DNA of 64,000 bases, taken from the NCBI RefSeq assembly GCF_026191725.2, contig NZ_CP120863.1, forward strand, positions 538,001 to 602,000. The letters run 5' to 3'. Shown one piece after another: positions 1 to 64,000 of this stretch. The position numbers were made by a program, and so were the translations under genes. Source of the DNA: Roseibium porphyridii. GTDB taxonomy: Bacteria > Pseudomonadota > Alphaproteobacteria > Rhizobiales > Stappiaceae. Numbering within the stretch: position 1 is the stretch's first letter; every line of letters begins with the position of its first letter. The notes under the pieces are model-generated. The model was not told the DNA's origin. It searched no databases and saw only the letters and a program-made list of their open reading frames with translations.

Positions 1-21
1 TATGAATATTGGCGGTCATGG

Positions 22-1002
22 TCACTCAAGCACTATCTGGCGTTTGCCGCGATCAACAAACCGGATCTGAATATCCGATGCGCCCTCCGGCGGATCGGCT
101 AATATCGTCCTAAAGCGGGTTTCGTCCAGCCCATTTAATGCGCGAGTGCGTGGTTCAACCGTCCAAGCATAAACTTCTTGAAGGTCCGGACTGCGAATGG
201 AGAGCCGTACAGCCGGAACACTGTTGGTCTCGTTCTGAAGATTGCGGATTGACCCCTCAACAACGAGAACACGCTTGCCGTCTTCAACTTCGGTAAAGGT
301 TCTGAGGTTGCGGAATTCAAGTCCGCGCAAATTGACGTCAAATCCGATAACCTGAAACAGGCTTGCCAGATCCGGCGATTGTTTGACGATGTTGTCCCGC
401 ATCAGGACGAAGACGGCACAGATCGCAATTGCGGCCGCAAAGAGCGAAACCCCTCCAATGCGCCGGAAATTCAGGCGGGCAAACAGGTTGAACAGCGCAC
501 CCAGGTGATTGCGGCGAAACTTGTCGGGGTTAACGATGATCTTCGGCCGCTTCGCGGAGCTTTCGATATCCGCGTTCGCTGAAGGATCTTCGCCGCCGCT
601 GTCCTCGTTCAGGTCTGCGGCAAATCGATCCTCATCGGATCCAATATTGGGTTCGGAAACAGGTTCGGAAAAACTCTCCGTCTCTTCTTCGTCTTCGATG
701 TCGGGTTCAGACAGGTCTTCCGGTTCGCTGTTGTCTTCGGCCTCAGCCTCAGCGTCTTCCTCAGCATCCTTTGCCCAGTCGGCTTCGTCCTTGTCTTCGG
801 TCGGACCTTTGTTGACGCTGACACCCGTCGTGCCTGTCGTGCCGTTGGCGGCCTCGAAGTCAACGTTGCCTTCTTCTTCTTCCTCCGGTTTGGCGAACCA
901 GCGGTTTCCGCATTTGGCACATTTGACACTTCGGCCGTCTGCGCCGAGCGCCTCTGACTTTATTTCGTAGGACGTACTGCAGTCCGGACATTTGATCTTC
1001 AT
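22..1002 (-). CDS. Zinc-ribbon (MJ0042-type) single-pass membrane protein, DUF3426-like
   Basis: This 326-residue protein opens with a zinc ribbon: Cys5 and Cys8 (CPDC) pair with Cys28 and Cys31 (CAKC), the MJ0042 pattern. A long stretch rich in Glu and Asp follows (about residues 38-150) and is probably disordered. One hydrophobic segment lies near residues 180-200. The C-terminal 120 residues look like the beta-rich DUF3426 domain and would lie outside the cytoplasm. The ATG is at the 1002 end. It is divergent from ftsE. The exact role is unknown; a regulatory or envelope-sensing function near the division genes is inference from the neighbourhood. Confidence 0.8.
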   Translation of the reverse strand: MKIKCPDCSTSYEIKSEALGADGRSVKCAKCGNRWFAKPEEEEEGNVDFEAANGTTGTTGVSVNKGPTEDKDEADWAKDAEEDAEAEAEDNSEPEDLSEPDIEDEEETESFSEPVSEPNIGSDEDRFAADLNEDSGGEDPSANADIESSAKRPKIIVNPDKFRRNHLGALFNLFARLNFRRIGGVSLFAAAIAICAVFVLMRDNIVKQSPDLASLFQVIGFDVNLRGLEFRNLRTFTEVEDGKRVLVVEGSIRNLQNETNSVPAVRLSIRSPDLQEVYAWTVEPRTRALNGLDETRFRTILADPPEGASDIQIRFVDRGKRQIVLE

Positions 1003-1311
1003 GCGCGAAGACCTTTCGTCATGGCTTGCTTGCGCGTTTCGTTTACGTAACCGACAAAGTCGGAATCCGGCACGAAATATGGGACAAGGGCCAGCAAATC
1101 CGATGACGGGCTTTCAGTTATCTAATGGACCTTTATATGATTAATGGAACGTTAACGGCCAGGCATTAGAGCGGGTTTGGAACAGTTACGTTGAATTGTT
1201 GGTGGATAGCCACATGTAGAGGGCTCCCTGAGGCCGGGTACGGCATGGTGAGATTGGTGGCCACAGGATAGATTCAGCGCACTGCTTGAGCCCTCGATAG
1301 GAGTCAACTGA
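1003..1311. other. Divergent intergenic region between zinc-ribbon gene and ftsE
   Basis: This 309-base gap separates two divergent genes and must hold both promoters. I see no credible open frame or RNA gene. Its notable element is the TTAA-N7-TTAA site at 1141-1155. The ftsE ribosome-binding site lies at the right end (GATAGGAGTC before the GTG at 1312). Confidence 0.7.
1141..1156. promoter_or_regulatory. Perfect CtrA-type site TTAA-N7-TTAAC
   Basis: The bases read TTAA, then TGGAACG, then TTAAC. This is the full consensus (TTAA-N7-TTAA, often followed by C) bound by the alphaproteobacterial cell-cycle regulator CtrA. It sits about 160 bases before ftsE and about 140 before the divergent zinc-ribbon gene. 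Binding is inferred from the motif alone. Confidence 0.55.
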
Positions 1312-1971
1312 GTGATCCGGTTCGAAAATGTCGGACTAAGATATGGCATGGGACCTGAAATCCTGCAGGATCTGACGTTTCAGATCGAGCCGCAGTCGTT
1401 TCAGTTTCTCACAGGGCCGTCCGGCGCCGGCAAGACAAGCTTGATCAGGCTCCTCTTCATGTCCTTGCGCCCCACCCGAGGCCTGATAAAGGTTTTCGAT
1501 CGGGACTTGAGCGTGATTGACAAGCAGGAACTGCCGCGACTTCGACGCAAGATCGGGGTTGTGTTCCAGGACTTTCGGCTGCTGGACCATCTGACGACCT
1601 ATGAAAACGTGGCCTTGCCGCTGCGCGTGATCGGCAAGGACGAAAGCGAATACCGCTCGGACGTCATCGATCTCTTGAAATGGGTTGGGCTTGGCGAGCG
1701 GATGCATGCCTTGCCGCCGGTCCTGTCAGGTGGAGAAAAGCAGCGTGCGGCGATTGCACGTGCCCTGATCACCCGGCCCGAGGTCTTGTTGGCTGACGAA
1801 CCGACGGGCAACGTTGACCCGCCGCTTGCGCGCCGGTTGTTGCGCCTGTTCATCGAATTAAACAAACTGGGCACATCTGTCATCATCGCGACTCACGATA
1901 TCGCATTGCTGGAACAGGTGGATGCCCGACGTATGGTGCTTGCCGACGGGCGCCTTTCAATCTTCGATTAG
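1312..1971 (+). CDS. ftsE: Cell division ATP-binding protein FtsE
   Basis: FtsE is the ATPase of the FtsEX complex, which couples the division ring to activation of peptidoglycan hydrolases. The 219-residue product has Walker A (GPSGAGKTS, residues 35-43), the ABC signature (LSGGEKQRAA, near 138) and Walker B with the following Glu (LLADEPTG, near 160). The H-loop His is in IIATHD. It starts with GTG, chosen because a TAGGAG ribosome-binding site precedes it and no upstream in-frame alternative fits the family. ftsX follows after eight bases, so the two are co-transcribed. Confidence 0.95.
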   Translation: MIRFENVGLRYGMGPEILQDLTFQIEPQSFQFLTGPSGAGKTSLIRLLFMSLRPTRGLIKVFDRDLSVIDKQELPRLRRKIGVVFQDFRLLDHLTTYENVALPLRVIGKDESEYRSDVIDLLKWVGLGERMHALPPVLSGGEKQRAAIARALITRPEVLLADEPTGNVDPPLARRLLRLFIELNKLGTSVIIATHDIALLEQVDARRMVLADGRLSIFD

Positions 1972-1979
1972 GCGGCAGA

Positions 1980-3029
1980 ATGGCCCAGTCCGACGACACC
2001 GACAATCAGCAAAGCGTCGACGCCGAGGTTAAGCCGGCCCGTAAGAAAGCGCGTCCCAAAAGATCAAAGCGCATCAAGCGCAAAGTTGCGCCTAAGCCGA
2101 AAAAGACCGAACAGACCGAAGATTCCAAGTTGAGGCCGGCTGCGGCCATCGTACCACCGCAATCCGTTGCAGGACGAGCGCTCACGCTTGTAGTGGCAAT
2201 CATGAGTTTTCTGGCATGTCTGACGGTTGGTGCGGTTTCCATTGTCTGGGATGCGGCCGACGCCTGGCAGAACGATCTGGTTCGCGAGATCACGATCCAG
2301 ATCCGACCGACCGAAGGCGTCGATATGCTGCGAGAGATCGACAAGGCCGTCGCTCTTGCGCAAGAGTTTCCGGGAATCGGTTCGGTTCGCGCCATGTCTG
2401 ACGACGAAACCAAAGCGTTGCTCGAACCCTGGCTAGGCGAAGGTCTGCAACTGGACGGGCTGCCGGTGCCTCGGCTAATCCAGATAACCGTGGCTGATCC
2501 CGACCAGCTCAATCTCGAGCAGCTGTCTTCCACCGTTTCTCAAAATGTCGTAGGCGCAAGTCTCGACGATCATTCGGTCTGGACGTCTCGCCTGTCTGCC
2601 ATGGCGGGTGCCGTGGTGGCCGGAGGATTTGCAATCATGATCCTCGTTCTCGGATCCATGGTGCTCAGTGTGGTCTTCGCCACGCAATCAGCCATGGCTG
2701 GTAACAAGGACGTTGTTTCAGTGCTCCATTTTGTTGGCGCAGAAGACAGTTTCATCGCGCGTGAATTTCAGCGCCACTTTCTGATGCTGGGCCTCAAGGG
2801 CGGCATATCGGGTGGCGTGGCCGCTATCCTGAGCTTCCTGCTGCTCGATATGCTGACACGGCAGGGGTCGGGCCAGGCAAGTTCCGATCAACTCTCGGCA
2901 TTGGTCGGCTCCGTATCTGTCAGCTTGCCGGGATATTTCGGTGTTTTCGGCGTGGTATTCCTGGTCGCGATCCTCACTGCATTGACATCCGGTCTTGCGG
3001 TGAAAGCCCATCTTGCAAAAGTGGATTGA
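1980..3029 (+). CDS. ftsX: Cell division permease-like protein FtsX
   Basis: FtsX is the membrane partner of FtsE. This 349-residue version begins with a long cytoplasmic tail (about residues 15-50) unusually rich in Lys and Arg. Membrane segment 1 lies near residues 65-90, then comes a periplasmic domain of about 110 residues, then three more membrane segments near 205-230, 260-285 and 315-340. This is the four-pass FtsX plan. The length matches alphaproteobacterial FtsX, which has a longer N-terminus than many others. Directly follows ftsE. Confidence 0.93.
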   Translation: MAQSDDTDNQQSVDAEVKPARKKARPKRSKRIKRKVAPKPKKTEQTEDSKLRPAAAIVPPQSVAGRALTLVVAIMSFLACLTVGAVSIVWDAADAWQNDLVREITIQIRPTEGVDMLREIDKAVALAQEFPGIGSVRAMSDDETKALLEPWLGEGLQLDGLPVPRLIQITVADPDQLNLEQLSSTVSQNVVGASLDDHSVWTSRLSAMAGAVVAGGFAIMILVLGSMVLSVVFATQSAMAGNKDVVSVLHFVGAEDSFIAREFQRHFLMLGLKGGISGGVAAILSFLLLDMLTRQGSGQASSDQLSALVGSVSVSLPGYFGVFGVVFLVAILTALTSGLAVKAHLAKVD

Positions 3030-3082
3030 TTTTTCGGAGCAAATGCCGCGAAATTGGCCGAATCACTTATCATAGTCCCGCC

Positions 3083-3826
3083 ATGTCACATGCCAACACA
3101 GTCATAGAGCCTGGTCTGGAAGACGGTGTCCCCATCGTCTCGGATTCGCATGTGAACGTGTCATCGGACGAATCGAGACCTGCCTCAAGAAGTTTGAAGC
3201 CCGTGCAGACCGGCGCAAAGCCAAGGCGTAAGAAGCGTTTCGGCCTGCGATTTGCGCTGGTTGCCGTTCTTACCGCGTTTATCGGCGCGGCACTCGGACA
3301 GTTTCTGGTTTTTGCCCATCAAGTAACCGGTGCGAAAGTTCCCGGCAGCGCCAATGCCGATGCAATCGTGGTGCTTACGGGTGGTCAGGCCCGGGTCAAT
3401 GAGGCCATACGTCTTCTGGAAGAAGGGCGGGCAAGCAGGCTGCTGATATCTGGCGTTCATCCGGGGACAACGCGTGAGCAGCTTGCTGCGGTGACGGCTT
3501 CGGACATGCCCCTTGAAAAAAACAGCGTCGATCTTGACCGGGTTGCCCTAAATACCGCTGGCAACGCTGCAGAAACGGCCAACTGGGTCCGAAAGAACGG
3601 GTTTTCTTCCTTGCTGGTTGTGACCAGCGCTTATCACTTGCCGCGAGCCGAGGTTGAACTCTCCGGTGCACTGCCCAAGGTGGATCTGATTGCCTATCCG
3701 GTGTTCTCAAAAGACCTGAACCTGAATGACTGGTACAGGGAACCGGCAACGATCCGGCTTCTCATGCGCGAATATGTGAAGTATATCCTCGCCCGACTGC
3801 GGATTACCGTGAGGGGTGTGAGCTGA
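3083..3826 (+). CDS. YdcF family (DUF218) membrane-anchored protein
   Basis: The product, 247 residues from the ATG at 3083, has a basic N-terminal region, one membrane segment near residues 55-75, and a DUF218 domain starting at DAIVVLTGG, with LLISGVHPG and LLVVTSAYHLPRA further on. DUF218 proteins such as YdcF and SanA act on the envelope, but their reaction is not settled. A TTG at 3026 would add 19 residues and overlap the ftsX stop. I prefer the ATG, although neither start has a strong ribosome-binding site. It lies between ftsX and plsC on the same strand, which suggests an envelope operon. Confidence 0.8.
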   Translation: MSHANTVIEPGLEDGVPIVSDSHVNVSSDESRPASRSLKPVQTGAKPRRKKRFGLRFALVAVLTAFIGAALGQFLVFAHQVTGAKVPGSANADAIVVLTGGQARVNEAIRLLEEGRASRLLISGVHPGTTREQLAAVTASDMPLEKNSVDLDRVALNTAGNAAETANWVRKNGFSSLLVVTSAYHLPRAEVELSGALPKVDLIAYPVFSKDLNLNDWYREPATIRLLMREYVKYILARLRITVRGVS

Positions 3827-3882
3827 AGCTGATCAGCGCATAGCCGGAGCGGCTCCCGCCCAATCCAGCATTTACGGGTTCC

Positions 3883-4647
3883 ATGGTTTTACTGCGCTCC
3901 AGCCTTTTTCAGGTTCTGTTCTATTCGGTCACTTTCGTTCTGATGATCCTGTTTTCGCCCGTGATGCTGCTGCCACGCAAATGGGGCTGGTGGGTCGTGC
4001 CGGTCTGGGCCAAGGTTCTATTGCTGCTGATGCGCATCACTGTTGGCCTGAAAGTTGAGGTGCGCGGCCGCGAAAACCTGCCGGATGGCGGGTTCATTGC
4101 CGCCATGAAACACCAGTCGGCCTGGGAGACAGTGTCACTGATACCGCTGTTTTCCAGCCCAACCTTTATTCTGAAACGTGAGTTGCGCTGGATTCCGATC
4201 TTCGGCTGGTACACGGCCAAATTCAAACAAATCCCGATCAACCGGGGAAAACGTTCCGAAGCGCTCGCGGCAATGATGGAGGCGGCCAAGGAAGCCATCG
4301 CAGAGAAGCGCCAAATCCTGATCTTTCCGGAAGGCACGCGTCGACCGGCAGGGGCTGAGCCTAAATACAAGTACGGCATTGCGCATCTCTATAAAGACTT
4401 GCGATGTCCTGTCGTGCCGATCGCCCACAACGCCGGACTGTACTGGCCGCGCTCTTCCTGGAAGGTTTATCCAGGCACCGTTGTCGTTGATATCCTTCCG
4501 CCGATCCAGCCCGGCCTGCCGGCAGACGTCTTTCACGAACGCATGGTTCGAGAAATCGAGACCGCAAGCAATCGCCTTATTGACGAAGCAAGGCGGGGTC
4601 CAAAGCCTTCTCCGGTGCTGGAAACCATTGCGACATCCCCAAACTGA
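3883..4647 (+). CDS. plsC: 1-acyl-sn-glycerol-3-phosphate acyltransferase (PlsC family)
   Basis: This enzyme transfers an acyl chain to lysophosphatidic acid to make phosphatidic acid at the inner membrane. The 254-residue protein has hydrophobic N-terminal segments (residues 5-55), then the acyltransferase motifs: HQSAWE (the HX4D/E catalytic pair, with Glu in place of Asp), IPINRGKR (block II), FPEGTRRP (block III) and PVVPIAHNAG (block IV). It ends the ftsEX-ydcF run. A second role in ornithine-lipid or other acyl transfer cannot be excluded from sequence. Confidence 0.9.
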   Translation: MVLLRSSLFQVLFYSVTFVLMILFSPVMLLPRKWGWWVVPVWAKVLLLLMRITVGLKVEVRGRENLPDGGFIAAMKHQSAWETVSLIPLFSSPTFILKRELRWIPIFGWYTAKFKQIPINRGKRSEALAAMMEAAKEAIAEKRQILIFPEGTRRPAGAEPKYKYGIAHLYKDLRCPVVPIAHNAGLYWPRSSWKVYPGTVVVDILPPIQPGLPADVFHERMVREIETASNRLIDEARRGPKPSPVLETIATSPN

Positions 4648-4782
4648 TGTTCTGACGAGCTCAGGCTTCGGCATTCTCACGAAGCCGCGAGGGCGTCACA
4701 AGACTTGTTCTTGCTGGAGTTTTTCCACGCTAAGGGTTTGTTTTTGGCAATTCAGTAAAAGCTTCAGTTATATTTGACGTAT

Positions 4783-4831
4783 TTAAGTAACGTGCTGCAC
4801 ACGGCGCTGTGAATTATGTATTCTTAAGTAA
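4783..4831 (+). promoter_or_regulatory. Paired TTAAGTAA boxes upstream of secreted protein gene, copy 1
   Basis: TTAAGTAA occurs at 4783-4790 and again at 4824-4831, a 41-base step or about four helical turns. The second box continues as AACAC. The same pair with a 40-base step precedes the second copy. Such spacing suits a protein binding both boxes on one face of the DNA, but the binding factor is unknown. Confidence 0.5.
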
Positions 4832-4907
4832 ACACGTCATCACATGACGGTTATCCGTGTTTTTTTCTCGAAATCAATCCCCACATGAGGTTTGCAGCGT
4901 TCAAGAG

Positions 4908-4983
4908 GCGCAAGCAAGATGCAGTATCGAAGTTTCGGGGCGGCATCAAATCTTAAACGAGTAAACAAACACGGAGCTTTAAA
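4908..4983 (+). promoter_or_regulatory. Conserved 5' leader of secreted protein gene, copy 1
   Basis: The stretch around GATGCAGTATCGAAGTTTCG and GGGCGGCATC is identical in the two copies. GATGC and GCATC can pair, enclosing a small CGA/TCG stem. The conserved ACGGAGCTTTAAA before the ATG supplies the ribosome-binding site. A post-transcriptional role is inference. Confidence 0.45.
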
Positions 4984-5358
4984 ATGCGTACTATCAAGAA
5001 AACACTGTCAACTGTTGTTGCAGCTACTTTCGTTTCCGGTGCTCTCATCGGCGGTGCATTTGCACAATTCCCGGATCAGTCCGTTGGCGACCTGAATGGC
5101 AACAACCCTGTTTCTATCCAGCAGATGCGGATTGCGAACGAAAAAGCACTGCGTTCTTCCGGCAAACTGAGCACCAAGAGCTTCGTCAACCGCGCTGCAG
5201 TCGCAGACTTCCCGGATCAGACAGTTGGTGATTCAAACGGCAACACTCCGGTTCCGGTTCGTGCACAGGCAACGCGCAAGACCGACAGCAACCTTCTGAT
5301 CCTGCCTTTCATCGGCGACTGGAACGGTAGCGGCAAAGACGGTTTCCCGCGTCAGTAA
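4984..5358 (+). CDS. Small secreted D-x-N-G repeat protein, copy 1
   Basis: I do not recognise this 124-residue family. It has a clear Sec signal peptide with cleavage after AFA (residue 27). The mature part carries FPDQSVGDLNGNNPV (residues 29-43), a near copy FPDQTVGDSNGNTPV (about 76-90), and a third looser unit IGDWNGSGKDG near the C-terminus. D-x-N-G loops of this type resemble the calcium loops of FG-GAP/VCBS and dockerin repeats. There are no cysteines. The ATG has GGAG six bases upstream. It is one half of a tandem duplication and probably exported to the periplasm or outside. Confidence 0.8.
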   Translation: MRTIKKTLSTVVAATFVSGALIGGAFAQFPDQSVGDLNGNNPVSIQQMRIANEKALRSSGKLSTKSFVNRAAVADFPDQTVGDSNGNTPVPVRAQATRKTDSNLLILPFIGDWNGSGKDGFPRQ

Positions 5359-5389
5359 TCTTCGACCCGAAAAACCTCCCGACTAAAAA

Positions 5390-5426
5390 GAAAGGGCCGC
5401 GCTCCGAGCGTGGCCTTTCTTTTTTG
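5390..5426 (+). terminator. Rho-independent terminator after copy 1
   Basis: GAAAGGGCCGCGCT pairs with AGCGTGGCCTTTC around a short CCG loop, and a TTTTTTG tract follows. It lies about 30 bases past the stop codon. A matching hairpin follows copy 2. Confidence 0.85.
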
Positions 5427-5464
5427 TTTTGAGGAAGAAAATATGCGGATGGATGCTGCTTTAC

Positions 5465-5512
5465 TTAAGTAAACAGGTAAACACAGCAGCGTGAACTCGT
5501 ATATTTAAGTAA
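5465..5512 (+). promoter_or_regulatory. Paired TTAAGTAA boxes upstream of secreted protein gene, copy 2
   Basis: TTAAGTAA is present at 5465-5472 and 5505-5512, a 40-base step. The second box lies 151 bases before the ATG, compared with 152 in copy 1. Both boxes continue as AACA. The flanking bases have diverged while the boxes have not, which argues for selection on them. Confidence 0.5.
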
Positions 5513-5588
5513 ACACCAGTTCACATAGAGGTTATTTCGGTTTTTTTCTCAAAATCAGTTCCTACATCGGGTGTGCAGCGTTGATAAG

Positions 5589-5663
5589 ACGCAAACAGAT
5601 GCAGTATCGAAGTTTCGGGGCGGCATCATTTCTTAACTGAGTAAATACATACGGAGCTTTAAA
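5589..5663 (+). promoter_or_regulatory. Conserved 5' leader of secreted protein gene, copy 2
   Basis: It repeats the leader of copy 1, including the GATGC...GCATC pairing, the inner CGAAGTTTCG element and the ACGGAGCTTTAAA ribosome-binding region. Differences fall mainly between these elements. Confidence 0.45.
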
Positions 5664-6038
5664 ATGCGTACTTCCAAGAAAATCCTGTCGACTGTTGTTG
5701 CAGCTACTTTCGTTTCCGGTGCCCTCATCGGCGGCGCTTTCGCACAGTTTCCTGATCAGACTGTCGGTGATCTGAACGGTAACAACCCTGTTTCCATCCA
5801 GCAAATGCAGATCGCTAACGCCAAAGCACTTCGCGATGCCGGCAAACTGAACACCAAAAGCTACGTCAACCGCGCTGCAGTTGCAGACTTCCCGGATCAG
5901 ACAGTTGGTGATTCCAACGGCAACACTCCGGTTCCGGTTCGCGTTCAGGCAACTCGCGCCAGCGACAGCAACCTGACGATCCTGCCTTTCATCGGCGACT
6001 GGAACGGCACTGCCAAAAAAGGTTTCCCTCACCAGTAA
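5664..6038 (+). CDS. Small secreted D-x-N-G repeat protein, copy 2
   Basis: This paralogue of the gene at 4984 also has 124 residues and differs at about 17 positions by eye count. The signal peptide, both FPDQTVGD-x-NGN-x-PV units and the PFIGDWNG unit are kept. Changes cluster in the linker (residues 49-67) and the C-terminal tail, where the last loop reads GTAKKG instead of GSGKDG and so loses an acidic residue. It has its own boxes, leader and terminator, so the two copies can be expressed independently. Function unknown. Confidence 0.8.
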   Translation: MRTSKKILSTVVAATFVSGALIGGAFAQFPDQTVGDLNGNNPVSIQQMQIANAKALRDAGKLNTKSYVNRAAVADFPDQTVGDSNGNTPVPVRVQATRASDSNLTILPFIGDWNGTAKKGFPHQ

Positions 6039-6069
6039 GTCTTTTCAAGAGCATCTGCTCTTGAGAAAA

Positions 6070-6104
6070 GAAAGGGCCGCGCAGTTTGCGCGGCCTTTCT
6101 TCGT
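6070..6104 (+). terminator. Rho-independent terminator after copy 2
   Basis: GAAAGGGCCGCGC pairs with GCGCGGCCTTTC around AGTTT, followed by TTCGTT. It closely matches the copy 1 terminator. Confidence 0.8.
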
Positions 6105-6136
6105 TGGAGCCAAGCCCTGGGTTTGCAGCTCCTTCT

Positions 6137-6667
6137 TCAGGGATTGCCAGTGCCTTTCAGCTGGCCGGCCAACCAGGCGAGAGCCGTGTCGGCGATGCCC
6201 ATTTCTTCCAGATGTGCAGCTGTGTTGATGACATATTCCGGGTTCTTGCCGGACTTCCCGACGGCGCCTTCGACGATCTCGAGTTGTTTTTCAGGCGGAA
6301 GTGCACCGGCGTATTGCGGATGACCGTGGTCGACCATGTAGACCAGTGCCTTGACCTTCTCGCCACTGCCCAGTTCCACGTGGTGCCAGTGTTCCTTGTA
6401 GACCATCGTGGTTTGTTCGCGTGCACGGAGATATTCAAGCGTTTGAGGCCAGATATCTTCTGAGACCTGGTAGGCAAGTCCTCTGCAAGCGCCGCCATTG
6501 TCGAGGCCGAAGACCAGGCCCGGTCTTTCCTGAGTGCCGCGATGAACCCAGGAATAGACGCAAAGCGCGCGATGAGCCCCTCGCAAGAGCGCTTGTTCAG
6601 CGCGCAGGTGATCAAATCCGGGGTTCCACATCAAGGACCCGTAGCCAAAGACCCAAAAATCGCTCAT
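6137..6667 (-). CDS. ChaC-like gamma-glutamylcyclotransferase
   Basis: This family releases 5-oxoproline from gamma-glutamyl peptides, chiefly glutathione. The 176-residue protein starts at WVFGYGSLMWNPGF, the family's substrate-binding loop (YGSL), and has the LRAREQ segment that carries the expected catalytic Glu, followed by ALVYMVDHGHPQYAG. The start at 6667 (ATG, GGTGA upstream) places YGSL at residue 8-11, as in relatives; longer upstream reading adds unrelated residues. It faces the DUF2125 gene divergently. Cytosolic; likely glutathione turnover. Confidence 0.85.
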   Translation of the reverse strand: MSDFWVFGYGSLMWNPGFDHLRAEQALLRGAHRALCVYSWVHRGTQERPGLVFGLDNGGACRGLAYQVSEDIWPQTLEYLRAREQTTMVYKEHWHHVELGSGEKVKALVYMVDHGHPQYAGALPPEKQLEIVEGAVGKSGKNPEYVINTAAHLEEMGIADTALAWLAGQLKGTGNP

Positions 6668-6768
6668 ATCACCCTGTCTTCTAATTGCGCAGGTGCGGAG
6701 ATAACAATCTGTGGCCGCCGATTCAATGCTGCTGACCTGCAGCGAATTACAGGAAGGTAAGGGAACAC

Positions 6769-7818
6769 GTGTCCAGCAAAGAGAAGCTGCCCTCAAAACC
6801 AACCAAACGGCGGTACATTATCCTGATGTCCGTCCTCGCGATTGTCGTACTTGGTTGGTCTGCAGTCTGGTTTATCGGCAGATCATTGCTTCACGAGCAG
6901 CTCAATTCCCAGATGAACACCATGGCGGCGCAGGGGCTGGAGGTATCTTGTGCCGATCTGGCGATCAATGGATTTCCCTTTCGCTATGAAGTCTCTTGCA
7001 GGCAAATGATATCTGCGGACCGTTCGGGCGCTGCCGCAAAACTCGGCGGCCTCCAAGCCGTCGCCCTGATTTACAACCCGACACACATTATTTTTGAGGC
7101 CGGAGCACCGGCCGTAATGGATATTCCGCTTTCAGGCATGTCCGGTGACATGACTTGGAAAACCGCCCGGGCCAGCATGAAATTCGGGTCCGGCGCACTC
7201 GGCAAACTCGATGCGGTGGTTGAAAAACCCGAAGCTGTTTTGAACAACCCGGTCTCTACAGGCAGTTTCGCCGCAGAAAAGGCGGAGTTGCATGTGCGGC
7301 AGTCGGATGGAGAAGCCGATTTTTTCGAAGGGTTCCTGTCTGTCGATGCCCTTCAGTTGCGGTCATTGCCCAACCTGCAGGATGCTGTCGATTTACGGGC
7401 GCATCTGCAAATTCCTGGTGGTGCGGCTCTGTTGGCAGGTGCGAATCTCCCCTGGCTGGTGCAGTCAAACGGGGGCGAATTGCCAATAAAGCTTGTCGTG
7501 TTCGATGCAAATCTGGGTGAAAGCCGGGTTAAGGCGGGCGGCGATTTCGTCGTCAACGGGGACGGCACATTGTCCGGAACACTGGATCTGTCGCTTGGAA
7601 ATGCCGAGGCTCTTATCGGAGCATTCAAACCGCTTGCGCCCACGGGAGATCGGACACTGGCACTGATGGAGCAGGTGTTGAAAAGCCTGGATCCTTTGGC
7701 CAGCGAGGTCGATGGCGTCAAGACGGTGCCATTGAAGGTCAATATCGATCGCGGGATCGCCCGGATCGGACTTCTCCCGCTGCCGCCGATCCCGCCATTG
7801 TTCCAGGCCGGTTTCTGA
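6769..7818 (+). CDS. DUF2125 domain protein, membrane anchored
   Basis: The 349-residue product has a basic N-terminus and one membrane segment (about residues 16-36, IILMSVLAIVVLGWSAVWFI), with the rest periplasmic. LEVSCADLAINGFPFRYEVSC matches the start of DUF2125, a family restricted largely to alphaproteobacteria, where the motif GFPFR is typical. Function is not known; the elongated beta architecture suggests an envelope role. Starts with GTG after a good AGGAAGGTAAGG ribosome-binding region. Confidence 0.82.
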   Translation: MSSKEKLPSKPTKRRYIILMSVLAIVVLGWSAVWFIGRSLLHEQLNSQMNTMAAQGLEVSCADLAINGFPFRYEVSCRQMISADRSGAAAKLGGLQAVALIYNPTHIIFEAGAPAVMDIPLSGMSGDMTWKTARASMKFGSGALGKLDAVVEKPEAVLNNPVSTGSFAAEKAELHVRQSDGEADFFEGFLSVDALQLRSLPNLQDAVDLRAHLQIPGGAALLAGANLPWLVQSNGGELPIKLVVFDANLGESRVKAGGDFVVNGDGTLSGTLDLSLGNAEALIGAFKPLAPTGDRTLALMEQVLKSLDPLASEVDGVKTVPLKVNIDRGIARIGLLPLPPIPPLFQAGF

Positions 7819-7838
7819 TCCGTCAGGTCGGCCTGCGA

Positions 7839-8300
7839 TCAGTCACCTGCAACACGATCGATCGGGATCAGATAGCTTTTGCGATGGTCCGGTTCGGCCA
7901 GCTTTTCATAAAGCGCAACAGCCGGTGTGTTCTTGCCCGGCACGATCCAGCGCAAATGTAGCCAACCGCGGCTCTTTCCTTCCGAGACGAGAGTTTCAAT
8001 CATGCGGCGGCCGACACCCTTGTTGCGGTGATCCGGATGAACATAAATGTCGTCCATCTGACCAATGCGCAATCCGGTGATCAGTTCCGGGAGATCGAAA
8101 AATACGGCAAAGCCGATCAGCATGTCACCTTCGAACGCACCGATCGCTTCCGCGGTCTTATCAGCAAGAATACGTTCGGCGTAGTATTCATCCGGGCGCC
8201 GCGGCGCGCCACGTCTCAGTGCCTGAGCATTTTCAGCAATGAGTGGCGCAAGCTGATGGGCATCATTCAGCCCAAGGGCTCTGATTTCCAGTGTTGTCAT
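7839..8300 (-). CDS. GNAT family N-acetyltransferase
   Basis: This 153-residue protein has the GNAT acetyl-CoA loop at HRNKGVGRRMIETLV (about residues 94-108), preceded by the beta-4 strand MDDIYVHPD. The substrate is not evident. It has the compact single-domain length typical of the family and ends 20 bases from the convergent DUF2125 gene. Divergent from the EamA exporter. Confidence 0.85.
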   Translation of the reverse strand: MTTLEIRALGLNDAHQLAPLIAENAQALRRGAPRRPDEYYAERILADKTAEAIGAFEGDMLIGFAVFFDLPELITGLRIGQMDDIYVHPDHRNKGVGRRMIETLVSEGKSRGWLHLRWIVPGKNTPAVALYEKLAEPDHRKSYLIPIDRVAGD

Positions 8301-8454
8301 GAAGTCCCCGAAAGTGACAGGTCAGTGAATTGAGCCACAACATGTCCTGAAACGGGTATCGGGATCAAGAACCTTGTCAATTTGCGGTGCGGCTCTTTCG
8401 CCGACTTGAATTTCATGTCATCACCGCGGCTTCGATTTGGCATGGACAGGATAG

Positions 8455-9348
8455 ATGACCGAAAGCGGACGCCTGAAAGCAACGCTCATTGGATTGAGCG
8501 CGGTCCTGATGTGGGCGACGCTGGGTCTGTTTGGCGCAGGGTCAGGCAATGTGCCTCCTTTTTTGCTCAATGCGCTTTGTTTTGGCATTTCCGGATCGCT
8601 GGCTTTTGTCTGGCTTGCGGTGTCAGGCAAGTTGGGCCAGCTGCGCCAGCCGCTGAAAGTCTGGGCCTTTGGGACTGTCGGGCTGTTCGGCTTTCACTTC
8701 TTTTATTTTACAGCCATTCGCAATGCACCGCCGGTGGAAGCCAACCTCATAAATTACACCTGGCCCTTGCTGATCGTGGTGTTTTCGGCCTTCCTGCCCG
8801 GGGAGCATCTACGCTTTCATCATGTTGTCGGTACCCTCCTGGGTCTTGCGGGGGCTGTTCTCCTGATTACAGGCGGAGAAGGACTGAATTTTTCGGGCGG
8901 GTCGGCACTTGGATATGGCGCGGCGGTTGCTTCGTCCCTTTTCTGGTCAAGTTATTCCGTCTTGTCGCGGCGGCTGGGAAAGGTGCCAACGGAAGCCGTT
9001 GCCGGGTTCTGCCTGATGACGGCGCTGCTCTCGGCCCTTTGTCATGTCGCTCTGGAGGATACCGTCTGGCCAGAAGGCTCTCTTGAATGGGCGTCAGTGG
9101 CAGCGCTGGCACTCTTCCCGGTCGGTCTGGCGTTTTTCACCTGGGATGTCGGCGTCAAGCGCGGCGATATTCAGGTGCTGGGCGCTGCTGCCTACTCCGC
9201 ACCATTACTTTCGACGCTTCTCCTGATTGCTTTTGGCTTTGGGGCTCTGACGCTCTCGGTCGCGATCGCCTGTGTCGCGATCACACTCGGCGCAGTGATC
9301 GCGGCAAAGGACATGCTGTTCAAAAAACGCAACGGCAAAGCCACATGA
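8455..9348 (+). CDS. EamA/DMT family transporter
   Basis: The 297-residue protein has about ten hydrophobic segments in two EamA repeats, roughly residues 5-135 and 145-285. The family exports amino acids or other metabolites across the inner membrane; the substrate here cannot be named. AGGA lies eight bases before the ATG. PPVEANLINYTWPLLIV is characteristic of the YddG-like aromatic amino acid exporter group, which makes that a possible but unproven assignment. Confidence 0.85.
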   Translation: MTESGRLKATLIGLSAVLMWATLGLFGAGSGNVPPFLLNALCFGISGSLAFVWLAVSGKLGQLRQPLKVWAFGTVGLFGFHFFYFTAIRNAPPVEANLINYTWPLLIVVFSAFLPGEHLRFHHVVGTLLGLAGAVLLITGGEGLNFSGGSALGYGAAVASSLFWSSYSVLSRRLGKVPTEAVAGFCLMTALLSALCHVALEDTVWPEGSLEWASVAALALFPVGLAFFTWDVGVKRGDIQVLGAAAYSAPLLSTLLLIAFGFGALTLSVAIACVAITLGAVIAAKDMLFKKRNGKAT

Positions 9349-9449
9349 TTTTTCCGGACCGGTCTTCCCCCTTCGGCTGATTTCAATTGAGAAATCGATC
9401 CTCTAGATTAACTGGAATTCCGTTTCCTGTTGAATGTTGAGATCACTCT

Positions 9450-10334
9450 ATGTCTGCACCGTTCCGTCCCCGTCGCTCCGCACTCTATATGCCGGGTTCA
9501 AACGCCAGAGCGCTTGAAAAGGCGAAGTCGCTTGACGTCGACTGCCTTCTTCTTGATCTGGAAGATGCCGTGGCACCGGACGCAAAGGATCTGGCGCGAT
9601 CTCAGATCGTAGAGGCTGTTTCAGCTGGCGGTTATGGGTCCAGGGAGGTTGTCGTCCGGATCAACGGTATTGATACCCCCTGGGGCGAAGCGGACCTTGA
9701 GGCAGCGGTCGGGGCAAATCCGGATGCGGTGCTCGTGCCAAAGGTGAACAGTCCTGCCGATCTTCAAAGGGTTGCGCACAAGATCTCAGCACTTGGCGGT
9801 TCGCCTGACTTGAAGCTATGGGCGATGATGGAAACCCCGGAGGCCATGTTGAATGCAGGTGCCATCGGCGCCTGTGGCAAGGATACTCAGGTTCGGTTGT
9901 CCTGCTTTGTCATGGGAACCAACGATCTTGCAAAGGAAACGCGTGCCCGCCTCTCACCGGGGCGGGCTGCCATGATGCCCTGGCTGATGACCTGCGTTGC
10001 GGCCGCCCGTGCCGGCGGTATCGATATTCTGGATGGCGTTTTCAATGCGTTTCAAGATGAAGACGGATTTGCCGAAGAGTGTGCTCAAGGGGCCGACATG
10101 GGGATGGACGGCAAAACGCTTATCCATCCCAAGCAGATCGTTTCCTGCCACAAGGCCTTCAGCCCGACTGAAGACGAGATTGCCTGGGCTCGAAAGATCA
10201 ACGCGGAGTTCGAGAAGCCGGAAAACTCCGACAAGGGGGCAATTCAGGTCGACGGCAAGATGGTTGAGCGCCTCCACGCGGAAATGGGCAAAAGGGTGAT
10301 CGGCATCGCCGATAGCATCGCGGCCCGTGGTTGA
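9450..10334 (+). CDS. HpcH/HpaI aldolase family, CitE-like CoA-ester lyase
   Basis: The 294-residue protein has the CitE/malyl-CoA lyase plan: RSALYMPGSNARALEKA at the N-terminus for CoA binding, LLLDLEDAVAPDAK with the metal-site Glu and Asp, VVRINGIDTPWG, MMETPEAML carrying the second metal Glu, and GMDGKTLIHPKQI near residue 215. These enzymes cleave or form (S)-malyl-CoA, citramalyl-CoA or citryl-CoA. No citrate lyase partner genes are present, so a stand-alone (3S)-malyl- or citramalyl-CoA lyase or thioesterase role is more likely than citrate lyase. Confidence 0.85.
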   Translation: MSAPFRPRRSALYMPGSNARALEKAKSLDVDCLLLDLEDAVAPDAKDLARSQIVEAVSAGGYGSREVVVRINGIDTPWGEADLEAAVGANPDAVLVPKVNSPADLQRVAHKISALGGSPDLKLWAMMETPEAMLNAGAIGACGKDTQVRLSCFVMGTNDLAKETRARLSPGRAAMMPWLMTCVAAARAGGIDILDGVFNAFQDEDGFAEECAQGADMGMDGKTLIHPKQIVSCHKAFSPTEDEIAWARKINAEFEKPENSDKGAIQVDGKMVERLHAEMGKRVIGIADSIAARG

Positions 10335-10737
10335 CAGTGGCGTAAGCCGTTACAAGCAATAGATAGAGCCCCAGTTGTACTCCCTGGAGGTGGTGTAAGA
10401 TCGAAAACGTTCGATTTTGTGCCACCGAACCGGTGTATTCGGGAGTGCTTGGAATTTCGACTTTATCTGCCGATTGATTGCGAGCAGAACGTTGTTCGCA
10501 TTGCCTAATTCTTAAGCGGCGATTGCAAAATAATTTCGCACGTTTTGACTTTTAGCAAGGCAGTCACCCCGCTCTTTCTTTACCGTGAACCTCAAGCTGA
10601 ATAGGCAACCGGCTGAAAACCGGTGTTTTCAGTGTGTTTGAGGCACGGTCAGTGCAGCTTGAGCAATTCGGATCACCAAGAACGAAATGAGGCCTTTGAG
10701 GATCAGAAAACCCACCGATTCCTGAAGGATAGGCAAT
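10335..10737. other. Intergenic region upstream of the nap operon
   Basis: This 403-base gap should hold the nap promoter. I find no TTGAT-N4-ATCAA FNR site. Its distinct features are the inverted repeats at 10608-10632 and a modestly AT-rich stretch at 10505-10560. No credible gene is seen. Inducer control (nitrate, oxygen) cannot be read from it. Confidence 0.6.
10608..10632 (+). promoter_or_regulatory. Two overlapping inverted repeats before napF
   Basis: ACCGG (10608-10612) can pair with CCGGT (10620-10624) around CTGAAAA. Alternatively CTGAAAAC (10613-10620) pairs with GTTTTCAG (10625-10632) around CGGT. The two hairpins share bases and exclude each other. About 105 bases separate them from napF, so they may be an operator or a leader switch. 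Confidence 0.45.
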
Positions 10738-11250
10738 TTGACGACTCCCTCTCCCAGCCGAAGAAACTTTTTAAGGGGACGGTTCCGCGCTGTAGACGCA
10801 AATGTCATGCGGCCACCCGGATCGGTTTCCGAGTTCGCCAAGCTATGTACAGAGTGCGGCGATTGCGTTTCGGCCTGTCCGGAGAAGATCATTCGAGTCG
10901 GCGAAGACCGCCTTCCAGTCGTTGATTTTGCTTTGGGCGCGTGCACGTTTTGCGATAGCTGTGCCGAAGCCTGCACGTCGGGCGCGCTGGTCGCCGGGCA
11001 GGTTGAAAGCTGGATCTGGCGCGCCGAAGTTCAAGAAAATTGCTTTTCTTTGCAAGGCGTTATGTGCCGCACCTGCGAAGATGTCTGTGAGCCGAGAGCC
11101 ATTCGATTCAAGCTTGCGGTTGGCGGCAAGGCCGAGCCGGTCATTGATCTTGATCAATGCACTGGGTGCGGCGAATGCGCACACTCTTGCCCGGCACAAG
11201 CTGTCCAATTCAAGAGAGCTCAAGATTTGAGCGCGAGGGAGAAAACATGA
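10738..11250 (+). CDS. napF: Ferredoxin-type protein NapF
   Basis: NapF is a cytoplasmic iron-sulfur protein that helps mature or activate NapA before export. The 170-residue product has four cysteine clusters: CTECGDCVSACP, CTFCDSCAEACT, an atypical set ending CRTCEDVCEP, and CTGCGECAHSCP. The third set likely uses the Cys in ENCFSL as its extra ligand, as in other NapF proteins. It starts with TTG after AAGGATAGG, consistent with low expression. It overlaps napD by four bases (ATGA). Confidence 0.9.
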   Translation: MTTPSPSRRNFLRGRFRAVDANVMRPPGSVSEFAKLCTECGDCVSACPEKIIRVGEDRLPVVDFALGACTFCDSCAEACTSGALVAGQVESWIWRAEVQENCFSLQGVMCRTCEDVCEPRAIRFKLAVGGKAEPVIDLDQCTGCGECAHSCPAQAVQFKRAQDLSAREKT

Positions 11251-11507
11251 ATATCTGCGGCTGCCTGGTCCACGTGACCACGGGAGCGGTTGAGGCCGCT
11301 CGCGCCGGCATCGAGGCGATGCCCGGAACGGAAGTTCATGCTGCCAGCGAAGATGGCCGCCTCGTGGTCGTTGTCGAAGACACCGAAACCACCATTGCTT
11401 CCGACCAAATCATGGCCATGCACCAAATTCCCGGCGTGATGTCCGTCACGCTCAACTACCACCACTTCGAGGACCTGTCGCAGCCGGATGCTTGCGCCAC
11501 TCCCTAA
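11247..11507 (+). CDS. napD: Nitrate reductase chaperone NapD
   Basis: NapD binds the twin-arginine signal of NapA and holds it back until cofactor loading is done. The 86-residue product begins MNICGCLVHV, typical of NapD, and has the small ferredoxin-like fold pattern with IPGVMSVTLNYHHFE near the C-terminus. The ATG at 11247 overlaps the napF stop and has GAGGGAG before it. Upstream in-frame sequence is napF coding in another frame and was not included. Confidence 0.93.
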   Translation: MNICGCLVHVTTGAVEAARAGIEAMPGTEVHAASEDGRLVVVVEDTETTIASDQIMAMHQIPGVMSVTLNYHHFEDLSQPDACATP

Positions 11508-11522
11508 TGCCGGAGACCTGAT

Positions 11523-14015
11523 ATGACTATCTCGGAATCCCGCCGCACGTTCCTGAAAGCGACTGCAGCGGCAAGCACTGCCGCCGCCGCAGGCATTCCG
11601 CTGACCGCTGGATCTGTCGTGGCGCAGCCCCGTTCCCCGGATATCCGCTGGGACAAGGCCGCTTGCCGATTCTGTGGCACCGGATGTTCTGTTCTGGTGG
11701 GCACAAAGGAAGGCCGGGTTGTTGCGACTCAGGGCGACCCGGATGCACCCGTGAACCGTGGGCTCAATTGCATCAAGGGCTACTTCCTGTCGAAGATCAT
11801 GTACGGCAAGGATCGCCTGACAACCCCGCTCCTGCGCATGAAGAACGGCGCTTTTGACAAGAATGGCGACTTCGAGCCGGTGAGCTGGGACCAAGCCTTC
11901 GACGTCATGGCCGAAAAATGGAAAGAGGCGCTGGCCAAAAAGGGGCCGACCTCCGTCGGTATGTTCGGATCCGGTCAGTGGACTGTCTGGGAAGGCTATG
12001 CCGCCGCCAAATTCATGAAAGCGGGCCTTAGGTCCAACAATATCGACCCAAATGCCCGTCACTGCATGGCGTCCGCGGTGGTCGGATTCATCCGTGCCTT
12101 CGGCATCGATGAGCCGATGGGCTGCTATGACGACCTGGAGCACGCCGACACGTTCGTGCTTTGGGGATCGAACATGGCGGAGATGCACCCGATCTTGTGG
12201 TCGCGTCTGACGGATACGCGCCTGACCAAGCCGGATTGCGAAGTCCATGTCCTGTCAACATTCGAGCATCGCTCATTCGAACTGGCCGACAACGGCATGG
12301 TGTTCGCGCCGCAGACGGATCTGGCGATCCTGAACTACATCGCCAACTACATTATTCAGAACGATGCGGTGAACTGGGACTTCGTCAACGCTCACGTCAA
12401 CATCAAGAAGACCGATACGGATATCGGATATGGTTTGCGTGACAGCAATCCGCTTCAACAGGAAGCCGCCAATCCCAATTCCGGCAAGCTTTCAGACATG
12501 AGTTTCGATGAGTATGCGGCATCCGTTGCCGAATATACCGTGGACAAAGTGTCCGAGTTGTCCGGGGTTCCGGCTGAGCAGCTGGAGCGCATGGCCCAGC
12601 AATATGCCGATCCGAACCGGAAGGTTATGTCTCTCTGGACAATGGGCTTCAATCAGCACACCAGAGGATCCTGGGTCAACGGCCTGATGTACAACGTCCA
12701 TCTTCTGACGGGTAAGATTTCAGAGCCAGGCAATTCACCCTTCTCGCTGACCGGTCAGCCTTCGGCCTGCGGCACGGCACGTGAGGTCGGTACCTTTGCA
12801 CACCGACTGCCTGCCGACATGGTTGTGGCCAATGACAAGCACCGTGAAATCTGCGAGACCGCTTGGAACATTCCTGCCGGAACCATTCCGGCGAAGCCCG
12901 GTTTCCACGCAGTTCTGCAGCATCGTAAGCTGAAGGACGGTGATCTCAACGCCTATTGGGTCCAGTGCACCAACAACATGCAGGCGGCGCCCAACATGAA
13001 TGAGGAAGGGCTCCCGGGATACCGGAACCCCGACAACTTCATTGTCGTCTCAGACCCCTATCCGACCGTCACGGCCCTGGCTGCCGACCTGATCCTGCCC
13101 ACGGCCATGTGGGTGGAAAAGGAAGGAGCTTATGGCAACGCCGAGCGCCGCACACAGTTCTGGCGTCAGCAGGTCAGCCCTCCGGGCGATGCCAAGTCGG
13201 ATGTCTGGCAGATCATTGAGTTCTCCAAGCGTTTCACGGTTGAGGAAGCCTGGGGTGAGGAACTGGTTGCCAAGAAACCCGAACTGGCTGGCAAGACACT
13301 TTACGAAGTGCTGTTTGCCAACGGCGTGGTGAACAAGTTCCCATTGTCCGAAACGGCCGAAGGTTTCGAAAACGACGAATCCAAGGATTTCGGGTTTTAC
13401 GTCCAGAAAGGCCTGTTTGAAGAATATGCCGAATTCGGCCGCGGTCATGCGCACGATCTGGCACCGTTCGACGTCTACCATCAGGCACGTGGCCTGCGGT
13501 GGCCGGTTGTTGACGGCAAGGAGACGCTTTACCGCTTCCGCGAGGGGTATGACCCCTACGTTGCGGAAGGCAAAGGTGTCGAGTTCTACGGCAAGCCTGA
13601 CGGCAGAGCGAATATCATCTTCGCGCCTTATGAAGCCGCAGCTGAAAGCCCGGACGAAGAATTCGATCTCTGGCTCTGCACCGGTCGCGTGCTCGAACAC
13701 TGGCATTCAGGGTCGATGACCCGCCGGGTGCCGGAACTTCACAGGGCTTATCCATCAGCGGTCGTCTACATGCATCCCGATGATGCGCGTGCACGTGATC
13801 TGCGTCGCGGTCAGGAAATCCTGATCTCCACACGTCGGGGCGAGATGCTCAGCCGAGTGGAAACGCGCGGCCGGAACAAGCCGCCGAAAGGCCTGGTGTT
13901 TGTGCCCTGGTTCGACGAGGGACAGCTCATCAACAAGCTGACGCTCGACGCAACCTGCCCACTGTCCAAGGAAACCGACTTCAAGAAGTGCGCTTGTAAA
14001 GTCGAGCGCGCCTGA
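11523..14015 (+). CDS. napA: Periplasmic nitrate reductase catalytic subunit NapA
   Basis: NapA reduces nitrate to nitrite with a molybdenum bis-MGD centre and one [4Fe-4S] cluster. The 830-residue length is standard. The twin-arginine signal reads SRRTFLK (residues 6-12), with cleavage near VVAQP. The cluster ligands are CRFCGTGC plus the Cys of GLNCIKGYF. The molybdenum Cys is in [12 protein letters not shown], near residue 181. [11 protein letters not shown] and the C-terminal [12 protein letters not shown] contact cofactor or substrate in relatives. Starts 15 bases after napD, with no separate promoter seen. Confidence 0.97.
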
Positions 14016-14036
14016 TTGAAGCCAAGGTAGCTAGCA

Positions 14037-14852
14037 ATGTCCGCCACCGGAAAACCGAGATCTGTCGACCGCCGCCGTTTCCTCACGGATACGGCGCGGA
14101 TGGCGGGCGGGTGCGCGGTGGCGGGCACGCTGCTTGCCTATCTGGCACGCGATGCGCGTGCCTTGCCTGCTGAAGCGCTTCGGCCACCTGGAGCCCTGCC
14201 TGAATCTGACTTTCTGTCTGCCTGTATCCGCTGCGGCCTGTGTGTGCGCGACTGCCCTTATGACACACTGAAACTCGCGGAACTGGGTGAAGACGGACCG
14301 GCCACAGGCACTCCCTATTTCACTGCGCGCACGGTTCCTTGCGAAATGTGCGACGACATTCCGTGTGTCGAAGCGTGCCCGACGGGAGCCCTCGATCCCG
14401 GTCTGAAAAACATCGATGACGCTCGCATGGGAACAGCCGTGCTGGTGGATCAGGAAAACTGTCTGAACTTTCTGGGGCTTCGCTGCGATGTCTGCTATCG
14501 CGTTTGTCCGGTGATTGACGAAGCAATCACGCTGGAGCCGTCCCACAACACCCGTTCGGGTCACCACGCCATTTTCTCGCCGACCGTGCATGCCGACCAT
14601 TGCACGGGGTGCGGCGTTTGCGAAAGGAGCTGCGTCCTGCCGGATGCGGCCATCAAGGTTCTGCCAACGCGCCTGGCGCGCGGCTCGTCTGCCGAGCACT
14701 ATCTCAAGGGCTGGGAAGAGAAGGAGCGCAAGGGCGCGCCCGTTGTTGAAGGCATAATCGATCTGCCGGACAGAATGCCGGAGATACCTGGTACCAGCTC
14801 TGAAGTGCCGGCGTTTGAACCGGCCTTCAAACTTCCGGGAGGCGGCCAATGA
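14037..14852 (+). CDS. napG: Ferredoxin-type quinol dehydrogenase component NapG
   Basis: NapG is a periplasmic iron-sulfur protein that, with NapH, passes electrons from quinol to NapC or NapB. The 271-residue product has a twin-arginine signal ([10 protein letters not shown]) and four cluster motifs: [35 protein letters not shown] with an upstream Cys in ENCLNF, and [11 protein letters not shown]. Its stop overlaps the napH start (ATGA), indicating coupled translation. Confidence 0.94.
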
Positions 14853-15760
14853 GTGCCAAGACCAGACTTCCCGTTGGCCAGGAAGCCATTCAGCTCAAGG
14901 GATGGTTCAACGCTCATCGATTCCTGTTGTTGCGTCGCCTGTCACAGGCGTTTTTTCTGCTGCTTTTTCTGCTGGGGCCCTGGTTCGGCATCTGGTGGGT
15001 CGTCGGTACGCTTGCCGGCTCCCGCACATTTGAAGTGTTGCCGCTGACGGACCCGCTTGTTCTGGCACAGAGCATTGTTGCCGGCCATTTGCCCGAAGTC
15101 ACCGCTCTTGTCGGGGCTGTCATTGTACTGGCGGTCTACGCGTTGATCGGCGGCAGGGTCTATTGTTCCTGGGTCTGTCCGATCAATCCGATCACCGATG
15201 CTGCCCATTGGCTGCATGAGCGTCTCGGTTTGCAGAAAGGCTGGCAGCCAAAGCGCACGACCCGTTTCTGGATCCTTGGAACCGTACTTCTGGTCAGTGC
15301 GATAACCGGCACGGTCGCCTGGGAGTTGATCAACCCCATCACGATGCTGCATCGCGGACTGATATTCGGGATGGGCTTTGTCTGGGCGCTTGTCGTTGCA
15401 ATATTCCTCTTTGACCTCGTGGTGTCGCGGCGCGGCTGGTGCAGCCATATTTGCCCGGTCGGCGCATTCTACAGTCTCGTTGGGACAAAGAGCGTCTTGC
15501 GTGTCAGCGCCGTGAATCGCGTTGATTGCGATGACTGCATGGATTGCTATGCGGTCTGCCCCGAGAACCATGTGATTTCGCCGGCCCTGAAAGGCAAGGA
15601 CGGAGAAACACCCCTGATTTTGTCACCGGACTGCACCAACTGCGGACGCTGCATTGACGTCTGTTCGGTCGACGTTTTCGCCTTTACCCACCGCTATGAC
15701 AATCGAGCCAAAAAAACCGTCTCCACGGCGGTGGATGCGGCAACTGAACAGGCCGCTTGA
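14849..15760 (+). CDS. napH: Membrane quinol dehydrogenase NapH
   Basis: NapH is the membrane partner of NapG. The 303-residue protein has four membrane segments (about residues 28-50, 85-105, 145-165, 175-195). The two CxxxCP motifs, CSWVCPINP and CSHICPVGA, are typical of NapH. A cytoplasmic C-terminal part carries two [4Fe-4S] motifs, [12 protein letters not shown] and [11 protein letters not shown]. It belongs to the same operon as napG and precedes napB by 21 bases. Confidence 0.94.
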
Positions 15761-15781
15761 ACGGAGCATCGGAGAATAGAC

Positions 15782-16225
15782 ATGAAAATGCCGGTCCTTT
15801 TGGGAATTTCCGCCATCGCGATCACGACAGTCCTGGCCGGCTTCGCGATCGCCCAGTCGTCTGGCAGTGTCCAGAGTTTGCGGGGTGCCGAGTTGGAAGA
15901 TACCCGGGCCGTCGACGGCGTTCACAAACAGATCGAAGGGCGCATGCCACGCAATTATCGCCAGCAGCCGCCTTTGATCCCGCATTCCATCTCCCAGTAC
16001 CAGATGGACAAGCGCACCAACCAGTGCCTCAGTTGTCATGACTGGGCGGTTGCCGGTGAGCGCGGAGCGCCAACCCTGTCCATGACCCATTATCTCGACC
16101 GGGAAGGCAACCAGCTGGACACCGTTGCCGGAACCCGTTGGTTCTGCAACCAGTGCCACGTTCCGCAGGCCAATGCCCCTGAACTTGTCGGAAATGACTT
16201 TCAATCCTCTAGCACGTCGCGCTGA
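15782..16225 (+). CDS. napB: Diheme cytochrome c subunit NapB
   Basis: NapB is the periplasmic diheme electron-transfer subunit of NapA. The 147-residue product has a Sec signal peptide (cleavage near AIAQ) and two heme c motifs, CLSCH and CNQCH, spaced by about 40 residues. The His ligands in HSISQYQMD and MTHYLDR fit the bis-His coordination of NapB. The end NDFQSSSTSR is unremarkable. Confidence 0.94.
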   Translation: MKMPVLLGISAIAITTVLAGFAIAQSSGSVQSLRGAELEDTRAVDGVHKQIEGRMPRNYRQQPPLIPHSISQYQMDKRTNQCLSCHDWAVAGERGAPTLSMTHYLDREGNQLDTVAGTRWFCNQCHVPQANAPELVGNDFQSSSTSR

Positions 16226-16249
16226 CAAGGGAACGGGAGATAAGAGATC

Positions 16250-16951
16250 ATGAAAGATCCCAACGACAAACCGAAGCGTGGCCTGATTGGCAGGCTATGG
16301 AACGGATTCTGGAGCCCGGTATCGGCCTTCAGCGTAGGGTTCATCGTCATTGCCGGGTTTCTCGGCGGTGTCCTGTTCTGGGGTGCATTCAACTGGAGCA
16401 TGGAGCTGACAAACACAGAGGAGTTCTGTGTTTCCTGCCACACGATGGAAACCAACCTTGGCGAATATCGCGAGACCATCCACTACAACAACCATTCGGG
16501 TGTGCGTGCGATCTGTTCCGATTGCCACGTCCCGCACGAATGGCAGCACAAGGTCAAGGCCAAGATCATCGCGGTGAAAGACGTCTATCACGAGATCATG
16601 GGCACAATCAGTACGCCTGAAAAGTACGAAGCTCATCGGCTTGAGATGGCATCGCTGGTCTGGCGGAAAATGAAAGCTTCCGACAGCCGGGAGTGTCGCA
16701 ATTGCCATTCGTTCGAATATATGGACTTCACAATCCAGGAAAACCGGGCGGCAGCCGAACACCAGCGGGCCATCGATGAAAACATGACCTGCATCGACTG
16801 TCACCAGGGCATCGCACACGCGCTGCCACCGGGGCACCTGGAGGAATACAAGCGCATCGTTGATGAGATTCAGGCTGAAAAAGCGCCTTTGTCTCCGAAG
16901 ACCGACGATGTTGCAGCGATTCAGTCCTATGTCGGCAAACTGTCCAAGTAA
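16250..16951 (+). CDS. napC: Tetraheme cytochrome c quinol dehydrogenase NapC
   Basis: NapC oxidises membrane quinol and passes electrons to NapB. The 233-residue protein has a single N-terminal membrane anchor (about residues 24-47) and four heme c motifs: CVSCH, CSDCH, CRNCH and CIDCH. It closes the structural nap operon. Having both NapC and NapGH means two potential quinol entry points, which is common but not universal. Confidence 0.94.
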   Translation: MKDPNDKPKRGLIGRLWNGFWSPVSAFSVGFIVIAGFLGGVLFWGAFNWSMELTNTEEFCVSCHTMETNLGEYRETIHYNNHSGVRAICSDCHVPHEWQHKVKAKIIAVKDVYHEIMGTISTPEKYEAHRLEMASLVWRKMKASDSRECRNCHSFEYMDFTIQENRAAAEHQRAIDENMTCIDCHQGIAHALPPGHLEEYKRIVDEIQAEKAPLSPKTDDVAAIQSYVGKLSK

Positions 16952-16959
16952 AACGCTTT

Positions 16960-16986
16960 GAGCGCCAATTCCAACGGTTGGCGCTC
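16960..16986 (+). terminator. Stem-loop after napC
   Basis: GAGCGCCAA pairs with TTGGCGCTC around a nine-base loop (TTCCAACGG). Only a weak T tract follows, so it may be a stability hairpin or a leaky terminator that allows reading into the next small gene. Confidence 0.6.
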
Positions 16987-17017
16987 TCAACTGCTCAGAG
17001 AAAGAAAAGGCTAAAGT

Positions 17018-17284
17018 ATGCTTGGCATTCTCGATCTACTCGGAACCATTGGGGGCAACATACTCAGCCTGCCCGGTATCCTGGGCCTGGCGCTTGGGAT
17101 GATGACACGGAACTGGCTGGTTGCCGCGGTAATGGGCGGGCTCGTCGGTGTTTTTGAAACCGTTGTTTTTGCGGGCTTCCATGCTTCTGAAATTGGTTAT
17201 TTCGACCTTGCAATCGCAGTTCTGGTCGGTGTTCTGGCCGGCAGCCTTGGCTGTGCCATCCGGCACCGGGGCGCGACGGCCTGA
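17018..17284 (+). CDS. Small hypothetical membrane protein
   Basis: I do not recognise a family. The 88 residues are nearly all hydrophobic, with two or three membrane segments (about 12-30, 33-52 and 64-80). It starts with ATG after a purine-rich stretch (AGAAAGAAAAGG). It lies 31 bases past the napC stem-loop on the same strand, so it may be read through from nap, but nothing in it points to nitrate metabolism. Confidence 0.6.
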   Translation: MLGILDLLGTIGGNILSLPGILGLALGMMTRNWLVAAVMGGLVGVFETVVFAGFHASEIGYFDLAIAVLVGVLAGSLGCAIRHRGATA

Positions 17285-17429
17285 GTTTACCGGCCGGTAT
17301 TTTCTCGAAAAGGATCCAGACAGGCTGCTGACAAAAAAGACTTCTCCGCATGCGCCGGGTGGACGATGACGTTCCAGCGGGCTACATGCGGGAGAAGCAA
17401 TCAGCTGCACAGGACCAAAGAGAATTTCC

Positions 17430-17636
17430 ATGAAACTGTATCGGTTCATCACCGGCGTCGACGACAGCGAGTTCTGTCACCGTGTTACTCAGGCCCTCAA
17501 CAAGGGCTGGCAACTTCAAGGGTCCCCGTCACTTACCTACGATGCGACGCGCGGCGCCACCATTTGCGGTCAGGCCGTCACCAAAGACGTCGAGGGTGAG
17601 ACCTATTCGCGGGATATGAAACTCGGCGACTACTGA
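17430..17636 (+). CDS. DUF1737 domain protein
   Basis: The 68-residue product matches DUF1737 in its opening, MKLYRFITGVDDSEFCHRV, and in the conserved GWQLQGSPS near residues 27-35. The family is small, soluble and of unknown function. Followed by a stem-loop at 17658-17684 and convergent with the thiolase gene. Confidence 0.75.
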   Translation: MKLYRFITGVDDSEFCHRVTQALNKGWQLQGSPSLTYDATRGATICGQAVTKDVEGETYSRDMKLGDY

Positions 17637-17657
17637 CCCATTGAGTTTGCGGAGCTT

Positions 17658-17684
17658 CGGCGGCAAGCCCGGTTGCTGCCGCCG
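17658..17684. terminator. Stem-loop between convergent DUF1737 and thiolase genes
   Basis: CGGCGGCA (17658-17665) pairs with TGCCGCCG (17677-17684) around an 11-base loop. Neither side has a strong T tract directly after it, but a run of seven A bases at 17699-17705 gives U residues for minus-strand transcripts just before the stem. Confidence 0.5.
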
Positions 17685-17719
17685 AATATTCGGGTGTTAA
17701 AAAAACGGGGCAGTGCAGC

Positions 17720-18901
17720 CTACATCAAGTTTTCCACGATCACGGCAATTCCCTGACCTCCGCCGATGCACATGGTGGCTGCTCCAAGGCTTTCTTCGCG
17801 CCGACGCAGTTCGTAGATCAACTTGGTCATGATAATCGCGCCCGTTGCACCGATGGGATGACCGAGTGCCACGGCGCCTCCGTTCGGATTGACATTCTCC
17901 GACGGCAACCCCAGTTGATCGTTGACCGCACATGCTTGTGCCGCAAATGCCTCGTTTGATTCAACGACGGCAAGGTCATCCGCTTGGATGCCGGCCCGTG
18001 TCATGGCGATTTGCATCGCCGGTACCGGGCCAATACCCATGATGGCAGGATCAACCCCGGCAACTCCGTAGGACCGGATGCGCACAAGTGGAACCACGCC
18101 AAGCTCTTTGGCTTTTTCCGCCGACATCAAAATAAGCGCGGCGGCGCCGTCATTGAGGCCGGACGCGTTTCCTGCTGTAACCATGCCATCCTTCTTGAAC
18201 ACTGGACGCAGCTTGGCCATGTCTTCGGGTTTGGCGTCATTGCGGACGTGTTCATCGGTGTCAAACACCGTTTCCCGGCCGCGTCGGCCAACATTCAGCG
18301 GAACGATCTGATCCTTGAACCGACCTTCCTTGATGGCTTCACTGGCTCTGCGATGGCTTTCGAGAGCAAATGCATCCTGACGGTCACGATCGATGCCATA
18401 CTTTTCGGCGACATTTTCTGCCGTTACACCCATGTGACCTATGCCGAACGGATCATGCAGAGCGCCTGTCATCATGTCGACGATCTGGGCATCTCCCATG
18501 CGCTGGCCGAAACGTGCGCCAGGCAACGAATATCCTGCTCTGCTCATGCTCTCTGCACCGCCCGCAAGCGTGACGTCGCCATCACCAAGTGTGATGGCTT
18601 GCACTGAAGAGACAATTGACTGCAAACCGCTGCCGCAGAGGCGATTCATGGTTAGAGCGGGCGCATGATCCGGCACACCTGCCTGACGGGACGCGACCCT
18701 GGCGATATACATGTCACGTGGCTCCGTGTGGATCACGTTGCCAAGAAATGCCTGGTCGATGGACCCCGCTTCAATCCCGGCACGCTCGATGGCCGCTTCG
18801 GCAACCTTGGTTGCAAGGTCGATGGGCGGTGTGTCCTTGAGCGAGCCGCCAAAACTCCCGACCGCCGTTCGGGCTGCGCTTGCGATTACAATCTCTTTCA
18901 T
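17720..18901 (-). CDS. Acetyl-CoA acetyltransferase (thiolase)
   Basis: The enzyme condenses two acetyl-CoA or cleaves acetoacetyl-CoA. The 393-residue length is typical. The acyl-accepting Cys is in NRLCGSGLQS (near residue 88), the His in ALGHPIGATGA and the second Cys in CIGGGQGIA near the C-terminus. These define a biosynthetic-type thiolase, as in PhaA or AtoB. No polyhydroxybutyrate genes are adjacent, so the exact pathway is open. First of four minus-strand metabolic genes. Confidence 0.9.
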   Translation of the reverse strand: MKEIVIASAARTAVGSFGGSLKDTPPIDLATKVAEAAIERAGIEAGSIDQAFLGNVIHTEPRDMYIARVASRQAGVPDHAPALTMNRLCGSGLQSIVSSVQAITLGDGDVTLAGGAESMSRAGYSLPGARFGQRMGDAQIVDMMTGALHDPFGIGHMGVTAENVAEKYGIDRDRQDAFALESHRRASEAIKEGRFKDQIVPLNVGRRGRETVFDTDEHVRNDAKPEDMAKLRPVFKKDGMVTAGNASGLNDGAAALILMSAEKAKELGVVPLVRIRSYGVAGVDPAIMGIGPVPAMQIAMTRAGIQADDLAVVESNEAFAAQACAVNDQLGLPSENVNPNGGAVALGHPIGATGAIIMTKLIYELRRREESLGAATMCIGGGQGIAVIVENLM

Positions 18902-18999
18902 CGATCCGACCTTGTTTCAAAAGACAATTATAAGCATGCCCTTCCTGGCGCTGGACTTCCAGTCGGCCAAAAGGGGAGCATGCTTGAAGCTGCTGGTCA

Positions 19000-19989
19000 T
19001 CAGACCTTCAACAGGACGGATCCAGAGCGCTGCCCTGAGGCGACCATATCGTGAGCTCTGGCGCAGTCTGTCAGATCCAGTATTTCAGAGATCCGGAAGT
19101 TGAGAGCGTTACGTTCAAGCAAACCGGTCAGTTGTTGTGTTGCTATATCCCGCTCTTTTTTCGACAGAATGTAGATCAGCAACAGATCGATCGTCACGGC
19201 TTTGAACATCAACGGATAAAACGGCAGGGTCGGGGTCATGTTCTTTGCTGACCCGTAAGCTGCAATTGTGCCGCGTTCGGCGATGATACGGGTGTTGGTC
19301 TCAACATTCTGACCAAATTCTACTTCGACTATGCGGTCCACCGGAGCGCCGCCTGTTGCCTCCATGATCTGGTCCGCAAGCCGTTCATCGGTATAGTCGA
19401 ACACATGTTCTGCGCCGGCTTGCCGCGCCGCTGCCAGAGCTTCGTCGCCTCTTGCCGTTGCCAGAACCCGGGCCCCGGAAGCTGCGGCAACCTGGATTGC
19501 CAGATGGCCGACCGTTCCAGCGCCACCGCTGACAAGGACTGTTCCGTCCGAGACAGGACCGCTGCCAAGCACTGCCTGAACCGCTGTCAGGCCTGGAATG
19601 CCAAGTGCGGCGCCAACTTCAAAGGAAACGTTTTCTGGGAGCGTGACAGCCTGGTCCTCAGGCAGTGAAACAAATTCTGCCGCCGTGCCGAAAGCACGTT
19701 GCCATTGGCCGTTCCAGATCCAGACCCGCTCGCCAATTCTTGATGGATCGACGCCTTCGCCAACGGCTTCAATTACACCCGCCCCGTCGCTATGCGGAAT
19801 GATTTTTGGAAATGGCGGCTCGGTTACCCCGGGACGCGAGCCGGCGCGGGCTTTCACGTCGGATGGATTAACGCCGGATACGTGCACTCGGACCAGCACC
19901 TCGCCGCCCGAAGGCGTCGGATCCGGCAGGGTCTCCGGGCACAAAACATCTTCGGCAGAGCCGAACCGATCATATGTGATTGCGCGCAT
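19000..19989 (-). CDS. NADPH:quinone reductase-like MDR oxidoreductase
   Basis: The protein is a medium-chain dehydrogenase without zinc, of the QOR type. It has GVNPSDVKAR in the substrate domain, the nucleotide-binding turn GGAGTVGHLAIQVA and FDYTDERLA further on. It lacks the zinc-ligand cysteines. The ATG at 19989 follows GGAG; a TTG four codons upstream is less likely. Length is 329 residues. Probably reduces quinones or enones with NADPH. Follows the SDR gene by 30 bases, likely in one operon. Confidence 0.85.
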   Translation of the reverse strand: MRAITYDRFGSAEDVLCPETLPDPTPSGGEVLVRVHVSGVNPSDVKARAGSRPGVTEPPFPKIIPHSDGAGVIEAVGEGVDPSRIGERVWIWNGQWQRAFGTAAEFVSLPEDQAVTLPENVSFEVGAALGIPGLTAVQAVLGSGPVSDGTVLVSGGAGTVGHLAIQVAAASGARVLATARGDEALAAARQAGAEHVFDYTDERLADQIMEATGGAPVDRIVEVEFGQNVETNTRIIAERGTIAAYGSAKNMTPTLPFYPLMFKAVTIDLLLIYILSKKERDIATQQLTGLLERNALNFRISEILDLTDCARAHDMVASGQRSGSVLLKV

Positions 19990-20019
19990 CGGGATCTCCA
20001 AACAAGGGCTTGAGTGTGC

Positions 20020-20796
20020 TTAGCCGCGTCCGACAAACGGCATCTTTGTCGCCATAACCGTCAGGCTCAGCACATTCGCATCGAGTGGCAGTCCGGCCAT
20101 ATAGACCACGGCATCCGCAATGTGTTGAGGATTGATTGTCGGTTCCGGGGCAATCTCGCCATTGGCCTGGGGCACGCCGCCCCCCATCCTTGACGTCATC
20201 TCGCTGGCGGCGTTGCCGATATCTATCTGGCCGCAGGCAATATCGTACGGACGTCCGTCCAAAGCGGATGACTTGGTCAGTCCGGTGATGGCGTGTTTCG
20301 TTGCCGTATAGGGCGCGGAGAAGGGGCGTGGCGTCGTCGCCGAAATCGATCCATTGTTTACAATACGACCCCCTTGCGGCTTCTGTGCCTTCATCAGCCG
20401 GAACGCTTCCTGCGTGCACAGGAACGCCCCGGTCAGATTGGCGCCGACCACGTTGTTCCATTCCTCAAAGGAGATGTCCTCAAGCGGCACTGCAGAATTT
20501 GAAATGCCGGCATTGTTGACAAGGAGATCAAGGCGGCCAAAGCGTGTGCCGATCGCCTCGAACAGAGCCTTTACCGCTGCAGGATCACCGATGTCTGCAG
20601 ACATCGGAATTACGTCGCCGCCGGTTTCTGAAGTCAATGCAGCTGCTGTTTCTTCCAGGACGCCCAACCTGCGTCCGGCGATGACAACCCGCCATCCTGC
20701 AGATGCCAAACCGCGCGCTACGGCCTTGCCGACGCCGCTGCCGCCCCCGGTGACGAGTGCGATCCGGCCATCTATATCAAACCCGTTAGCGTTCAT
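20020..20796 (-). CDS. SDR family NAD(P)-dependent oxidoreductase
   Basis: The 258-residue protein is a classical short-chain dehydrogenase: [12 protein letters not shown] (residues 16-27) binds the cofactor, NNAG is present near residue 92, and [10 protein letters not shown] carries the catalytic Tyr and Lys. AGRRLG after beta 2 hints at NADP preference. The substrate is unknown. Its start overlaps the stop of the DenD-like gene by four bases (ATGA), so the two are translationally coupled and may act on one sugar acid pathway. Confidence 0.87.
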
Positions 20797-21794
20797 ATCA
20801 GTTTGCCTTCCAATTCGTCTTCAATGTGGATGTGAATGATTTCGTCAAAACGCGTCTCGGCTTCAAATCCAAGCTCGAGAGCGCGTTGTGGTACAAAGTC
20901 TCGCGGCCAGCCGGAGACGATGCTTGCGATCCCCGCATCTGGCTCCCGGCGAATGAGGTTGACTGCCTTGTCACCGGCAACACGCCTCAAGGCGTCAATC
21001 TGGTCGCCGACACGAGCGGAAAGGCCCGGCATGGTGAGGTTGCGGCGAAGACCGACCTGCTCGGTATCAAGGCGAACGGCATGGACGAAGAAACCGACGG
21101 CGGCGCGTGGGCTTGCGAACCAATGCCGAACGCTGTCTTCAACAGGCAAGACGGCTTCCTGACCTGCCAGCGGCTCGCGGACAATATTGGAGAAGAAACC
21201 GGAGGCCGCTTTGTTCGGTTTTCCGGGACGCACACAGATGGTTGGCAGCCGCAGGCCGATACCGTCAAAAATGCCTTTGCGCGTATAGTCAGAGATCAGC
21301 AGTTCTGCGATGGCCTTTTGCGTTCCGTAACTGGTGAGCGGTGTCAGATGAAATTCGTCGCCGATTTTCTCCGGGAAAGGTTCACCGTATACGGCGAGAG
21401 ATGATGCGAAAACCAGTCTCGGACAATAGGGTTGACGCAAACCTTCCTTGCGGATCGCCTCAAAAAGAAAACGGCTGCCATCAAGGTTGATCATGTATCC
21501 TTTTTCGAAGTCAGCTTCAGCCTCGCCTGAGACGATCGCCGCGAGGTGAATGATCACATCAGGTCTGCCCGTATCCTGCTGGCCGGAGACCAGGCTTTCG
21601 GCAGCGCCGGGATCGGCCAGACTGAGTGTTCTCGTTGTTGTGACATCTTTCAGTGGTTCAGGAGCCAAGGGTTCAACGACATCGGCCAACGTCAGCCGAT
21701 CGACGTCAAAACCAAAACAATCCGGTTCAGCTGCGAGCCGAGCCACAAGTTTCCGGCCGATCATGCCGGCAGCGCCGATTATCAAGAGATGCAT
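20793..21794 (-). CDS. denD: DenD-like NAD-dependent sugar-acid dehydrogenase
   Basis: The extended SDR fold is shown by the N-terminal [13 protein letters not shown] and by YGTQK with the catalytic Tyr and Lys. The long match in [24 protein letters not shown] is characteristic of D-erythronate dehydrogenase and close relatives, which oxidise the C2 hydroxyl of four-carbon sugar acids. The 333-residue length fits. The kinase and aldolase partners of that pathway are not in the window, so the substrate is tentative. Confidence 0.75.
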
Positions 21795-22204
21795 GTGCAG
21801 AAATCCTCCGAGCTGGGTTTATGCACCGGGAGCGTGGCGGAGGGTAGAGATTTGTTCTCAGATCCTGTTTTGCGTCTGAACCGGCAAGCTTGGTTTTAGC
21901 AAAAATGGCGACCCAAGCCGGCAGATCTTCGGAAGGTTGCAGACGTCGTTTTGGCACATTCGGGTCCGCTCAGAGTGACACAGGCAAAACGGGTCCTATG
22001 AGCTGTCTCGATTAAATTTAGCAACTTATATTATAGCGGCCAGTACTTTCTAAATATTCTATTAGCTCTACTACGGGAACTTAAAATTGCTTTATGCGTA
22101 TTTATGACAATAAAAACATAAACGAGCGAAACGGTCACTTAACAACTTTGCCTTAGACTAAGGAATTAGCGTCGCTATACGCTATTTACTCTAGGGGGTA
22201 ACAC
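21795..22204. other. Divergent intergenic region, denD-like to solute-binding protein
   Basis: This 410-base gap is AT-rich from 22010 onward and must contain promoters for the divergent genes. Two short inverted repeats lie side by side at 22151-22163 and 22167-22184. AGGGGG (22193-22198) before the ATG at 22205 is the ribosome-binding site. No gene is apparent. Confidence 0.65.
22151..22184 (+). promoter_or_regulatory. Two adjacent inverted repeats before solute-binding protein gene
   Basis: CCTTAG-A-CTAAGG (22151-22163) is followed three bases later by TAGCGT-CGCTAT-ACGCTA (22167-22184). Both arm pairs are perfect. They lie 20-50 bases before the ATG, so they could be an operator over the promoter or a leader structure. 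Confidence 0.4.
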
Positions 22205-23374
22205 ATGTTGTCGAAATCCAGGAAGTCTTTTGCTGCAGCTATGGCTGCAACTTGTCTGTTTGCATTTGGTTCTGCGAATGCGGAAGACGGTGTCAGTGAC
22301 GCCAAAATTCTGTTCGGCCAGGCGGCCGCTCTTGAAGGTCCGGCCGGCGCGCTGGGTACCGGAATGAAACTCGGCATCGAAGCCGCTTTTGCCGAGGCAA
22401 ATGCAGCCGGTGGCGTTCATGGCCGTATGGTTGAACTTGTCAGCATGGATGACGGCTATGAGCCGGATCGTTCGATTGCCGCCGTCAACAAGCTCATCAA
22501 CGACAACAAGGTGTTCAGCCTGATCGGTCCGGTCGGCACACCAACTTCCAAGGCGACCCAGCCGATTGCTACGGCTGCCAAGGTTCCGTTTGTTGGTCCG
22601 TTCACCGGAGCCGGCTTCCTGCGTGATCCGGCGCATGGCAACATTGTAAATGTGCGTGCGACCTATGGTGCCGAAACAGAAGCCTGGATTGAGCATCTCA
22701 ACGGTGCGCTGGGCCTCGACAAGATTGCGATTCTTTATCAGGACGATGGTTTTGGCCGCGTCGGTCTCGCCGGCGTGCAGGCAGCTCTTGAAAAGCGCGG
22801 CCTGGAACTGGTTGCCGAAGGCACATACCAGCGCAACACAACAGCTGTGAAATCTGCGCTTCTTGAAATCCGCAAAGCCAAGCCGCAGGCGGTCGTCATG
22901 GTTGGCGCCTACAAGCCGATTGCCGAATTCATCAAGCTGGCCAAGAAGGTCAAGCTCGACGCTGAATTCGTCAATATTTCGTTCGTGGGTTCCAAGGCTC
23001 TTTCCGCAGAGCTGGGCGATGCCGGTGAAGGTGTCATCATTTCTCAGGTTGTTCCGTTCCCGTGGGATGTGACTGTACCGCTGGTGAAAGAATACCAGGC
23101 TGCCCTGAAGGCAAAGGACGCTTCCGCTGAGCCGGGTTTCGTTTCCCTTGAAGGCTACATTGTCGGCCGTTTGGCTGTCATGGGTCTTGAGAAAGCCGGC
23201 AAGGACGTCACCCGCGAAGGTTTCCTTGATGCTTTCTGGTCCACAGGTGCATTCGATCTGGGCGGTGTAACGCTTACATTCGGAGCCGATGACAACCAGG
23301 GCATGGACGATGTGTTCCTGACAACGATCCAGAAAGACGGCAGCTTCGCACCTATCGACAAGCCTGCCAGCTAA
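22205..23374 (+). CDS. Branched-chain amino acid-type ABC solute-binding protein, orphan
   Basis: The 389-residue protein has a Sec signal peptide (cleavage after ANA, residue 26) and the type I periplasmic binding fold of the LivJ family (Peripla_BP_6): GPAGALGTGMKLGIEAAFAEAN, then NKVFSLIGPVGTPTS, then DDGFGRVGLAGVQAAL. Ligands of this family include Leu, Ile, Val, amides and other small molecules. No permease or ATPase genes are adjacent. Instead a chemoreceptor follows on the same strand, so it may supply ligand to that receptor or to a distant transporter. Confidence 0.88.
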   Translation: MLSKSRKSFAAAMAATCLFAFGSANAEDGVSDAKILFGQAAALEGPAGALGTGMKLGIEAAFAEANAAGGVHGRMVELVSMDDGYEPDRSIAAVNKLINDNKVFSLIGPVGTPTSKATQPIATAAKVPFVGPFTGAGFLRDPAHGNIVNVRATYGAETEAWIEHLNGALGLDKIAILYQDDGFGRVGLAGVQAALEKRGLELVAEGTYQRNTTAVKSALLEIRKAKPQAVVMVGAYKPIAEFIKLAKKVKLDAEFVNISFVGSKALSAELGDAGEGVIISQVVPFPWDVTVPLVKEYQAALKAKDASAEPGFVSLEGYIVGRLAVMGLEKAGKDVTREGFLDAFWSTGAFDLGGVTLTFGADDNQGMDDVFLTTIQKDGSFAPIDKPAS

Positions 23375-23386
23375 GCAAACACATCT

Positions 23387-23415
23387 GCTGGCCTGACCTG
23401 TTCAGGCCAGCGGAT
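23387..23415 (+). terminator. Stem-loop after solute-binding protein gene
   Basis: GCTGGCCTG pairs perfectly with CAGGCCAGC around ACCTGTT, followed by GGATTT. It may end most transcripts while allowing some reading into the chemoreceptor gene 65 bases on. Confidence 0.65.
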
Positions 23416-23479
23416 TTAACGTGTCGTTCCGGTTTCGGGCGTGACGACAGATGCGTGTTTTTTGGGGACTGTGGGTGCC

Positions 23480-26053
23480 ATGCTTGGGTTTCGGGGATTG
23501 AATTTTGGTGGGTCGAATGAAAAGTCGATCTTTAATTTGAGAATTCGCGGGAAGCTTTTTACCGCATTTGCCGGACTTGTTCTTTTGACGGCAACCGCAA
23601 TCGGGATCGGTCTGTTCTCGTTTCAAAGGGTGGAGAGCGGCTTTGCTGAACTTTCCGAACAGCGCCTGCCTTCCATTGAAAATGCAGCTCAACTTGCACT
23701 GACAAGCACGGAAGTCGCCACCGCGGCGGCCGCCGTTGCCAACAGCGTCACGCTTCAGTCCCAGGAAGTTTCCTTTCAGGCACTCGAAAAGTCCGTATCG
23801 GTCATCGAAGGTATCGAGGCCAAGTTCGTAAAATCCGATGCCAACCGGACAATCGTCGACGAACTGTTTTCCCAAAGCCAGACCTTCCAGCAGACTTTGG
23901 GTGTTCTGGACCTTGCAACCAAGGAAAAGATCGCGGCAAGAGATGCAAAAGATGCGCGCATGGCGGCACTTTTCAAAGCCTATGACGGTGTCCACAATGC
24001 GATCACACCCATTGTGGACGATGCTTATTTCACCGTGGTTCTGGGCGGTGAAGATGCCGCAGAACAAAGCAAATCCCTGGTCAACAGCCTTGCCAATGAC
24101 GAGATGGGTAAGCTGAGACTCTATTTGGAACTCCGTGCTGAAGTGAACCTGCTTGTCGGACTGGCTGAAACAGTTGCGTTTGTCGACGACAAGGCTCTTA
24201 TGACGGTGTTTGAAGACAAGATCATCGCAACGAAGGCGAAGATCGATCAATATCAGAGTGAATTGAGCGCTTTGGATTTGAGCACCGGCGCTGACGACGA
24301 ACTCGATCAGCTCCGGACACTGGCTGCAACCACGCTAGAGAAACGCGGCTCGAATTCCCTCAGCATTGGTCAGCAAAAGGCGACATTGAACGAAGCCATC
24401 GGACTGCAAAAAGCCATTGATGATGCGCTCATCATGCAGATTGACGATCAGCTCTTCACCCTGACCATCGACACCGAGACAGCGGTTGAGGAAAATTCGG
24501 CCATCATCTCCGATCTCCTGAACAATCAGGTCGGTCAGTTGAAAAGCACGCTGGAAGCGCAGGCTTTCGCCAACAAATTCGTCGCGACCCTGGTTCAAGG
24601 TGGCTTGACCGACGACCCGGCAATGCTGGTTCCCATTCAGGAAAAAGTGACCGCAGACGCCAAGCACATGCGCGACGGCTTTGAGGGCCTGAACTCCGAG
24701 GAAATCAAGGCCCAGCTGAATGAACTGCTCGCCTATGGTGATCCTGAGAACGGCCTCCTGAGAGATCACCTCGAAGAGCTGAAGAGCACAGCGGAATCGA
24801 ATGCTCAGGTCAACGAGATGTTCTATGCGGTGGAGCGGATTGGACGTTCAGTTGCATCCCTCATCGAAATGGAAATTGCAGCAGTCGACGTTGCGGCCAC
24901 GCGCATCAACAAGCTTTTTGAAAACGGCTCCATGGCTCTGATTGCCGTTGGTCTGGCAAGCCTGGTGATTGCCGGTGCCATCGGTGTCTTTGTTGTCGAC
25001 CGAGGCATGGTTCGTCCGCTTCTGGGGCTCGTCGATGCCACGCGTGCACTCGCAGACGGTCAACTCGACGTCGCGGTTGCCGGAACGGCCCGCCGCGATG
25101 AAATCGGTGACTTGGCGCAGGCGATGGAAGTCTTCAAGGAGAATGCGGTCGAACGCAACAATCTTGAAGCCGTTGCAAGGTCCGAACAGGATGCGCAGCA
25201 GGACCGCCAGAATACCATCGAGCATCTGATTACGGATTTCCGCAATGAAATCGAAGCCGTGCTCAGCACTGTTACCGGCAATATGGAGCAGATGCAGTCG
25301 ACTGCGCAGGTTCTGAACCAGATCTCAACTGAGACAACGACGCAGGCCTCCGAAGCGGAAAGCAGCTCTGCTGCAGCGTCTGAAAACGTCGGATCGGTTG
25401 CTGCTGCGACCGAGCAGCTTGCCGGTTCGATTGCGGAAATCGGCGAGCAGGTTGCCCGGGCAACCGAGATCGTTACAGGTGCATCGGCAAGTGCCCGGAC
25501 AACGACCAGTAAGGTTTCTGAACTGGCAGAAGCTGCGAGCCGGATCGGCGAAGTCGTGACCCTGATCCGCGCGATCGCCGAACAAACCAACCTGCTGGCG
25601 CTCAATGCGACCATCGAGGCTGCAAGGGCCGGCGAGTCAGGCAAGGGCTTTGCGGTTGTTGCCGCAGAGGTCAAGGAACTCGCCACTCAGACGTCGAATG
25701 CTACGGAAGAGATTGCCACGCAGATCGAGGCAATCCAAAGTGCGACGACGGAGAGTGTGACAGCAATCCAGGAAATCCGGGATACGATGGAGCAGGCGGA
25801 CGAGACAACTTCGGCCATTGCTGCAGCTGTTGAAGAACAGGATGCTTCGACGTCCATGATCTCACAGAATGTGCGCGAAGCGGCTGAGGGAACTCAGGGC
25901 GTTGCGGACAGTATCTCTGGTGTCATGAATGCCGTTGCTGAGGCAGCGCAGTCCGCAGGGCAGGTGGAGGCAGCCTCAAACGAGGTGGCTGATCATGCAA
26001 GCCGGCTGAAGGTCGTTGTCGACGACTTCCTTGCCAGAGTGGCTGCCGCCTGA
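23480..26053 (+). CDS. Methyl-accepting chemotaxis protein with large helical sensor domain
   Basis: This transmembrane chemoreceptor has 857 residues from the ATG at 23480. A GTG at 23441 would add 13 residues without a better ribosome-binding site. Membrane segment 1 is near residues 25-48. The periplasmic part of about 430 residues is predicted all-helical and is longer than a common four-helix or HBM sensor. Segment 2 lies near 483-505, then HAMP, then the signalling hairpin with [19 protein letters not shown] at its tip. There is no C-terminal CheR-binding pentapeptide. Follows the orphan binding protein, a plausible ligand carrier. Confidence 0.9.
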
Positions 26054-26121
26054 AGCGGGGTCGAAACAGAACGGCTTTGGCCTTTCGTTTTAAGGCCTTG
26101 TATTACCTGCTAAAAACACGA

Positions 26122-26152
26122 GAAGGCGGACATCCTGTGTCCGCCTTCTTCA
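26122..26152 (+). terminator. Strong stem-loop between convergent MCP and GntR genes
   Basis: GAAGGCGGACA pairs with TGTCCGCCTTC around TCCTG, with TTCATT after it. On the minus strand the stem lies 15 bases past the regulator's stop codon, so it could serve both genes. Confidence 0.8.
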
Positions 26153-26162
26153 TTGACATCGC

Positions 26163-26984
26163 TTATTTGGATGGTCTGCCGTTTGCCTGTCCGGGTGATG
26201 CCGCAGTGGTTTCCAATGCCAGTTTGCGCTTCTTGGCAAAGGCTTCGCGGCGCTCACGTTCCTCGCCGATGCGGAAGGACATCTCGACAAAATCGAGGTG
26301 ATCGCGGGCGGCAGCTTCGGCTTCACCTGGGTCTCCCGACATCACGGCATCGGCAATGCGAATATGTTGTTGCAGAAGCGAGTCGCCAGAGCCATCGACT
26401 GTGCGCAAATAGCGGCGATTGTAGAAGACGCCGCGCTGCGTGAGATCATAGATAGACCGCATCATGTGGATCAGCATGGCATTGTGGCTGGCATTCACGA
26501 TTGCGGTGTGCAGGCGAACATCCGCCTGCTCCGAAGTGTCCAGGTCACCGGCTTCGTGCGCCTGTTTCAACTCTTCGATGATTTCGGCGATTGCTGCCTT
26601 GTCAGACGGCGTGCTGCGCTCAGCCGCCAAGCGTGTGGCAAAGGCTTCCTGTTCCTTGCGATATTCAAGATAGTCATAAAAGGCCATGCCGTGTCGCGCA
26701 TATAGGTCAATGAGCGCGGGTGTCATGGCCTGTCCGGAAAGTTGGGCAACGAAGGTGCCCTCGCCATGGCGGACATGAAGCAGTCCCAGCTCCTCCAGCC
26801 GCTTAAGCGCATCGCGAACCTTGGGGCGTGAGACATCGAACTTTTCCGACAATTCCCGTTCCGAGGGCAGCCGCGCACCTTCGGGAAGGATGCCCTGGAC
26901 GATCAGGTTTTCAATCTGGTTCGCAACCAGGTCGACCACTGACTCTGCAGCTATCGGCTCGAACAGACTGTTGAGATCATTCAT
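26163..26984 (-). CDS. GntR family regulator with FCD domain, likely D-lactate responsive
   Basis: The 273-residue protein has an N-terminal winged helix (LPSERELSEKFDVSRPKVRDAL, about residues 38-59, is the GntR helix-turn-helix) and a C-terminal FCD domain with metal-binding His residues (ADVRLHTAIVNASHN and LLQQHIRIADAV). This is the FadR/PdhR/LldR group. It is divergent from the TRAP transporter and D-lactate dehydrogenase genes. GAGGTAA/TTACCTC repeats lie before its own start and over the transporter promoter, so self-control and repression of the lactate genes are likely. Confidence 0.88.
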   Translation of the reverse strand: MNDLNSLFEPIAAESVVDLVANQIENLIVQGILPEGARLPSERELSEKFDVSRPKVRDALKRLEELGLLHVRHGEGTFVAQLSGQAMTPALIDLYARHGMAFYDYLEYRKEQEAFATRLAAERSTPSDKAAIAEIIEELKQAHEAGDLDTSEQADVRLHTAIVNASHNAMLIHMMRSIYDLTQRGVFYNRRYLRTVDGSGDSLLQQHIRIADAVMSGDPGEAEAAARDHLDFVEMSFRIGEERERREAFAKKRKLALETTAASPGQANGRPSK

Positions 26985-27002
26985 GCGGCACCTCCGTCAG
27001 TA

Positions 27003-27023
27003 GAGGTAATATTGGTTTACCTC
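27003..27023. promoter_or_regulatory. GAGGTAA-N7-TTACCTC operator before the GntR gene
   Basis: The repeat reads GAGGTAA (27003-27009), TATTGGT, TTACCTC (27017-27023) and lies about 20 bases before the regulator's ATG. The same half-sites recur at the transporter promoter. Likely an autoregulatory operator. Confidence 0.65.
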
Positions 27024-27117
27024 AGTGGCAAGTGTTTTTCCTGATGTAGCCAGAAAACCCAACAAGATTCAGCTTCTTACCTATCGGAACGACCGTTTCA
27101 TTGGCGCAGCACCTACG

Positions 27118-27170
27118 CAGAGGTAAATAAAATTGTTGACTGATTTAGTGGATAATTTTATTTACCTCTG
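27118..27170 (+). promoter_or_regulatory. dctP promoter enclosed by a perfect 17-base inverted repeat
   Basis: CAGAGGTAAATAAAATT (27118-27134) and its exact reverse complement (27154-27170) flank 19 bases. TTGACT (27136-27141) and TATTTA (27159-27164) with 17 bases between them make a good promoter, and the -10 lies inside the right arm. The GAGGTAA half-sites are 42 bases apart, about four helical turns. Binding of the GntR protein here would block RNA polymerase. Confidence 0.75.
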
Positions 27171-27230
27171 TGTCTTAGTTGCGGGACAGCTGTCTGAATA
27201 GCGCTGCCCCGGTCTTGTGGAGGAGTTACG

Positions 27231-28280
27231 ATGACCAAATTTTTGACCGGCCTTGTTCTGGCCGCCGGCCTTGCCGCCCAGCCCGCCATTGCCGCTGACA
27301 AGCTGCTTTTGAAAGTGCCGGTTGCGTTTTCGACCGAACTGCCGAGCCTCGGCACGCCGATCCCGCGAGTTGCCGAAGAAGTTGAGATCATGTCCGGTGG
27401 AACGCTGCGCATGAAAGTCTATGAGCCGGGCAAACTGGTGCCGGCCTTTGAAATCCTGGATGCGGTGTCCTCGGGCAAAATCAATGCGGGTTACACCACT
27501 GCGGGCTACTGGGCAGGGAAGATCCCTGCAGCACCGCTTTTCTCGGCAATTCCGTTTGGTCCTGAAGCGGGCGAATACATGGCCTGGATCTACTACGGCA
27601 ATGGCCTGGATCTCTATCAGCGCATGTATGACGAGGCCGGTTACAACGTTAAAGTACTGCCGTGCGCCGTCATTGCTCCGGAAACATCCGGCTGGTTTTC
27701 AAAGGAAATCAATTCCGCAGAAGACCTCAAAGGCCTGAAAATGCGTTTCTTCGGCCTTGGTGGCAAAGTGATGGAGAAACTCGGCGTTGCGACCTCGCTT
27801 CTTCCCGGAGGTGAAATTTTCCCGGCACTTGAGAAAGGTGCAATCGATGCAACCGAGTTTTCCATGCCGGCCATCGACCAGCGCCTCGGCTTCCACAAAG
27901 TGGCCAAGTACAACTACTTCCCTGGCTGGCATCAGCAGGCCACTGTCTTTGAACTTCTGATCAACAAAGACGTCTGGAACGAGGCTTCCGAACAGCACCA
28001 GCACATTCTGGCAGAGGCCTGCAAGGCGTCCATGGCCGACAGCTTTGCAGAAGGTGAAGCCCTGCAGTTCGATGCTCTGAAGCGCAACGTGGAAGAGAAC
28101 GGCGTTGAAATCCGCAAGTGGAGCCCAGAAATGCTGCAGACTTTCCGGGATACCTGGGAAGAGGTCGCGGCTGAAGAAAGTGCCAACAACGAGTACTTCG
28201 CTGAAGTTTATGCGGACCTTAGCCAGTTCCGTTCGAACTACGACCTTTGGGAAAAGAACGCGTTCTTGCCGCGCTTCTGA
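27231..28280 (+). CDS. dctP: TRAP transporter substrate-binding protein DctP
   Basis: The 349-residue periplasmic protein captures the substrate for the TRAP permease. It has a Sec signal (cleavage near AIAAD, residue 22). The family Arg that binds the carboxylate is in LKGLKMRFFGLGG (about residue 170). GAIDATEFSMPAID and FHKVAKYNYFPGWHQQ are typical of the 2-oxo acid/lactate subgroup (TakP and the Thermus lactate protein). Linkage to D-lactate dehydrogenase makes lactate the probable substrate. GGAGGAG precedes the ATG. Confidence 0.88.
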   Translation: MTKFLTGLVLAAGLAAQPAIAADKLLLKVPVAFSTELPSLGTPIPRVAEEVEIMSGGTLRMKVYEPGKLVPAFEILDAVSSGKINAGYTTAGYWAGKIPAAPLFSAIPFGPEAGEYMAWIYYGNGLDLYQRMYDEAGYNVKVLPCAVIAPETSGWFSKEINSAEDLKGLKMRFFGLGGKVMEKLGVATSLLPGGEIFPALEKGAIDATEFSMPAIDQRLGFHKVAKYNYFPGWHQQATVFELLINKDVWNEASEQHQHILAEACKASMADSFAEGEALQFDALKRNVEENGVEIRKWSPEMLQTFRDTWEEVAAEESANNEYFAEVYADLSQFRSNYDLWEKNAFLPRF

Positions 28281-28290
28281 TCCGGCAATC

Positions 28291-28316
28291 GCCGTGCCCG
28301 GCTTGCCGGGCACGGC
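28291..28316 (+). terminator. Perfect 11-bp stem-loop between dctP and dctQM
   Basis: GCCGTGCCCGG pairs exactly with CCGGGCACGGC around CTTG, ten bases past the dctP stop. TATTTTTC follows six bases later. It probably acts as a partial terminator or a 3' stabiliser that makes binding protein more abundant than permease. Confidence 0.75.
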
Positions 28317-28401
28317 CCAGTATTTTTCAGCCAATTGAGTTCCTGGCGCAACGAGGAGCGCCCACGGGTGAGCTGCGGCCGGCTTGAGGAGGAGTTGTGC
28401 A

Positions 28402-30468
28402 ATGAGCACGAATGTCAATTACCAGGGCGATCTCGCCGAGACCTATGAGGCGGTAACCGAACACGAGGATCAGGATCGTTTTGGTCTTGCCGTGGCGATC
28501 GACAACCTTGTGAAAGTCACCGGCCACGTCGTCATGTTGGCGAACCTCGCCTTGATTGCAGCCATTGTCGCCCAGGTTGTCCTGCGCTACGCCTTCAATC
28601 TGAATTTTCCCAAACTCGACGAATTGCAATGGCACTTCTATGGCCTTGTGACCATGATCGGTGTCTCATATGCTTTGACGACCGATAGTCATGTTCGGGT
28701 TGACCTTCTGCATATGCAGTTGTCACGCCGCGCGCAACGCATCGTTGAAATTCTGGGAATTCTGTTTCTGCTCGCGCCCTTTATCTGGCTGATGGTCGAC
28801 CAGGGGTTCGACTACTTCGTTGAAAGCTACCGCGTCAACGAACGGTCGTCCTCCGCCACCGGTCTCGCCTATCGCTGGGCGTTCAAAGCCATTATTCCCA
28901 TCAGTTTCGTACTTTTGGGTATCGCTGCGCTTGCGCGCCTTCTGCACGACGTTCACGCGATTTTCGTTGCCGATGCAAGCGAACGGCAAGGCGGCGGCTT
29001 CACGCGCCTTTTGGTGTTGATCGGAATTTTTGCCCTCATCACGGCCGGTTTGTCGACGCTGGTTGAGACGACTGAAGAAATGCTCGTCATTGCCATGTTC
29101 ATGAGCTTTGTCGGGTTGTTGTTCACCGGATTTCCGGTTGCCTGGACCCTGGCGGGAACCGGCATGATTTTCTGCGGCCTCGCCTATCAGTTCGACATGG
29201 GCAACATGGCCTGGACCGGACTTGAGGACACCTTCACCGGTCTTGATTACCTGACCCTCGGCGCTGTCGTGAACCGTGTTTACGCTGTCATGTCGAATGC
29301 GGTGCTGGTGGCACTGCCGATGTTTATCTTCATGGGCCTGATGCTCGATGAAAGCGGTGTTGCCGAGCGTTTGATGACTTCGATGACCCGTCTCTTTGGA
29401 ACCGTGCGCGGAGGACTTGCCATCACCGTGACGCTGATCGGCATTATTCTGGCCGCATCAACCGGTATCGTAGGCGCTTCAGTGGTCCTCCTCGGTGTCC
29501 TGTCCCTTCCGGCCATGATGCAACATCGGTATTCAAAAACCCTTTCAACCGGCGTTGTTGCTGCATCCGGCACGCTGGGTATTCTGATCCCGCCCTCAAT
29601 CATGCTTGTCATCATGGCGGACCAGATGGCGCTTTCGGTTGGCGACCTCTTCATGGCGGCAGCAATTCCCGGAATGCTGCTCGGCGCGATCTACCTGCTC
29701 TATATTTTCGGTCTTGCTCTGCTCAATCCGAAAGCTGCCCCGGCTCCCGACGATGCGCGCTCACCCGACTGGGCGGCGATCAAGGATATCTTTGTCGCAC
29801 TTATCCCGCCGCTGGCATTGATCTTTGCCGTGCTCGGTTCAATATTCGCAGGTATCTGCACACCTACCGAAGCGTCCGGTATCGGGGCCATCGGAGCGAC
29901 GCTCCTTGCGCTTGCCTACCGCAAGCTAACCTTTACCAAAACCTGGAACGTGCTCAAGGCAACGTTCAACACCACCGCCTACATTTTTGCGATCTTCCTC
30001 GGTGCGACTGTGTTTTCCTTTGTGCTGCGGGAACTTGGCGGTGATGAGCTAATTGAAAGCATGGTTTCTTCAACGGGTCTCGGCCCGAGCGGCACCGTGA
30101 TCTTCATTCTCTGCATCGTGTTCCTGCTGGGCTTTGTACTCGACTGGATCGAAATCACGCTGATCGTGCTGCCGCTCATGCGTCCGATCGTCAATGGATT
30201 GGGCCTGGACATTCCAGGGTTCGGCGCGATGGATGAGCCTGCTCTCGTTTGGTTCGTGATCCTGGTCGCTGTAACGCTGCAAACCTCGTTCCTGACGCCA
30301 CCGGTCGGATTCTCACTCTTCTACCTGAAGGGAGTTTGCCCGGAGGGGATCAAGCTGACCGATATCTATAAAGGGATCATACCTTTCGTTCTGTTGCAGC
30401 TCTTCGGCCTGGCTTTGGTCTTCATTTGGCCCGCGCTCGCGACGTGGTTGCCGTCGGTCGCATACTGA
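28402..30468 (+). CDS. dctM: Fused TRAP transporter permease DctQM
   Basis: One 688-residue protein joins the small (DctQ) and large (DctM) TRAP membrane subunits. Residues about 20-190 hold the four-pass DctQ part with FPKLDELQWHFYGLVTMIG. The DctM part from about 205 has twelve or so membrane segments, including AGICTPTEASGIGAIGA, the sodium-site motif. The start ATG at 28402 follows GAGGAGGAG. A fused QM subunit is known in TRAP families. It imports substrate delivered by DctP, driven by sodium. Confidence 0.9.
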   Translation: MSTNVNYQGDLAETYEAVTEHEDQDRFGLAVAIDNLVKVTGHVVMLANLALIAAIVAQVVLRYAFNLNFPKLDELQWHFYGLVTMIGVSYALTTDSHVRVDLLHMQLSRRAQRIVEILGILFLLAPFIWLMVDQGFDYFVESYRVNERSSSATGLAYRWAFKAIIPISFVLLGIAALARLLHDVHAIFVADASERQGGGFTRLLVLIGIFALITAGLSTLVETTEEMLVIAMFMSFVGLLFTGFPVAWTLAGTGMIFCGLAYQFDMGNMAWTGLEDTFTGLDYLTLGAVVNRVYAVMSNAVLVALPMFIFMGLMLDESGVAERLMTSMTRLFGTVRGGLAITVTLIGIILAASTGIVGASVVLLGVLSLPAMMQHRYSKTLSTGVVAASGTLGILIPPSIMLVIMADQMALSVGDLFMAAAIPGMLLGAIYLLYIFGLALLNPKAAPAPDDARSPDWAAIKDIFVALIPPLALIFAVLGSIFAGICTPTEASGIGAIGATLLALAYRKLTFTKTWNVLKATFNTTAYIFAIFLGATVFSFVLRELGGDELIESMVSSTGLGPSGTVIFILCIVFLLGFVLDWIEITLIVLPLMRPIVNGLGLDIPGFGAMDEPALVWFVILVAVTLQTSFLTPPVGFSLFYLKGVCPEGIKLTDIYKGIIPFVLLQLFGLALVFIWPALATWLPSVAY

Positions 30469-30530
30469 CAAAAAAGCAGGCACGACAACTGCGGCACCAA
30501 GTATGCCGAAGGACGCGATATCGACCCTCT

Positions 30531-30562
30531 AAGTGCGGCCAAAAGAGATTATGGCCGCACTT
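30531..30562 (+). promoter_or_regulatory. Perfect 11-bp stem-loop between dctQM and dld
   Basis: AAGTGCGGCCA (30531-30541) pairs exactly with TGGCCGCACTT (30552-30562) around AAAGAGATTA. No T tract follows. It lies about 50 bases before the preferred dld start and includes an alternative ATG (30551), so it may control translation or RNA processing. Confidence 0.6.
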
Positions 30563-30610
30563 AATCAAGCGCTTTATTCGACCAATGGTCTTAATTCGGG
30601 AAACGGGAAG

Positions 30611-32371
30611 ATGCCAAGAGACGAGAACCACGGCCACCAACCCTTCGGTGCCCAGCAGGCCACCGATGCCTCGTTCGCTGACGCGCTGATTGAGATCGTG
30701 GGTGCGCAATTCGTGCGGACCGGCCCCATCGACACAAAGCGATTTCGAAAGGGATTTCGTTCAGGGCAGGGCGAAGCCGAAATTGTTGTTATCCCAGGCA
30801 CACTTCTTGAAATGTGGCGTGTGTTGCAGGTCTGCGTGGCGGCTGACCGGATTGTCATCATGCAAGCAGCCAATACAGGTTTGACCGAGGGTTCAACACC
30901 GAAGGGTGCCTATGACCGCAATGTCGTGATCATGAATACGTTGCGCCTCGACAAGATCCATGTGCTTAAGGACGGGCACCAGATCGTCAGTCATCCAGGT
31001 GGCACACTCTACAAATTGGAAAAGCTGCTCAAGCCGTTTGGCAGAGAGCCTCATTCGACCATCGGTTCATCCAATATCGGCGCATCGATCGTCGGGGGCG
31101 TTTGCAACAATTCCGGCGGCGCTCTGACACAGCGCGGCCCGGCTTACACGGAGCTTGCTCTTTACGCACAAGTGGACGGCAATGGAGTGTTGCGCCTTGT
31201 AAACCACCTGGGAATGGAGCTGGGCGATACACCGGAAGAGATCCTGGACCGGCTTGAGAAGGGCCTGTTCACCGAAGCGGACGTGAAGGATGGAGTGGGT
31301 CGCGCGTCGGATGAGGATTACATCGCCAAAGTCCGTGATGTCACAGCCTCAACGCCTTCACGTTACAACGCAGATCCGGACAGGTTGTTCGAGGTCTCGG
31401 GTTCGGCCGGAAAGCTGGCGGTTTTTGCAGTAAGACTCGATTCCTATCCGGCCATTGAGGAGGAACGCGTCTACTACATCGGTACAAACAGCCCGGCGGA
31501 CCTGGAGGTCTTGCGTCGACGCATCTTGACCGATTGCGATGAGTTGCCGATCTGCGGCGAATACATGCACCGAACGCTTTTTGACGTTGCACGCCGATAC
31601 GGCAAAGACACGCTGATGATGATCCACTGGTTCGGTACGGATCGGCTGCCAATGTTCTTCTCGATCAAGGGTGCTCTGGACGCACGGTTGAACAAAGTGC
31701 CGTTCTTGCCGCGCAATCTGGTTGATCGCACGATGCAACTGTTGAGCCACCTGATCCCCGAACCACTTCCGAAACGGCTGCTGACATGGCGCGAGCGTTA
31801 CGAACATCATCTTATTTTGAAAGTTGGGACGCAAATGGCTGAAGCCATCGAAGCGATCCTGACAGAAACACTGGGCAAGGATGCCTGGTTTGCCTGCACC
31901 GAAGCCGAAGCCAAAAAAGCGATGCTGCATCGCTTCGCGGCAGCAGGTGCCGGCGTAAGGTACCATGCTGTGCACGCAGCCGAGGTCGAAGATGTCATAG
32001 CTCTCGACATCGCTTTGGCACGAAACGATGAAGACTGGTTCGAAGCGCTTCCGGAAGAAATCGAAAAAGACCTTGTCTCAAAGCTCTATTATGGCCACTT
32101 CTTTTGCCATGTTTTTCATCAGGACTACGTGGTGCGCAAAGGTGCTGATCCAAAACGGGTCAAGCAGAAAATGTTGTCGCTTTTAGACCGGCGGGGTGCT
32201 GAATATCCTGCAGAACACAACGTTGGCCACCTTTACATGGCAAAGCCTGCCTTGGCCGCCCACTATCAGACGCTTGATCCGACAAACAGTTTCAATCCCG
32301 GGATCGGGAAAACGTCTCGCGAAAAGAACTATGGATCCGGCGGACAAACCTGCGGTGCCGCTGCAGAGTAG
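30611..32371 (+). CDS. dld: Quinone-dependent D-lactate dehydrogenase
   Basis: This peripheral membrane flavoenzyme oxidises D-lactate to pyruvate and feeds the quinone pool. From the ATG at 30611 it has 586 residues, close to E. coli Dld (571). The FAD domain shows RKGFRSGQG, PGTLLEMWRVLQVC, QAANTGLTEGSTP and GSSNIGASIVGGVCNNSGG. The C-terminal part keeps HLYYGHF-like (SKLYYGHFFCHVFHQDY) and EHNVGHLY. An upstream ATG at 30551 would give 20 more residues, but it falls in a hairpin. Third gene of the TRAP operon. Confidence 0.93.
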   Translation: MPRDENHGHQPFGAQQATDASFADALIEIVGAQFVRTGPIDTKRFRKGFRSGQGEAEIVVIPGTLLEMWRVLQVCVAADRIVIMQAANTGLTEGSTPKGAYDRNVVIMNTLRLDKIHVLKDGHQIVSHPGGTLYKLEKLLKPFGREPHSTIGSSNIGASIVGGVCNNSGGALTQRGPAYTELALYAQVDGNGVLRLVNHLGMELGDTPEEILDRLEKGLFTEADVKDGVGRASDEDYIAKVRDVTASTPSRYNADPDRLFEVSGSAGKLAVFAVRLDSYPAIEEERVYYIGTNSPADLEVLRRRILTDCDELPICGEYMHRTLFDVARRYGKDTLMMIHWFGTDRLPMFFSIKGALDARLNKVPFLPRNLVDRTMQLLSHLIPEPLPKRLLTWRERYEHHLILKVGTQMAEAIEAILTETLGKDAWFACTEAEAKKAMLHRFAAAGAGVRYHAVHAAEVEDVIALDIALARNDEDWFEALPEEIEKDLVSKLYYGHFFCHVFHQDYVVRKGADPKRVKQKMLSLLDRRGAEYPAEHNVGHLYMAKPALAAHYQTLDPTNSFNPGIGKTSREKNYGSGGQTCGAAAE

Positions 32372-32416
32372 GTTGCAGGACAAGAGGGTGGCGAGAGGCT
32401 GGGGCTGTTATTCGTA

Positions 32417-33403
32417 TTAGAACCTAAGCATTGCCTCAAAAACCTTTCGATAGGTTGAGGTTGCCGCTTCGGCTTCCACACGGCCCTGCCGATAGAGATT
32501 GTTGAGACCGGGTGCTGCATTGACTTCAAGAACAATGGCGGCAGAATCGCGGCTGTGTTCGTTGGAAACAATGAGGTCGACGCCGGCAAAGCGAAGGTCA
32601 AGGGCTTTGGCAGCGCGCAAGGCAATGGAAACAAGCTCAGGCGCCAGGCCCTTGGTGACCAGACGCGCAGTCCCGCCGGAAGACAGATTGCACACAGGTA
32701 GAAGACTGATGGTTTGTCCTGTTTCCGGAACGTTGTCCAATCTCAAACCCTGCTGTGCCAGTTCGATTGCGATACGCTGATCGGTTCTGTCGAGCTTCGT
32801 TTGATCGTTGATCAGGTCCGACACGTTCCTGGTCCCATCACCGGTCACGATCGGTTTGAGGCGTTCGAACGCAAGCAGGACCTCGCCATCAAGAACGACT
32901 ATCCGCAGGTCGGTTCCCGGCACGGCCTCTTGCACCAGCAATGCCGCGTGTCTTGTCGAAAGTGCTTGCAGGGCGGTCAACAGGTCCTTGCTTGTCACTG
33001 CTTTTAGGACGTCTCGACCTTCCTGACCTTCGTTTGGTTTGACGAACACCGGATAGCCGGTCTTGTCCGTGAACTGGTGAACATCCGCTGACAATTCCGC
33101 GACAGTGCCAATGCCGTCAGAGGGAACAAAGTGACTTGCCGGTGTGGCAAGCCCTGCAAGTTCCAGGAACCGGTTTGTATAGGCCTTGTCTTTTGCAATT
33201 TCGGCTGCGCCATAGCCGTTGAGGTCGAAGCGACAACCTTTGAAGAACCGTTTCTCTCCCGACGGACCTTCGACCAATCCGGCATGTCCATAAGGATCTC
33301 CGGCTGTCAGTCGAAGTCCTTTTTCAGCGCAATACGCTTCCAGCAACTGAAAGACAATTGCCTGACCTGAGGAGCCGGCGGATGTTGCCGGTTTGTCGTC
33401 CAA
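32417..33403 (-). CDS. ATP-grasp domain protein
   Basis: The protein has the ATP-grasp pattern seen in cyanophycin synthetase and GshF-type ligases: KDKAYTNRFLELAGLATPAS, YPVFVKPNEGQEGRDV (ATP-binding Lys), LLVQEAVPGTDLRIVVLDGEVL, and LEVNAAPGLNN, which carries the metal ligands. It would join a carboxylate to an amine through an acyl-phosphate. The product is unknown. I start it at TTG 33403 (328 residues), with GGAAGA four bases before. A more distal ATG at 33553 would overlap lolA by about 130 bases and adds a low-complexity, non-homologous N-terminus. Confidence 0.75.
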   Translation of the reverse strand: MDDKPATSAGSSGQAIVFQLLEAYCAEKGLRLTAGDPYGHAGLVEGPSGEKRFFKGCRFDLNGYGAAEIAKDKAYTNRFLELAGLATPASHFVPSDGIGTVAELSADVHQFTDKTGYPVFVKPNEGQEGRDVLKAVTSKDLLTALQALSTRHAALLVQEAVPGTDLRIVVLDGEVLLAFERLKPIVTGDGTRNVSDLINDQTKLDRTDQRIAIELAQQGLRLDNVPETGQTISLLPVCNLSSGGTARLVTKGLAPELVSIALRAAKALDLRFAGVDLIVSNEHSRDSAAIVLEVNAAPGLNNLYRQGRVEAEAATSTYRKVFEAMLRF

Positions 33404-33423
33404 GGAATCTTCCGCTGCGGCGG

Positions 33424-34071
33424 TCAGTTTTTGTCCTGGCGGGCGTTGGCCAGATAGTCGATCTTGAAGAGGTCGGGGTTGGTCGGTCCGTTGGAAACAA
33501 CATTGTAAACCGCGACCGACGTGTCGTAGCCCTGTTGGTCGGTAACCGTCCATTGCTTCAGTGCAAAATCTTCCGCGTCGAAAATCAGCGTCAATGTGCC
33601 CGAGTTGAACTTGGTCTTGTCGAAGATGGTCACGGTAACAAGGTCTTCTTCCACCAGAACATTGGTGACATTGGTGTCACGCTGCAGATCGATGCTGTCT
33701 GACAACAGGAACCGCAGCGGCGTTTGGCCAAGTGGCCAGATGTCCTGGGTGTTCAATTTGCGGTCACGCACAGAGACAGATTTGCCGTCCGCAACAATGT
33801 CCAGAACGGAAGGTTTGTTGTAATAAAACCGTACCTTGCCGGGTCGCGCCATGTAGAACTTGCCGTCGGATTGGCTGCCATCGGGGCCGAACTGGATAAA
33901 GTCTCCATGCATCGTCTTCACGGCATTGAAGTAGGTGTTCAGTTCCTGAAGGGTCGTTTTTTCCTTCTCGCTCAGGGCTTGAGCGGGCAAAAGGGCCGTC
34001 ACCGTGAGAGCGCCTGCCAGAGCCACGCGTACCAGCGGTTTGACAAAGCGATGGGCGAAACGGGTCAGCAT
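33424..34071 (-). CDS. lolA: Outer membrane lipoprotein carrier LolA
   Basis: LolA ferries lipoproteins across the periplasm. From the ATG at 34071 the protein has 215 residues, with a signal peptide (cleavage near AQALS). The mature sequence has FNAVKTMHGDFIQFGPDGSQ, GKFYMARPGKVRFYY and LPF-like turns (LGQTPLRFLLSDSI), as in the LolA beta-barrel. A GTG at 34104 would add 11 residues. It lies downstream of ftsK on the same strand, a common arrangement in this group. Confidence 0.9.
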   Translation of the reverse strand: MLTRFAHRFVKPLVRVALAGALTVTALLPAQALSEKEKTTLQELNTYFNAVKTMHGDFIQFGPDGSQSDGKFYMARPGKVRFYYNKPSVLDIVADGKSVSVRDRKLNTQDIWPLGQTPLRFLLSDSIDLQRDTNVTNVLVEEDLVTVTIFDKTKFNSGTLTLIFDAEDFALKQWTVTDQQGYDTSVAVYNVVSNGPTNPDLFKIDYLANARQDKN

Positions 34072-34154
34072 GATTTTCAATCCTAATCGTTTGTGCCGTG
34101 ACACTCGGACCAGTAGCTAGGGTCAGTGTGTGGCAAAGCTTTGGCGTTTGGCAA

Positions 34155-36929
34155 TCAAAACTCGTCTTCTACGCCATTTTGTACCAGAATTTCGCGTTTT
34201 CCGGCATGGTTGGCGGCGCTGATCACACCTTCTTGTTCCATGCGTTCAATCAAAGATGCTGCCCGATTGTAGCCGATTGACAGACGTCGCTGAATGTAGG
34301 AAGTCGACGCTTTCTTGTCTCGCAGGACAATGGCGACTGCCTTGTCATAGAGCTCGTTGCCCTCTCCGCCGCCCGCAAGACCGCCACCACCGTCATAAGG
34401 GCCGTCGCTGGCTTCCTCCTCTTCCGTGACAGCTTCCAGATATTGAGGAGTGCCCTGAACTTTCAGATGTTTCACAATATCTTCGACTTCATCATCGGAA
34501 ACAAACGGGCCGTGGACACGCTGAATGCGGCCACCGCCAGCCATGAACAGCATGTCGCCCATGCCAAGCAGCTGTTCTGCGCCCATTTCACCCAGGATCG
34601 TGCGGCTGTCGATCTTGGATGTGACCTGGAACGAAATCCGGGTCGGGAAGTTGGCCTTGATCGTGCCGGTAATGACGTCAACAGACGGTCTCTGGGTCGC
34701 CATGATCAGGTGAATGCCGGCGGCTCGGGCCATCTGGGCAAGGCGCTGAATCGCACCCTCGATGTCTTTGCCCGCAACCATCATGAGGTCGGCCATCTCG
34801 TCCACGACGACGACGATGTAAGGCATCGCCTCGAGCGGCAGTTCCTCTTCCTCGTAGATCGGTTGCCCGGTTTCGCGGTCAAACCCGGTTTGAACTGTGC
34901 GCGTAAAGCTTTCGCCTTTTTCCAACGCCTGCTTGATGCGGGTGTTGTAGCCGTCAATGTTCCTGACGCCCATTTTGGACATCTTCTTGTAACGGTCCTC
35001 CATTTCCCGGACGGTCCACTTCAGGGCGACAACGGCCTTGTTCGGATCGGTGACAACCGGCGTCAGCAAATGCGGGATGCCGTCATAGATGGACAGCTCC
35101 AGCATCTTTGGGTCGATCATGATCATTTTGCACTGGTCCGGCGTCAGTCGGTAAAGCAGTGACAGGATCATGGTGTTGATGGAGACCGACTTACCGGAAC
35201 CTGTGGTACCGGCCACAAGCAAGTGAGGCATGCGCGCCAAATCGGCTACAACGCTTTCGCCGTTGATTGTCTTGCCAAGCGCAAGCGCCAGTTTCGATTT
35301 GGACTTTTCAAAGTCCTGCGCGGCCAGAAGTTCGCGCAGATATACGGTTTCACGTCGGGCATTTGGAAGCTCGATGCCGATCGCGTTCTTGCCGGGAATG
35401 ACGGCCACACGCGCCGAGATTGCGCTCATCGAACGAGCGATGTCATCGGCAAGTCCAATCACGCGGGACGATTTGATGCCAGGGGCCGGTTCCAGTTCGT
35501 AGAGTGTGACGACCGGACCAGGGCGAACCTCGATGATTTCACCGCGCACACCAAAATCTTCCAGGACACCTTCAAGGATGCGCGCATTTTGTTCCAATGC
35601 ATCCGCTGAAAGTCCCGGAACTTTGCCGCCGGCTTTGGGTTCTTCAAGCAGGCGCAACGGTGGCAGTTCGTATTCTTCCGGCGCTCCGAGGAAGGACGGC
35701 TGAGCTTCGTCAATCGCACGCTTGCTCTGCTTTGGACGAGGCGCGGGTGGAATGACCCGGCCTGCCTGAGCTGCTGCCTGTGCGGACTGACCTGGTTGCT
35801 GCGAAGGTGCTGGTGCCTGTTCCGGCGCAGCGATGCCGACGGGAACGGCCGGACGTCCGGTAACGGGGCCCTTGTCGATCAGAAGGTCGTCGGGTTCAAA
35901 ACTCTCGCCCTCGTCTTCGAAGGGCGGTTCCTGATAGGGGTCGTCATGGTCGAAATCGTCGCCACCGCGACCGCGGCCGTAAAACTCGTCGAGGCCGTCG
36001 TCGTCCTGCGGCATGAGACGACCCTTGAGGGCGCGTTTGAAAACGCTCAGGCGACCACCGCGATGGTCCTCTTCCGCCTCATATTCGATGTCTTCCTCGT
36101 CTTCGTCCCAGTCCTCGTCATCCGGTTCAGGGCGTGACCGTTTAAGTCCCGTCAGGCGGCGGAGATGCGCGCCGGTCGACATGCGCCAATGCTCCACCTG
36201 CCCGACAAAGGCGGTTGCCATCATGCCAAGGCGGGATTCACCTTCATCGTCATCAAGACCCAATTCGTCTTCAATGGCGCGGCCATGGCCAGCTGGCGCT
36301 GCCACCGGCTCGACGCGTTCTTTTGGCTGACCGATTGAACCGAGCCACCCGGCAGCGGCCAGCAGGAACAATATCGCCGGAACACCAAGGCCAAGTCCGC
36401 CGACAATCGTGGCCGCACCGCTGGTCATGTTTCCGGTGATCAGGGCCGGGAAGCTATGGACGGTGTCACCGAGGAAGCCGCCCAAACCAGTGGGGAGCGG
36501 CCAGCTTTCAGGAACCGGAAGTGCCGCAAGAGCACCAGCGGCCAGGCCTGAACCAATGACCCAATACAAGAGCCGCCTTCTGCCGATACCGAGTTCGTGG
36601 CCTGTCATCAATCGCCAGCCCCACAGGACGAGCGGAATCAGGAAAACGGCAGTGGCCAGGCCGATGGTCTGCATCAGGATGTCAGAGATAACAGCGCCCG
36701 GTGCTCCGAGAGCATTGCGGACGGGTCCTTCGGTCGCATGGTTCAGGCTTGGATCGGCGACCGACCAGGTTGCAAGGCTTGCCGCCAGCATGGCTGCAAG
36801 TGCAATGATGCCAAGGCCGGACGCACCCACGAGATTGCGTCTAAGGAAGCGCTTGAGCGGGCTTTCCGTATCCAGCAGGTCTGCCGCTGTCCGGCGGCTG
36901 TTTCCGCGAACTGCACCGGCCCGTCTCAT
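34155..36929 (-). CDS. ftsK: DNA translocase FtsK
   Basis: FtsK pumps chromosome DNA at the closing septum and activates XerCD recombination. The 924-residue protein has four N-terminal membrane segments (about residues 32-200), an acidic and Pro-rich linker (to about 400), the motor with Walker [15 protein letters not shown] and Walker [18 protein letters not shown], and a C-terminal gamma winged helix ([22 protein letters not shown]) that reads KOPS sites. The ATG at 36929 has GGGAG before it and overlaps the aminotransferase stop. Confidence 0.95.
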
Positions 36930-38173
36930 GACTTGTCTCCCAACCAATTTGCAAATCGTTCAAGGGCGATTTCGGTCTGTTCCAGCGGTGCTGTCAGCCC
37001 CACACGAATGTAATGACGTCCCGGATTGCTGCCGTCCGATTGATCTGAGGCGAGATAGCTGCCGGGTACGACTTTCACGCCGATATCGGTCCAAAGGGAT
37101 CGGGTCACGGCAACACCGTCTCCCCACCTGGACACGTCGAGCCACAGGAAGAACCCGGCTTCAGGCGTGACCTTGCCAAGGATTGGGCCCAGATGACGTT
37201 CGGCAGCTTTGAACTTTTCGTTGTAGAGCCGCCGGTTTTCGGCGACATGCGCCTCGTCCTGGTAGGCTCTCACGGCAACGGCCTGCGCAGGCAATGGTAC
37301 CTGGGGCGCGGCGAGGCCCCGGAATTTCGACCATTTTTCAAGGAAAACCGGATCACCGGCGGCAAAACCGCAGCGCAGACCCGCCAAATTCGAGCGTTTG
37401 GACAATGAATTCAACACAATGATGTTGGCAAAGTCGGTGCCCATAGCCTTCGCGGCTTCCAGAATACCCGGAGGCGGTGTCTCCCGGTATATTTCCGAAT
37501 AGCACTCGTCCGCGAAGATAAAGAACCGGTGCTTGCGTGCCATTCCGATCAACCGCTGCCAATAGGCAATATCAGCGACAAAGCCTTCCGGATTGGTGGG
37601 CGAGGCAACATAAAATGCGACCGTCCTGTCGAGCAACTCTGTGTCCAGACTGTCGAGATCAGGCAGAAAATTGTTGCCGGGAACTGCGTCAAGCAAAACG
37701 GCTTCCCCGTCTGCGACGTGGGCAGCAGCAGCATACGTTTGATAAAACGGGTTGGGCAGGATAACCGCGGGATGGTCGAGGCCCTTGTCCAGCTGGTCCC
37801 GCGCCGCAATTGCGCCAAAGGACAAACCTTCGCGCGAACCGTTCAGCGGCAGGACACCGTTTTCAGCGTCTACCATGCCATCAAGCGAATAGCGCTTGTC
37901 GAGCCATGTAGCGATGGCCTGGCGGAATTCCGGCGATCCCTTGATCGGCGGATATCTCCGAAAACCGGCGAGATTCTTGGACAGGACTTCACCGGTAAAA
38001 TCGGGAATCGCATGCTGTGGCTCACCAATGGTCATGATGATTGGGTCAAGACCAGGTGTCTCACCGTCCAGCAGTTCGGCAAGGCGTTGAAACGGATTGG
38101 AGCTCGGCAGGCATGCTCCGCGCTGATAGGCAATTTGGCTGGCAGTCATCGAGGATCCGCAGTCGTTACGCAT
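36926..38173 (-). CDS. Class I/II pyridoxal-phosphate aminotransferase, DapC-like
   Basis: This fold-type I aminotransferase has the PLP Lys in [31 protein letters not shown] and [13 protein letters not shown] place the Asn, Asp and Tyr contacts. The C-terminal Arg in HYIRVGL binds the substrate carboxylate. Similarity favours N-succinyl-diaminopimelate aminotransferase (DapC) or a related enzyme, but the substrate is not fixed by motifs. The start is either ATG 38173 (415 residues) or ATG 38149; neither ribosome-binding site is convincing. First gene of a unit with ftsK. Confidence 0.82.
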
Positions 38174-38416
38174 AACTTTGAGACGACCCTATCGCCCACA
38201 TGGTAAAGCTCTTATTAACCAAGCAGGCCGTCTTGTGATTTTCAGCCATGATTTGAGCTGAGGTGATCGCTTTTTCAGAGTTGCTCCCATAGAGACGGCT
38301 TGCAGGTGGTCCGACTTGTTTCGCTGATCGGGCTGGCCGACAAGAATTGCTTGTTTAATTGCAAAGGTTTTGCTCTCATCTGGCCAGAAAACAATTGAGC
38401 CGGGGGTGCCTCTTTC

Positions 38417-39070
38417 GTGACTGAACAGCCTAAAACCGTCGTCTGTTTCGGAGATTCGCTCACATGGGGCTTCAATCCGGTCGATAAGTCCCGTTTCGGG
38501 CACGACATCCGTTGGACACGGTTGCTGCAAAGAGAGCTGGGCGACCGATACTATGTGGTTGAAGAAGGGATCAATGGCCGTACGACCGTGTTCGAAGATC
38601 CCGTGCGGGGTGACAAGAACGGGTTGGCGCATCTGGAAGGCATTCGCAAAACCCACATGCCCATCGACATCATGACCATCATGCTGGGCACGAACGATCT
38701 GCAGGATCGTTTCTGCATGAGCGCGGATGCAATTGGACGCGCCATGGGCCGGATCCTTTTTTCCGCAACCCGTGCGACGGACGATGTCGAAGGTCGAGCT
38801 CCGAAAGTTCTGTTGATGGCACCACCACCACTGGGTGACTTCACTGGCAAGGAATTTGCCGGCGTTTATTCAAATGCTCACGGCCGCGAGCAGTCGAAAC
38901 TGATTGCGGGTGTCTACCGGCAGATCGCGGCGGAATATGGCGTTGGATTCTTTGATACGTCCAGCGTGATATCCGTGAGCGACATTGATGCCATTCACTT
39001 TGAAGCCGCACCGCAGGCGGATCTGGCAAAAGCGATTGCTGCTGAAGTGCGCGCGCTCGATACGGCCTAA
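38417..39070 (+). CDS. SGNH/GDSL hydrolase
   Basis: The 217-residue protein has block I FGDSLTWG with the nucleophile Ser, block II Gly in EGINGRTT, block III Asn in MLGTNDL, and block V DAIHFEA with Asp and His. This is the arylesterase/acyl hydrolase type. No signal peptide is seen, so it acts in the cytosol. It starts with GTG; the upstream GGGGTGCC is a weak ribosome-binding site. Its stop is one base from the stop of the convergent HEAT-like gene. Confidence 0.87.
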   Translation: MTEQPKTVVCFGDSLTWGFNPVDKSRFGHDIRWTRLLQRELGDRYYVVEEGINGRTTVFEDPVRGDKNGLAHLEGIRKTHMPIDIMTIMLGTNDLQDRFCMSADAIGRAMGRILFSATRATDDVEGRAPKVLLMAPPPLGDFTGKEFAGVYSNAHGREQSKLIAGVYRQIAAEYGVGFFDTSSVISVSDIDAIHFEAAPQADLAKAIAAEVRALDTA

Positions 39071-39071
39071 G

Positions 39072-39590
39072 TTAATTTCCCAGCTTTTCAAGCGCCTTAC
39101 GAATGCGAACCCTGACCGATCCGGCAGTTTCAACGTCACGGGCGTCCGTCAGGATATTGCGCACCCTGTCGATCATTTCAGGGTAGCTAAGTGCCAGAAC
39201 GGCAAGGCCGTAGTAGGCCCACGCCCGCACAAATTTGTTGTCGCTACGGGTTCCGGTTTCGACAAATCCCTCAAGTTCGCCATAAGGCGCTAGTGACAAC
39301 TGGAGCTTCTCGAAATACTGAAGAACATGCAGCTTTGCTTCCCAATGTGAGATTTTGGCAAGCAGGCCGAGATGCTGTCGTGTGAGATCTTCAGGAAGCG
39401 GCGGCCCTTTCAGATCGAAGTGGCGCTTGAGAAGCCAGGTGGCACTGCGCTGGCAGTCCTCGATCTCACACAGCCCTACCAACGCCTGGACAAAAACCGG
39501 ATTGGCGCGTTCACTTTCGAAAAGGGCTTCCAGTTTGCCGGTATCCTTGCCGTCCCACGCCGAAAGTATTGTGCGAAGGGTCTCTGACAT
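39072..39590 (-). CDS. HEAT-like helical protein of unknown function
   Basis: I do not recognise a named family. The 172 residues read as paired helices resembling HEAT repeats (HWEAKLHVLQYFEKL and FVRAWAYYGLAVLALSYPE). No catalytic or membrane motif is visible. It lies seven bases after the SDHAF4-like gene and likely shares its transcript. Such repeats usually form protein-binding surfaces. Confidence 0.7.
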   Translation of the reverse strand: MSETLRTILSAWDGKDTGKLEALFESERANPVFVQALVGLCEIEDCQRSATWLLKRHFDLKGPPLPEDLTRQHLGLLAKISHWEAKLHVLQYFEKLQLSLAPYGELEGFVETGTRSDNKFVRAWAYYGLAVLALSYPEMIDRVRNILTDARDVETAGSVRVRIRKALEKLGN

Positions 39591-39597
39591 GGGGCAA

Positions 39598-39861
39598 TCA
39601 GAAGTCGACCGTCAGGCCTTTGATTTCCCAATCGTCATAGCGTGTGGGCTCCAGCCCCCCGCGACCGTTGACCTCTTGAGGCAACGCTTCCTGCTTACCG
39701 TCTATCTCTTTGCGTCGCGCTTCTGCTTCCATCAGTGCGCGCTGGGCGGCGGGTGGCAGATCTTCAAATTTCTTTTTCGGGACAGCCTCGATTTCCGTCT
39801 TCAAGGAAGGGGCGTCGGTCTGCGAATAGGCAGCAGTTGCTGTGTCCGGTTTGTCCGTCAT
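39598..39861 (-). CDS. SDHAF4/DUF1674 family succinate dehydrogenase assembly factor
   Basis: The 87-residue product ends in the family signature: EVNGRGGLEPTRYDDWEIKG and then LTVDF. In mitochondria SDHAF4 protects free flavinylated SdhA during complex II assembly, and the bacterial homologues are thought to act likewise. The N-terminal half is low in structure. The sdh genes are not in the window. Confidence 0.87.
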   Translation of the reverse strand: MTDKPDTATAAYSQTDAPSLKTEIEAVPKKKFEDLPPAAQRALMEAEARRKEIDGKQEALPQEVNGRGGLEPTRYDDWEIKGLTVDF

Positions 39862-40015
39862 GGTTCCTGTTCATCCGGATTACGCTTTTGTCATGTGTAT
39901 ATAGGGCAATCTTGCCAAGAATGGCAGCAATTCCCATCTTGGAAATGGTACCGAAGTGCGAGAGCACGGTGACGGGCCGGGATCGAACCGAACAAGGAAA
40001 TGGAAACAGGCGGCG

Positions 40016-40975
40016 ATGAATTACATTCGCACAGCAATGCTTTTGGCGGCTATGACCGCCTTGTTTATGGGCATAGGCTTCATGATCGGCGGCCAGGCAG
40101 GCATGATCATTGCCCTGGCGATTGCTGCTGCCATGAACCTTTTCAGTTATTGGAACGCCGACAAGATGGTTTTGCGCATGCATCATGCGCGAGAAGTCGA
40201 TGAACGCTCAGCTCCCGATTTTTATCGAATGATACAGCGTCTAGCGCAGAATGCCGATCTGACAATGCCGAAGGTCTATGTCATCGACAATCCGCAACCG
40301 AATGCGTTTGCGACCGGCCGGAACCCGCAAAATGCTGCCGTTGCCGCGACGACCGGCCTCTTGAACATGCTGACGCCAGAGGAAGTTGCGGGTGTCATGG
40401 CGCATGAACTGGCGCATGTGAAAAACCACGACACCCTGATCATGACGATCACGGCGACGATTGCCGGTGCGATTTCCATGCTGGCCAATTTTGCCTTCTT
40501 CTTTGGCGGCAACAGGAACAATCCACTTGGCATTGTCGGCATGTTGCTGATGATGATCGTTGCTCCGATGGCTGCGATGGTTGTGCAGATGGCGATTTCG
40601 AGGACGCGCGAATATGCGGCAGACCGGATGGGCGCTGAAATCTGTGGCGAGCCCATGTGGCTGGCATCCGCGCTTGGCAAGATAGCTGGCGGGGTGAAAC
40701 GAATTCACAATCCGGATGCGGAAGCCAATCCGGCAACAGCGCATATGTTCATCATGAATCCGCTGTCCGGCGAGCGCATGGACAATCTGTTTTCCACGCA
40801 CCCGAACACGGAGAACAGGATCAACGAGTTGCGCAAACTTGCCGATGGTGGGCTTGGAACCGGTGGCCGGATGTCATTCAGCCGCGGCTCTTCTCCGCAA
40901 TCTGGCCCCTGGGCCGGATCTGGCCGGTCAGAACCGGCAAGTCCGCCGCGCAGTCCGAAGGGCCCTTGGGGCTGA
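40016..40975 (+). CDS. htpX: Membrane zinc protease HtpX
   Basis: HtpX is an inner-membrane metalloprotease that clears damaged membrane proteins. The 319-residue protein has membrane segments at about 5-25, 30-48, 145-165 and 180-200. The active site [10 protein letters not shown] supplies two zinc His and the Glu, and the third ligand is the Glu of [12 protein letters not shown]. The ATG at 40016 begins [14 protein letters not shown], matching relatives. The C-terminus has a Gly/Ser/Pro-rich tail typical of alphaproteobacterial HtpX. Confidence 0.94.
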
Positions 40976-41039
40976 TCACAAGGCGAACGCGCAAAAACTT
41001 CTTTGCCAACTGCCCTCAGCACCTTAAACTTGTTTCATC

Positions 41040-41078
41040 GCGCCGCAGCCGGAGCCCCCGTCTGCGGCGCTTGGTTTT
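41040..41078 (+). terminator. Stem-loop between htpX and rsmB
   Basis: GCGCCGCAG pairs with CTGCGGCGC around 13 bases, followed by TTGGTTTT. Fits a rho-independent terminator for htpX, 20 bases before the rsmB start. Confidence 0.7.
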
Positions 41079-41098
41079 CCTGAACATGGTAAGATGAC

Positions 41099-42475
41099 TT
41101 GACGAGACGGCCGAACAACAATCGTAGACCTGCTGCCACTGATGGAAGCCAGCCAGCCGACAAACCGGGCTTTGCCGCACGCAAGGTCGCTGCTGATATT
41201 CTCGGCAATGTCGTCCATAAGAAACGCCCGTTAGACGGAGAGCTGGACACACAGTCGGGTCACTCCGGGTTTCGTGCGCTTGCCGGTAACGACAGATCCC
41301 TGGTGCGGGCCATCGTCGGAGCGGGCCTGAGGCACAGGGGCGAGATTGCCGAAATCCTGACCAGACTGCTGGATCGGGATATTCCGGAGAAAACCGGCCG
41401 GGTTCTCGACATTCTTCATGTTGCCATTGCCCAGATGCTTTTCCTGGATGTTCCAGACAGAGCGGCAGTTTCGCTGGCGGTGGATCATGCGGGTCTGGAT
41501 CGCCGCGCGCGGCCCTACAAAGGGTTGGTGAATGGCGTTTTGCGCCGCTTGGGGCGGGAGCGAAGTGACCTTACTGAAGATCTTGATGCCGAACTTCTCA
41601 ACACGCCTGATTGGCTCTGGACCAGTTGGCAGGAAGCCTATGGTGAAGATTTGGCGCGCAAGATTTCCACGGCGCATCAAAAAGAAGCTGCGCTTGATCT
41701 TTCCGTCAAGGAAAACCCGGCCGACTGGGCACGCCGCCTCGACGGCGTGCCCGTCGGCGTCGGCACCGTGCGTCTCTTCAAGAAAGGAGCTGTCGAGGCT
41801 CTGGAGGGGTTTGATGACGGTGCGTGGTGGGTTCAAGATGTTGCCGCGGCACTTCCAGCGCACTTGCTGGGGAATGTTGCAGGCTTGAAGGTTGCAGATC
41901 TTTGTGCGGCCCCTGGGGGTAAGACAGCACAGCTTGCAGCTGCAGGAGCCACTGTCACGGCAATCGACATTTCCAAAGGCCGGCTCAAGAGGCTGTCGGA
42001 AAATATGCAGCGTTTGGGATTGTCCGTTGAAACCGTTGCTTCTGACCTTCGAAGTTATGAACCGGCGGTGCCATTTGACGCGGTCTTGCTGGATGCACCC
42101 TGCAGCGCAACCGGTACGATCCGTCGGCACCCGGATGTTCCCTGGATCAAGAAGCCGTATGACATTGAGAAACTTTCGGAAATTCAAGCAGAGCTGCTGG
42201 ATCGGGTGATCGCCTGGGTCAAGCCTGGCGGGTTGATCGTCTATTGCACCTGTTCCCTTGAAGCTGCGGAAGGGGAAACCCAGGTAAGTGCGTTCCTGGC
42301 GCGGCAAACCGGGAAAATCGAAGTGGTTGAGATAAACGCTGATGAGATCGGTGGTCTCACAGAATGCATTACGGCTGAGGGTTATTTGCGGTGCATGCCG
42401 TGTTACGAGGCTGGTGAAACGCCGGAAACTACGGGAATGGACGGATTTTTCGCTGCCAGATTCAGGCGGTCTTAA
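41099..42475 (+). CDS. rsmB: 16S rRNA m5C967 methyltransferase RsmB
   Basis: RsmB methylates C967 of 16S rRNA using S-adenosylmethionine. The 458-residue protein has an N-terminal NusB-like RNA-binding domain (about residues 25-165) and a Rossmann methyltransferase domain: VADLCAAPGGKTAQLAAAGA binds SAM, LLDAPCSATGTIRRHPDV and YCTCSLEAAEGE give the two active-site cysteines. Start is TTG at 41099; no in-frame ATG is near. Confidence 0.92.
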   Translation: MTRRPNNNRRPAATDGSQPADKPGFAARKVAADILGNVVHKKRPLDGELDTQSGHSGFRALAGNDRSLVRAIVGAGLRHRGEIAEILTRLLDRDIPEKTGRVLDILHVAIAQMLFLDVPDRAAVSLAVDHAGLDRRARPYKGLVNGVLRRLGRERSDLTEDLDAELLNTPDWLWTSWQEAYGEDLARKISTAHQKEAALDLSVKENPADWARRLDGVPVGVGTVRLFKKGAVEALEGFDDGAWWVQDVAAALPAHLLGNVAGLKVADLCAAPGGKTAQLAAAGATVTAIDISKGRLKRLSENMQRLGLSVETVASDLRSYEPAVPFDAVLLDAPCSATGTIRRHPDVPWIKKPYDIEKLSEIQAELLDRVIAWVKPGGLIVYCTCSLEAAEGETQVSAFLARQTGKIEVVEINADEIGGLTECITAEGYLRCMPCYEAGETPETTGMDGFFAARFRRS

Positions 42476-42602
42476 CGTGGCATAAACTGTTCACTTGCAA
42501 TGATTCCCTAAATGAAATGCTAACCTTAACGATCCGTTTCTTCAGTTTGTGATCGGAGAGTATCATCGTCGCGCGTGAACCATCGATGTTGGAGATGGTT
42601 TG

Positions 42603-44360
42603 GTGAATATCGCAAGCCTCAACGAAAGAAGCCGGATCTGGCGTCTTGTGGCCCTGCATGTTTGGCAACGCTCCCTGAAATGGATGCATGGCGGACCGCT
42701 GTTCCGCATGCAGCCGTTTTCGTCTGTGCCGGCACGACTCCTGATTGCGCCTCAGGATCTGCGCACCGCCGACGCGACCAATGCTGCCGATATCTATGGC
42801 GGACGATTTCTGTTTTCCGGCCACCTGGTTGAAACACAGGGCAAATCACCGTTCGAACTGAAAGCCGTGCATGAGGACTGGCAGCGCGAGCTGCACAGCT
42901 TCGGCTGGCTCCGGGATCTGCGGGCGGCCGACAGCCAGATTGCCCGGCAGAATGCGCGTGCCCTGGTTGAGGACTGGATCAAATACAGCGGACGCTGGCA
43001 TGAGATCGGTTGGGAAGCAGGTGTTGTCACCCGCCGAATTCTGTCCTGGCTCGCCCATTCGCCTTTTATTCTCCAGGATGGCGACCACGATTTTTATCGC
43101 AGCTTCGTCAAGTCTCTCGCGCGTCAGGTTCGATTTCTCCGTCAGACCATCAACGAGACCGATGATGGTGTTGAGCGGCTTCACGCAGCCCTTGCGATTG
43201 CATCAGCCTGCATCTCAATGGCCGGACAAGGACGTTTCGCCCGCCAGAGTATCCGCCGTCTGGAACACGAACTGAACCGGCAGATTCTACCCGATGGCGG
43301 CCACATATCGCGCAATCCAAGGGCTTTGATCGATATACTGGCCGACCTTCTTCCCGTTCGTCAGGCATTTGTCGCGCAAGGGCTGGAGATGCCTCCGGCC
43401 ATGCTTCAATCGGTTGATCGGATGATGCCCCTACTGCGTTTTTTCCGTCATGGAGATGGCGCGCTGGCGCATTTCAACGGTATGGGATCAACACCGGGCG
43501 ATCTTGTGGCAACAATTCTGGCCTATGACGATGCGCGTGGCGCGCCACCGGTCAATGCACCTCATTCGGGATATCAAAGGCTTAGCGGTGGGTCGTCGGT
43601 CGTCCTTCTGGATACAGGCCCGGCCCCGGTCTTGAGTGTCTCGGGCGATGCCCATGCGGGTTGCCTATCGCTTGAGTTTTCATCGGCGACCAATCGCATC
43701 GTCGTCAACTGCGGGGTCTCTCCGAAATCCAACCCTTTGTGGCGCAAGGTGAGCCGGTCGACAGCGGCCCACTCCACAGCAACGATCGAGGACACGTCCT
43801 CCAGCCGTTTCCTCTCTGAAAAACCCTTCGGTCATCTGCTTGGCGCTCCGATCCTCTCAGGTCCGGTAAATGTTCCGGTTGAGCGGGAGGACGACAGGGC
43901 CGGCAGCCGAATTTCGGCGTCCCATGACGGTTATGCTGCCGAGTTCCGGGTGCTGCACAAACGCGATGTCAGTCTCTCAGCGGATGGCACGGTGCTTGAC
44001 GGTCTGGATACGTTCTCGGCGATCGGCAACGTTGATCCGGAACACGGGTTTGCCATCCGGTTTCACCTTCATCCATCGCTGCGCACGTCTCTCATCAGGG
44101 GAGGTTCGGCCGTCCTGCTGGTTTGCCGGGATGGCGAAGCCTGGGAGTTCGAAGCCCCGGGCAGTGAGATCGTTCTGGAAGAGAGCATTTATCTGTCGGA
44201 TGTCTATGGGCACCGTAAGAGCGAGCAGATTGTTGTCGCGGGTGCACTCTTGGCAACGCCTTCCGTCGGGTGGCAGTTCCGCAAAACTGCGACTGCCAAG
44301 CTGAGCCGCAGGGGCACCAGCGATTTCGACGATGTCGGTGAACTTCCATTGGAAGAATAG
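42603..44360 (+). CDS. Heparinase II/III family protein
   Basis: The 585-residue product has an alpha/alpha toroid N-terminal part (about residues 80-300) and a beta-sandwich C-terminal part, starting with SGYQRLSGGSSVVLLDTGPAP, the heparinase II/III-like domain. In alphaproteobacteria this gene sits between rsmB and purH, as here, and its substrate is not established; a cell-surface polysaccharide is likely. No clear signal peptide is present. GTG at 42603 is preferred over TTG 42600, since GGAG lies eight bases before it. Confidence 0.85.
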   Translation: MNIASLNERSRIWRLVALHVWQRSLKWMHGGPLFRMQPFSSVPARLLIAPQDLRTADATNAADIYGGRFLFSGHLVETQGKSPFELKAVHEDWQRELHSFGWLRDLRAADSQIARQNARALVEDWIKYSGRWHEIGWEAGVVTRRILSWLAHSPFILQDGDHDFYRSFVKSLARQVRFLRQTINETDDGVERLHAALAIASACISMAGQGRFARQSIRRLEHELNRQILPDGGHISRNPRALIDILADLLPVRQAFVAQGLEMPPAMLQSVDRMMPLLRFFRHGDGALAHFNGMGSTPGDLVATILAYDDARGAPPVNAPHSGYQRLSGGSSVVLLDTGPAPVLSVSGDAHAGCLSLEFSSATNRIVVNCGVSPKSNPLWRKVSRSTAAHSTATIEDTSSSRFLSEKPFGHLLGAPILSGPVNVPVEREDDRAGSRISASHDGYAAEFRVLHKRDVSLSADGTVLDGLDTFSAIGNVDPEHGFAIRFHLHPSLRTSLIRGGSAVLLVCRDGEAWEFEAPGSEIVLEESIYLSDVYGHRKSEQIVVAGALLATPSVGWQFRKTATAKLSRRGTSDFDDVGELPLEE

Positions 44361-44453
44361 GCGCATTAGCCAAGCAAGCAGCTTTCGATTTGACCAAAGA
44401 CGTGATAGGGCGACGGCAACCTTCCCAGACTGTCCCAATCGCGAGGCATATTC

Positions 44454-46070
44454 ATGGCCATTGTGTCCAAAGCCGTTCCCGTTCCTGAACTGGTTTCCGT
44501 TAAGCGCGCCCTTCTTTCCGTATTCGACAAGTCAGGCCTCGTCGATTTCGCAAAGGCGCTGGCAGAGCGCGGTGTTGAACTGGTTTCCACAGGTGGGTCC
44601 TACAAGGCTTTGAAAGACGCCGGTCTGGAGGTGCTGGACATATCTGAGGTGACCGGTTTTCCGGAAATCATGGATGGTCGGGTCAAGACACTCCATCCGA
44701 TGGTTCATGGCGGCCTGCTTGCCATCCGCGATGACAATGACCACCAACTGGCCATGGGTGAGCACGGTATCACCGGGATTGATCTGTTCTGCGGTAATCT
44801 CTATCCGTTTGAAGATGTCGTAGCATCGGGTGCCGACTATGCAACCGGTATTGAAAATATAGATATCGGTGGTCCGGCAATGACCCGCGCGGCTGCCAAG
44901 AACCATGCCTATGTCACGGTTGTGACCGATCCGGCTGACTACGAGACGGTTATTTCCGAACTGGACGCGAATGGTGGCCAATCGCCGCTGGACTTGCGCA
45001 AGAAACTAGCGCTCAAGGCTTTTGCCCGTACGGCTGCATACGATGCATCGGTTTCCAACTGGATGGCTGATCAGCTTGAGGACGCAACACCGGCACACCG
45101 GGCAGTCGGCGGCACGCTCGCCGAGGTGATGAGATATGGTGAGAACCCGCACCAGACGGCAGGCTTTTATAAAACAGGCGAAAAACGTCCGGGCGTTGCG
45201 ACCGCGCGGCAGCTTCAGGGCAAAACCCTTTCCTACAACAATATCAACGATACCGATGCTGCCTTCGAATTGGTCAGCGAATTTGATCCGTCGCGCACAA
45301 GCGCTGTTGCGATCATCAAACACGCCAATCCATGTGGTGTTGCAGAGGGTGCAGACCTTAAGGAGGCCTATGAAAAGGCTCTTCGCTGCGATCCTGTCTC
45401 TGCCTTTGGCGGTATCGTTGCGTTGAACAAGGTCCTGGACGCCGCTGCAGCAGAAGAAATTGTCAAGATCTTCACTGAAGTCATTATTGCTCCGGACGCC
45501 GACGACGCGGCGCGAGAGATTATTTCAGCCAAAAAGAACCTGCGTCTTCTGACAACGGGCGGTCTTGCGGATGCCCGTGCGAAGGGTCTTTATGTCAAGT
45601 CGGTCGCAGGCGGATTGCTGGTGCAATCCCGCGACAATGGTGTGGTCGATGATCTCGATCTGAAAGTTGTCACCAAACGGGCGCCTAGCGACCAGGAACT
45701 GGCAGATCTCAAATTCGCATTCCGGGTCGCGAAACATGTCAAATCCAACGCGATCGTTTACGCCAGGGACGGTGCAACTGTCGGTGTTGGTGCTGGTCAG
45801 ATGAGTCGGGTGGATTCAGCGCGGATTGCAGCGCGAAAGGCGCTTGATGCGACCGAAGCTGCCGGACTATCCGAACCGCTTACAAATGGGTGTGTTGTCG
45901 CGTCCGATGCGTTTTTCCCGTTTGCCGATGGACTGCTGTCTGCGGCAGAGGCTGGAGCCACCGCGGTTATCCAGCCAGGAGGATCCATGCGCGATGATGA
46001 TGTCATTGCTGCGGCGGATGAAGCCGGGCTCGCCATGGTGATGACCGGCATGCGACATTTTCGACACTAA
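44454..46070 (+). CDS. purH: Bifunctional purine biosynthesis protein PurH
   Basis: PurH performs the last two steps of IMP synthesis: AICAR formyl transfer and IMP cyclohydrolysis. The 538-residue length is standard. The cyclohydrolase domain (residues 1-200) shows [26 protein letters not shown] and [13 protein letters not shown]. The transformylase domain shows LRYGENPHQ (as [11 protein letters not shown]), KHANPCGVA with the catalytic Lys-His, and [10 protein letters not shown]. It ends with GMRHFRH, as in relatives. Confidence 0.96.
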
Positions 46071-46119
46071 TACTGTGATTTGCAGTCTAACTATATATAA
46101 ATCCTGTAAAAATTGACAA

Positions 46120-46158
46120 AAGGTCTTCGGAATTACTTCGGATTTTGAAGACCTTGTT
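46120..46158 (+). terminator. Stem-loop between purH and second MCP gene
   Basis: AAGGTCTTC (46120-46128) pairs with GAAGACCTT (46147-46155) around 18 bases, followed by GTTAAC. It may terminate purH or form part of the chemoreceptor leader; no long T tract is present. Confidence 0.5.
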
Positions 46159-46231
46159 AACTCTCAAATTGTAACTTCGCGAGCATTCCGGCAGACCTCA
46201 TCTGCCGCCTATCGATTCGCGGAGAATATTG

Positions 46232-48343
46232 GTGTTTAAGAAAGCGAAGGTCACCACGAAGCTGATTGGTGCCAGCGCTGCGGCCATGACGGTCGCCCTG
46301 GCGATCGGCATCACAGCCATTGGCTGGCAAGCCTCGAATGTCACGGGAAAGCTGGCTCGCACAGAAGCTGAAACCGTTGCACGCGAGCAGGCAGAATTTG
46401 TTCAGCGGGGCCTTGAGAAGGGGCTCAAATCTGCGCAAGCCCTGGCCAGTGCCCTTGGCGGATTGAAGAACGCCGGCGCTGTCGATCGTGACGCATGGAA
46501 TTCGGTAGTCGAAAATCTTGCACTCACCAACAAGGATCTGTCCGGCGCATGGGGCGTGGTCACGGGTGACCAGCTTGACGGGAAAGACGCTGAATTCAAA
46601 GGCAATGAAAAATGGGCCGCCGGCGGCGAATGGCAGCCGTATTTCTTCCGCAAGGCCGATGGCACGCTTGCCTATCGTCCGATTGAGGAAATTGATGTGG
46701 GAGACACAAGCGATCCCGCCGAACTCTGGTTCAATGGTGCCTATGTCTCCGGCAAGGACTACGTTACCGAGCCTTACAGCTGGGAGGCAGACGGCAAAAC
46801 GGTTACCGGCGTTTCGTTCAGCATCCCGATTTTCAACGAAAAGAAGGTCATCGGTGTTGCCGGTGGCGACATTTTGCTGACGCCGCTTTCGGACGTTCTC
46901 GCTCAGCAGAAGCCGCTTGGTTCGGGGTCGGTTCACCTGCTGTCGCAAAATGGTGTCTGGATCGCGCATCCTGACCCTGCTGTCCTTGGAAAGAGCTGGT
47001 CTGAAGGTCGCTCTGAAGCCGATCTGGCGCATCAGGATCAGTTGCTTGCAGCCGTTGAGAGCGGCAACCGGTTTGACTATCAGGGATACTCCAATTCGCT
47101 TGGAGCGGATGTTCATCGTATCGTGGTGCCTGTTCCGATCGGAGAAACCGGGTCGAAACTTGCCGTTGTCGTAAGTGTGCCACTTGAGACGCTCAATGCG
47201 GCTTCAACGCAGATCCTGACGATGATCCTGGCCGTCGGAGGCGTCCTGCTCTTGGTCGTCGCGCTTTCCATCTACCTGGTCGGCAACGCAATTGTGCGCC
47301 GTCCGCTGGAACAGTCCGTACGCAGCATTCAGGCCCTGATCGATCGTCGGTACGACGAGCCGATCCACGGCACCGAGCGCAGCGACGAAATCGGCGAAAT
47401 CAGCAAGGCTCTGGAAGTTTTCCGCGAAAAGGCACAGCAAGCCGAGACTTTGACGGCGGAGCAGGAAGAAGCACAACGTCAACAGTTGGCGCGTGCTGAA
47501 CGGATCAGTGATCTTTCCCAAAATTTCGACCGTCAGATTTCCGAGTTGACCGAAACGGTGATGAGCCAGGTTCAGGATCTGAATTCGGCCTCGGTTACAC
47601 TCACAGCGGGTGCGGACGATACCAGCGAAAAGAGCACCACCGTGGCGGCCGCCTCCGAAGAGGCATCGTCCAACGTGGAAACCGTTGCCTCGGCGGCGGA
47701 AGAGTTGTTGGCATCGGTTGGCGAAATTACCCGCCAGATGGGACAGTCGACCGAGATTGCTTCGCATGCAGTGGAGCAGGCGCAGGTGACCAACGCAAAG
47801 ATCGAAGGTCTTGCCGAAGCCGCCAACCGGATCAGTGAAGTTGTCAAACTCATTACCGACATCGCTGAGCAGACCAACTTGCTGGCGCTGAATGCGACAA
47901 TCGAGGCTGCGCGCGCTGGCGAAGCCGGCAAGGGTTTCGCGGTTGTGGCGGCGGAGGTCAAGGAGCTGGCCAATCAGACGGCAAAGGCGACGGAAGAAAT
48001 TTCGCTGCAGATCCAGTCCGTGCAAACGGAGACGGCCGGTTCGGTTGAAGCCATCAAGGGGATTTCCGAAACCATCGAGAAAATGAACGAGATTTCCTCA
48101 AGCATTGAAACCTCGGTTGAACAGCAGGGCCTTGCCACCAACGAGATCGCTCGCAACATTCAGGAAGCCTCCAATGGTACCCAGGAAGTTGCACAGAACA
48201 TCGTCAAGGTCGCAGCGTCCGCCGACGACACCGGTAATGCGGCGCGGCAGGTTTCAGCTTCTGCAGACGTCCTGCAGAAGGAGGCCGATCGCCTGAAACA
48301 GGAAGTCGTGGGCTTTCTGGATAATGTCCGTCAGGTTGGCTAG
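46232..48343 (+). CDS. Methyl-accepting chemotaxis protein with dCache-type sensor
   Basis: The 703-residue chemoreceptor has membrane segment 1 at about residues 12-35, a periplasmic double-Cache-like sensor (about 40-330) with [24 protein letters not shown] and GVAGGDILL, segment 2 near 335-360, HAMP, and a signalling domain whose tip reads [19 protein letters not shown]. Cache domains usually bind amino acids or organic acids. The start is GTG 46232 with GGAG seven bases ahead; a TTG one codon earlier is possible. No CheR-binding pentapeptide at the C-terminus. Confidence 0.9.
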
Positions 48344-48369
48344 GACCTGTTCAATTCAGCACCAAAGAG

Positions 48370-48400
48370 CGCGCCGGAGATCATCCGGCGCGTTTTTCTT
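48370..48400 (+). terminator. Terminator of second MCP gene, overlapping the MFS stop codon
   Basis: CGCGCCGGA pairs with TCCGGCGCG around GATCA, with TTTTTCTTT after it. The convergent MFS gene's stop codon (48381-48383) lies in the loop, and its last codons form the 3' arm. Confidence 0.85.
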
Positions 48401-49760
48401 TGACCATCGTGAGCAGGACCAGACCCACAAAGAAGAACACGAGAATAACTGACATTCCGGCTGCCTGGTTGGCGGTGATCGCAGTTACGACACCAACCGC
48501 AAGAGGTGCGAGGAAGCTTGTGACCTTCCCGGAAAGTGCCAGCAGCCCGAAGTACTGTGTCATGTGCTCATGCGGCGCCAGTCGGATCAAGAGGCTGCGA
48601 CACGATGCCTGAAGCGGGCCGGAAACAGCACCGATGATTGCTCCCAACACAATGAAAACCTGTTCAGGCAGTGAAGCGAACAGCGCGCCTTCCGGTGCAG
48701 GCTCTGACTTGATCACAAAAAAGACGGTTGTCTTGTCGACAGAAATCATTCCAAGGCCACAGATCATCAGGACAATCAGGCAAAACAAAATGACAAGTTT
48801 AGCGCCGAAGCGATCATCCATCGGACCGCCCAGAAGCAGCCCCAGCGTACCCGTGATGGTCAAAATGATTCCAAAGGTCCCGATTTCGATAGATCCCCAG
48901 CCGAGTTGTCCTGCTGAATAAATGCCGCCGAAGGCAAACAAGGCGACCAACCCGTCCTTGAAAATCATGTTTGAAGCCAGGAACAGGAAGATGTTTGTGT
49001 TGGCGCGGGCCTGGGCGAGGCTTTCGCCGAGTTCGGACAAGCCTTTGCGAACCGCTGCTCCGATTTTTGCCCGCTTTGGCACATCGGGAACGAACAGAAA
49101 CATCGGTATCGCGAAGATAATGAACCAGACGGCTGAGAAGGGCCCGACCGCGCGGTCTCCCTCCCGGGTGGCCGCATCGAGACCGAGAACCGGTTCGAAG
49201 CCCAGGAGTGTCCGTCCGGTTTCCGGGCTTGCCGCGAAAAACCCGAGCGCGATGACCAATGTGACCAGCCCGCTGACATAGCCCATTGCCCAGCCAAAAC
49301 TCGACAACCGCCCGATTTTTGCTGCCGGAACCAGCGAAGGCATCATGGCGTTGTTGAATACAGTCGCCACCTCGATGGAAAGTGTGCCGATGGCAAACGC
49401 GAACAAGGCGATCGTAATGCTGTGGGCTCCGCCTGGAGCGGCGTACCAAAGCGCCCAACAACAGATCAGAAACGGAATGGAAAACAACAGGATCCAGCGT
49501 TTTCTCCGACCCGTTGCATCGGCAATTGATCCGAGCACCGGTGCCGAAAGGGCAATGCCAAGACCGGCGGCTGCCGTTGCATAGCCCCATAACGCCTGTC
49601 CCTCCGCGGGTGTCGAGGCGAGAGAGGCGGCAAAATAGGGAGCGAAGACGAAGGTCGTGACCAGGGTGAAAAATGGCTGGGCAGCCCAGTCAAAAAGTGC
49701 CCAGGACAGAACGGCACGGCGATCAGTCTTCAGGGTGCCGGTGTCAGCAACTGTTGTCAT
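48381..49760 (-). CDS. MFS transporter, UMF1/Atg22-like
   Basis: The 459-residue protein has about twelve membrane segments. WALFDWAAQPFFTLVTTFVF near residue 20 and PVLGSIADATGRRKRWILLF (the loop 2-3 motif) are typical of the UMF1 family, related to the yeast vacuolar effluxer Atg22. Amino acid efflux is the usual inference but is not shown. Its last codons overlap the terminator of the convergent chemoreceptor gene. Confidence 0.85.
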   Translation of the reverse strand: MTTVADTGTLKTDRRAVLSWALFDWAAQPFFTLVTTFVFAPYFAASLASTPAEGQALWGYATAAAGLGIALSAPVLGSIADATGRRKRWILLFSIPFLICCWALWYAAPGGAHSITIALFAFAIGTLSIEVATVFNNAMMPSLVPAAKIGRLSSFGWAMGYVSGLVTLVIALGFFAASPETGRTLLGFEPVLGLDAATREGDRAVGPFSAVWFIIFAIPMFLFVPDVPKRAKIGAAVRKGLSELGESLAQARANTNIFLFLASNMIFKDGLVALFAFGGIYSAGQLGWGSIEIGTFGIILTITGTLGLLLGGPMDDRFGAKLVILFCLIVLMICGLGMISVDKTTVFFVIKSEPAPEGALFASLPEQVFIVLGAIIGAVSGPLQASCRSLLIRLAPHEHMTQYFGLLALSGKVTSFLAPLAVGVVTAITANQAAGMSVILVFFFVGLVLLTMVKEKRAG

Positions 49761-49783
49761 CAGAGCATCCTGTGCCGATACGA

Positions 49784-49815
49784 AAAGGGCCGGCAGCAGT
49801 CCTGCCGACCCTCTT
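49784..49815 (-). terminator. Rho-independent terminator of NAD-glutamate dehydrogenase gene
   Basis: Read on the minus strand, GGGTCGGCAG pairs with CTGCCGGCCC around GACTG, followed by TTTTCG. It lies 23 bases past the gene's stop codon. Confidence 0.75.
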
Positions 49816-49837
49816 CAGTCCTAGCATGTTTTCCAGG

Positions 49838-52800
49838 TCACGCCGTGCCGCAAATCTCGGCAAGCAGGCTTGCGGCGACCGAGAACTTGGAGACACTGAG
49901 CGCACCGTCCAGAATTTCGGTCACGGACCTTTGTGTGCGTGCGACTTCTGCAGTGTGGGATTCCAGCCAACCGTCAAAGCCACCTGATTTGACGGCCTGA
50001 ATTGCGAGCGCACGGTGCGCGCCGAAGAGCGTTGCCCGTGCACGGTCAAGAGCAAGGCCGTCATAGTAATCGCGCACATCAAGCTCATCGGTGCGTTCGT
50101 GCATGGCTCCGATCCTGAAGTGATGTGCAACCTGGAAATAGGCAGTTGCAGCAGTATCGAGATCAGCACCGGTTTCTTCAGAAACGATGACGATGTCAGG
50201 AATCGCTTGCTCGGCGATCAACCAGGCAATGCGTTTGGCAAGGTCTTCCGGCACGCCCCGGCTGATGTAGTCAGCTGTGCGCTGGTTCAAAATTGCACCC
50301 GGCTCTTCCGGCAACAGGCTCTCGAGGCGGCCACGTAGGGCGGAGATTCCTGTCCGGAAACGCTCTACAACAGCAGACAGCCCTTTGTCGAAGGCAACGT
50401 TCCGCTTGAACCAGACCACCCGTTCCAGCAACAGGGACTGCACTTCGGAATAAAGCTCTAGCTGCAGTTTGCCGTCGATTTTTGTATCGAGGACATCAAT
50501 CTCGGTGTTGAGGTCGGTCAGGTCGAAGCTGTTGCGAACTGCAACGAAGGCTTGAGCGATTTCTGTTGCCGTCGCGCCGGTCTGGTCGCGCAGGCGGGTA
50601 ATGAAGGTCGCTCCGCCGCGATTGATCATCGAGTTCGCCAGCATGGTTGCGATTATCTCGCGGCGCAGCCGGTGTCCGTTGATCTCGTCCTTGTAGGTCT
50701 CTGCCATCTGGTCCGGGAAATAACGGAAAAGCTCGCGGGCAAGATAGGAGTCGTCGGGAACCGTGCTTTCCAGCAACGCGTCGTAAAGCGTGAGCTTGGC
50801 ATAGGCCAGGAGCACACCAAGCTCCGCACGTGTCAGCAACTGACCTGCCTTGCGCATCTCGTCGAGAGTGGCTTCATCAGGCAATTGTTCGACAACCCGA
50901 TCCAGAAGATCGGCTTGCTCGAGCTGGCGCATCATGCGGACCTGGAAACCGAAGTCTTCCATGCCGCGCAAATGGGTCATGGAGATCGCGAGGGTCTGCA
51001 GATAGTTGTTCCGCAAGACCAGATCCGCGACTTCGTCGGTCATCTCAGCCAGGAGCTCATTGCGTTGTTCAATGTTCAACTTGCCGGCTTTGACGGCTGC
51101 ACCGAACGCAATCTTGATGTTGACCTCCATGTCGGAGGAGTTCACACCGGCGGAATTGTCGATTGCGTCTGAATTACAGCGTCCACCCTTCTTGTTGAAC
51201 TCGATGCGAGCCAGTTGGGTCAGGCCAAGGTTTGCACCTTCACCGATCACCTTGGTGCGAAGTTCCGGTGCTGTAATGCGGATCGGATCATTCGCCCGGT
51301 CGCCGGCATCGGCATCGGTTTCCGTCGTAGCGCGAATATAGGTGCCGATCCCGCCGAACCAGAGCAGGTCAACTTCCATTTTCAAAATGGCCATCATGAC
51401 TTCCTGCGGAGTCGCGCTGGCAACCTGAAGGTCGAGAAGCTTCTGAATTTCCGGAGACAGAGGTATGGATTTCAGCTGACGGGAAAAGATCCCGCCACCC
51501 TTGGAAATCAGGTCCTGATTGTAGTCCTTCCACGAAGAGCGGCCCATGTCGAACAAACGCTTGCGTTCGTCCCAGGTCTTGGCCGGGTCCGGATTGGGAT
51601 CAATGAATATATCCCTGTGATCGAATGCGGCCACAAGTTTGGTTGCCTTCGACAACAGCATACCGTTGCCAAAGACATCGCCCGACATGTCTCCCACACC
51701 TGCAGCGGTAAAGGGTTCGCTCTGAATGTCCCTGTTCATTTCCCGGAAGTGTCGTTTGACAGCCTCCCAGGCACCACGGGCGGTGATGCCCATTTTCTTG
51801 TGGTCATATCCGGCTGAACCACCCGATGCGAACGCATCGCCAAGCCAGAAATTCCGTCCTTCGGATATGCCGTTGGCCGTATCGGAAAATGTCGCTGTGC
51901 CCTTGTCGGCGGCAACGACGAGATAAGGGTCGTCACCATCGAAGCGCTGAACACGTTCCGGCGGCAGAATGCTGTCTTCTCCCAGGTTGTCGGTGACGTC
52001 GAGGAGCGCATTGATGAAGATCTTGTAGCTCTCGGTACCTTCAGTGAACCAGGCTTCGCGGTCGCTCATCGGAGGCAGTCTTTTGGGCAGGAAGCCACCC
52101 TTGGCGCCGACCGGAACAATCACGGCGTTCTTCACCTGTTGGGCTTTGACGAGACCCAGCACCTCGGTGCGGAAATCCTGAGGTCTGTCGGACCAGCGAA
52201 GGCCACCGCGCGCTACCATGCCGAAGCGCAAGTGAACGCCCTCGACTCTCGGGCTGTAAACGAAGATTTCTCGGTACGGCCTCGGCTGCGGCAGATCGTC
52301 GATCGACCGGCTGTCGACCTTGAACGCGAAAGTGGATTTGGGCAGCCCTGCCTCATCCAACTGATAGAAGTTGGTTCGCAGGATCGATTCAATCGCGTTC
52401 TGGAAACGGCGCAGGATACGATCATCATCGAGGCTGGACACGTCTTCCAGGCTGCTTGTCAGCTCTTCCTCGAGGCGTTTGGTGCCGTTGGTGCGGTCCT
52501 TTTCGGTGACATCGGGATTGAACCGCAGGTGAAACAGTTCGACCAGCTTGCCGGCAATGGCCGGATAACGGTTCAAGGTGCCCCACATGTAGTCTTCGGA
52601 AAAGCGAATACCTGCCTGACGCAGATATTTGGACAATGCGCGAATGACCGCGATGTCACGCCAGGCGAGATCCGCCGTCAGGACCAATCGGTTGTAGCCG
52701 TCGTTCTCGGCCTGGTCGGACCAGACCGCCATGAACATGCTTTCAAGGCGCGACTGGAGTTCGTCACCGACTTCAAAGGATTCCCCTGCCTGGGCCTCCA

Positions 52801-54649
52801 GGGTCATTTCGTGAAGATATGACATGCCAAGGTCTGCAGGCGTGACGCGGTAGGTGCGCTCGTTGATGACGCGGAAACCCATGTTTTCCAAAAGGGGCAC
52901 GCGGGCAGACAACGGAATCGGAGAGCCGCTGTGATAAACCTTCAGTGATAGCCTGTTGTCCTTGGATCCCTTCAACCTGTGAAAGGTGATCGTCGTGTTG
53001 TGCTCATCCGTCAGTGTTTCCAGTTTAACGATGTCGAGCAGCGCGGACTGCGCATTGTAAACTTCCTTGTAGCCGCCGTGGAACGACAAGGCATAGCGAT
53101 CCGCCAGCGAGCGTGCCTTCGCGGGCGCGAACTCCTGCTTGAGCGCGTCACGGACACTGTCGGACCAGGTCCGGATCATGTCGGCGACCGCAATTTCCAG
53201 TTCTTCTTGAGGCGGCTCAGGTGTTTCGCCTTTGTCCCGGCCAACAATGTAGTGAACGCGCGCAAGCGGTCCTTCAGGATAGGTGACGTACCAGGCGGAC
53301 ACACGGCCTTCATAGACGGTCGCCAGATACGTGCCGACATTCAGGCGCACTTCGGTTGTGTAGCGATCACGGGGTACAAATACCAGGATCGAGACATAGC
53401 GATCGAACTTGTCCGGCCGTGACAGGACGCGGATGCGCGGGCGCTCGTCCAGCTGAAGGATCGAAATGGCAAAACTGAACAGCAGATCGCGATCGATCTG
53501 GAAGAGCTCATCGCGTGGATAGGCTTCCAGCACGTTGCGCAGCGCGCGTCCCGAATGGCTTTCCGAGCCATATCCGGCGCGGGCGAGAACGCTGGCGACC
53601 TTGCGGCGCAGGAAGGGAATTGTGTTGGTGGGCTCGGTGTAGGCGGTTGAGGCGAATAGGCCGACAATCCGCAATTCACCCATCATGTTGCCGTCGTCAT
53701 CATAGAGTTTAGCGCCGACATAATCCATGTGAACGCGCCGGTGAACGTTGCTCTTCACATTGGCCTTGGCAATGATGAGCGGTTCCGGCTTGTTCAAGAA
53801 TTCTCGAATTTCCGGCGTTATCTGTACAAATTCAGATCCGCGCCGAAGGACTCGCACATCAGGGTCGGTCAACAAACCGAGGCCGGTTCCTTCATGGGGC
53901 GAAAGTTCGCCTTCCTCGACGCCGCCCTCGAACGTATATTCGCGCATTCCGAGGAAAATGAAATTGTCGTTCTCCATCCATTCAAGAAAATGGATGGCTT
54001 CCCAGAGTTCGTCGCTGCTTCCGGGGATCTGCGTGGTTTTGTAAGTGTCAATTGCCTCGGCAAGACGTTCCTGCATCGGCTTGAAGTCGGTGACAACCGA
54101 ACGCACGGAATTCAAAACCGCATCAAGTCTGTCCTGCAGGGCCTGACGAGCCTTGTCGGAATCGACCCGGGTGATGTGAATATGGATCAGGCTTTCTTGA
54201 CGGTCCTTGCGCTTTGCCGGCTTTTTGCGGGCCACCGCCGAAAGTAGTTTTCCGTCGTCGTCGCGTTCGACGATGAAGATCGGATGCAGGACGAGATGAA
54301 CCTCAAGCTTGCTTTCCTGCAGCTCATCCATAACCGAATCGACCAGAAACGGCATGTTGTCATTGACGATTTCGATGACTGTGAGTTCGCTGGCTTTGTT
54401 GCCGGCTGCCTTGAAGGCGGGATCTGAAAGTTTGACCCGGTGCGTGCCGAGTTTGTGGGTCTGGAAATCCTGCCAGGCATCCTTGACGAAAGCAGTGAGT
54501 TCTTCACTGGAGTAGGCAACCACATCCTCCGCCGCGGCACGGTCGTAAAACGCGCTGGAAAACTCCGCGAGGTCAGGGTCCTCTTTGTTCAAGGTGGTGT
54601 GGACAGCGTCGATGAGTTTCAGTTTCTCGACGTCGTGTTTGTCCGGCAT
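49838..54649 (-). CDS. gdhB: NAD-dependent glutamate dehydrogenase, 180-kDa class
   Basis: This enzyme deaminates glutamate to 2-oxoglutarate with NAD and works mainly in catabolism. The 1603-residue length is typical of the large class. The N-terminal half holds ACT-like regulatory folds. The catalytic region is near residues 790-1100: RGGLRWSDRPQDFRTEVLGL, VPVGAKGGF with the active Lys region, and then LLWFGGIGTYIR for NAD binding. GEGANLGLTQLARIEF is also conserved. GGGGATGGAAA precedes the ATG. It is a single-gene unit with its own terminator. Symbol use varies between genomes. Confidence 0.95.
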   Translation of the reverse strand: MPDKHDVEKLKLIDAVHTTLNKEDPDLAEFSSAFYDRAAAEDVVAYSSEELTAFVKDAWQDFQTHKLGTHRVKLSDPAFKAAGNKASELTVIEIVNDNMPFLVDSVMDELQESKLEVHLVLHPIFIVERDDDGKLLSAVARKKPAKRKDRQESLIHIHITRVDSDKARQALQDRLDAVLNSVRSVVTDFKPMQERLAEAIDTYKTTQIPGSSDELWEAIHFLEWMENDNFIFLGMREYTFEGGVEEGELSPHEGTGLGLLTDPDVRVLRRGSEFVQITPEIREFLNKPEPLIIAKANVKSNVHRRVHMDYVGAKLYDDDGNMMGELRIVGLFASTAYTEPTNTIPFLRRKVASVLARAGYGSESHSGRALRNVLEAYPRDELFQIDRDLLFSFAISILQLDERPRIRVLSRPDKFDRYVSILVFVPRDRYTTEVRLNVGTYLATVYEGRVSAWYVTYPEGPLARVHYIVGRDKGETPEPPQEELEIAVADMIRTWSDSVRDALKQEFAPAKARSLADRYALSFHGGYKEVYNAQSALLDIVKLETLTDEHNTTITFHRLKGSKDNRLSLKVYHSGSPIPLSARVPLLENMGFRVINERTYRVTPADLGMSYLHEMTLEAQAGESFEVGDELQSRLESMFMAVWSDQAENDGYNRLVLTADLAWRDIAVIRALSKYLRQAGIRFSEDYMWGTLNRYPAIAGKLVELFHLRFNPDVTEKDRTNGTKRLEEELTSSLEDVSSLDDDRILRRFQNAIESILRTNFYQLDEAGLPKSTFAFKVDSRSIDDLPQPRPYREIFVYSPRVEGVHLRFGMVARGGLRWSDRPQDFRTEVLGLVKAQQVKNAVIVPVGAKGGFLPKRLPPMSDREAWFTEGTESYKIFINALLDVTDNLGEDSILPPERVQRFDGDDPYLVVAADKGTATFSDTANGISEGRNFWLGDAFASGGSAGYDHKKMGITARGAWEAVKRHFREMNRDIQSEPFTAAGVGDMSGDVFGNGMLLSKATKLVAAFDHRDIFIDPNPDPAKTWDERKRLFDMGRSSWKDYNQDLISKGGGIFSRQLKSIPLSPEIQKLLDLQVASATPQEVMMAILKMEVDLLWFGGIGTYIRATTETDADAGDRANDPIRITAPELRTKVIGEGANLGLTQLARIEFNKKGGRCNSDAIDNSAGVNSSDMEVNIKIAFGAAVKAGKLNIEQRNELLAEMTDEVADLVLRNNYLQTLAISMTHLRGMEDFGFQVRMMRQLEQADLLDRVVEQLPDEATLDEMRKAGQLLTRAELGVLLAYAKLTLYDALLESTVPDDSYLARELFRYFPDQMAETYKDEINGHRLRREIIATMLANSMINRGGATFITRLRDQTGATATEIAQAFVAVRNSFDLTDLNTEIDVLDTKIDGKLQLELYSEVQSLLLERVVWFKRNVAFDKGLSAVVERFRTGISALRGRLESLLPEEPGAILNQRTADYISRGVPEDLAKRIAWLIAEQAIPDIVIVSEETGADLDTAATAYFQVAHHFRIGAMHERTDELDVRDYYDGLALDRARATLFGAHRALAIQAVKSGGFDGWLESHTAEVARTQRSVTEILDGALSVSKFSVAASLLAEICGTA

Positions 54650-54756
54650 TTTCCATCCCCTTAGGCGATCTTTTGGTTTGGCTCTGTCGCGCGCTGGTTC
54701 TAAGACTTAAGTTCATATTTCGGCGACCTGAAAGTTTTCATGACGGGAGGAGTAAA

Positions 54757-55323
54757 TTGTCAAGTAAAGTCACGGCCTTGCGAATCGATTCAATTGAAAC
54801 ATTAAGTGAAAAAACGCAGGCGTATTTCGAATTATGCGAGGAGAAGCTGGGTCTGGTGCCCAATGTTCTCAAAGCTTATGCATTTGACGAAACCAAACTG
54901 CGCGCCTTCACGGACATGTATAACGACCTCATGCTCAGCGAGAGCGGTCTCTCCAAGCTTGATAGAGAGATGATTGCCGTTGCGGTATCGTCCGTCAATC
55001 ACTGTTTTTATTGCCTAACCGCCCACGGCTGCGCTGTGCGCGAATTGTCGGGAGATCCGGAACTCGGCGAATTGATGGTGATGAATTACCGGGTGGCCGA
55101 CCTTTCGGAGAAACAAAGGGCAATGCTCGATTTCGCCGTCAAACTGACAGAGCGGCCGGCAGAAATCCTGGAGAGTGATCGGCAAGGCTTGAGGGATGCC
55201 GGCTACTCGGATCGCGACATCTGGGACATCGCTTCCGTCGCGGCCTTCTTCAACATGACCAATCGGGTGGCTGCAGCAACCGACATGCGGCCAAATGATG
55301 AGTATCACTCAAGGGCTCGTTGA
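54757..55323 (+). CDS. AhpD-like (carboxymuconolactone decarboxylase family) peroxidase-related enzyme
   Basis: The 188-residue protein has the AhpD core: VAVSSVNHCFYCLTAHG, with Cys-x-x-Cys and the downstream His. Upstream Glu in REMIA is the proton-relay residue. The family includes alkylhydroperoxidases that need a thiol partner. It starts with TTG, supported by the strong GGGAGGAG before it; an upstream ATG at 54673 adds a non-homologous extension. It is divergent from the NAD-GDH gene. Confidence 0.85.
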   Translation: MSSKVTALRIDSIETLSEKTQAYFELCEEKLGLVPNVLKAYAFDETKLRAFTDMYNDLMLSESGLSKLDREMIAVAVSSVNHCFYCLTAHGCAVRELSGDPELGELMVMNYRVADLSEKQRAMLDFAVKLTERPAEILESDRQGLRDAGYSDRDIWDIASVAAFFNMTNRVAAATDMRPNDEYHSRAR

Positions 55324-55419
55324 GCTCTTCTAGCGTGCCGGAACGGTGACAAGTCGCGCGATTGGGTGTATGACGCAGGGCGATTTTCGGGAAACCGCCA
55401 ATAAGGAGAGGATCGGGCG

Positions 55420-56370
55420 ATGGTTGCGCGCGTATTCATAGATGGTGAAGTCGGTACAACGGGTCTGCAAATCCGTGAGCGCCTTGCCATGCGCGGTGAT
55501 CTGGAGCTGCTCTCCATTCCGGAAGAAAGCCGGAAAGATCCTGCGGCGCGTGCTGATTTCCTCAACAAGGCTGATATCGCGATCCTTTGTCTGCCGGATG
55601 CGGCGGCAAAGGAAAGCGTGACGCTTATTGAAAACGACACTACGCGTGTGATCGATGCCTCGAGCGCTCATCGGGTCGCCGAAGGCTGGGCCTATGGTTT
55701 TGCGGAAATGGACCGCAACCAAAGCGACGTCATTGCCGCGTCCCTGCGCGTTGCAAACCCGGGATGCTGGCCTCAGGGTCTGATCGCATCTGTGCGGCCC
55801 CTTGTTGCAGCGGAATTGCTGCCGTCGGACTTTGCGGTCAATTTTCACGGAATATCCGGATATTCGGGCGGCGGCAAAGGCATGATCGCCGAATATGACA
55901 GCCTTGGTGTCAGCGCCAATGTGCTTGCGCCCTATGGGCTTGGCTTCAATCACAAGCATCTTCCGGAAATGACCGAATATGCACTGATTGAAAGGGCGCC
56001 CCTGTTCACTCCGACAGTCGGCAACTATTACACAGGCATGCTGACAGTCGTTCCGCTGAACCTTGCAGCACTCGACAAGGTGCCGACAGGTGCTGAAATC
56101 CACGCAGCCTTGAGCGACCATTATGCCAATGCGCCAGATGGGTTCGTCGATGTTGCTCCTCTGGAAGCGCTGGAACGGTCGGACGAGCTCAATCCACAGG
56201 CGCTCAACGACACCAACCGGTTACGCCTTCACGTTTTTGCCAATGATGCGCGCGCACAGGCCGCGATCATTGCCGTTTACGACAACCTGGGCAAAGGCGC
56301 ATCAGGCGCTGCCGTCCAGAACCTCAATCTGATGCTTGGAGTTGATCAGACCACAAGCCTTGCGGCTTGA
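55420..56370 (+). CDS. argC: N-acetyl-gamma-glutamyl-phosphate reductase, type 2
   Basis: ArgC reduces N-acetylglutamyl phosphate to the semialdehyde in arginine synthesis. The 316-residue length and VFIDGEVGTTGLQIRERL start mark the shorter type 2 enzyme. The catalytic Cys is in RVANPGCWPQG (about residue 117), and GYSGGGKGMIAEY and HKHLPEMTEYA supply the other conserved parts. Other arg genes are not adjacent. Confidence 0.93.
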   Translation: MVARVFIDGEVGTTGLQIRERLAMRGDLELLSIPEESRKDPAARADFLNKADIAILCLPDAAAKESVTLIENDTTRVIDASSAHRVAEGWAYGFAEMDRNQSDVIAASLRVANPGCWPQGLIASVRPLVAAELLPSDFAVNFHGISGYSGGGKGMIAEYDSLGVSANVLAPYGLGFNHKHLPEMTEYALIERAPLFTPTVGNYYTGMLTVVPLNLAALDKVPTGAEIHAALSDHYANAPDGFVDVAPLEALERSDELNPQALNDTNRLRLHVFANDARAQAAIIAVYDNLGKGASGAAVQNLNLMLGVDQTTSLAA

Positions 56371-56403
56371 GGTGATGCTCCCGGCCTGACCCTTCAGGAG
56401 ACC

Positions 56404-57012
56404 ATGATGGAAAAATTCGAAACCCTGACCGGTGTTGCGGCACCGATGCCGATCGTCAATATCGACACGGACATGATCATTCCGAAGCAATTTCTGAAGA
56501 CGATCAAACGCACCGGCCTTGGAACCGCGCTGTTCCATGAAATGCGCACCAATGACGATGGTTCTGAAAACGTCGATTTCATCCTGAACAAGGCGGCCTA
56601 TCGCGATGCCAAGATCCTGATCGCAGGTGATAATTTCGGTTGCGGATCGTCCCGTGAGCATGCGCCCTGGGCCCTTCTCGACTTCGGCATCCGCTGCGTG
56701 ATCTCCACATCGTTCGCAGATATTTTCTACAACAACTGCTTCAAGAACGGCATTTTGCCGATTGAAGTCTCCGAAGACGAGTTGGAAACCCTGCTGCATG
56801 CTGCTGAGCGCGGATCCAATTTCACCCTGACCATCGATCTGGAAAAACAGGAGATCCAGGGCCTGGAGAGCGGCGACATTGCGTTCAAAATCGACCAGTT
56901 CCGCAAGCACTGCCTGATCAACGGCCTTGATGACATCGGTCTGACCATGGCCAAGTCTGAGCAGATCGACAGCTTCGAAGGCTCCATGGGCGAAAGCCGT
57001 CCCTGGGTTTGA
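56404..57012 (+). CDS. leuD: 3-isopropylmalate dehydratase small subunit LeuD
   Basis: LeuD forms the swivel domain of isopropylmalate isomerase in leucine synthesis. The 202-residue product has [20 protein letters not shown] near the start and the signature [17 protein letters not shown] (about residues 78-94). CAGGAG precedes the ATG. The large subunit gene leuC is not in the window, as is common in alphaproteobacteria. Confidence 0.95.
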
Positions 57013-57054
57013 TAGCAACGCGATTCATGAAGTCGTAATGTCGATACTAGTCTG

Positions 57055-57546
57055 GTGAAGGTTGCAATCCGTCCAGGCCGGATAGGCGACCAGCCAGCCA
57101 TTGCCAAAATCGCTAGGTCAGCTTGCAACGTTCTGGAGAGCCATTGTAGCGATCCGGTAGCGTTCTCAAGTTGGGTTGGGAACCTGCCGAGCTATCAATT
57201 TCTGCATGAAGCCTATGTTGCTGAAACAGAAATTGGCCCGGTTGCAGCGGTGCATTTCATACCTTCATGGGGCGACAAACCGGACTGCTTTGATCTGTCA
57301 GTGCCCCTCATCCGGTACTTGTTTGTGCCTCCAGGCCTAGACACACATGAGTTCACTAGACGGTTGCTTGAAGTTTGTATCTGGAGGGTGCGCCGGGATC
57401 GGAATTCTTCCGTAGCCATTCACGCAACACCAATCATGAATGCAGAGCTAGAGCTACTAAAGAAAATGGGGTTCGGGTTCGTCCGTGCCGCTCCAGCCAT
57501 TCACGGCATTCCCTTTAATATCTATTCCAAAAAACTCTTTTATTGA
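57055..57546 (+). CDS. GNAT-like acetyltransferase, divergent
   Basis: The 163-residue protein opens with VAIRPGRIGDQPAIAKIARSA, a GNAT-type start, and has YLFVPPGLDTHEFTRRLLEV where the acetyl-CoA loop would be. The usual R/Q-x-x-G-x-G/A motif is poorly kept, so activity is uncertain. It uses GTG as start. Codon use is somewhat more AT-rich than in neighbours, which hints at later acquisition. It ends one base before the convergent cyclic-nucleotide gene's stop. Confidence 0.6.
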   Translation: MKVAIRPGRIGDQPAIAKIARSACNVLESHCSDPVAFSSWVGNLPSYQFLHEAYVAETEIGPVAAVHFIPSWGDKPDCFDLSVPLIRYLFVPPGLDTHEFTRRLLEVCIWRVRRDRNSSVAIHATPIMNAELELLKKMGFGFVRAAPAIHGIPFNIYSKKLFY

Positions 57547-57547
57547 G

Positions 57548-58054
57548 CTACGACTTCTTCTCGTCGTCCCGCACGCGCCGTTCCGCGTTCAGCTGCTCCA
57601 GTTCGGCCATCTTGTCGCCGAGTGGACGGAGGACAGAAACCGTGTGGCGGAATTGATTGACCCGTTGGTCGAAGAGACGTTTGGCGAGTTCCGGGTATTC
57701 CTGGATCATGCGTTTGAAGAGCGCGCGGCGAATGCGGATTATGCGAACGCCTTCAATCGCCTCGGCGCGGCATGGACGCTTGTTTTCCGCCAGCAACGCG
57801 GTTTCGCCCAACAACGTTCCTTCGCCAACACGGTCGACCTCGTCGAAGCCATCCTCGCCCCGAATTTGCAGACTAACCGTGCCACTGGTGATAACAAGTC
57901 CACCATCGGCGCGCTCGTCCTGATCGAACAAGCGCTGGCCGCTGCCATACTCCATGCTTTCGGCGCTGAAGGCGAGCAGACGCAACTGGTCCTCAGCGAA
58001 GTCCGACAGCATCGGGATTTGTTTGAGAATCGCAATATCTTGGGCAAGGCTCAT
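57548..58054 (-). CDS. Cyclic nucleotide-binding domain protein without DNA-binding domain
   Basis: The 168-residue product is a single CRP-type beta-roll: QRLFDQDERADGGLVITSG and GTLLGETALLAENKRPCRAEA form the phosphate-binding cassette (residues about 40-110). Unlike CRP or FNR it ends with a helical, charged tail (KMAELEQLNAERRVRDDEKK) and has no helix-turn-helix. So it likely acts through protein contact rather than DNA. ATG 58054 is preferred to TTG 58060. It lies 25 bases after the response regulator gene in one unit. Confidence 0.82.
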   Translation of the reverse strand: MSLAQDIAILKQIPMLSDFAEDQLRLLAFSAESMEYGSGQRLFDQDERADGGLVITSGTVSLQIRGEDGFDEVDRVGEGTLLGETALLAENKRPCRAEAIEGVRIIRIRRALFKRMIQEYPELAKRLFDQRVNQFRHTVSVLRPLGDKMAELEQLNAERRVRDDEKKS

Positions 58055-58079
58055 GCCCAAGATTTACGCTGAATAGCTC

Positions 58080-58763
58080 TCAGGGCACAAGCTTATATCC
58101 ACCGGCTTCTGTCACGAGAAGCTCGGCATTGGATGGATCACGCTCAATTTTCTGCCTCAGCCGATAAATATGGGTCTCAAGTGTGTGTGTGGTGACACCG
58201 GAATTGTAGCCCCACACTTCATGCAACAGCACGTCTCTGGTCACCGGCTTTTCACCAGCGCGATAGAGAAATTTGAGAATGGAGGTTTCTTTCTCGGTCA
58301 GCCGAACTTTGCCGCCTGCATCATCCTGCATGACTTTGGCGGCCGGACGGAACGAATAGCGGCCAATTGCAAATGTGGCATCTTCGCTCTGCTCATGCTG
58401 GCGCAGATGAGCGCGGACGCGGGCCAGAAGCACTGCGAATTTGAACGGCTTGGTGACATAGTCATTTGCACCGGCTTCCAGCCCAAGGATCGTATCGCTG
58501 TCTCCGTCATGGCCCGTAAGCATGATGATCGGTGCTTTGAAGCCGTTTTTGCGCAGCAGCTTAACGGCTTCACGGCCATCGATATCCGGAAGGCCGACAT
58601 CCATCAGGAGCAGATCTACATGCTCATCCTTGGCAAGGCCGATGCCGGACGTGGCTGAATCCGCCTGGATGGTCTCGAACTCATCATAAAGAGAAAGCTG
58701 TTCCACCAGCGCTTCACGGAGTTCGTTATCGTCGTCGACTATCAAAATCGTGCGGGCGGTCAT
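58080..58763 (-). CDS. OmpR-family response regulator
   Basis: The 227-residue protein has a receiver domain (ILIVDDDNEL with the acidic pair, LLLMDVGLPD with the phospho-accepting Asp, MLTGHDGD with the Thr, and the conserved Lys in VTKPF) and a C-terminal winged helix (TRDVLLHEVWGYNSGVTTHTLETHI). No histidine kinase gene is near, so its partner is elsewhere. The ATG at 58763 follows GAGG. It is divergent from an L,D-transpeptidase gene and upstream of the cyclic-nucleotide gene. Confidence 0.9.
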   Translation of the reverse strand: MTARTILIVDDDNELREALVEQLSLYDEFETIQADSATSGIGLAKDEHVDLLLMDVGLPDIDGREAVKLLRKNGFKAPIIMLTGHDGDSDTILGLEAGANDYVTKPFKFAVLLARVRAHLRQHEQSEDATFAIGRYSFRPAAKVMQDDAGGKVRLTEKETSILKFLYRAGEKPVTRDVLLHEVWGYNSGVTTHTLETHIYRLRQKIERDPSNAELLVTEAGGYKLVP

Positions 58764-58957
58764 TGTCGAGGTCCTCGCCAAAAATCTTCAAAACTGATCA
58801 CGCTGATTTGTGCAAACTACACATGCGTGTTGCTGCCTCTATGTGCGTGGGAAATTCTCGCCATACAAGCCATGCGTCGTCAATTCTTCTTCACGCGGGG
58901 TTTAAGGCTGGTTTATCAAGTTCTTCTGTCCTGCAGACTAAACGGAACGGATATCAA

Positions 58958-59497
58958 ATGACAGCCCACCGGAAAACGGCAGATACGCTTGAAGTTCGTG
59001 CGCGACCGCTTGATCGAACCAAGGGCATTTTGCGTCTCGGCCAGATCACGGTTCCGTGTGCGCTTGGCCGATCAGGCGTTGTGACACGGAAAAAAGAGGG
59101 TGATGGCGCCACACCAGCAGGACGGTTCGAACTGCTTCATGTCTACTATCGTCCCGACAAGGGTTTGCCTCCTCCGACCGACTTGCCGCATGAACCTCTG
59201 TCGCCTTCCTCCGGCTGGTGCGATGACCCGGCGCACAGCCGTTACAACAGACCCGTTGATCTGCCGTTCGGCGCCGGTCATGAAAAAATGTGGCGCGATG
59301 ACCAGCTTTACGATGTCGTCGTTGTTCTGGACTGCAACATGTCTCCAGCCGTGAAGGGGCGCGGTAGTGCCATCTTTTTCCACATCGCGCGCGAGGACTA
59401 CAGCCCTACCGAAGGCTGTGTCGCCGTAGCGCCCGCGCACATGCGGCTGCTGCTATCTCTTGCTGGTGTCGGGACGAATATGGTGATCGTCCCGTAA
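58958..59497 (+). CDS. L,D-transpeptidase (YkuD) family protein
   Basis: The 179-residue protein carries the YkuD catalytic domain: GVVTRKKEGDGATPAGRFEL near residues 40-60, FFHIAREDYSPTEGCVAVA with the catalytic His and Cys near 147-163. The canonical SHGC is TEGC here. Proteins of this type make 3-3 peptidoglycan crosslinks or attach proteins. No signal peptide is seen from the ATG at 58958 (GGAACGGA before it); an upstream in-frame stretch was not included because it looks unrelated. Confidence 0.82.
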   Translation: MTAHRKTADTLEVRARPLDRTKGILRLGQITVPCALGRSGVVTRKKEGDGATPAGRFELLHVYYRPDKGLPPPTDLPHEPLSPSSGWCDDPAHSRYNRPVDLPFGAGHEKMWRDDQLYDVVVVLDCNMSPAVKGRGSAIFFHIAREDYSPTEGCVAVAPAHMRLLLSLAGVGTNMVIVP

Positions 59498-59510
59498 CAG
59501 GCTTCGGACA

Positions 59511-59999
59511 TCAGGGTGTGGCAGCGACCTGCGGGCGATAAATGATGAAACTTCCGCTAACTGTGACAGAAGTTCTGACACCGTTGTCGTCGGTAGAAGA
59601 GTAGGTTCGGGTGCCGTAGTTGTTGCGAACGACAACCTGGTCTTCGGTCACGTTGCTTTCCAGGAAGGACGCCAGTCCATTTGCATCGATGCTTTCCAGG
59701 ATGGCGGTGTGCCTGGGTGCGCCCCGGCTCATGACAGTTTCAGACCAGCTGCCGTCCGAGTTCGTGACCCTTGTCGTGACTTCAAATCGGGTAAACTGAA
59801 ACACATCGCCCGGCTGAGCCTGGCTTAGTTGTTGAACGACACGTCCCCAGACATATGTGCCTGAAGGCTTAATAAAGCCCACGCTTTGGTAACCGTTGTT
59901 GACGAGTGTCCAGCATTCACCGTTGCCCTCAACCCGGCCAAGTCGCTGGGTTGCGAAGGAGATCAATTGCTGGGCCTGTTGTGCGGTAACGTCGGGCAT
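59511..59999 (-). CDS. Possible CHAP/NlpC-like cysteine hydrolase, unassigned
   Basis: I cannot name the family. The 162 residues contain VEGNGECWTLVNNG near residue 29, with a Cys at a helix start, and RGAPRHTAILES near residue 93, a His at a strand start. This order and the GDVFQF strand between them resemble CHAP and NlpC/P60 amidases. There is no signal peptide. It is convergent with the L,D-transpeptidase gene, 13 bases apart. An enzymatic role is inference from the motif order only. Confidence 0.55.
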   Translation of the reverse strand: MPDVTAQQAQQLISFATQRLGRVEGNGECWTLVNNGYQSVGFIKPSGTYVWGRVVQQLSQAQPGDVFQFTRFEVTTRVTNSDGSWSETVMSRGAPRHTAILESIDANGLASFLESNVTEDQVVVRNNYGTRTYSSTDDNGVRTSVTVSGSFIIYRPQVAATP

Positions 60000-60113
60000 T
60001 TTCGATAATCCTTAAGCTCGCACCCCTGAAGATCTCACGTTACGGCAAGTGCGAATCGATTGCTGTGCCCTGAGTCACAATTTTGTGATCTGCCGATAGC
60101 GGAGGAAACCAGA

Positions 60114-61526
60114 TCAACGTTGCGGAATTGACCGATTGAGCTGGCTTTGGACTGCGCTTTTCCATTCGCTTGCGTAACCGGTCAAACGGCCATCGAATGT
60201 TTCTGCCTTGTCTGTAAAGTCCGATCCAAAAGCCTGCGCGGTGACCTTTTTGTCGAGCAGCAATGCAGCGCCGGTGCTCGTTCCCGTGGAGGAGCCTGAT
60301 GAGGTCTCCACCGAACGCTCCGTCGCTGCTGCCAGCATGTCCAGATAAAGGGAGTTGCGAGCAAATGGGCCCTCTACAAGGCTTGGGCCGAGAGCTCCTG
60401 TTATCTTCAGGCACTCTGCCGTCATCAGGGCAAGGTAAAAAGACACCGCGGCATAGCGCTCTCCGTCAGAAAGGTTTGTCTCATCGGTGTTCCAGCTATG
60501 GGTCTTTCCCTGAAAGGGCCCTGAGCGCGGGTCGACAGCAGGAAACAGCAAGATTGGCTCGGTGAGAACGTGCTCAACGTCGCGGGCCGCGCAGGAAGCC
60601 TCGCGTCCGCTCATGACGAGATCAAATTCTCTTCCGCCCATGAATCGCGCCGAAGGGACGGGGTCACCATGCGCGTTCACATTCATCAAGGTGTCTCGAC
60701 TTGGATCAAGCGTAACGTCAACACCGCCAATGGCGAGCGTGATGACCCAGGTGCCGGTGGAGACGACGGAAAATGGAGGGCGCCGCTCCTGTAGATACGG
60801 GTAGAGGGATGCGTTGGAATCGTGAATGCCGCAAGTGACCTTCAAGTCGGCCGGAATTCCGATTTCTTGGGCAACGTCCGGCAACAGGGGGCCCATAAGG
60901 TCCGCAGCCTTTTTGACCGGGGCCATCCGTGCACCCAGGTCCAGTTTGCCAATGAGGCTTGAGTAACTTGCCTGCTGTGGACACCAGAGGTCGGTATGGC
61001 AACCAAGAGACGTCACCTCATTGGCAAGTTTCCCTGTCAAACGGTAGGTCCAGTACTGAGGATAGGTCAGAACAGTGGCAATACGATCGTGAAGCGTCGG
61101 GTCGTTGCTCAGCTGCCAATGAATCTGGGCGCCAACATTCAGGCCCATGCTCAAGCGCGGCGATCCCGTTTCGGAAAATGCAGGCCTGATTTCATCATAT
61201 TCAGTTTCAAGGTCGTCGGGTCCGGTAAACTCGTAGTCGATCACCGGAGATGCCAGCCGCCCCTCTTTGTCCAGGAGTACGGCACTTGCGCCATGCGCGG
61301 TGACCGAAAGGGCGTCAATGCCGTGGGCGAGATTGAGTTCTTTGAGCGCGTCACAAATAAAATGCCAATGGCCATCAATGTCATAGTGCGGATAGGGCGG
61401 CCCCGGGAGCACGTTGTTGGGCCGGGTCAAAACGCCAATTTCCACCCGCTGTTCCAGATCGACAACAGCAACTTTTACATTGGTCTTGCCGATATCGATG
61501 ACGCCGACATGCCGGATGGTGACCAT
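60114..61526 (-). CDS. rhaK: FGGY-family L-rhamnulose/rhamnose kinase RhaK
   Basis: RhaK phosphorylates the imported sugar in the rhizobial L-rhamnose system. The 470-residue protein starts with the FGGY phosphate loop (GVIDIGKTNVKVAVVD, residues 8-23), and has STGTWV and the C-terminal SSSGSSTGTSTGAALL-type adenosine loop. In rhizobia RhaK is also needed for ABC uptake. It follows the mutarotase gene by six bases. The specific sugar is inferred from the operon. Confidence 0.87.
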   Translation of the reverse strand: MVTIRHVGVIDIGKTNVKVAVVDLEQRVEIGVLTRPNNVLPGPPYPHYDIDGHWHFICDALKELNLAHGIDALSVTAHGASAVLLDKEGRLASPVIDYEFTGPDDLETEYDEIRPAFSETGSPRLSMGLNVGAQIHWQLSNDPTLHDRIATVLTYPQYWTYRLTGKLANEVTSLGCHTDLWCPQQASYSSLIGKLDLGARMAPVKKAADLMGPLLPDVAQEIGIPADLKVTCGIHDSNASLYPYLQERRPPFSVVSTGTWVITLAIGGVDVTLDPSRDTLMNVNAHGDPVPSARFMGGREFDLVMSGREASCAARDVEHVLTEPILLFPAVDPRSGPFQGKTHSWNTDETNLSDGERYAAVSFYLALMTAECLKITGALGPSLVEGPFARNSLYLDMLAAATERSVETSSGSSTGTSTGAALLLDKKVTAQAFGSDFTDKAETFDGRLTGYASEWKSAVQSQLNRSIPQR

Positions 61527-61532
61527 TTGCCG

Positions 61533-61847
61533 TCAATCCATATGAAAGACGGACTTGAGGTCTGTCACGACAGGCTTGTTGTCGGGTTCGCTGGCCATGA
61601 TGTCAGCCATGTGCGCCCACCATTTCTGCATCACGGGGTGGTCGGGCAGTGCCTCCATGGTGTGATTGTCTTCGCGCCACAAAACTCCGAAGAGGATGTT
61701 GGTGTCTGGGTCAAGATGAATGGAATAGTCCCGGATGCCTGCATCCTTCAACAGGGTGACCAACTCTGGCCAGATCTCGTCATGCCGCTTCTTGTATTCG
61801 TCTTCCATGCCGGGATTGAGCAACATCTTGAAAGCGACTTTTTCCAT
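61533..61847 (-). CDS. rhaU: L-rhamnose mutarotase RhaU
   Basis: RhaU interconverts alpha and beta L-rhamnose (RhaM in E. coli). The 104-residue length equals E. coli Rha[23 protein letters not shown] at the start (the His ligand), [16 protein letters not shown] in the middle and [12 protein letters not shown] near the C-terminus are characteristic. The ATG at 61847 lies just past the rhaQ stop. Confidence 0.92.
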
Positions 61848-61851
61848 GTGA

Positions 61852-62865
61852 TCAGGCTTTCCGTCTGGCGAGGATCTGGCGGACAATTCTCGGCAATGCG
61901 ATGACCGCAATCAGCAGAAGGCCGATGAAAATTGACATCACGATGCCCGGTACATTCAAAAGGCCAAAGCCGAAGGTCACCATACCCATCACGAATGCAG
62001 CGATAACAACACCCGGGATTGATCCTGAGCCGCCCAAGATGCTGACGCCGCCAAGGACGACCATGGTGACCACTTCAAGCTCCCAGCCGAAGGCGATCGA
62101 AGGCCGCGTGGCACCAAGGCGCGAAGTCAGGCAGATGGCTGCAACGCCCGACATGAGACCGGTGAGCAAAAACAACGCAAACTTAACGCGGGTCACTCGA
62201 ATGCCGGAGAAGAGCGCACCAACCGGATTGTTGCCGATTGCAAAAACGGCCCGACCGAAGTTGGTCCTGTGTAGGAGTATGGCAAAAAGGACGGCGGTAA
62301 TTGCGAAGAGAACGAGTTCGAAGGTTATCACCCACCCGACGTAGCCCTGGCCGAAAAAGCCGAAATCAGAAGGATAGCCGGTGTAAGCCTTGTCTCCGAG
62401 GACGATATAGGAGATGCCACGAAAGAGGCTCATCGTGCCAATTGTGACCACGATGGACGGCAAACCGAGGCCTGTGACGAGAAAGCCGTTGAAGGCCCCG
62501 CACAGGAGGCCGACGCCAAGCCCTATGAGGATCAGAGCCGGGGTTTCCGCGCCGAGTTGCACGGCGAACCCCATCGCGGTTGACGCTAGCGCGATGATCG
62601 AGGCGACCGAGAGGTCGATCTCGCCCGATATGATCAGCAATGCCATCGCGAAGGCGATCATCGCCTTTTCGGTGAAATTGTAGGTCGCGTCGGAAAGATT
62701 CCAGGGATCGAGGAAATAAGGAGAAGCGAAGCTGTTCAGGATGAAAACAGCCACGGCGACGCAAAGTAGCAGCAGTTCCCAACTTGCCAGAAAGCGATGT
62801 AACGGGGTTTTCAATCGATCCGGGATCTGCCGTCCGGTTGAGGCCTGGTGTGTCGCAAGGCTCAT
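61852..62865 (-). CDS. rhaQ: Rhamnose ABC transporter permease RhaQ
   Basis: The 337-residue protein has about ten membrane segments and the ribose/rhamnose permease (BPD_transp_2) motif [19 protein letters not shown] near residue 95 and [19 protein letters not shown] near 265. It pairs with RhaP. Its start overlaps the rhaP stop by four bases. Named by its position in the T-P-Q-U-K order of Rhizobium. Confidence 0.9.
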
Positions 62866-63845
62866 GTTGCATGTTCCGCTTTTTTCAGGATCACCCGGCC
62901 TTTGGTCCGGTTCGATGTCGCGTTGAAGGCAACGGCGATGATGATGGCGCTGCCTGAAATGGCGAGTTGCCAGAACGGAGAGATATTGACCACAGGCAAG
63001 GCGTTCTTGACGATGCCGAGGAAAAGCGCGCCCAGGAGCGCGCCACCAACCGACCCAATGCCGCCCGCAATCGAGATACCGCCGATGACACAGGCAGCCA
63101 CGACTTCAAGTTCGAACCCGCCAGCAATGTCGACATAGGCAACAGCGTATCGCGCGACCCAAAGGTAGCCGGTGAGGCCAGCCAGAGCGCCGGAAATGAC
63201 GTAAGCTGCACATTGGGTCAGCCCGACGTTGATGCCGGTATAAACAGCGGCGTGTGGATTGCCGCCGACCGCGAAGAAGGCCCGCCCGAGCGCCGTGCGT
63301 CCGATCAGGACGATGAAGCCGATCAACACCAGGATTGCGATCCATGACAGCACCGGCAGCCCGAAGACGACCTCCCGCGGAAACGCCTTGAAGGCGGCGC
63401 TCATTTCGTGCGCGTTGATCCACTCACCGCCGGAGATTACAAAAATGATGCCGCGAAAGATGGTCATGGTGCCGAGCGTGACAACAATCGGCGGTATGTC
63501 GAGTTTCCATACAAGAAGACCGTTGATGAGGCCCATCACTGATCCCAGTCCGATGGCAATCACCATGATCAACGGTACGGGAAGATCCGGAAAGATCGTG
63601 TTGAGCATTGCGACAACCATGCCTGTTAGGGCCAGATTGGCGGCAACCGACAGGTCGATACACCGGGTCAGGATCACAACCATCTGACCGAGTGCGAGAA
63701 TGATCAGTGGTGCCGTGTCGTTAAAAACATTTACAAGATTTGACGGAGCGACGAAGGCGGGGAACCGTGAGGCAATGGCACCGATGAGGACAAGAATGGC
63801 GGCCGCCAGAACAGTCTCACGGGACTTAATCAGAGAGTGGATCAT
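62862..63845 (-). CDS. rhaP: Rhamnose ABC transporter permease RhaP
   Basis: The 327-residue protein is the companion sugar permease: [20 protein letters not shown] near residue 62 and [19 protein letters not shown] near 265 match the BPD_transp_2 family. It forms a heteromeric channel with RhaQ. Its ATG overlaps the stop of the upstream ATPase gene (tcATGA), another sign of coupled translation in this operon. Confidence 0.9.
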
Positions 63846-64000
63846 GAGTGCGTCTCCACAATTCCCGCCGCTGCCCGGACCAGGTGTTCCGGAGTCAGCT
63901 CCGCCCCTTCAAACTCGGCTGCAATTCGGCCCTCTCTCATAACGATCACGCGATCCGACATGCCAAGAATTTCAGGGATTTCGGAGGACACCATGATCAC
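63842..64000 (-). CDS. rhaT: Sugar ABC transporter ATP-binding protein RhaT, partial (C-terminal end)
   Basis: Only the last 52 residues are in the window; the rest lies beyond the right edge. [21 protein letters not shown] is the characteristic end of the second ATPase domain in sugar ABC proteins of the RbsA/RhaT type. The stop overlaps the rhaP start. The gene is not truncated biologically as far as can be seen; the window ends inside it. Confidence 0.88.

Follow-up and report, generated by a model that had tools for sequence, protein, structure and literature searches.

Two tandem genes for predicted exported repeat proteins in Roseibium porphyridii, with their leader and 3ʹ hairpins

Introduction

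Why would a bacterium keep two neighbouring genes for nearly the same small exported protein, each with its own regulatory DNA, and to what family do such proteins belong? The question is raised by a locus in a 64,000-nt stretch of the Roseibium porphyridii genome (C1:538001-602000; hereafter the window, in whose coordinates the positions are given). The original prediction described two 124-residue secreted proteins with about 17 differences, each gene having its own boxes, leader and terminator, and each protein having two FPDQ-x-VGD-x-NGN-x-PV units and a looser IGDWNG unit. It knew no named family with this pattern, took the duplication as a sign of selection either for dosage or for two slightly different products, and named a taxon-restricted family with conserved motif pairs as support for novelty and a strong match to a characterised family as the opposing outcome. 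Here, we report a computational analysis of the locus, of its relatives and of the RNA elements on both sides of the genes.

Results

Organization of the tandem pair

Both units are housed in the window interval 4648-6136, which runs from plsC to a gamma-glutamylcyclotransferase-like gene (Table 1). The two 124-residue ORFs were found as described, with a count of 17 differing residues. Direct-repeat analysis placed unit 2 at an offset of 680-681 nt from unit 1, the repeat spanning the boxes, leader, coding sequence and 3ʹ hairpin; together with the AAGTAA cores (at 4785, 4826, 5467 and 5507) and the hairpins, this bears out that each unit has its own boxes, leader and candidate terminator. 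The identity between the units is uneven, with 30/30 in the leader hairpin, 85% in the coding sequence, 80% in the 3ʹ hairpin (where the loop accounts for five of the six differences and a C/T in the stem for the other), 73% from box to leader and 39% in the spacer between stop codon and hairpin. No third copy was found in the 5.94-Mb genome. The copy in Labrenzia sp. THAF82 is 100% identical to copy 2. Both FPDQ units and the IGDWNG unit are present in each protein, the latter reading FIGDWNG; what had been called a looser unit is better described as part of a conserved C-terminal tail, GDWNGTxKxGFPHQ, carried by most family members.

Table 1. Features of the two tandem units, in window coordinates
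Feature	Coordinates	Strand	Basis
Upstream box 1 of unit 1, AAGTAAC type, 41 nt ahead of box 2	4785-4803	+	
Box 2 of unit 1, AAGTAAACA-N5-TCACA	4826-4844	+	Genome-wide pattern counts
CGTT of unit 1 at the EcfG -10 position of relatives; no GGAAC -35	4898-4901	+	Sequence compared with relatives' promoters
Leader hairpin of unit 1, GATGC...GCATC	4918-4947	+	
Copy 1, 124-residue repeat protein, predicted Sec-type signal peptide at about residues 1-27	4984-5358	+	Cleavage site from sequence and alignment
Family-specific 3ʹ hairpin (putative terminator) of unit 1, with bulged G	5390-5419	+	
Upstream box 1 of unit 2, overlapping palindrome TTTACTTAAGTAAA at 5460-5473	5467-5485	+	
Box 2 of unit 2, AAGTAAACA-N5-TCACA	5507-5525	+	
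CGTT of unit 2 at the EcfG -10 position; no GGAAC -35	5579-5582	+	
Leader hairpin of unit 2, same sequence as 4918-4947	5598-5627	+	
Copy 2, 124-residue repeat protein, predicted Sec-type signal peptide	5664-6038	+	
Family-specific 3ʹ hairpin of unit 2, facing the convergent gamma-glutamylcyclotransferase-like gene	6070-6099	+	Terminator-like in the generic scan only on the minus strand

A protein family found in one genus

Protein database searches returned 18 homologues at first and 46 later; those with names are Roseibium, Labrenzia and 'Stappia sp. BW2' records and one 'Pseudomonadota bacterium', and the rest are metagenome proteins. A profile of the 18 homologues was run against 87 genomes from the taxonomic family and matched 24; within the window's genus, 24 of 45 genomes carry the family, including the window genome itself, and the profile search found it in 0 of 42 genomes from six sister genera. 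All convincing matches among 397 genomes of the order lay in the window's genus, and the window genome was the sole match among 385 genomes of the class, where in both searches about 10-11 candidates were scored per genome and distant members could escape, the 87-, 397- and 385-genome sets share some genomes, and the profiles include proteins from part of the genomes searched. Plasmid records gave no match, and neither the leader hairpin nor the 3ʹ hairpin was found in viral contigs.

Four out-of-genus matches in the 397-genome search (E 0.004-0.009) turned out to be artefacts once their frames were read: one frame is signal-peptide-like, one is unrelated, and two are one solute-binding-like protein, presumably of the TRAP-transporter type, with a signal peptide similar to that of the family. 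The Pfam hits LapA_dom, Phage_tail_fib, DUF5437 and similar were rejected (E 0.03 or worse), a PDB 'pullulanase' hit (E 0.014) was an alignment of signal peptide and low complexity, and the UniRef label 'DUF4148' on homologue P0034 was not reproduced by Pfam. Among the matches listed in a literature search on Labrenzia/Roseibium proteomes, EcfG and the general stress response, no title concerned the family. There was no credible relation in Pfam, NCBIfam, PHROG, PADLOC or PDB; none of the libraries searched contains the protein family, and it is restricted to the window's genus in the searches made. The original prediction thus held on this point: no named family with the pattern emerged, the profile search returned a taxon-restricted family with conserved motif pairs, and no strong match to a characterised family came from the libraries searched.

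Promoters and upstream boxes

To describe the promoters, we used the upstream regions of 28 of the 32 family genes, the set being without two G044 copies, the G065:C1 copy and the truncated G061 copy. GGAAC-N16-CGTT, which a Rhizobium etli study gives as an EcfG promoter (PMC3892343), was present in nine of the 28 regions, at -101 to -109 (shuffles, 0.003 regions per set). Near variants, GCAAC-N16-CGTT in three more regions and GGAAC-N16-CGTA in one, brought the total to 13 of 28 (shuffles, 0.32); in Sphingopyxis granuli, EcfG promoters are reported with GGAAC or GCAAC and the -10 variants CGTT, TGTT and CATT (PMC7083833). Over loci L001-L073, a redundant set of 533,340 strand-bases that includes the real sites, GGAAC-N16/17-CGTT occurred 23 times. 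The related proteins of L049-L057 all (9/9) fit the looser GGAAC-N16/17-CATT or -TGTT, at -104 to -120 (shuffles, 0.09). L049-L056 (match at about 1500-1880) represent another secreted repeat family within this genus, with GD[LA][ND]G[ED]xPL units and with the CATT or TGTT form of the promoter in 8/8 fetched; this family had no match in the window genome.

Neither window copy has a GGAAC or GCAAC -35 element at 16-17 nt from a CGTT-like -10. Together with nine relatives they form a box-type class without an EcfG promoter, and L021-L024 (4/28) fit neither class. The 5.94-Mb genome has three occurrences of TTAAGTAAAC, all at this locus (reversed control, 6), AAGTAAACANNNNNTCAC occurs 10 times in the 45 genus genomes, always upstream of family genes (reversed control, 1), and the tandem AAGTAAAC boxes of the window copies are confined to family genes within the searched genus. 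In seven of the 11 box-type regions the AAGTAA cores are paired, 40-42 or 31-32 nt apart, that is, about four or three helical turns. CGTT stands at the EcfG -10 place in six of the 11, the window copies included, and is missing in the other five; its distance to the leader hairpin is 15-16 nt in the window copies and 16 nt in L016. A sigma-70 scan gave no clear promoter for the window units, with one weak plus-strand match at 5478-5505 and a count of two (shuffle mean, 0.8). A perfect palindrome (TTTACTTAAGTAAA) is also found in the upstream box of unit 2. In L016-L020 and L025, upstream of the EcfG promoter, a CRP-like palindrome GTGA-N6-TCAC is found in 6/6 and an AAGTAA box near -232 in 5/6.

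In eight genomes, plsC and the gamma-glutamylcyclotransferase-like gene flank the box-type gene, and two box-type copies of G065 have neither neighbour in the fetched flank. Across the eight genomes this interval holds differing family subtypes (124, 123, 129 and 118 residues), as if its resident gene had diverged or been exchanged.

These promoters resemble those of the EcfG regulon, in that GGAAC/GCAAC-N16-CGTT precedes 12 of 28 family genes and the related subfamily has the CATT/TGTT variants; the window copies differ, as they lack the -35 element and have tandem boxes instead. The NepR model PF18557 had no match in the window genome, G000, although this is a short model that matched only one of 14 named control genomes (Caulobacter). 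The family is very probably rooted in a stress regulon. Since NepR was undetected in the window genome, any tie of the window copies to stress is one that we infer; these copies have somewhat less than an even chance of being stress-induced. Likewise, we infer the rewiring of their promoter, because they have no EcfG -35 and CGTT stands in only six of 11 box-type regions.

Leader and 3ʹ hairpins

The 30-nt leader core GATGCAGTATCGAAGTTTCGGGGCGGCATC occurred seven times in the 87 genomes when up to three mismatches were allowed; all seven occurrences had no mismatch and all were in leaders of family genes. They belong to three species, two of them (in G044) repeating the window species, and the genes behind the other five have mutual dS of 0.29 to 1.39. 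In the short subtype, hairpins of different sequence and similar frame take the same place. Across nine short-subtype leaders, 85.7% of the cells in the outer stem are paired and six two-sided changes were counted (reached in 0/500 shuffles), whereas the number of pairs with two-sided changes did not exceed the shuffles (69/500 reached it), and conservation of the hairpin frame in these nine related leaders is suggestive only. Since RNAalifold found no structure common to 11 box-type leaders, it is the 30-nt core that carries the leader claim. The leaders of L021-L024 (last 118 nt to the start codon) are predicted to be very stable, at -45.5 to -54.0 kcal/mol, and contain a CCAATCT that can base-pair with AGATTGG at the ribosome site.

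The window genome has two occurrences of the 3ʹ hairpin (GAAAGGGCC-loop-GGCCTTTC), both of them at this locus. Its exact pattern was found 28 times in the 87 genomes (reversed-pattern control, 7), and 27 of these lie just behind a family gene: 26 at 17-105 nt past an intact family ORF and one past a truncated ORF at a contig edge, the remaining one being unrelated. The pattern search required the consensus, and variants were found only by reading behind protein matches; the remaining five family genes have such a variant, so that a hairpin follows all 32 profile-found family genes. In an alignment of 29 hairpins, without the two G044 copies (same species) and the truncated copy, 97.5% of cells pair and five of the 14 pairs are invariant. 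By eye, 25 of the 29 have G as the extra nucleotide of the 5ʹ arm, L009 has C and L026 has T, and in L010 and L030 this nucleotide has a pairing partner; the terminators of the related subfamily look less uniform, again by eye. A generic terminator scan called the unit 1 hairpin on the plus strand and the unit 2 hairpin on the minus strand only, with a count of three against a shuffle mean of 2.3.

A fixed stem sequence is not needed for termination alone. The conservation of the stem could be due to common descent, to its use on both strands or to an extra RNA role, any one of which would suffice. The strongest competing explanation is that the RNA has a second function, the 3ʹ segment being released or bound like an sRNA or acting as a protein-binding terminator, and the 30-nt leader acting as a cis-regulatory element. 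In its favour are the presence of the hairpin at every family gene, the absence of any of the window's four neighbour genes from the fetched flank of 19 of 30 tested loci, the nearly fixed outer stem against a spacer so different between the copies, the covariation of the inner pairs (14 two-sided cells, reached in 0/500 shuffles) and the identity of leaders whose genes are so far apart in dS. There is also a precedent in UdsC of Rhodobacter sphaeroides, reported as a stress sRNA derived from the 3ʹ untranslated region of a small hypothetical-protein gene (PMC9779115); in description, the two cases have in common a notable 3ʹ element behind such a gene, and in ours the release of an RNA would be hypothetical. 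However, purifying selection on the protein itself is very strong, the weaker covariation measures stay within the shuffles (pairs with two-sided changes 40/500, further pair types 453/500), shared ancestry combined with a function on both strands could suffice to fix the stem of a terminator, and Rfam 15 gave no match at gathering score in the window, the matches around the locus being sub-threshold (best, Leu_leader at 26.7 bits vs 50). We regard a second RNA function as unlikely, if still the most serious of the rivals.

Selection on the two copies

The tandem pair is present in three of the 87 genomes, namely G000, G044 (same species) and G069, a sister genome, and hence in two species. 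Between G000 and G069, copy 1 has a dS of 0.285 with a dN/dS of 0.013, and copy 2 a dS of 0.413 with a dN/dS of 0.044; between the two copies of G000, dS is 0.488 and dN/dS 0.178. The low ortholog ratios indicate that both ORFs are coding, and both are under strong purifying selection. Orthologs (94% and 91% nucleotide identity) are closer than paralogs (85% and 84%), and 13 of the 17 copy-specific residues are the same in G069, indicating that the duplication predates the split of the two species and that the differences between the copies have been maintained since before it.

Gene dosage, with a single product and neutral differences, would fit the 86% identity of the proteins and their shared motifs, boxes and leader. 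It sits poorly with the residues retained in the sister species, with the low dN/dS in both copies and with a tandem pair in so few genomes, and we consider it improbable. Of the two alternatives in the original prediction, therefore, two slightly different, maintained products are the better supported.

Protein anatomy and comparison with known proteins

A Sec-type signal peptide, G-D-x-[NST]-G-[DNES]-x-P-[VL] units and, in most members, the C-terminal tail make up the architecture of the family. Lengths are mostly 122-132, 113-120 and 100-109 residues, and the tail is missing from the 100-109-residue proteins. The alignments show the Sec features of a basic n-region, a hydrophobic core and an A-x-A site, with A25 in at least 90% and A27 invariant. 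The protein is almost certainly exported and expressed. AlphaFold with 44 sequences gave a mean pLDDT of 53.7 and a pTM of 0.20, values at which no fold can be claimed; the mature protein is probably poorly structured, and the low pLDDT may reflect the shallow 44-sequence alignment rather than disorder. One 63-residue homologue, P0044, is without the middle and joins the mature start to the GDWNG tail, a structure that points to recombination inside the gene.

That the protein is a precursor of secreted peptides, cuts at the repeated A-x-A before D[FY] freeing signal or antimicrobial repeat peptides, is highly implausible: the second FPDQ unit does repeat the mature start with its small-x-A motif in 29 of the 44 aligned proteins, and the two units of copy 1 are 74% identical across 68 nt, but the motif is expected anyway from a duplicated mature start, the 113-120-residue proteins lack it internally and the adjoining genes look, in our reading, like housekeeping genes.

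Could the units be EF-hand or dockerin loops? The consensus of such loops has ligands at positions 1, 3, 5 and 12 and Gly at position 6. The family shares the D-x-[NSD]-G-[DNE] opening and, in the low-confidence model, a helix after it, but its units rarely have Gly at position 6 or Asp/Glu at position 12. In 113 family units, counted with positions 1, 3 and 4 fixed by the search pattern, position 5 was D/N/S/E in 75, position 12 was Q/H/R in 80 and E in six, and G was outside the seven commonest residues at position 6. No EF-hand or dockerin model was matched in Pfam scans of 2, 26, 5, 4 and 8 proteins (E limits 1 or 10). Membership of either family fails on these scans and on loop positions 6 and 12, and cation binding has no backing from such a match; weak binding of cations by the D-x-N-G loops is possible but less likely than not. 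In Sphingopyxis granuli, one of the EcfG promoters studied stands ahead of a gene for a protein with a putative EF-hand domain (PMC7083833).

PRC-barrel secreted proteins offer another comparison. L057, of the same genus, has three GDANG-type units before a Pfam PRC domain (L057:1207-1791, PF05239, E 2.9e-08), whereas the window proteins have no PF05239; L057 is a possible link between the repeat proteins of the genus and PRC-barrel secreted proteins.

Discussion

The two ORFs are coding and under purifying selection, the family is restricted to its genus in the searches made, and the cis elements are linked to the gene. Exported, poorly structured envelope proteins from a stress regulon are the most likely biochemical identity of the products, as far as sequence can tell; many relatives have stress-response promoters, so the window proteins are probably envelope stress proteins.

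The following course of events would fit. The family would descend from genes of the alphaproteobacterial general stress response, and many relatives at other loci retain the EcfG promoter. In the window's lineage, at the plsC/gamma-glutamylcyclotransferase-like interval, that promoter would have been rewired, the window copies keeping CGTT and losing the GGAAC -35, and the two boxes, about four helical turns apart, would probably bind a dedicated regulator. The short transcript would carry the fixed 30-nt hairpin ahead of the ribosome site and the 3ʹ hairpin, which probably set translation and stability. Its product, a mature protein of about 10 kDa presumably exported by the Sec route, would with its G-D-x-[NST]-G units probably be an envelope or extracellular protectant, perhaps one that binds divalent cations weakly. 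The reading as a whole, two diverged tandem Roseibium-only genes of stress-regulon origin with a rewired promoter and an exported protectant as product, seems to us about as apt to be right as wrong.

A bolder version is possible but doubtful: a genus-private, 'RNA-framed' secretion cassette, in which the protein, the 30-nt leader hairpin (in the window's branch) and the sequence-fixed, bulged 3ʹ hairpin would evolve as one unit, which duplication would have carried to several loci. Beyond termination, the 3ʹ hairpin would then serve as a regulatory RNA or be bound by an RNA-binding protein dedicated to it, and the tandem boxes would have a transcription factor of their own.

Exported proteins of stress regulons that are confined to one lineage are common and seldom explained. 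This family offers clear handles on them: one class of promoter occurs in the relatives and another promoter in the window's lineage, the two copies are old and their differences have been maintained, and both RNA elements turned up in the searches with this gene only. In culturable marine bacteria, one could directly test whether the promoter was switched, whether each copy has a function of its own and whether the terminator has further duties.
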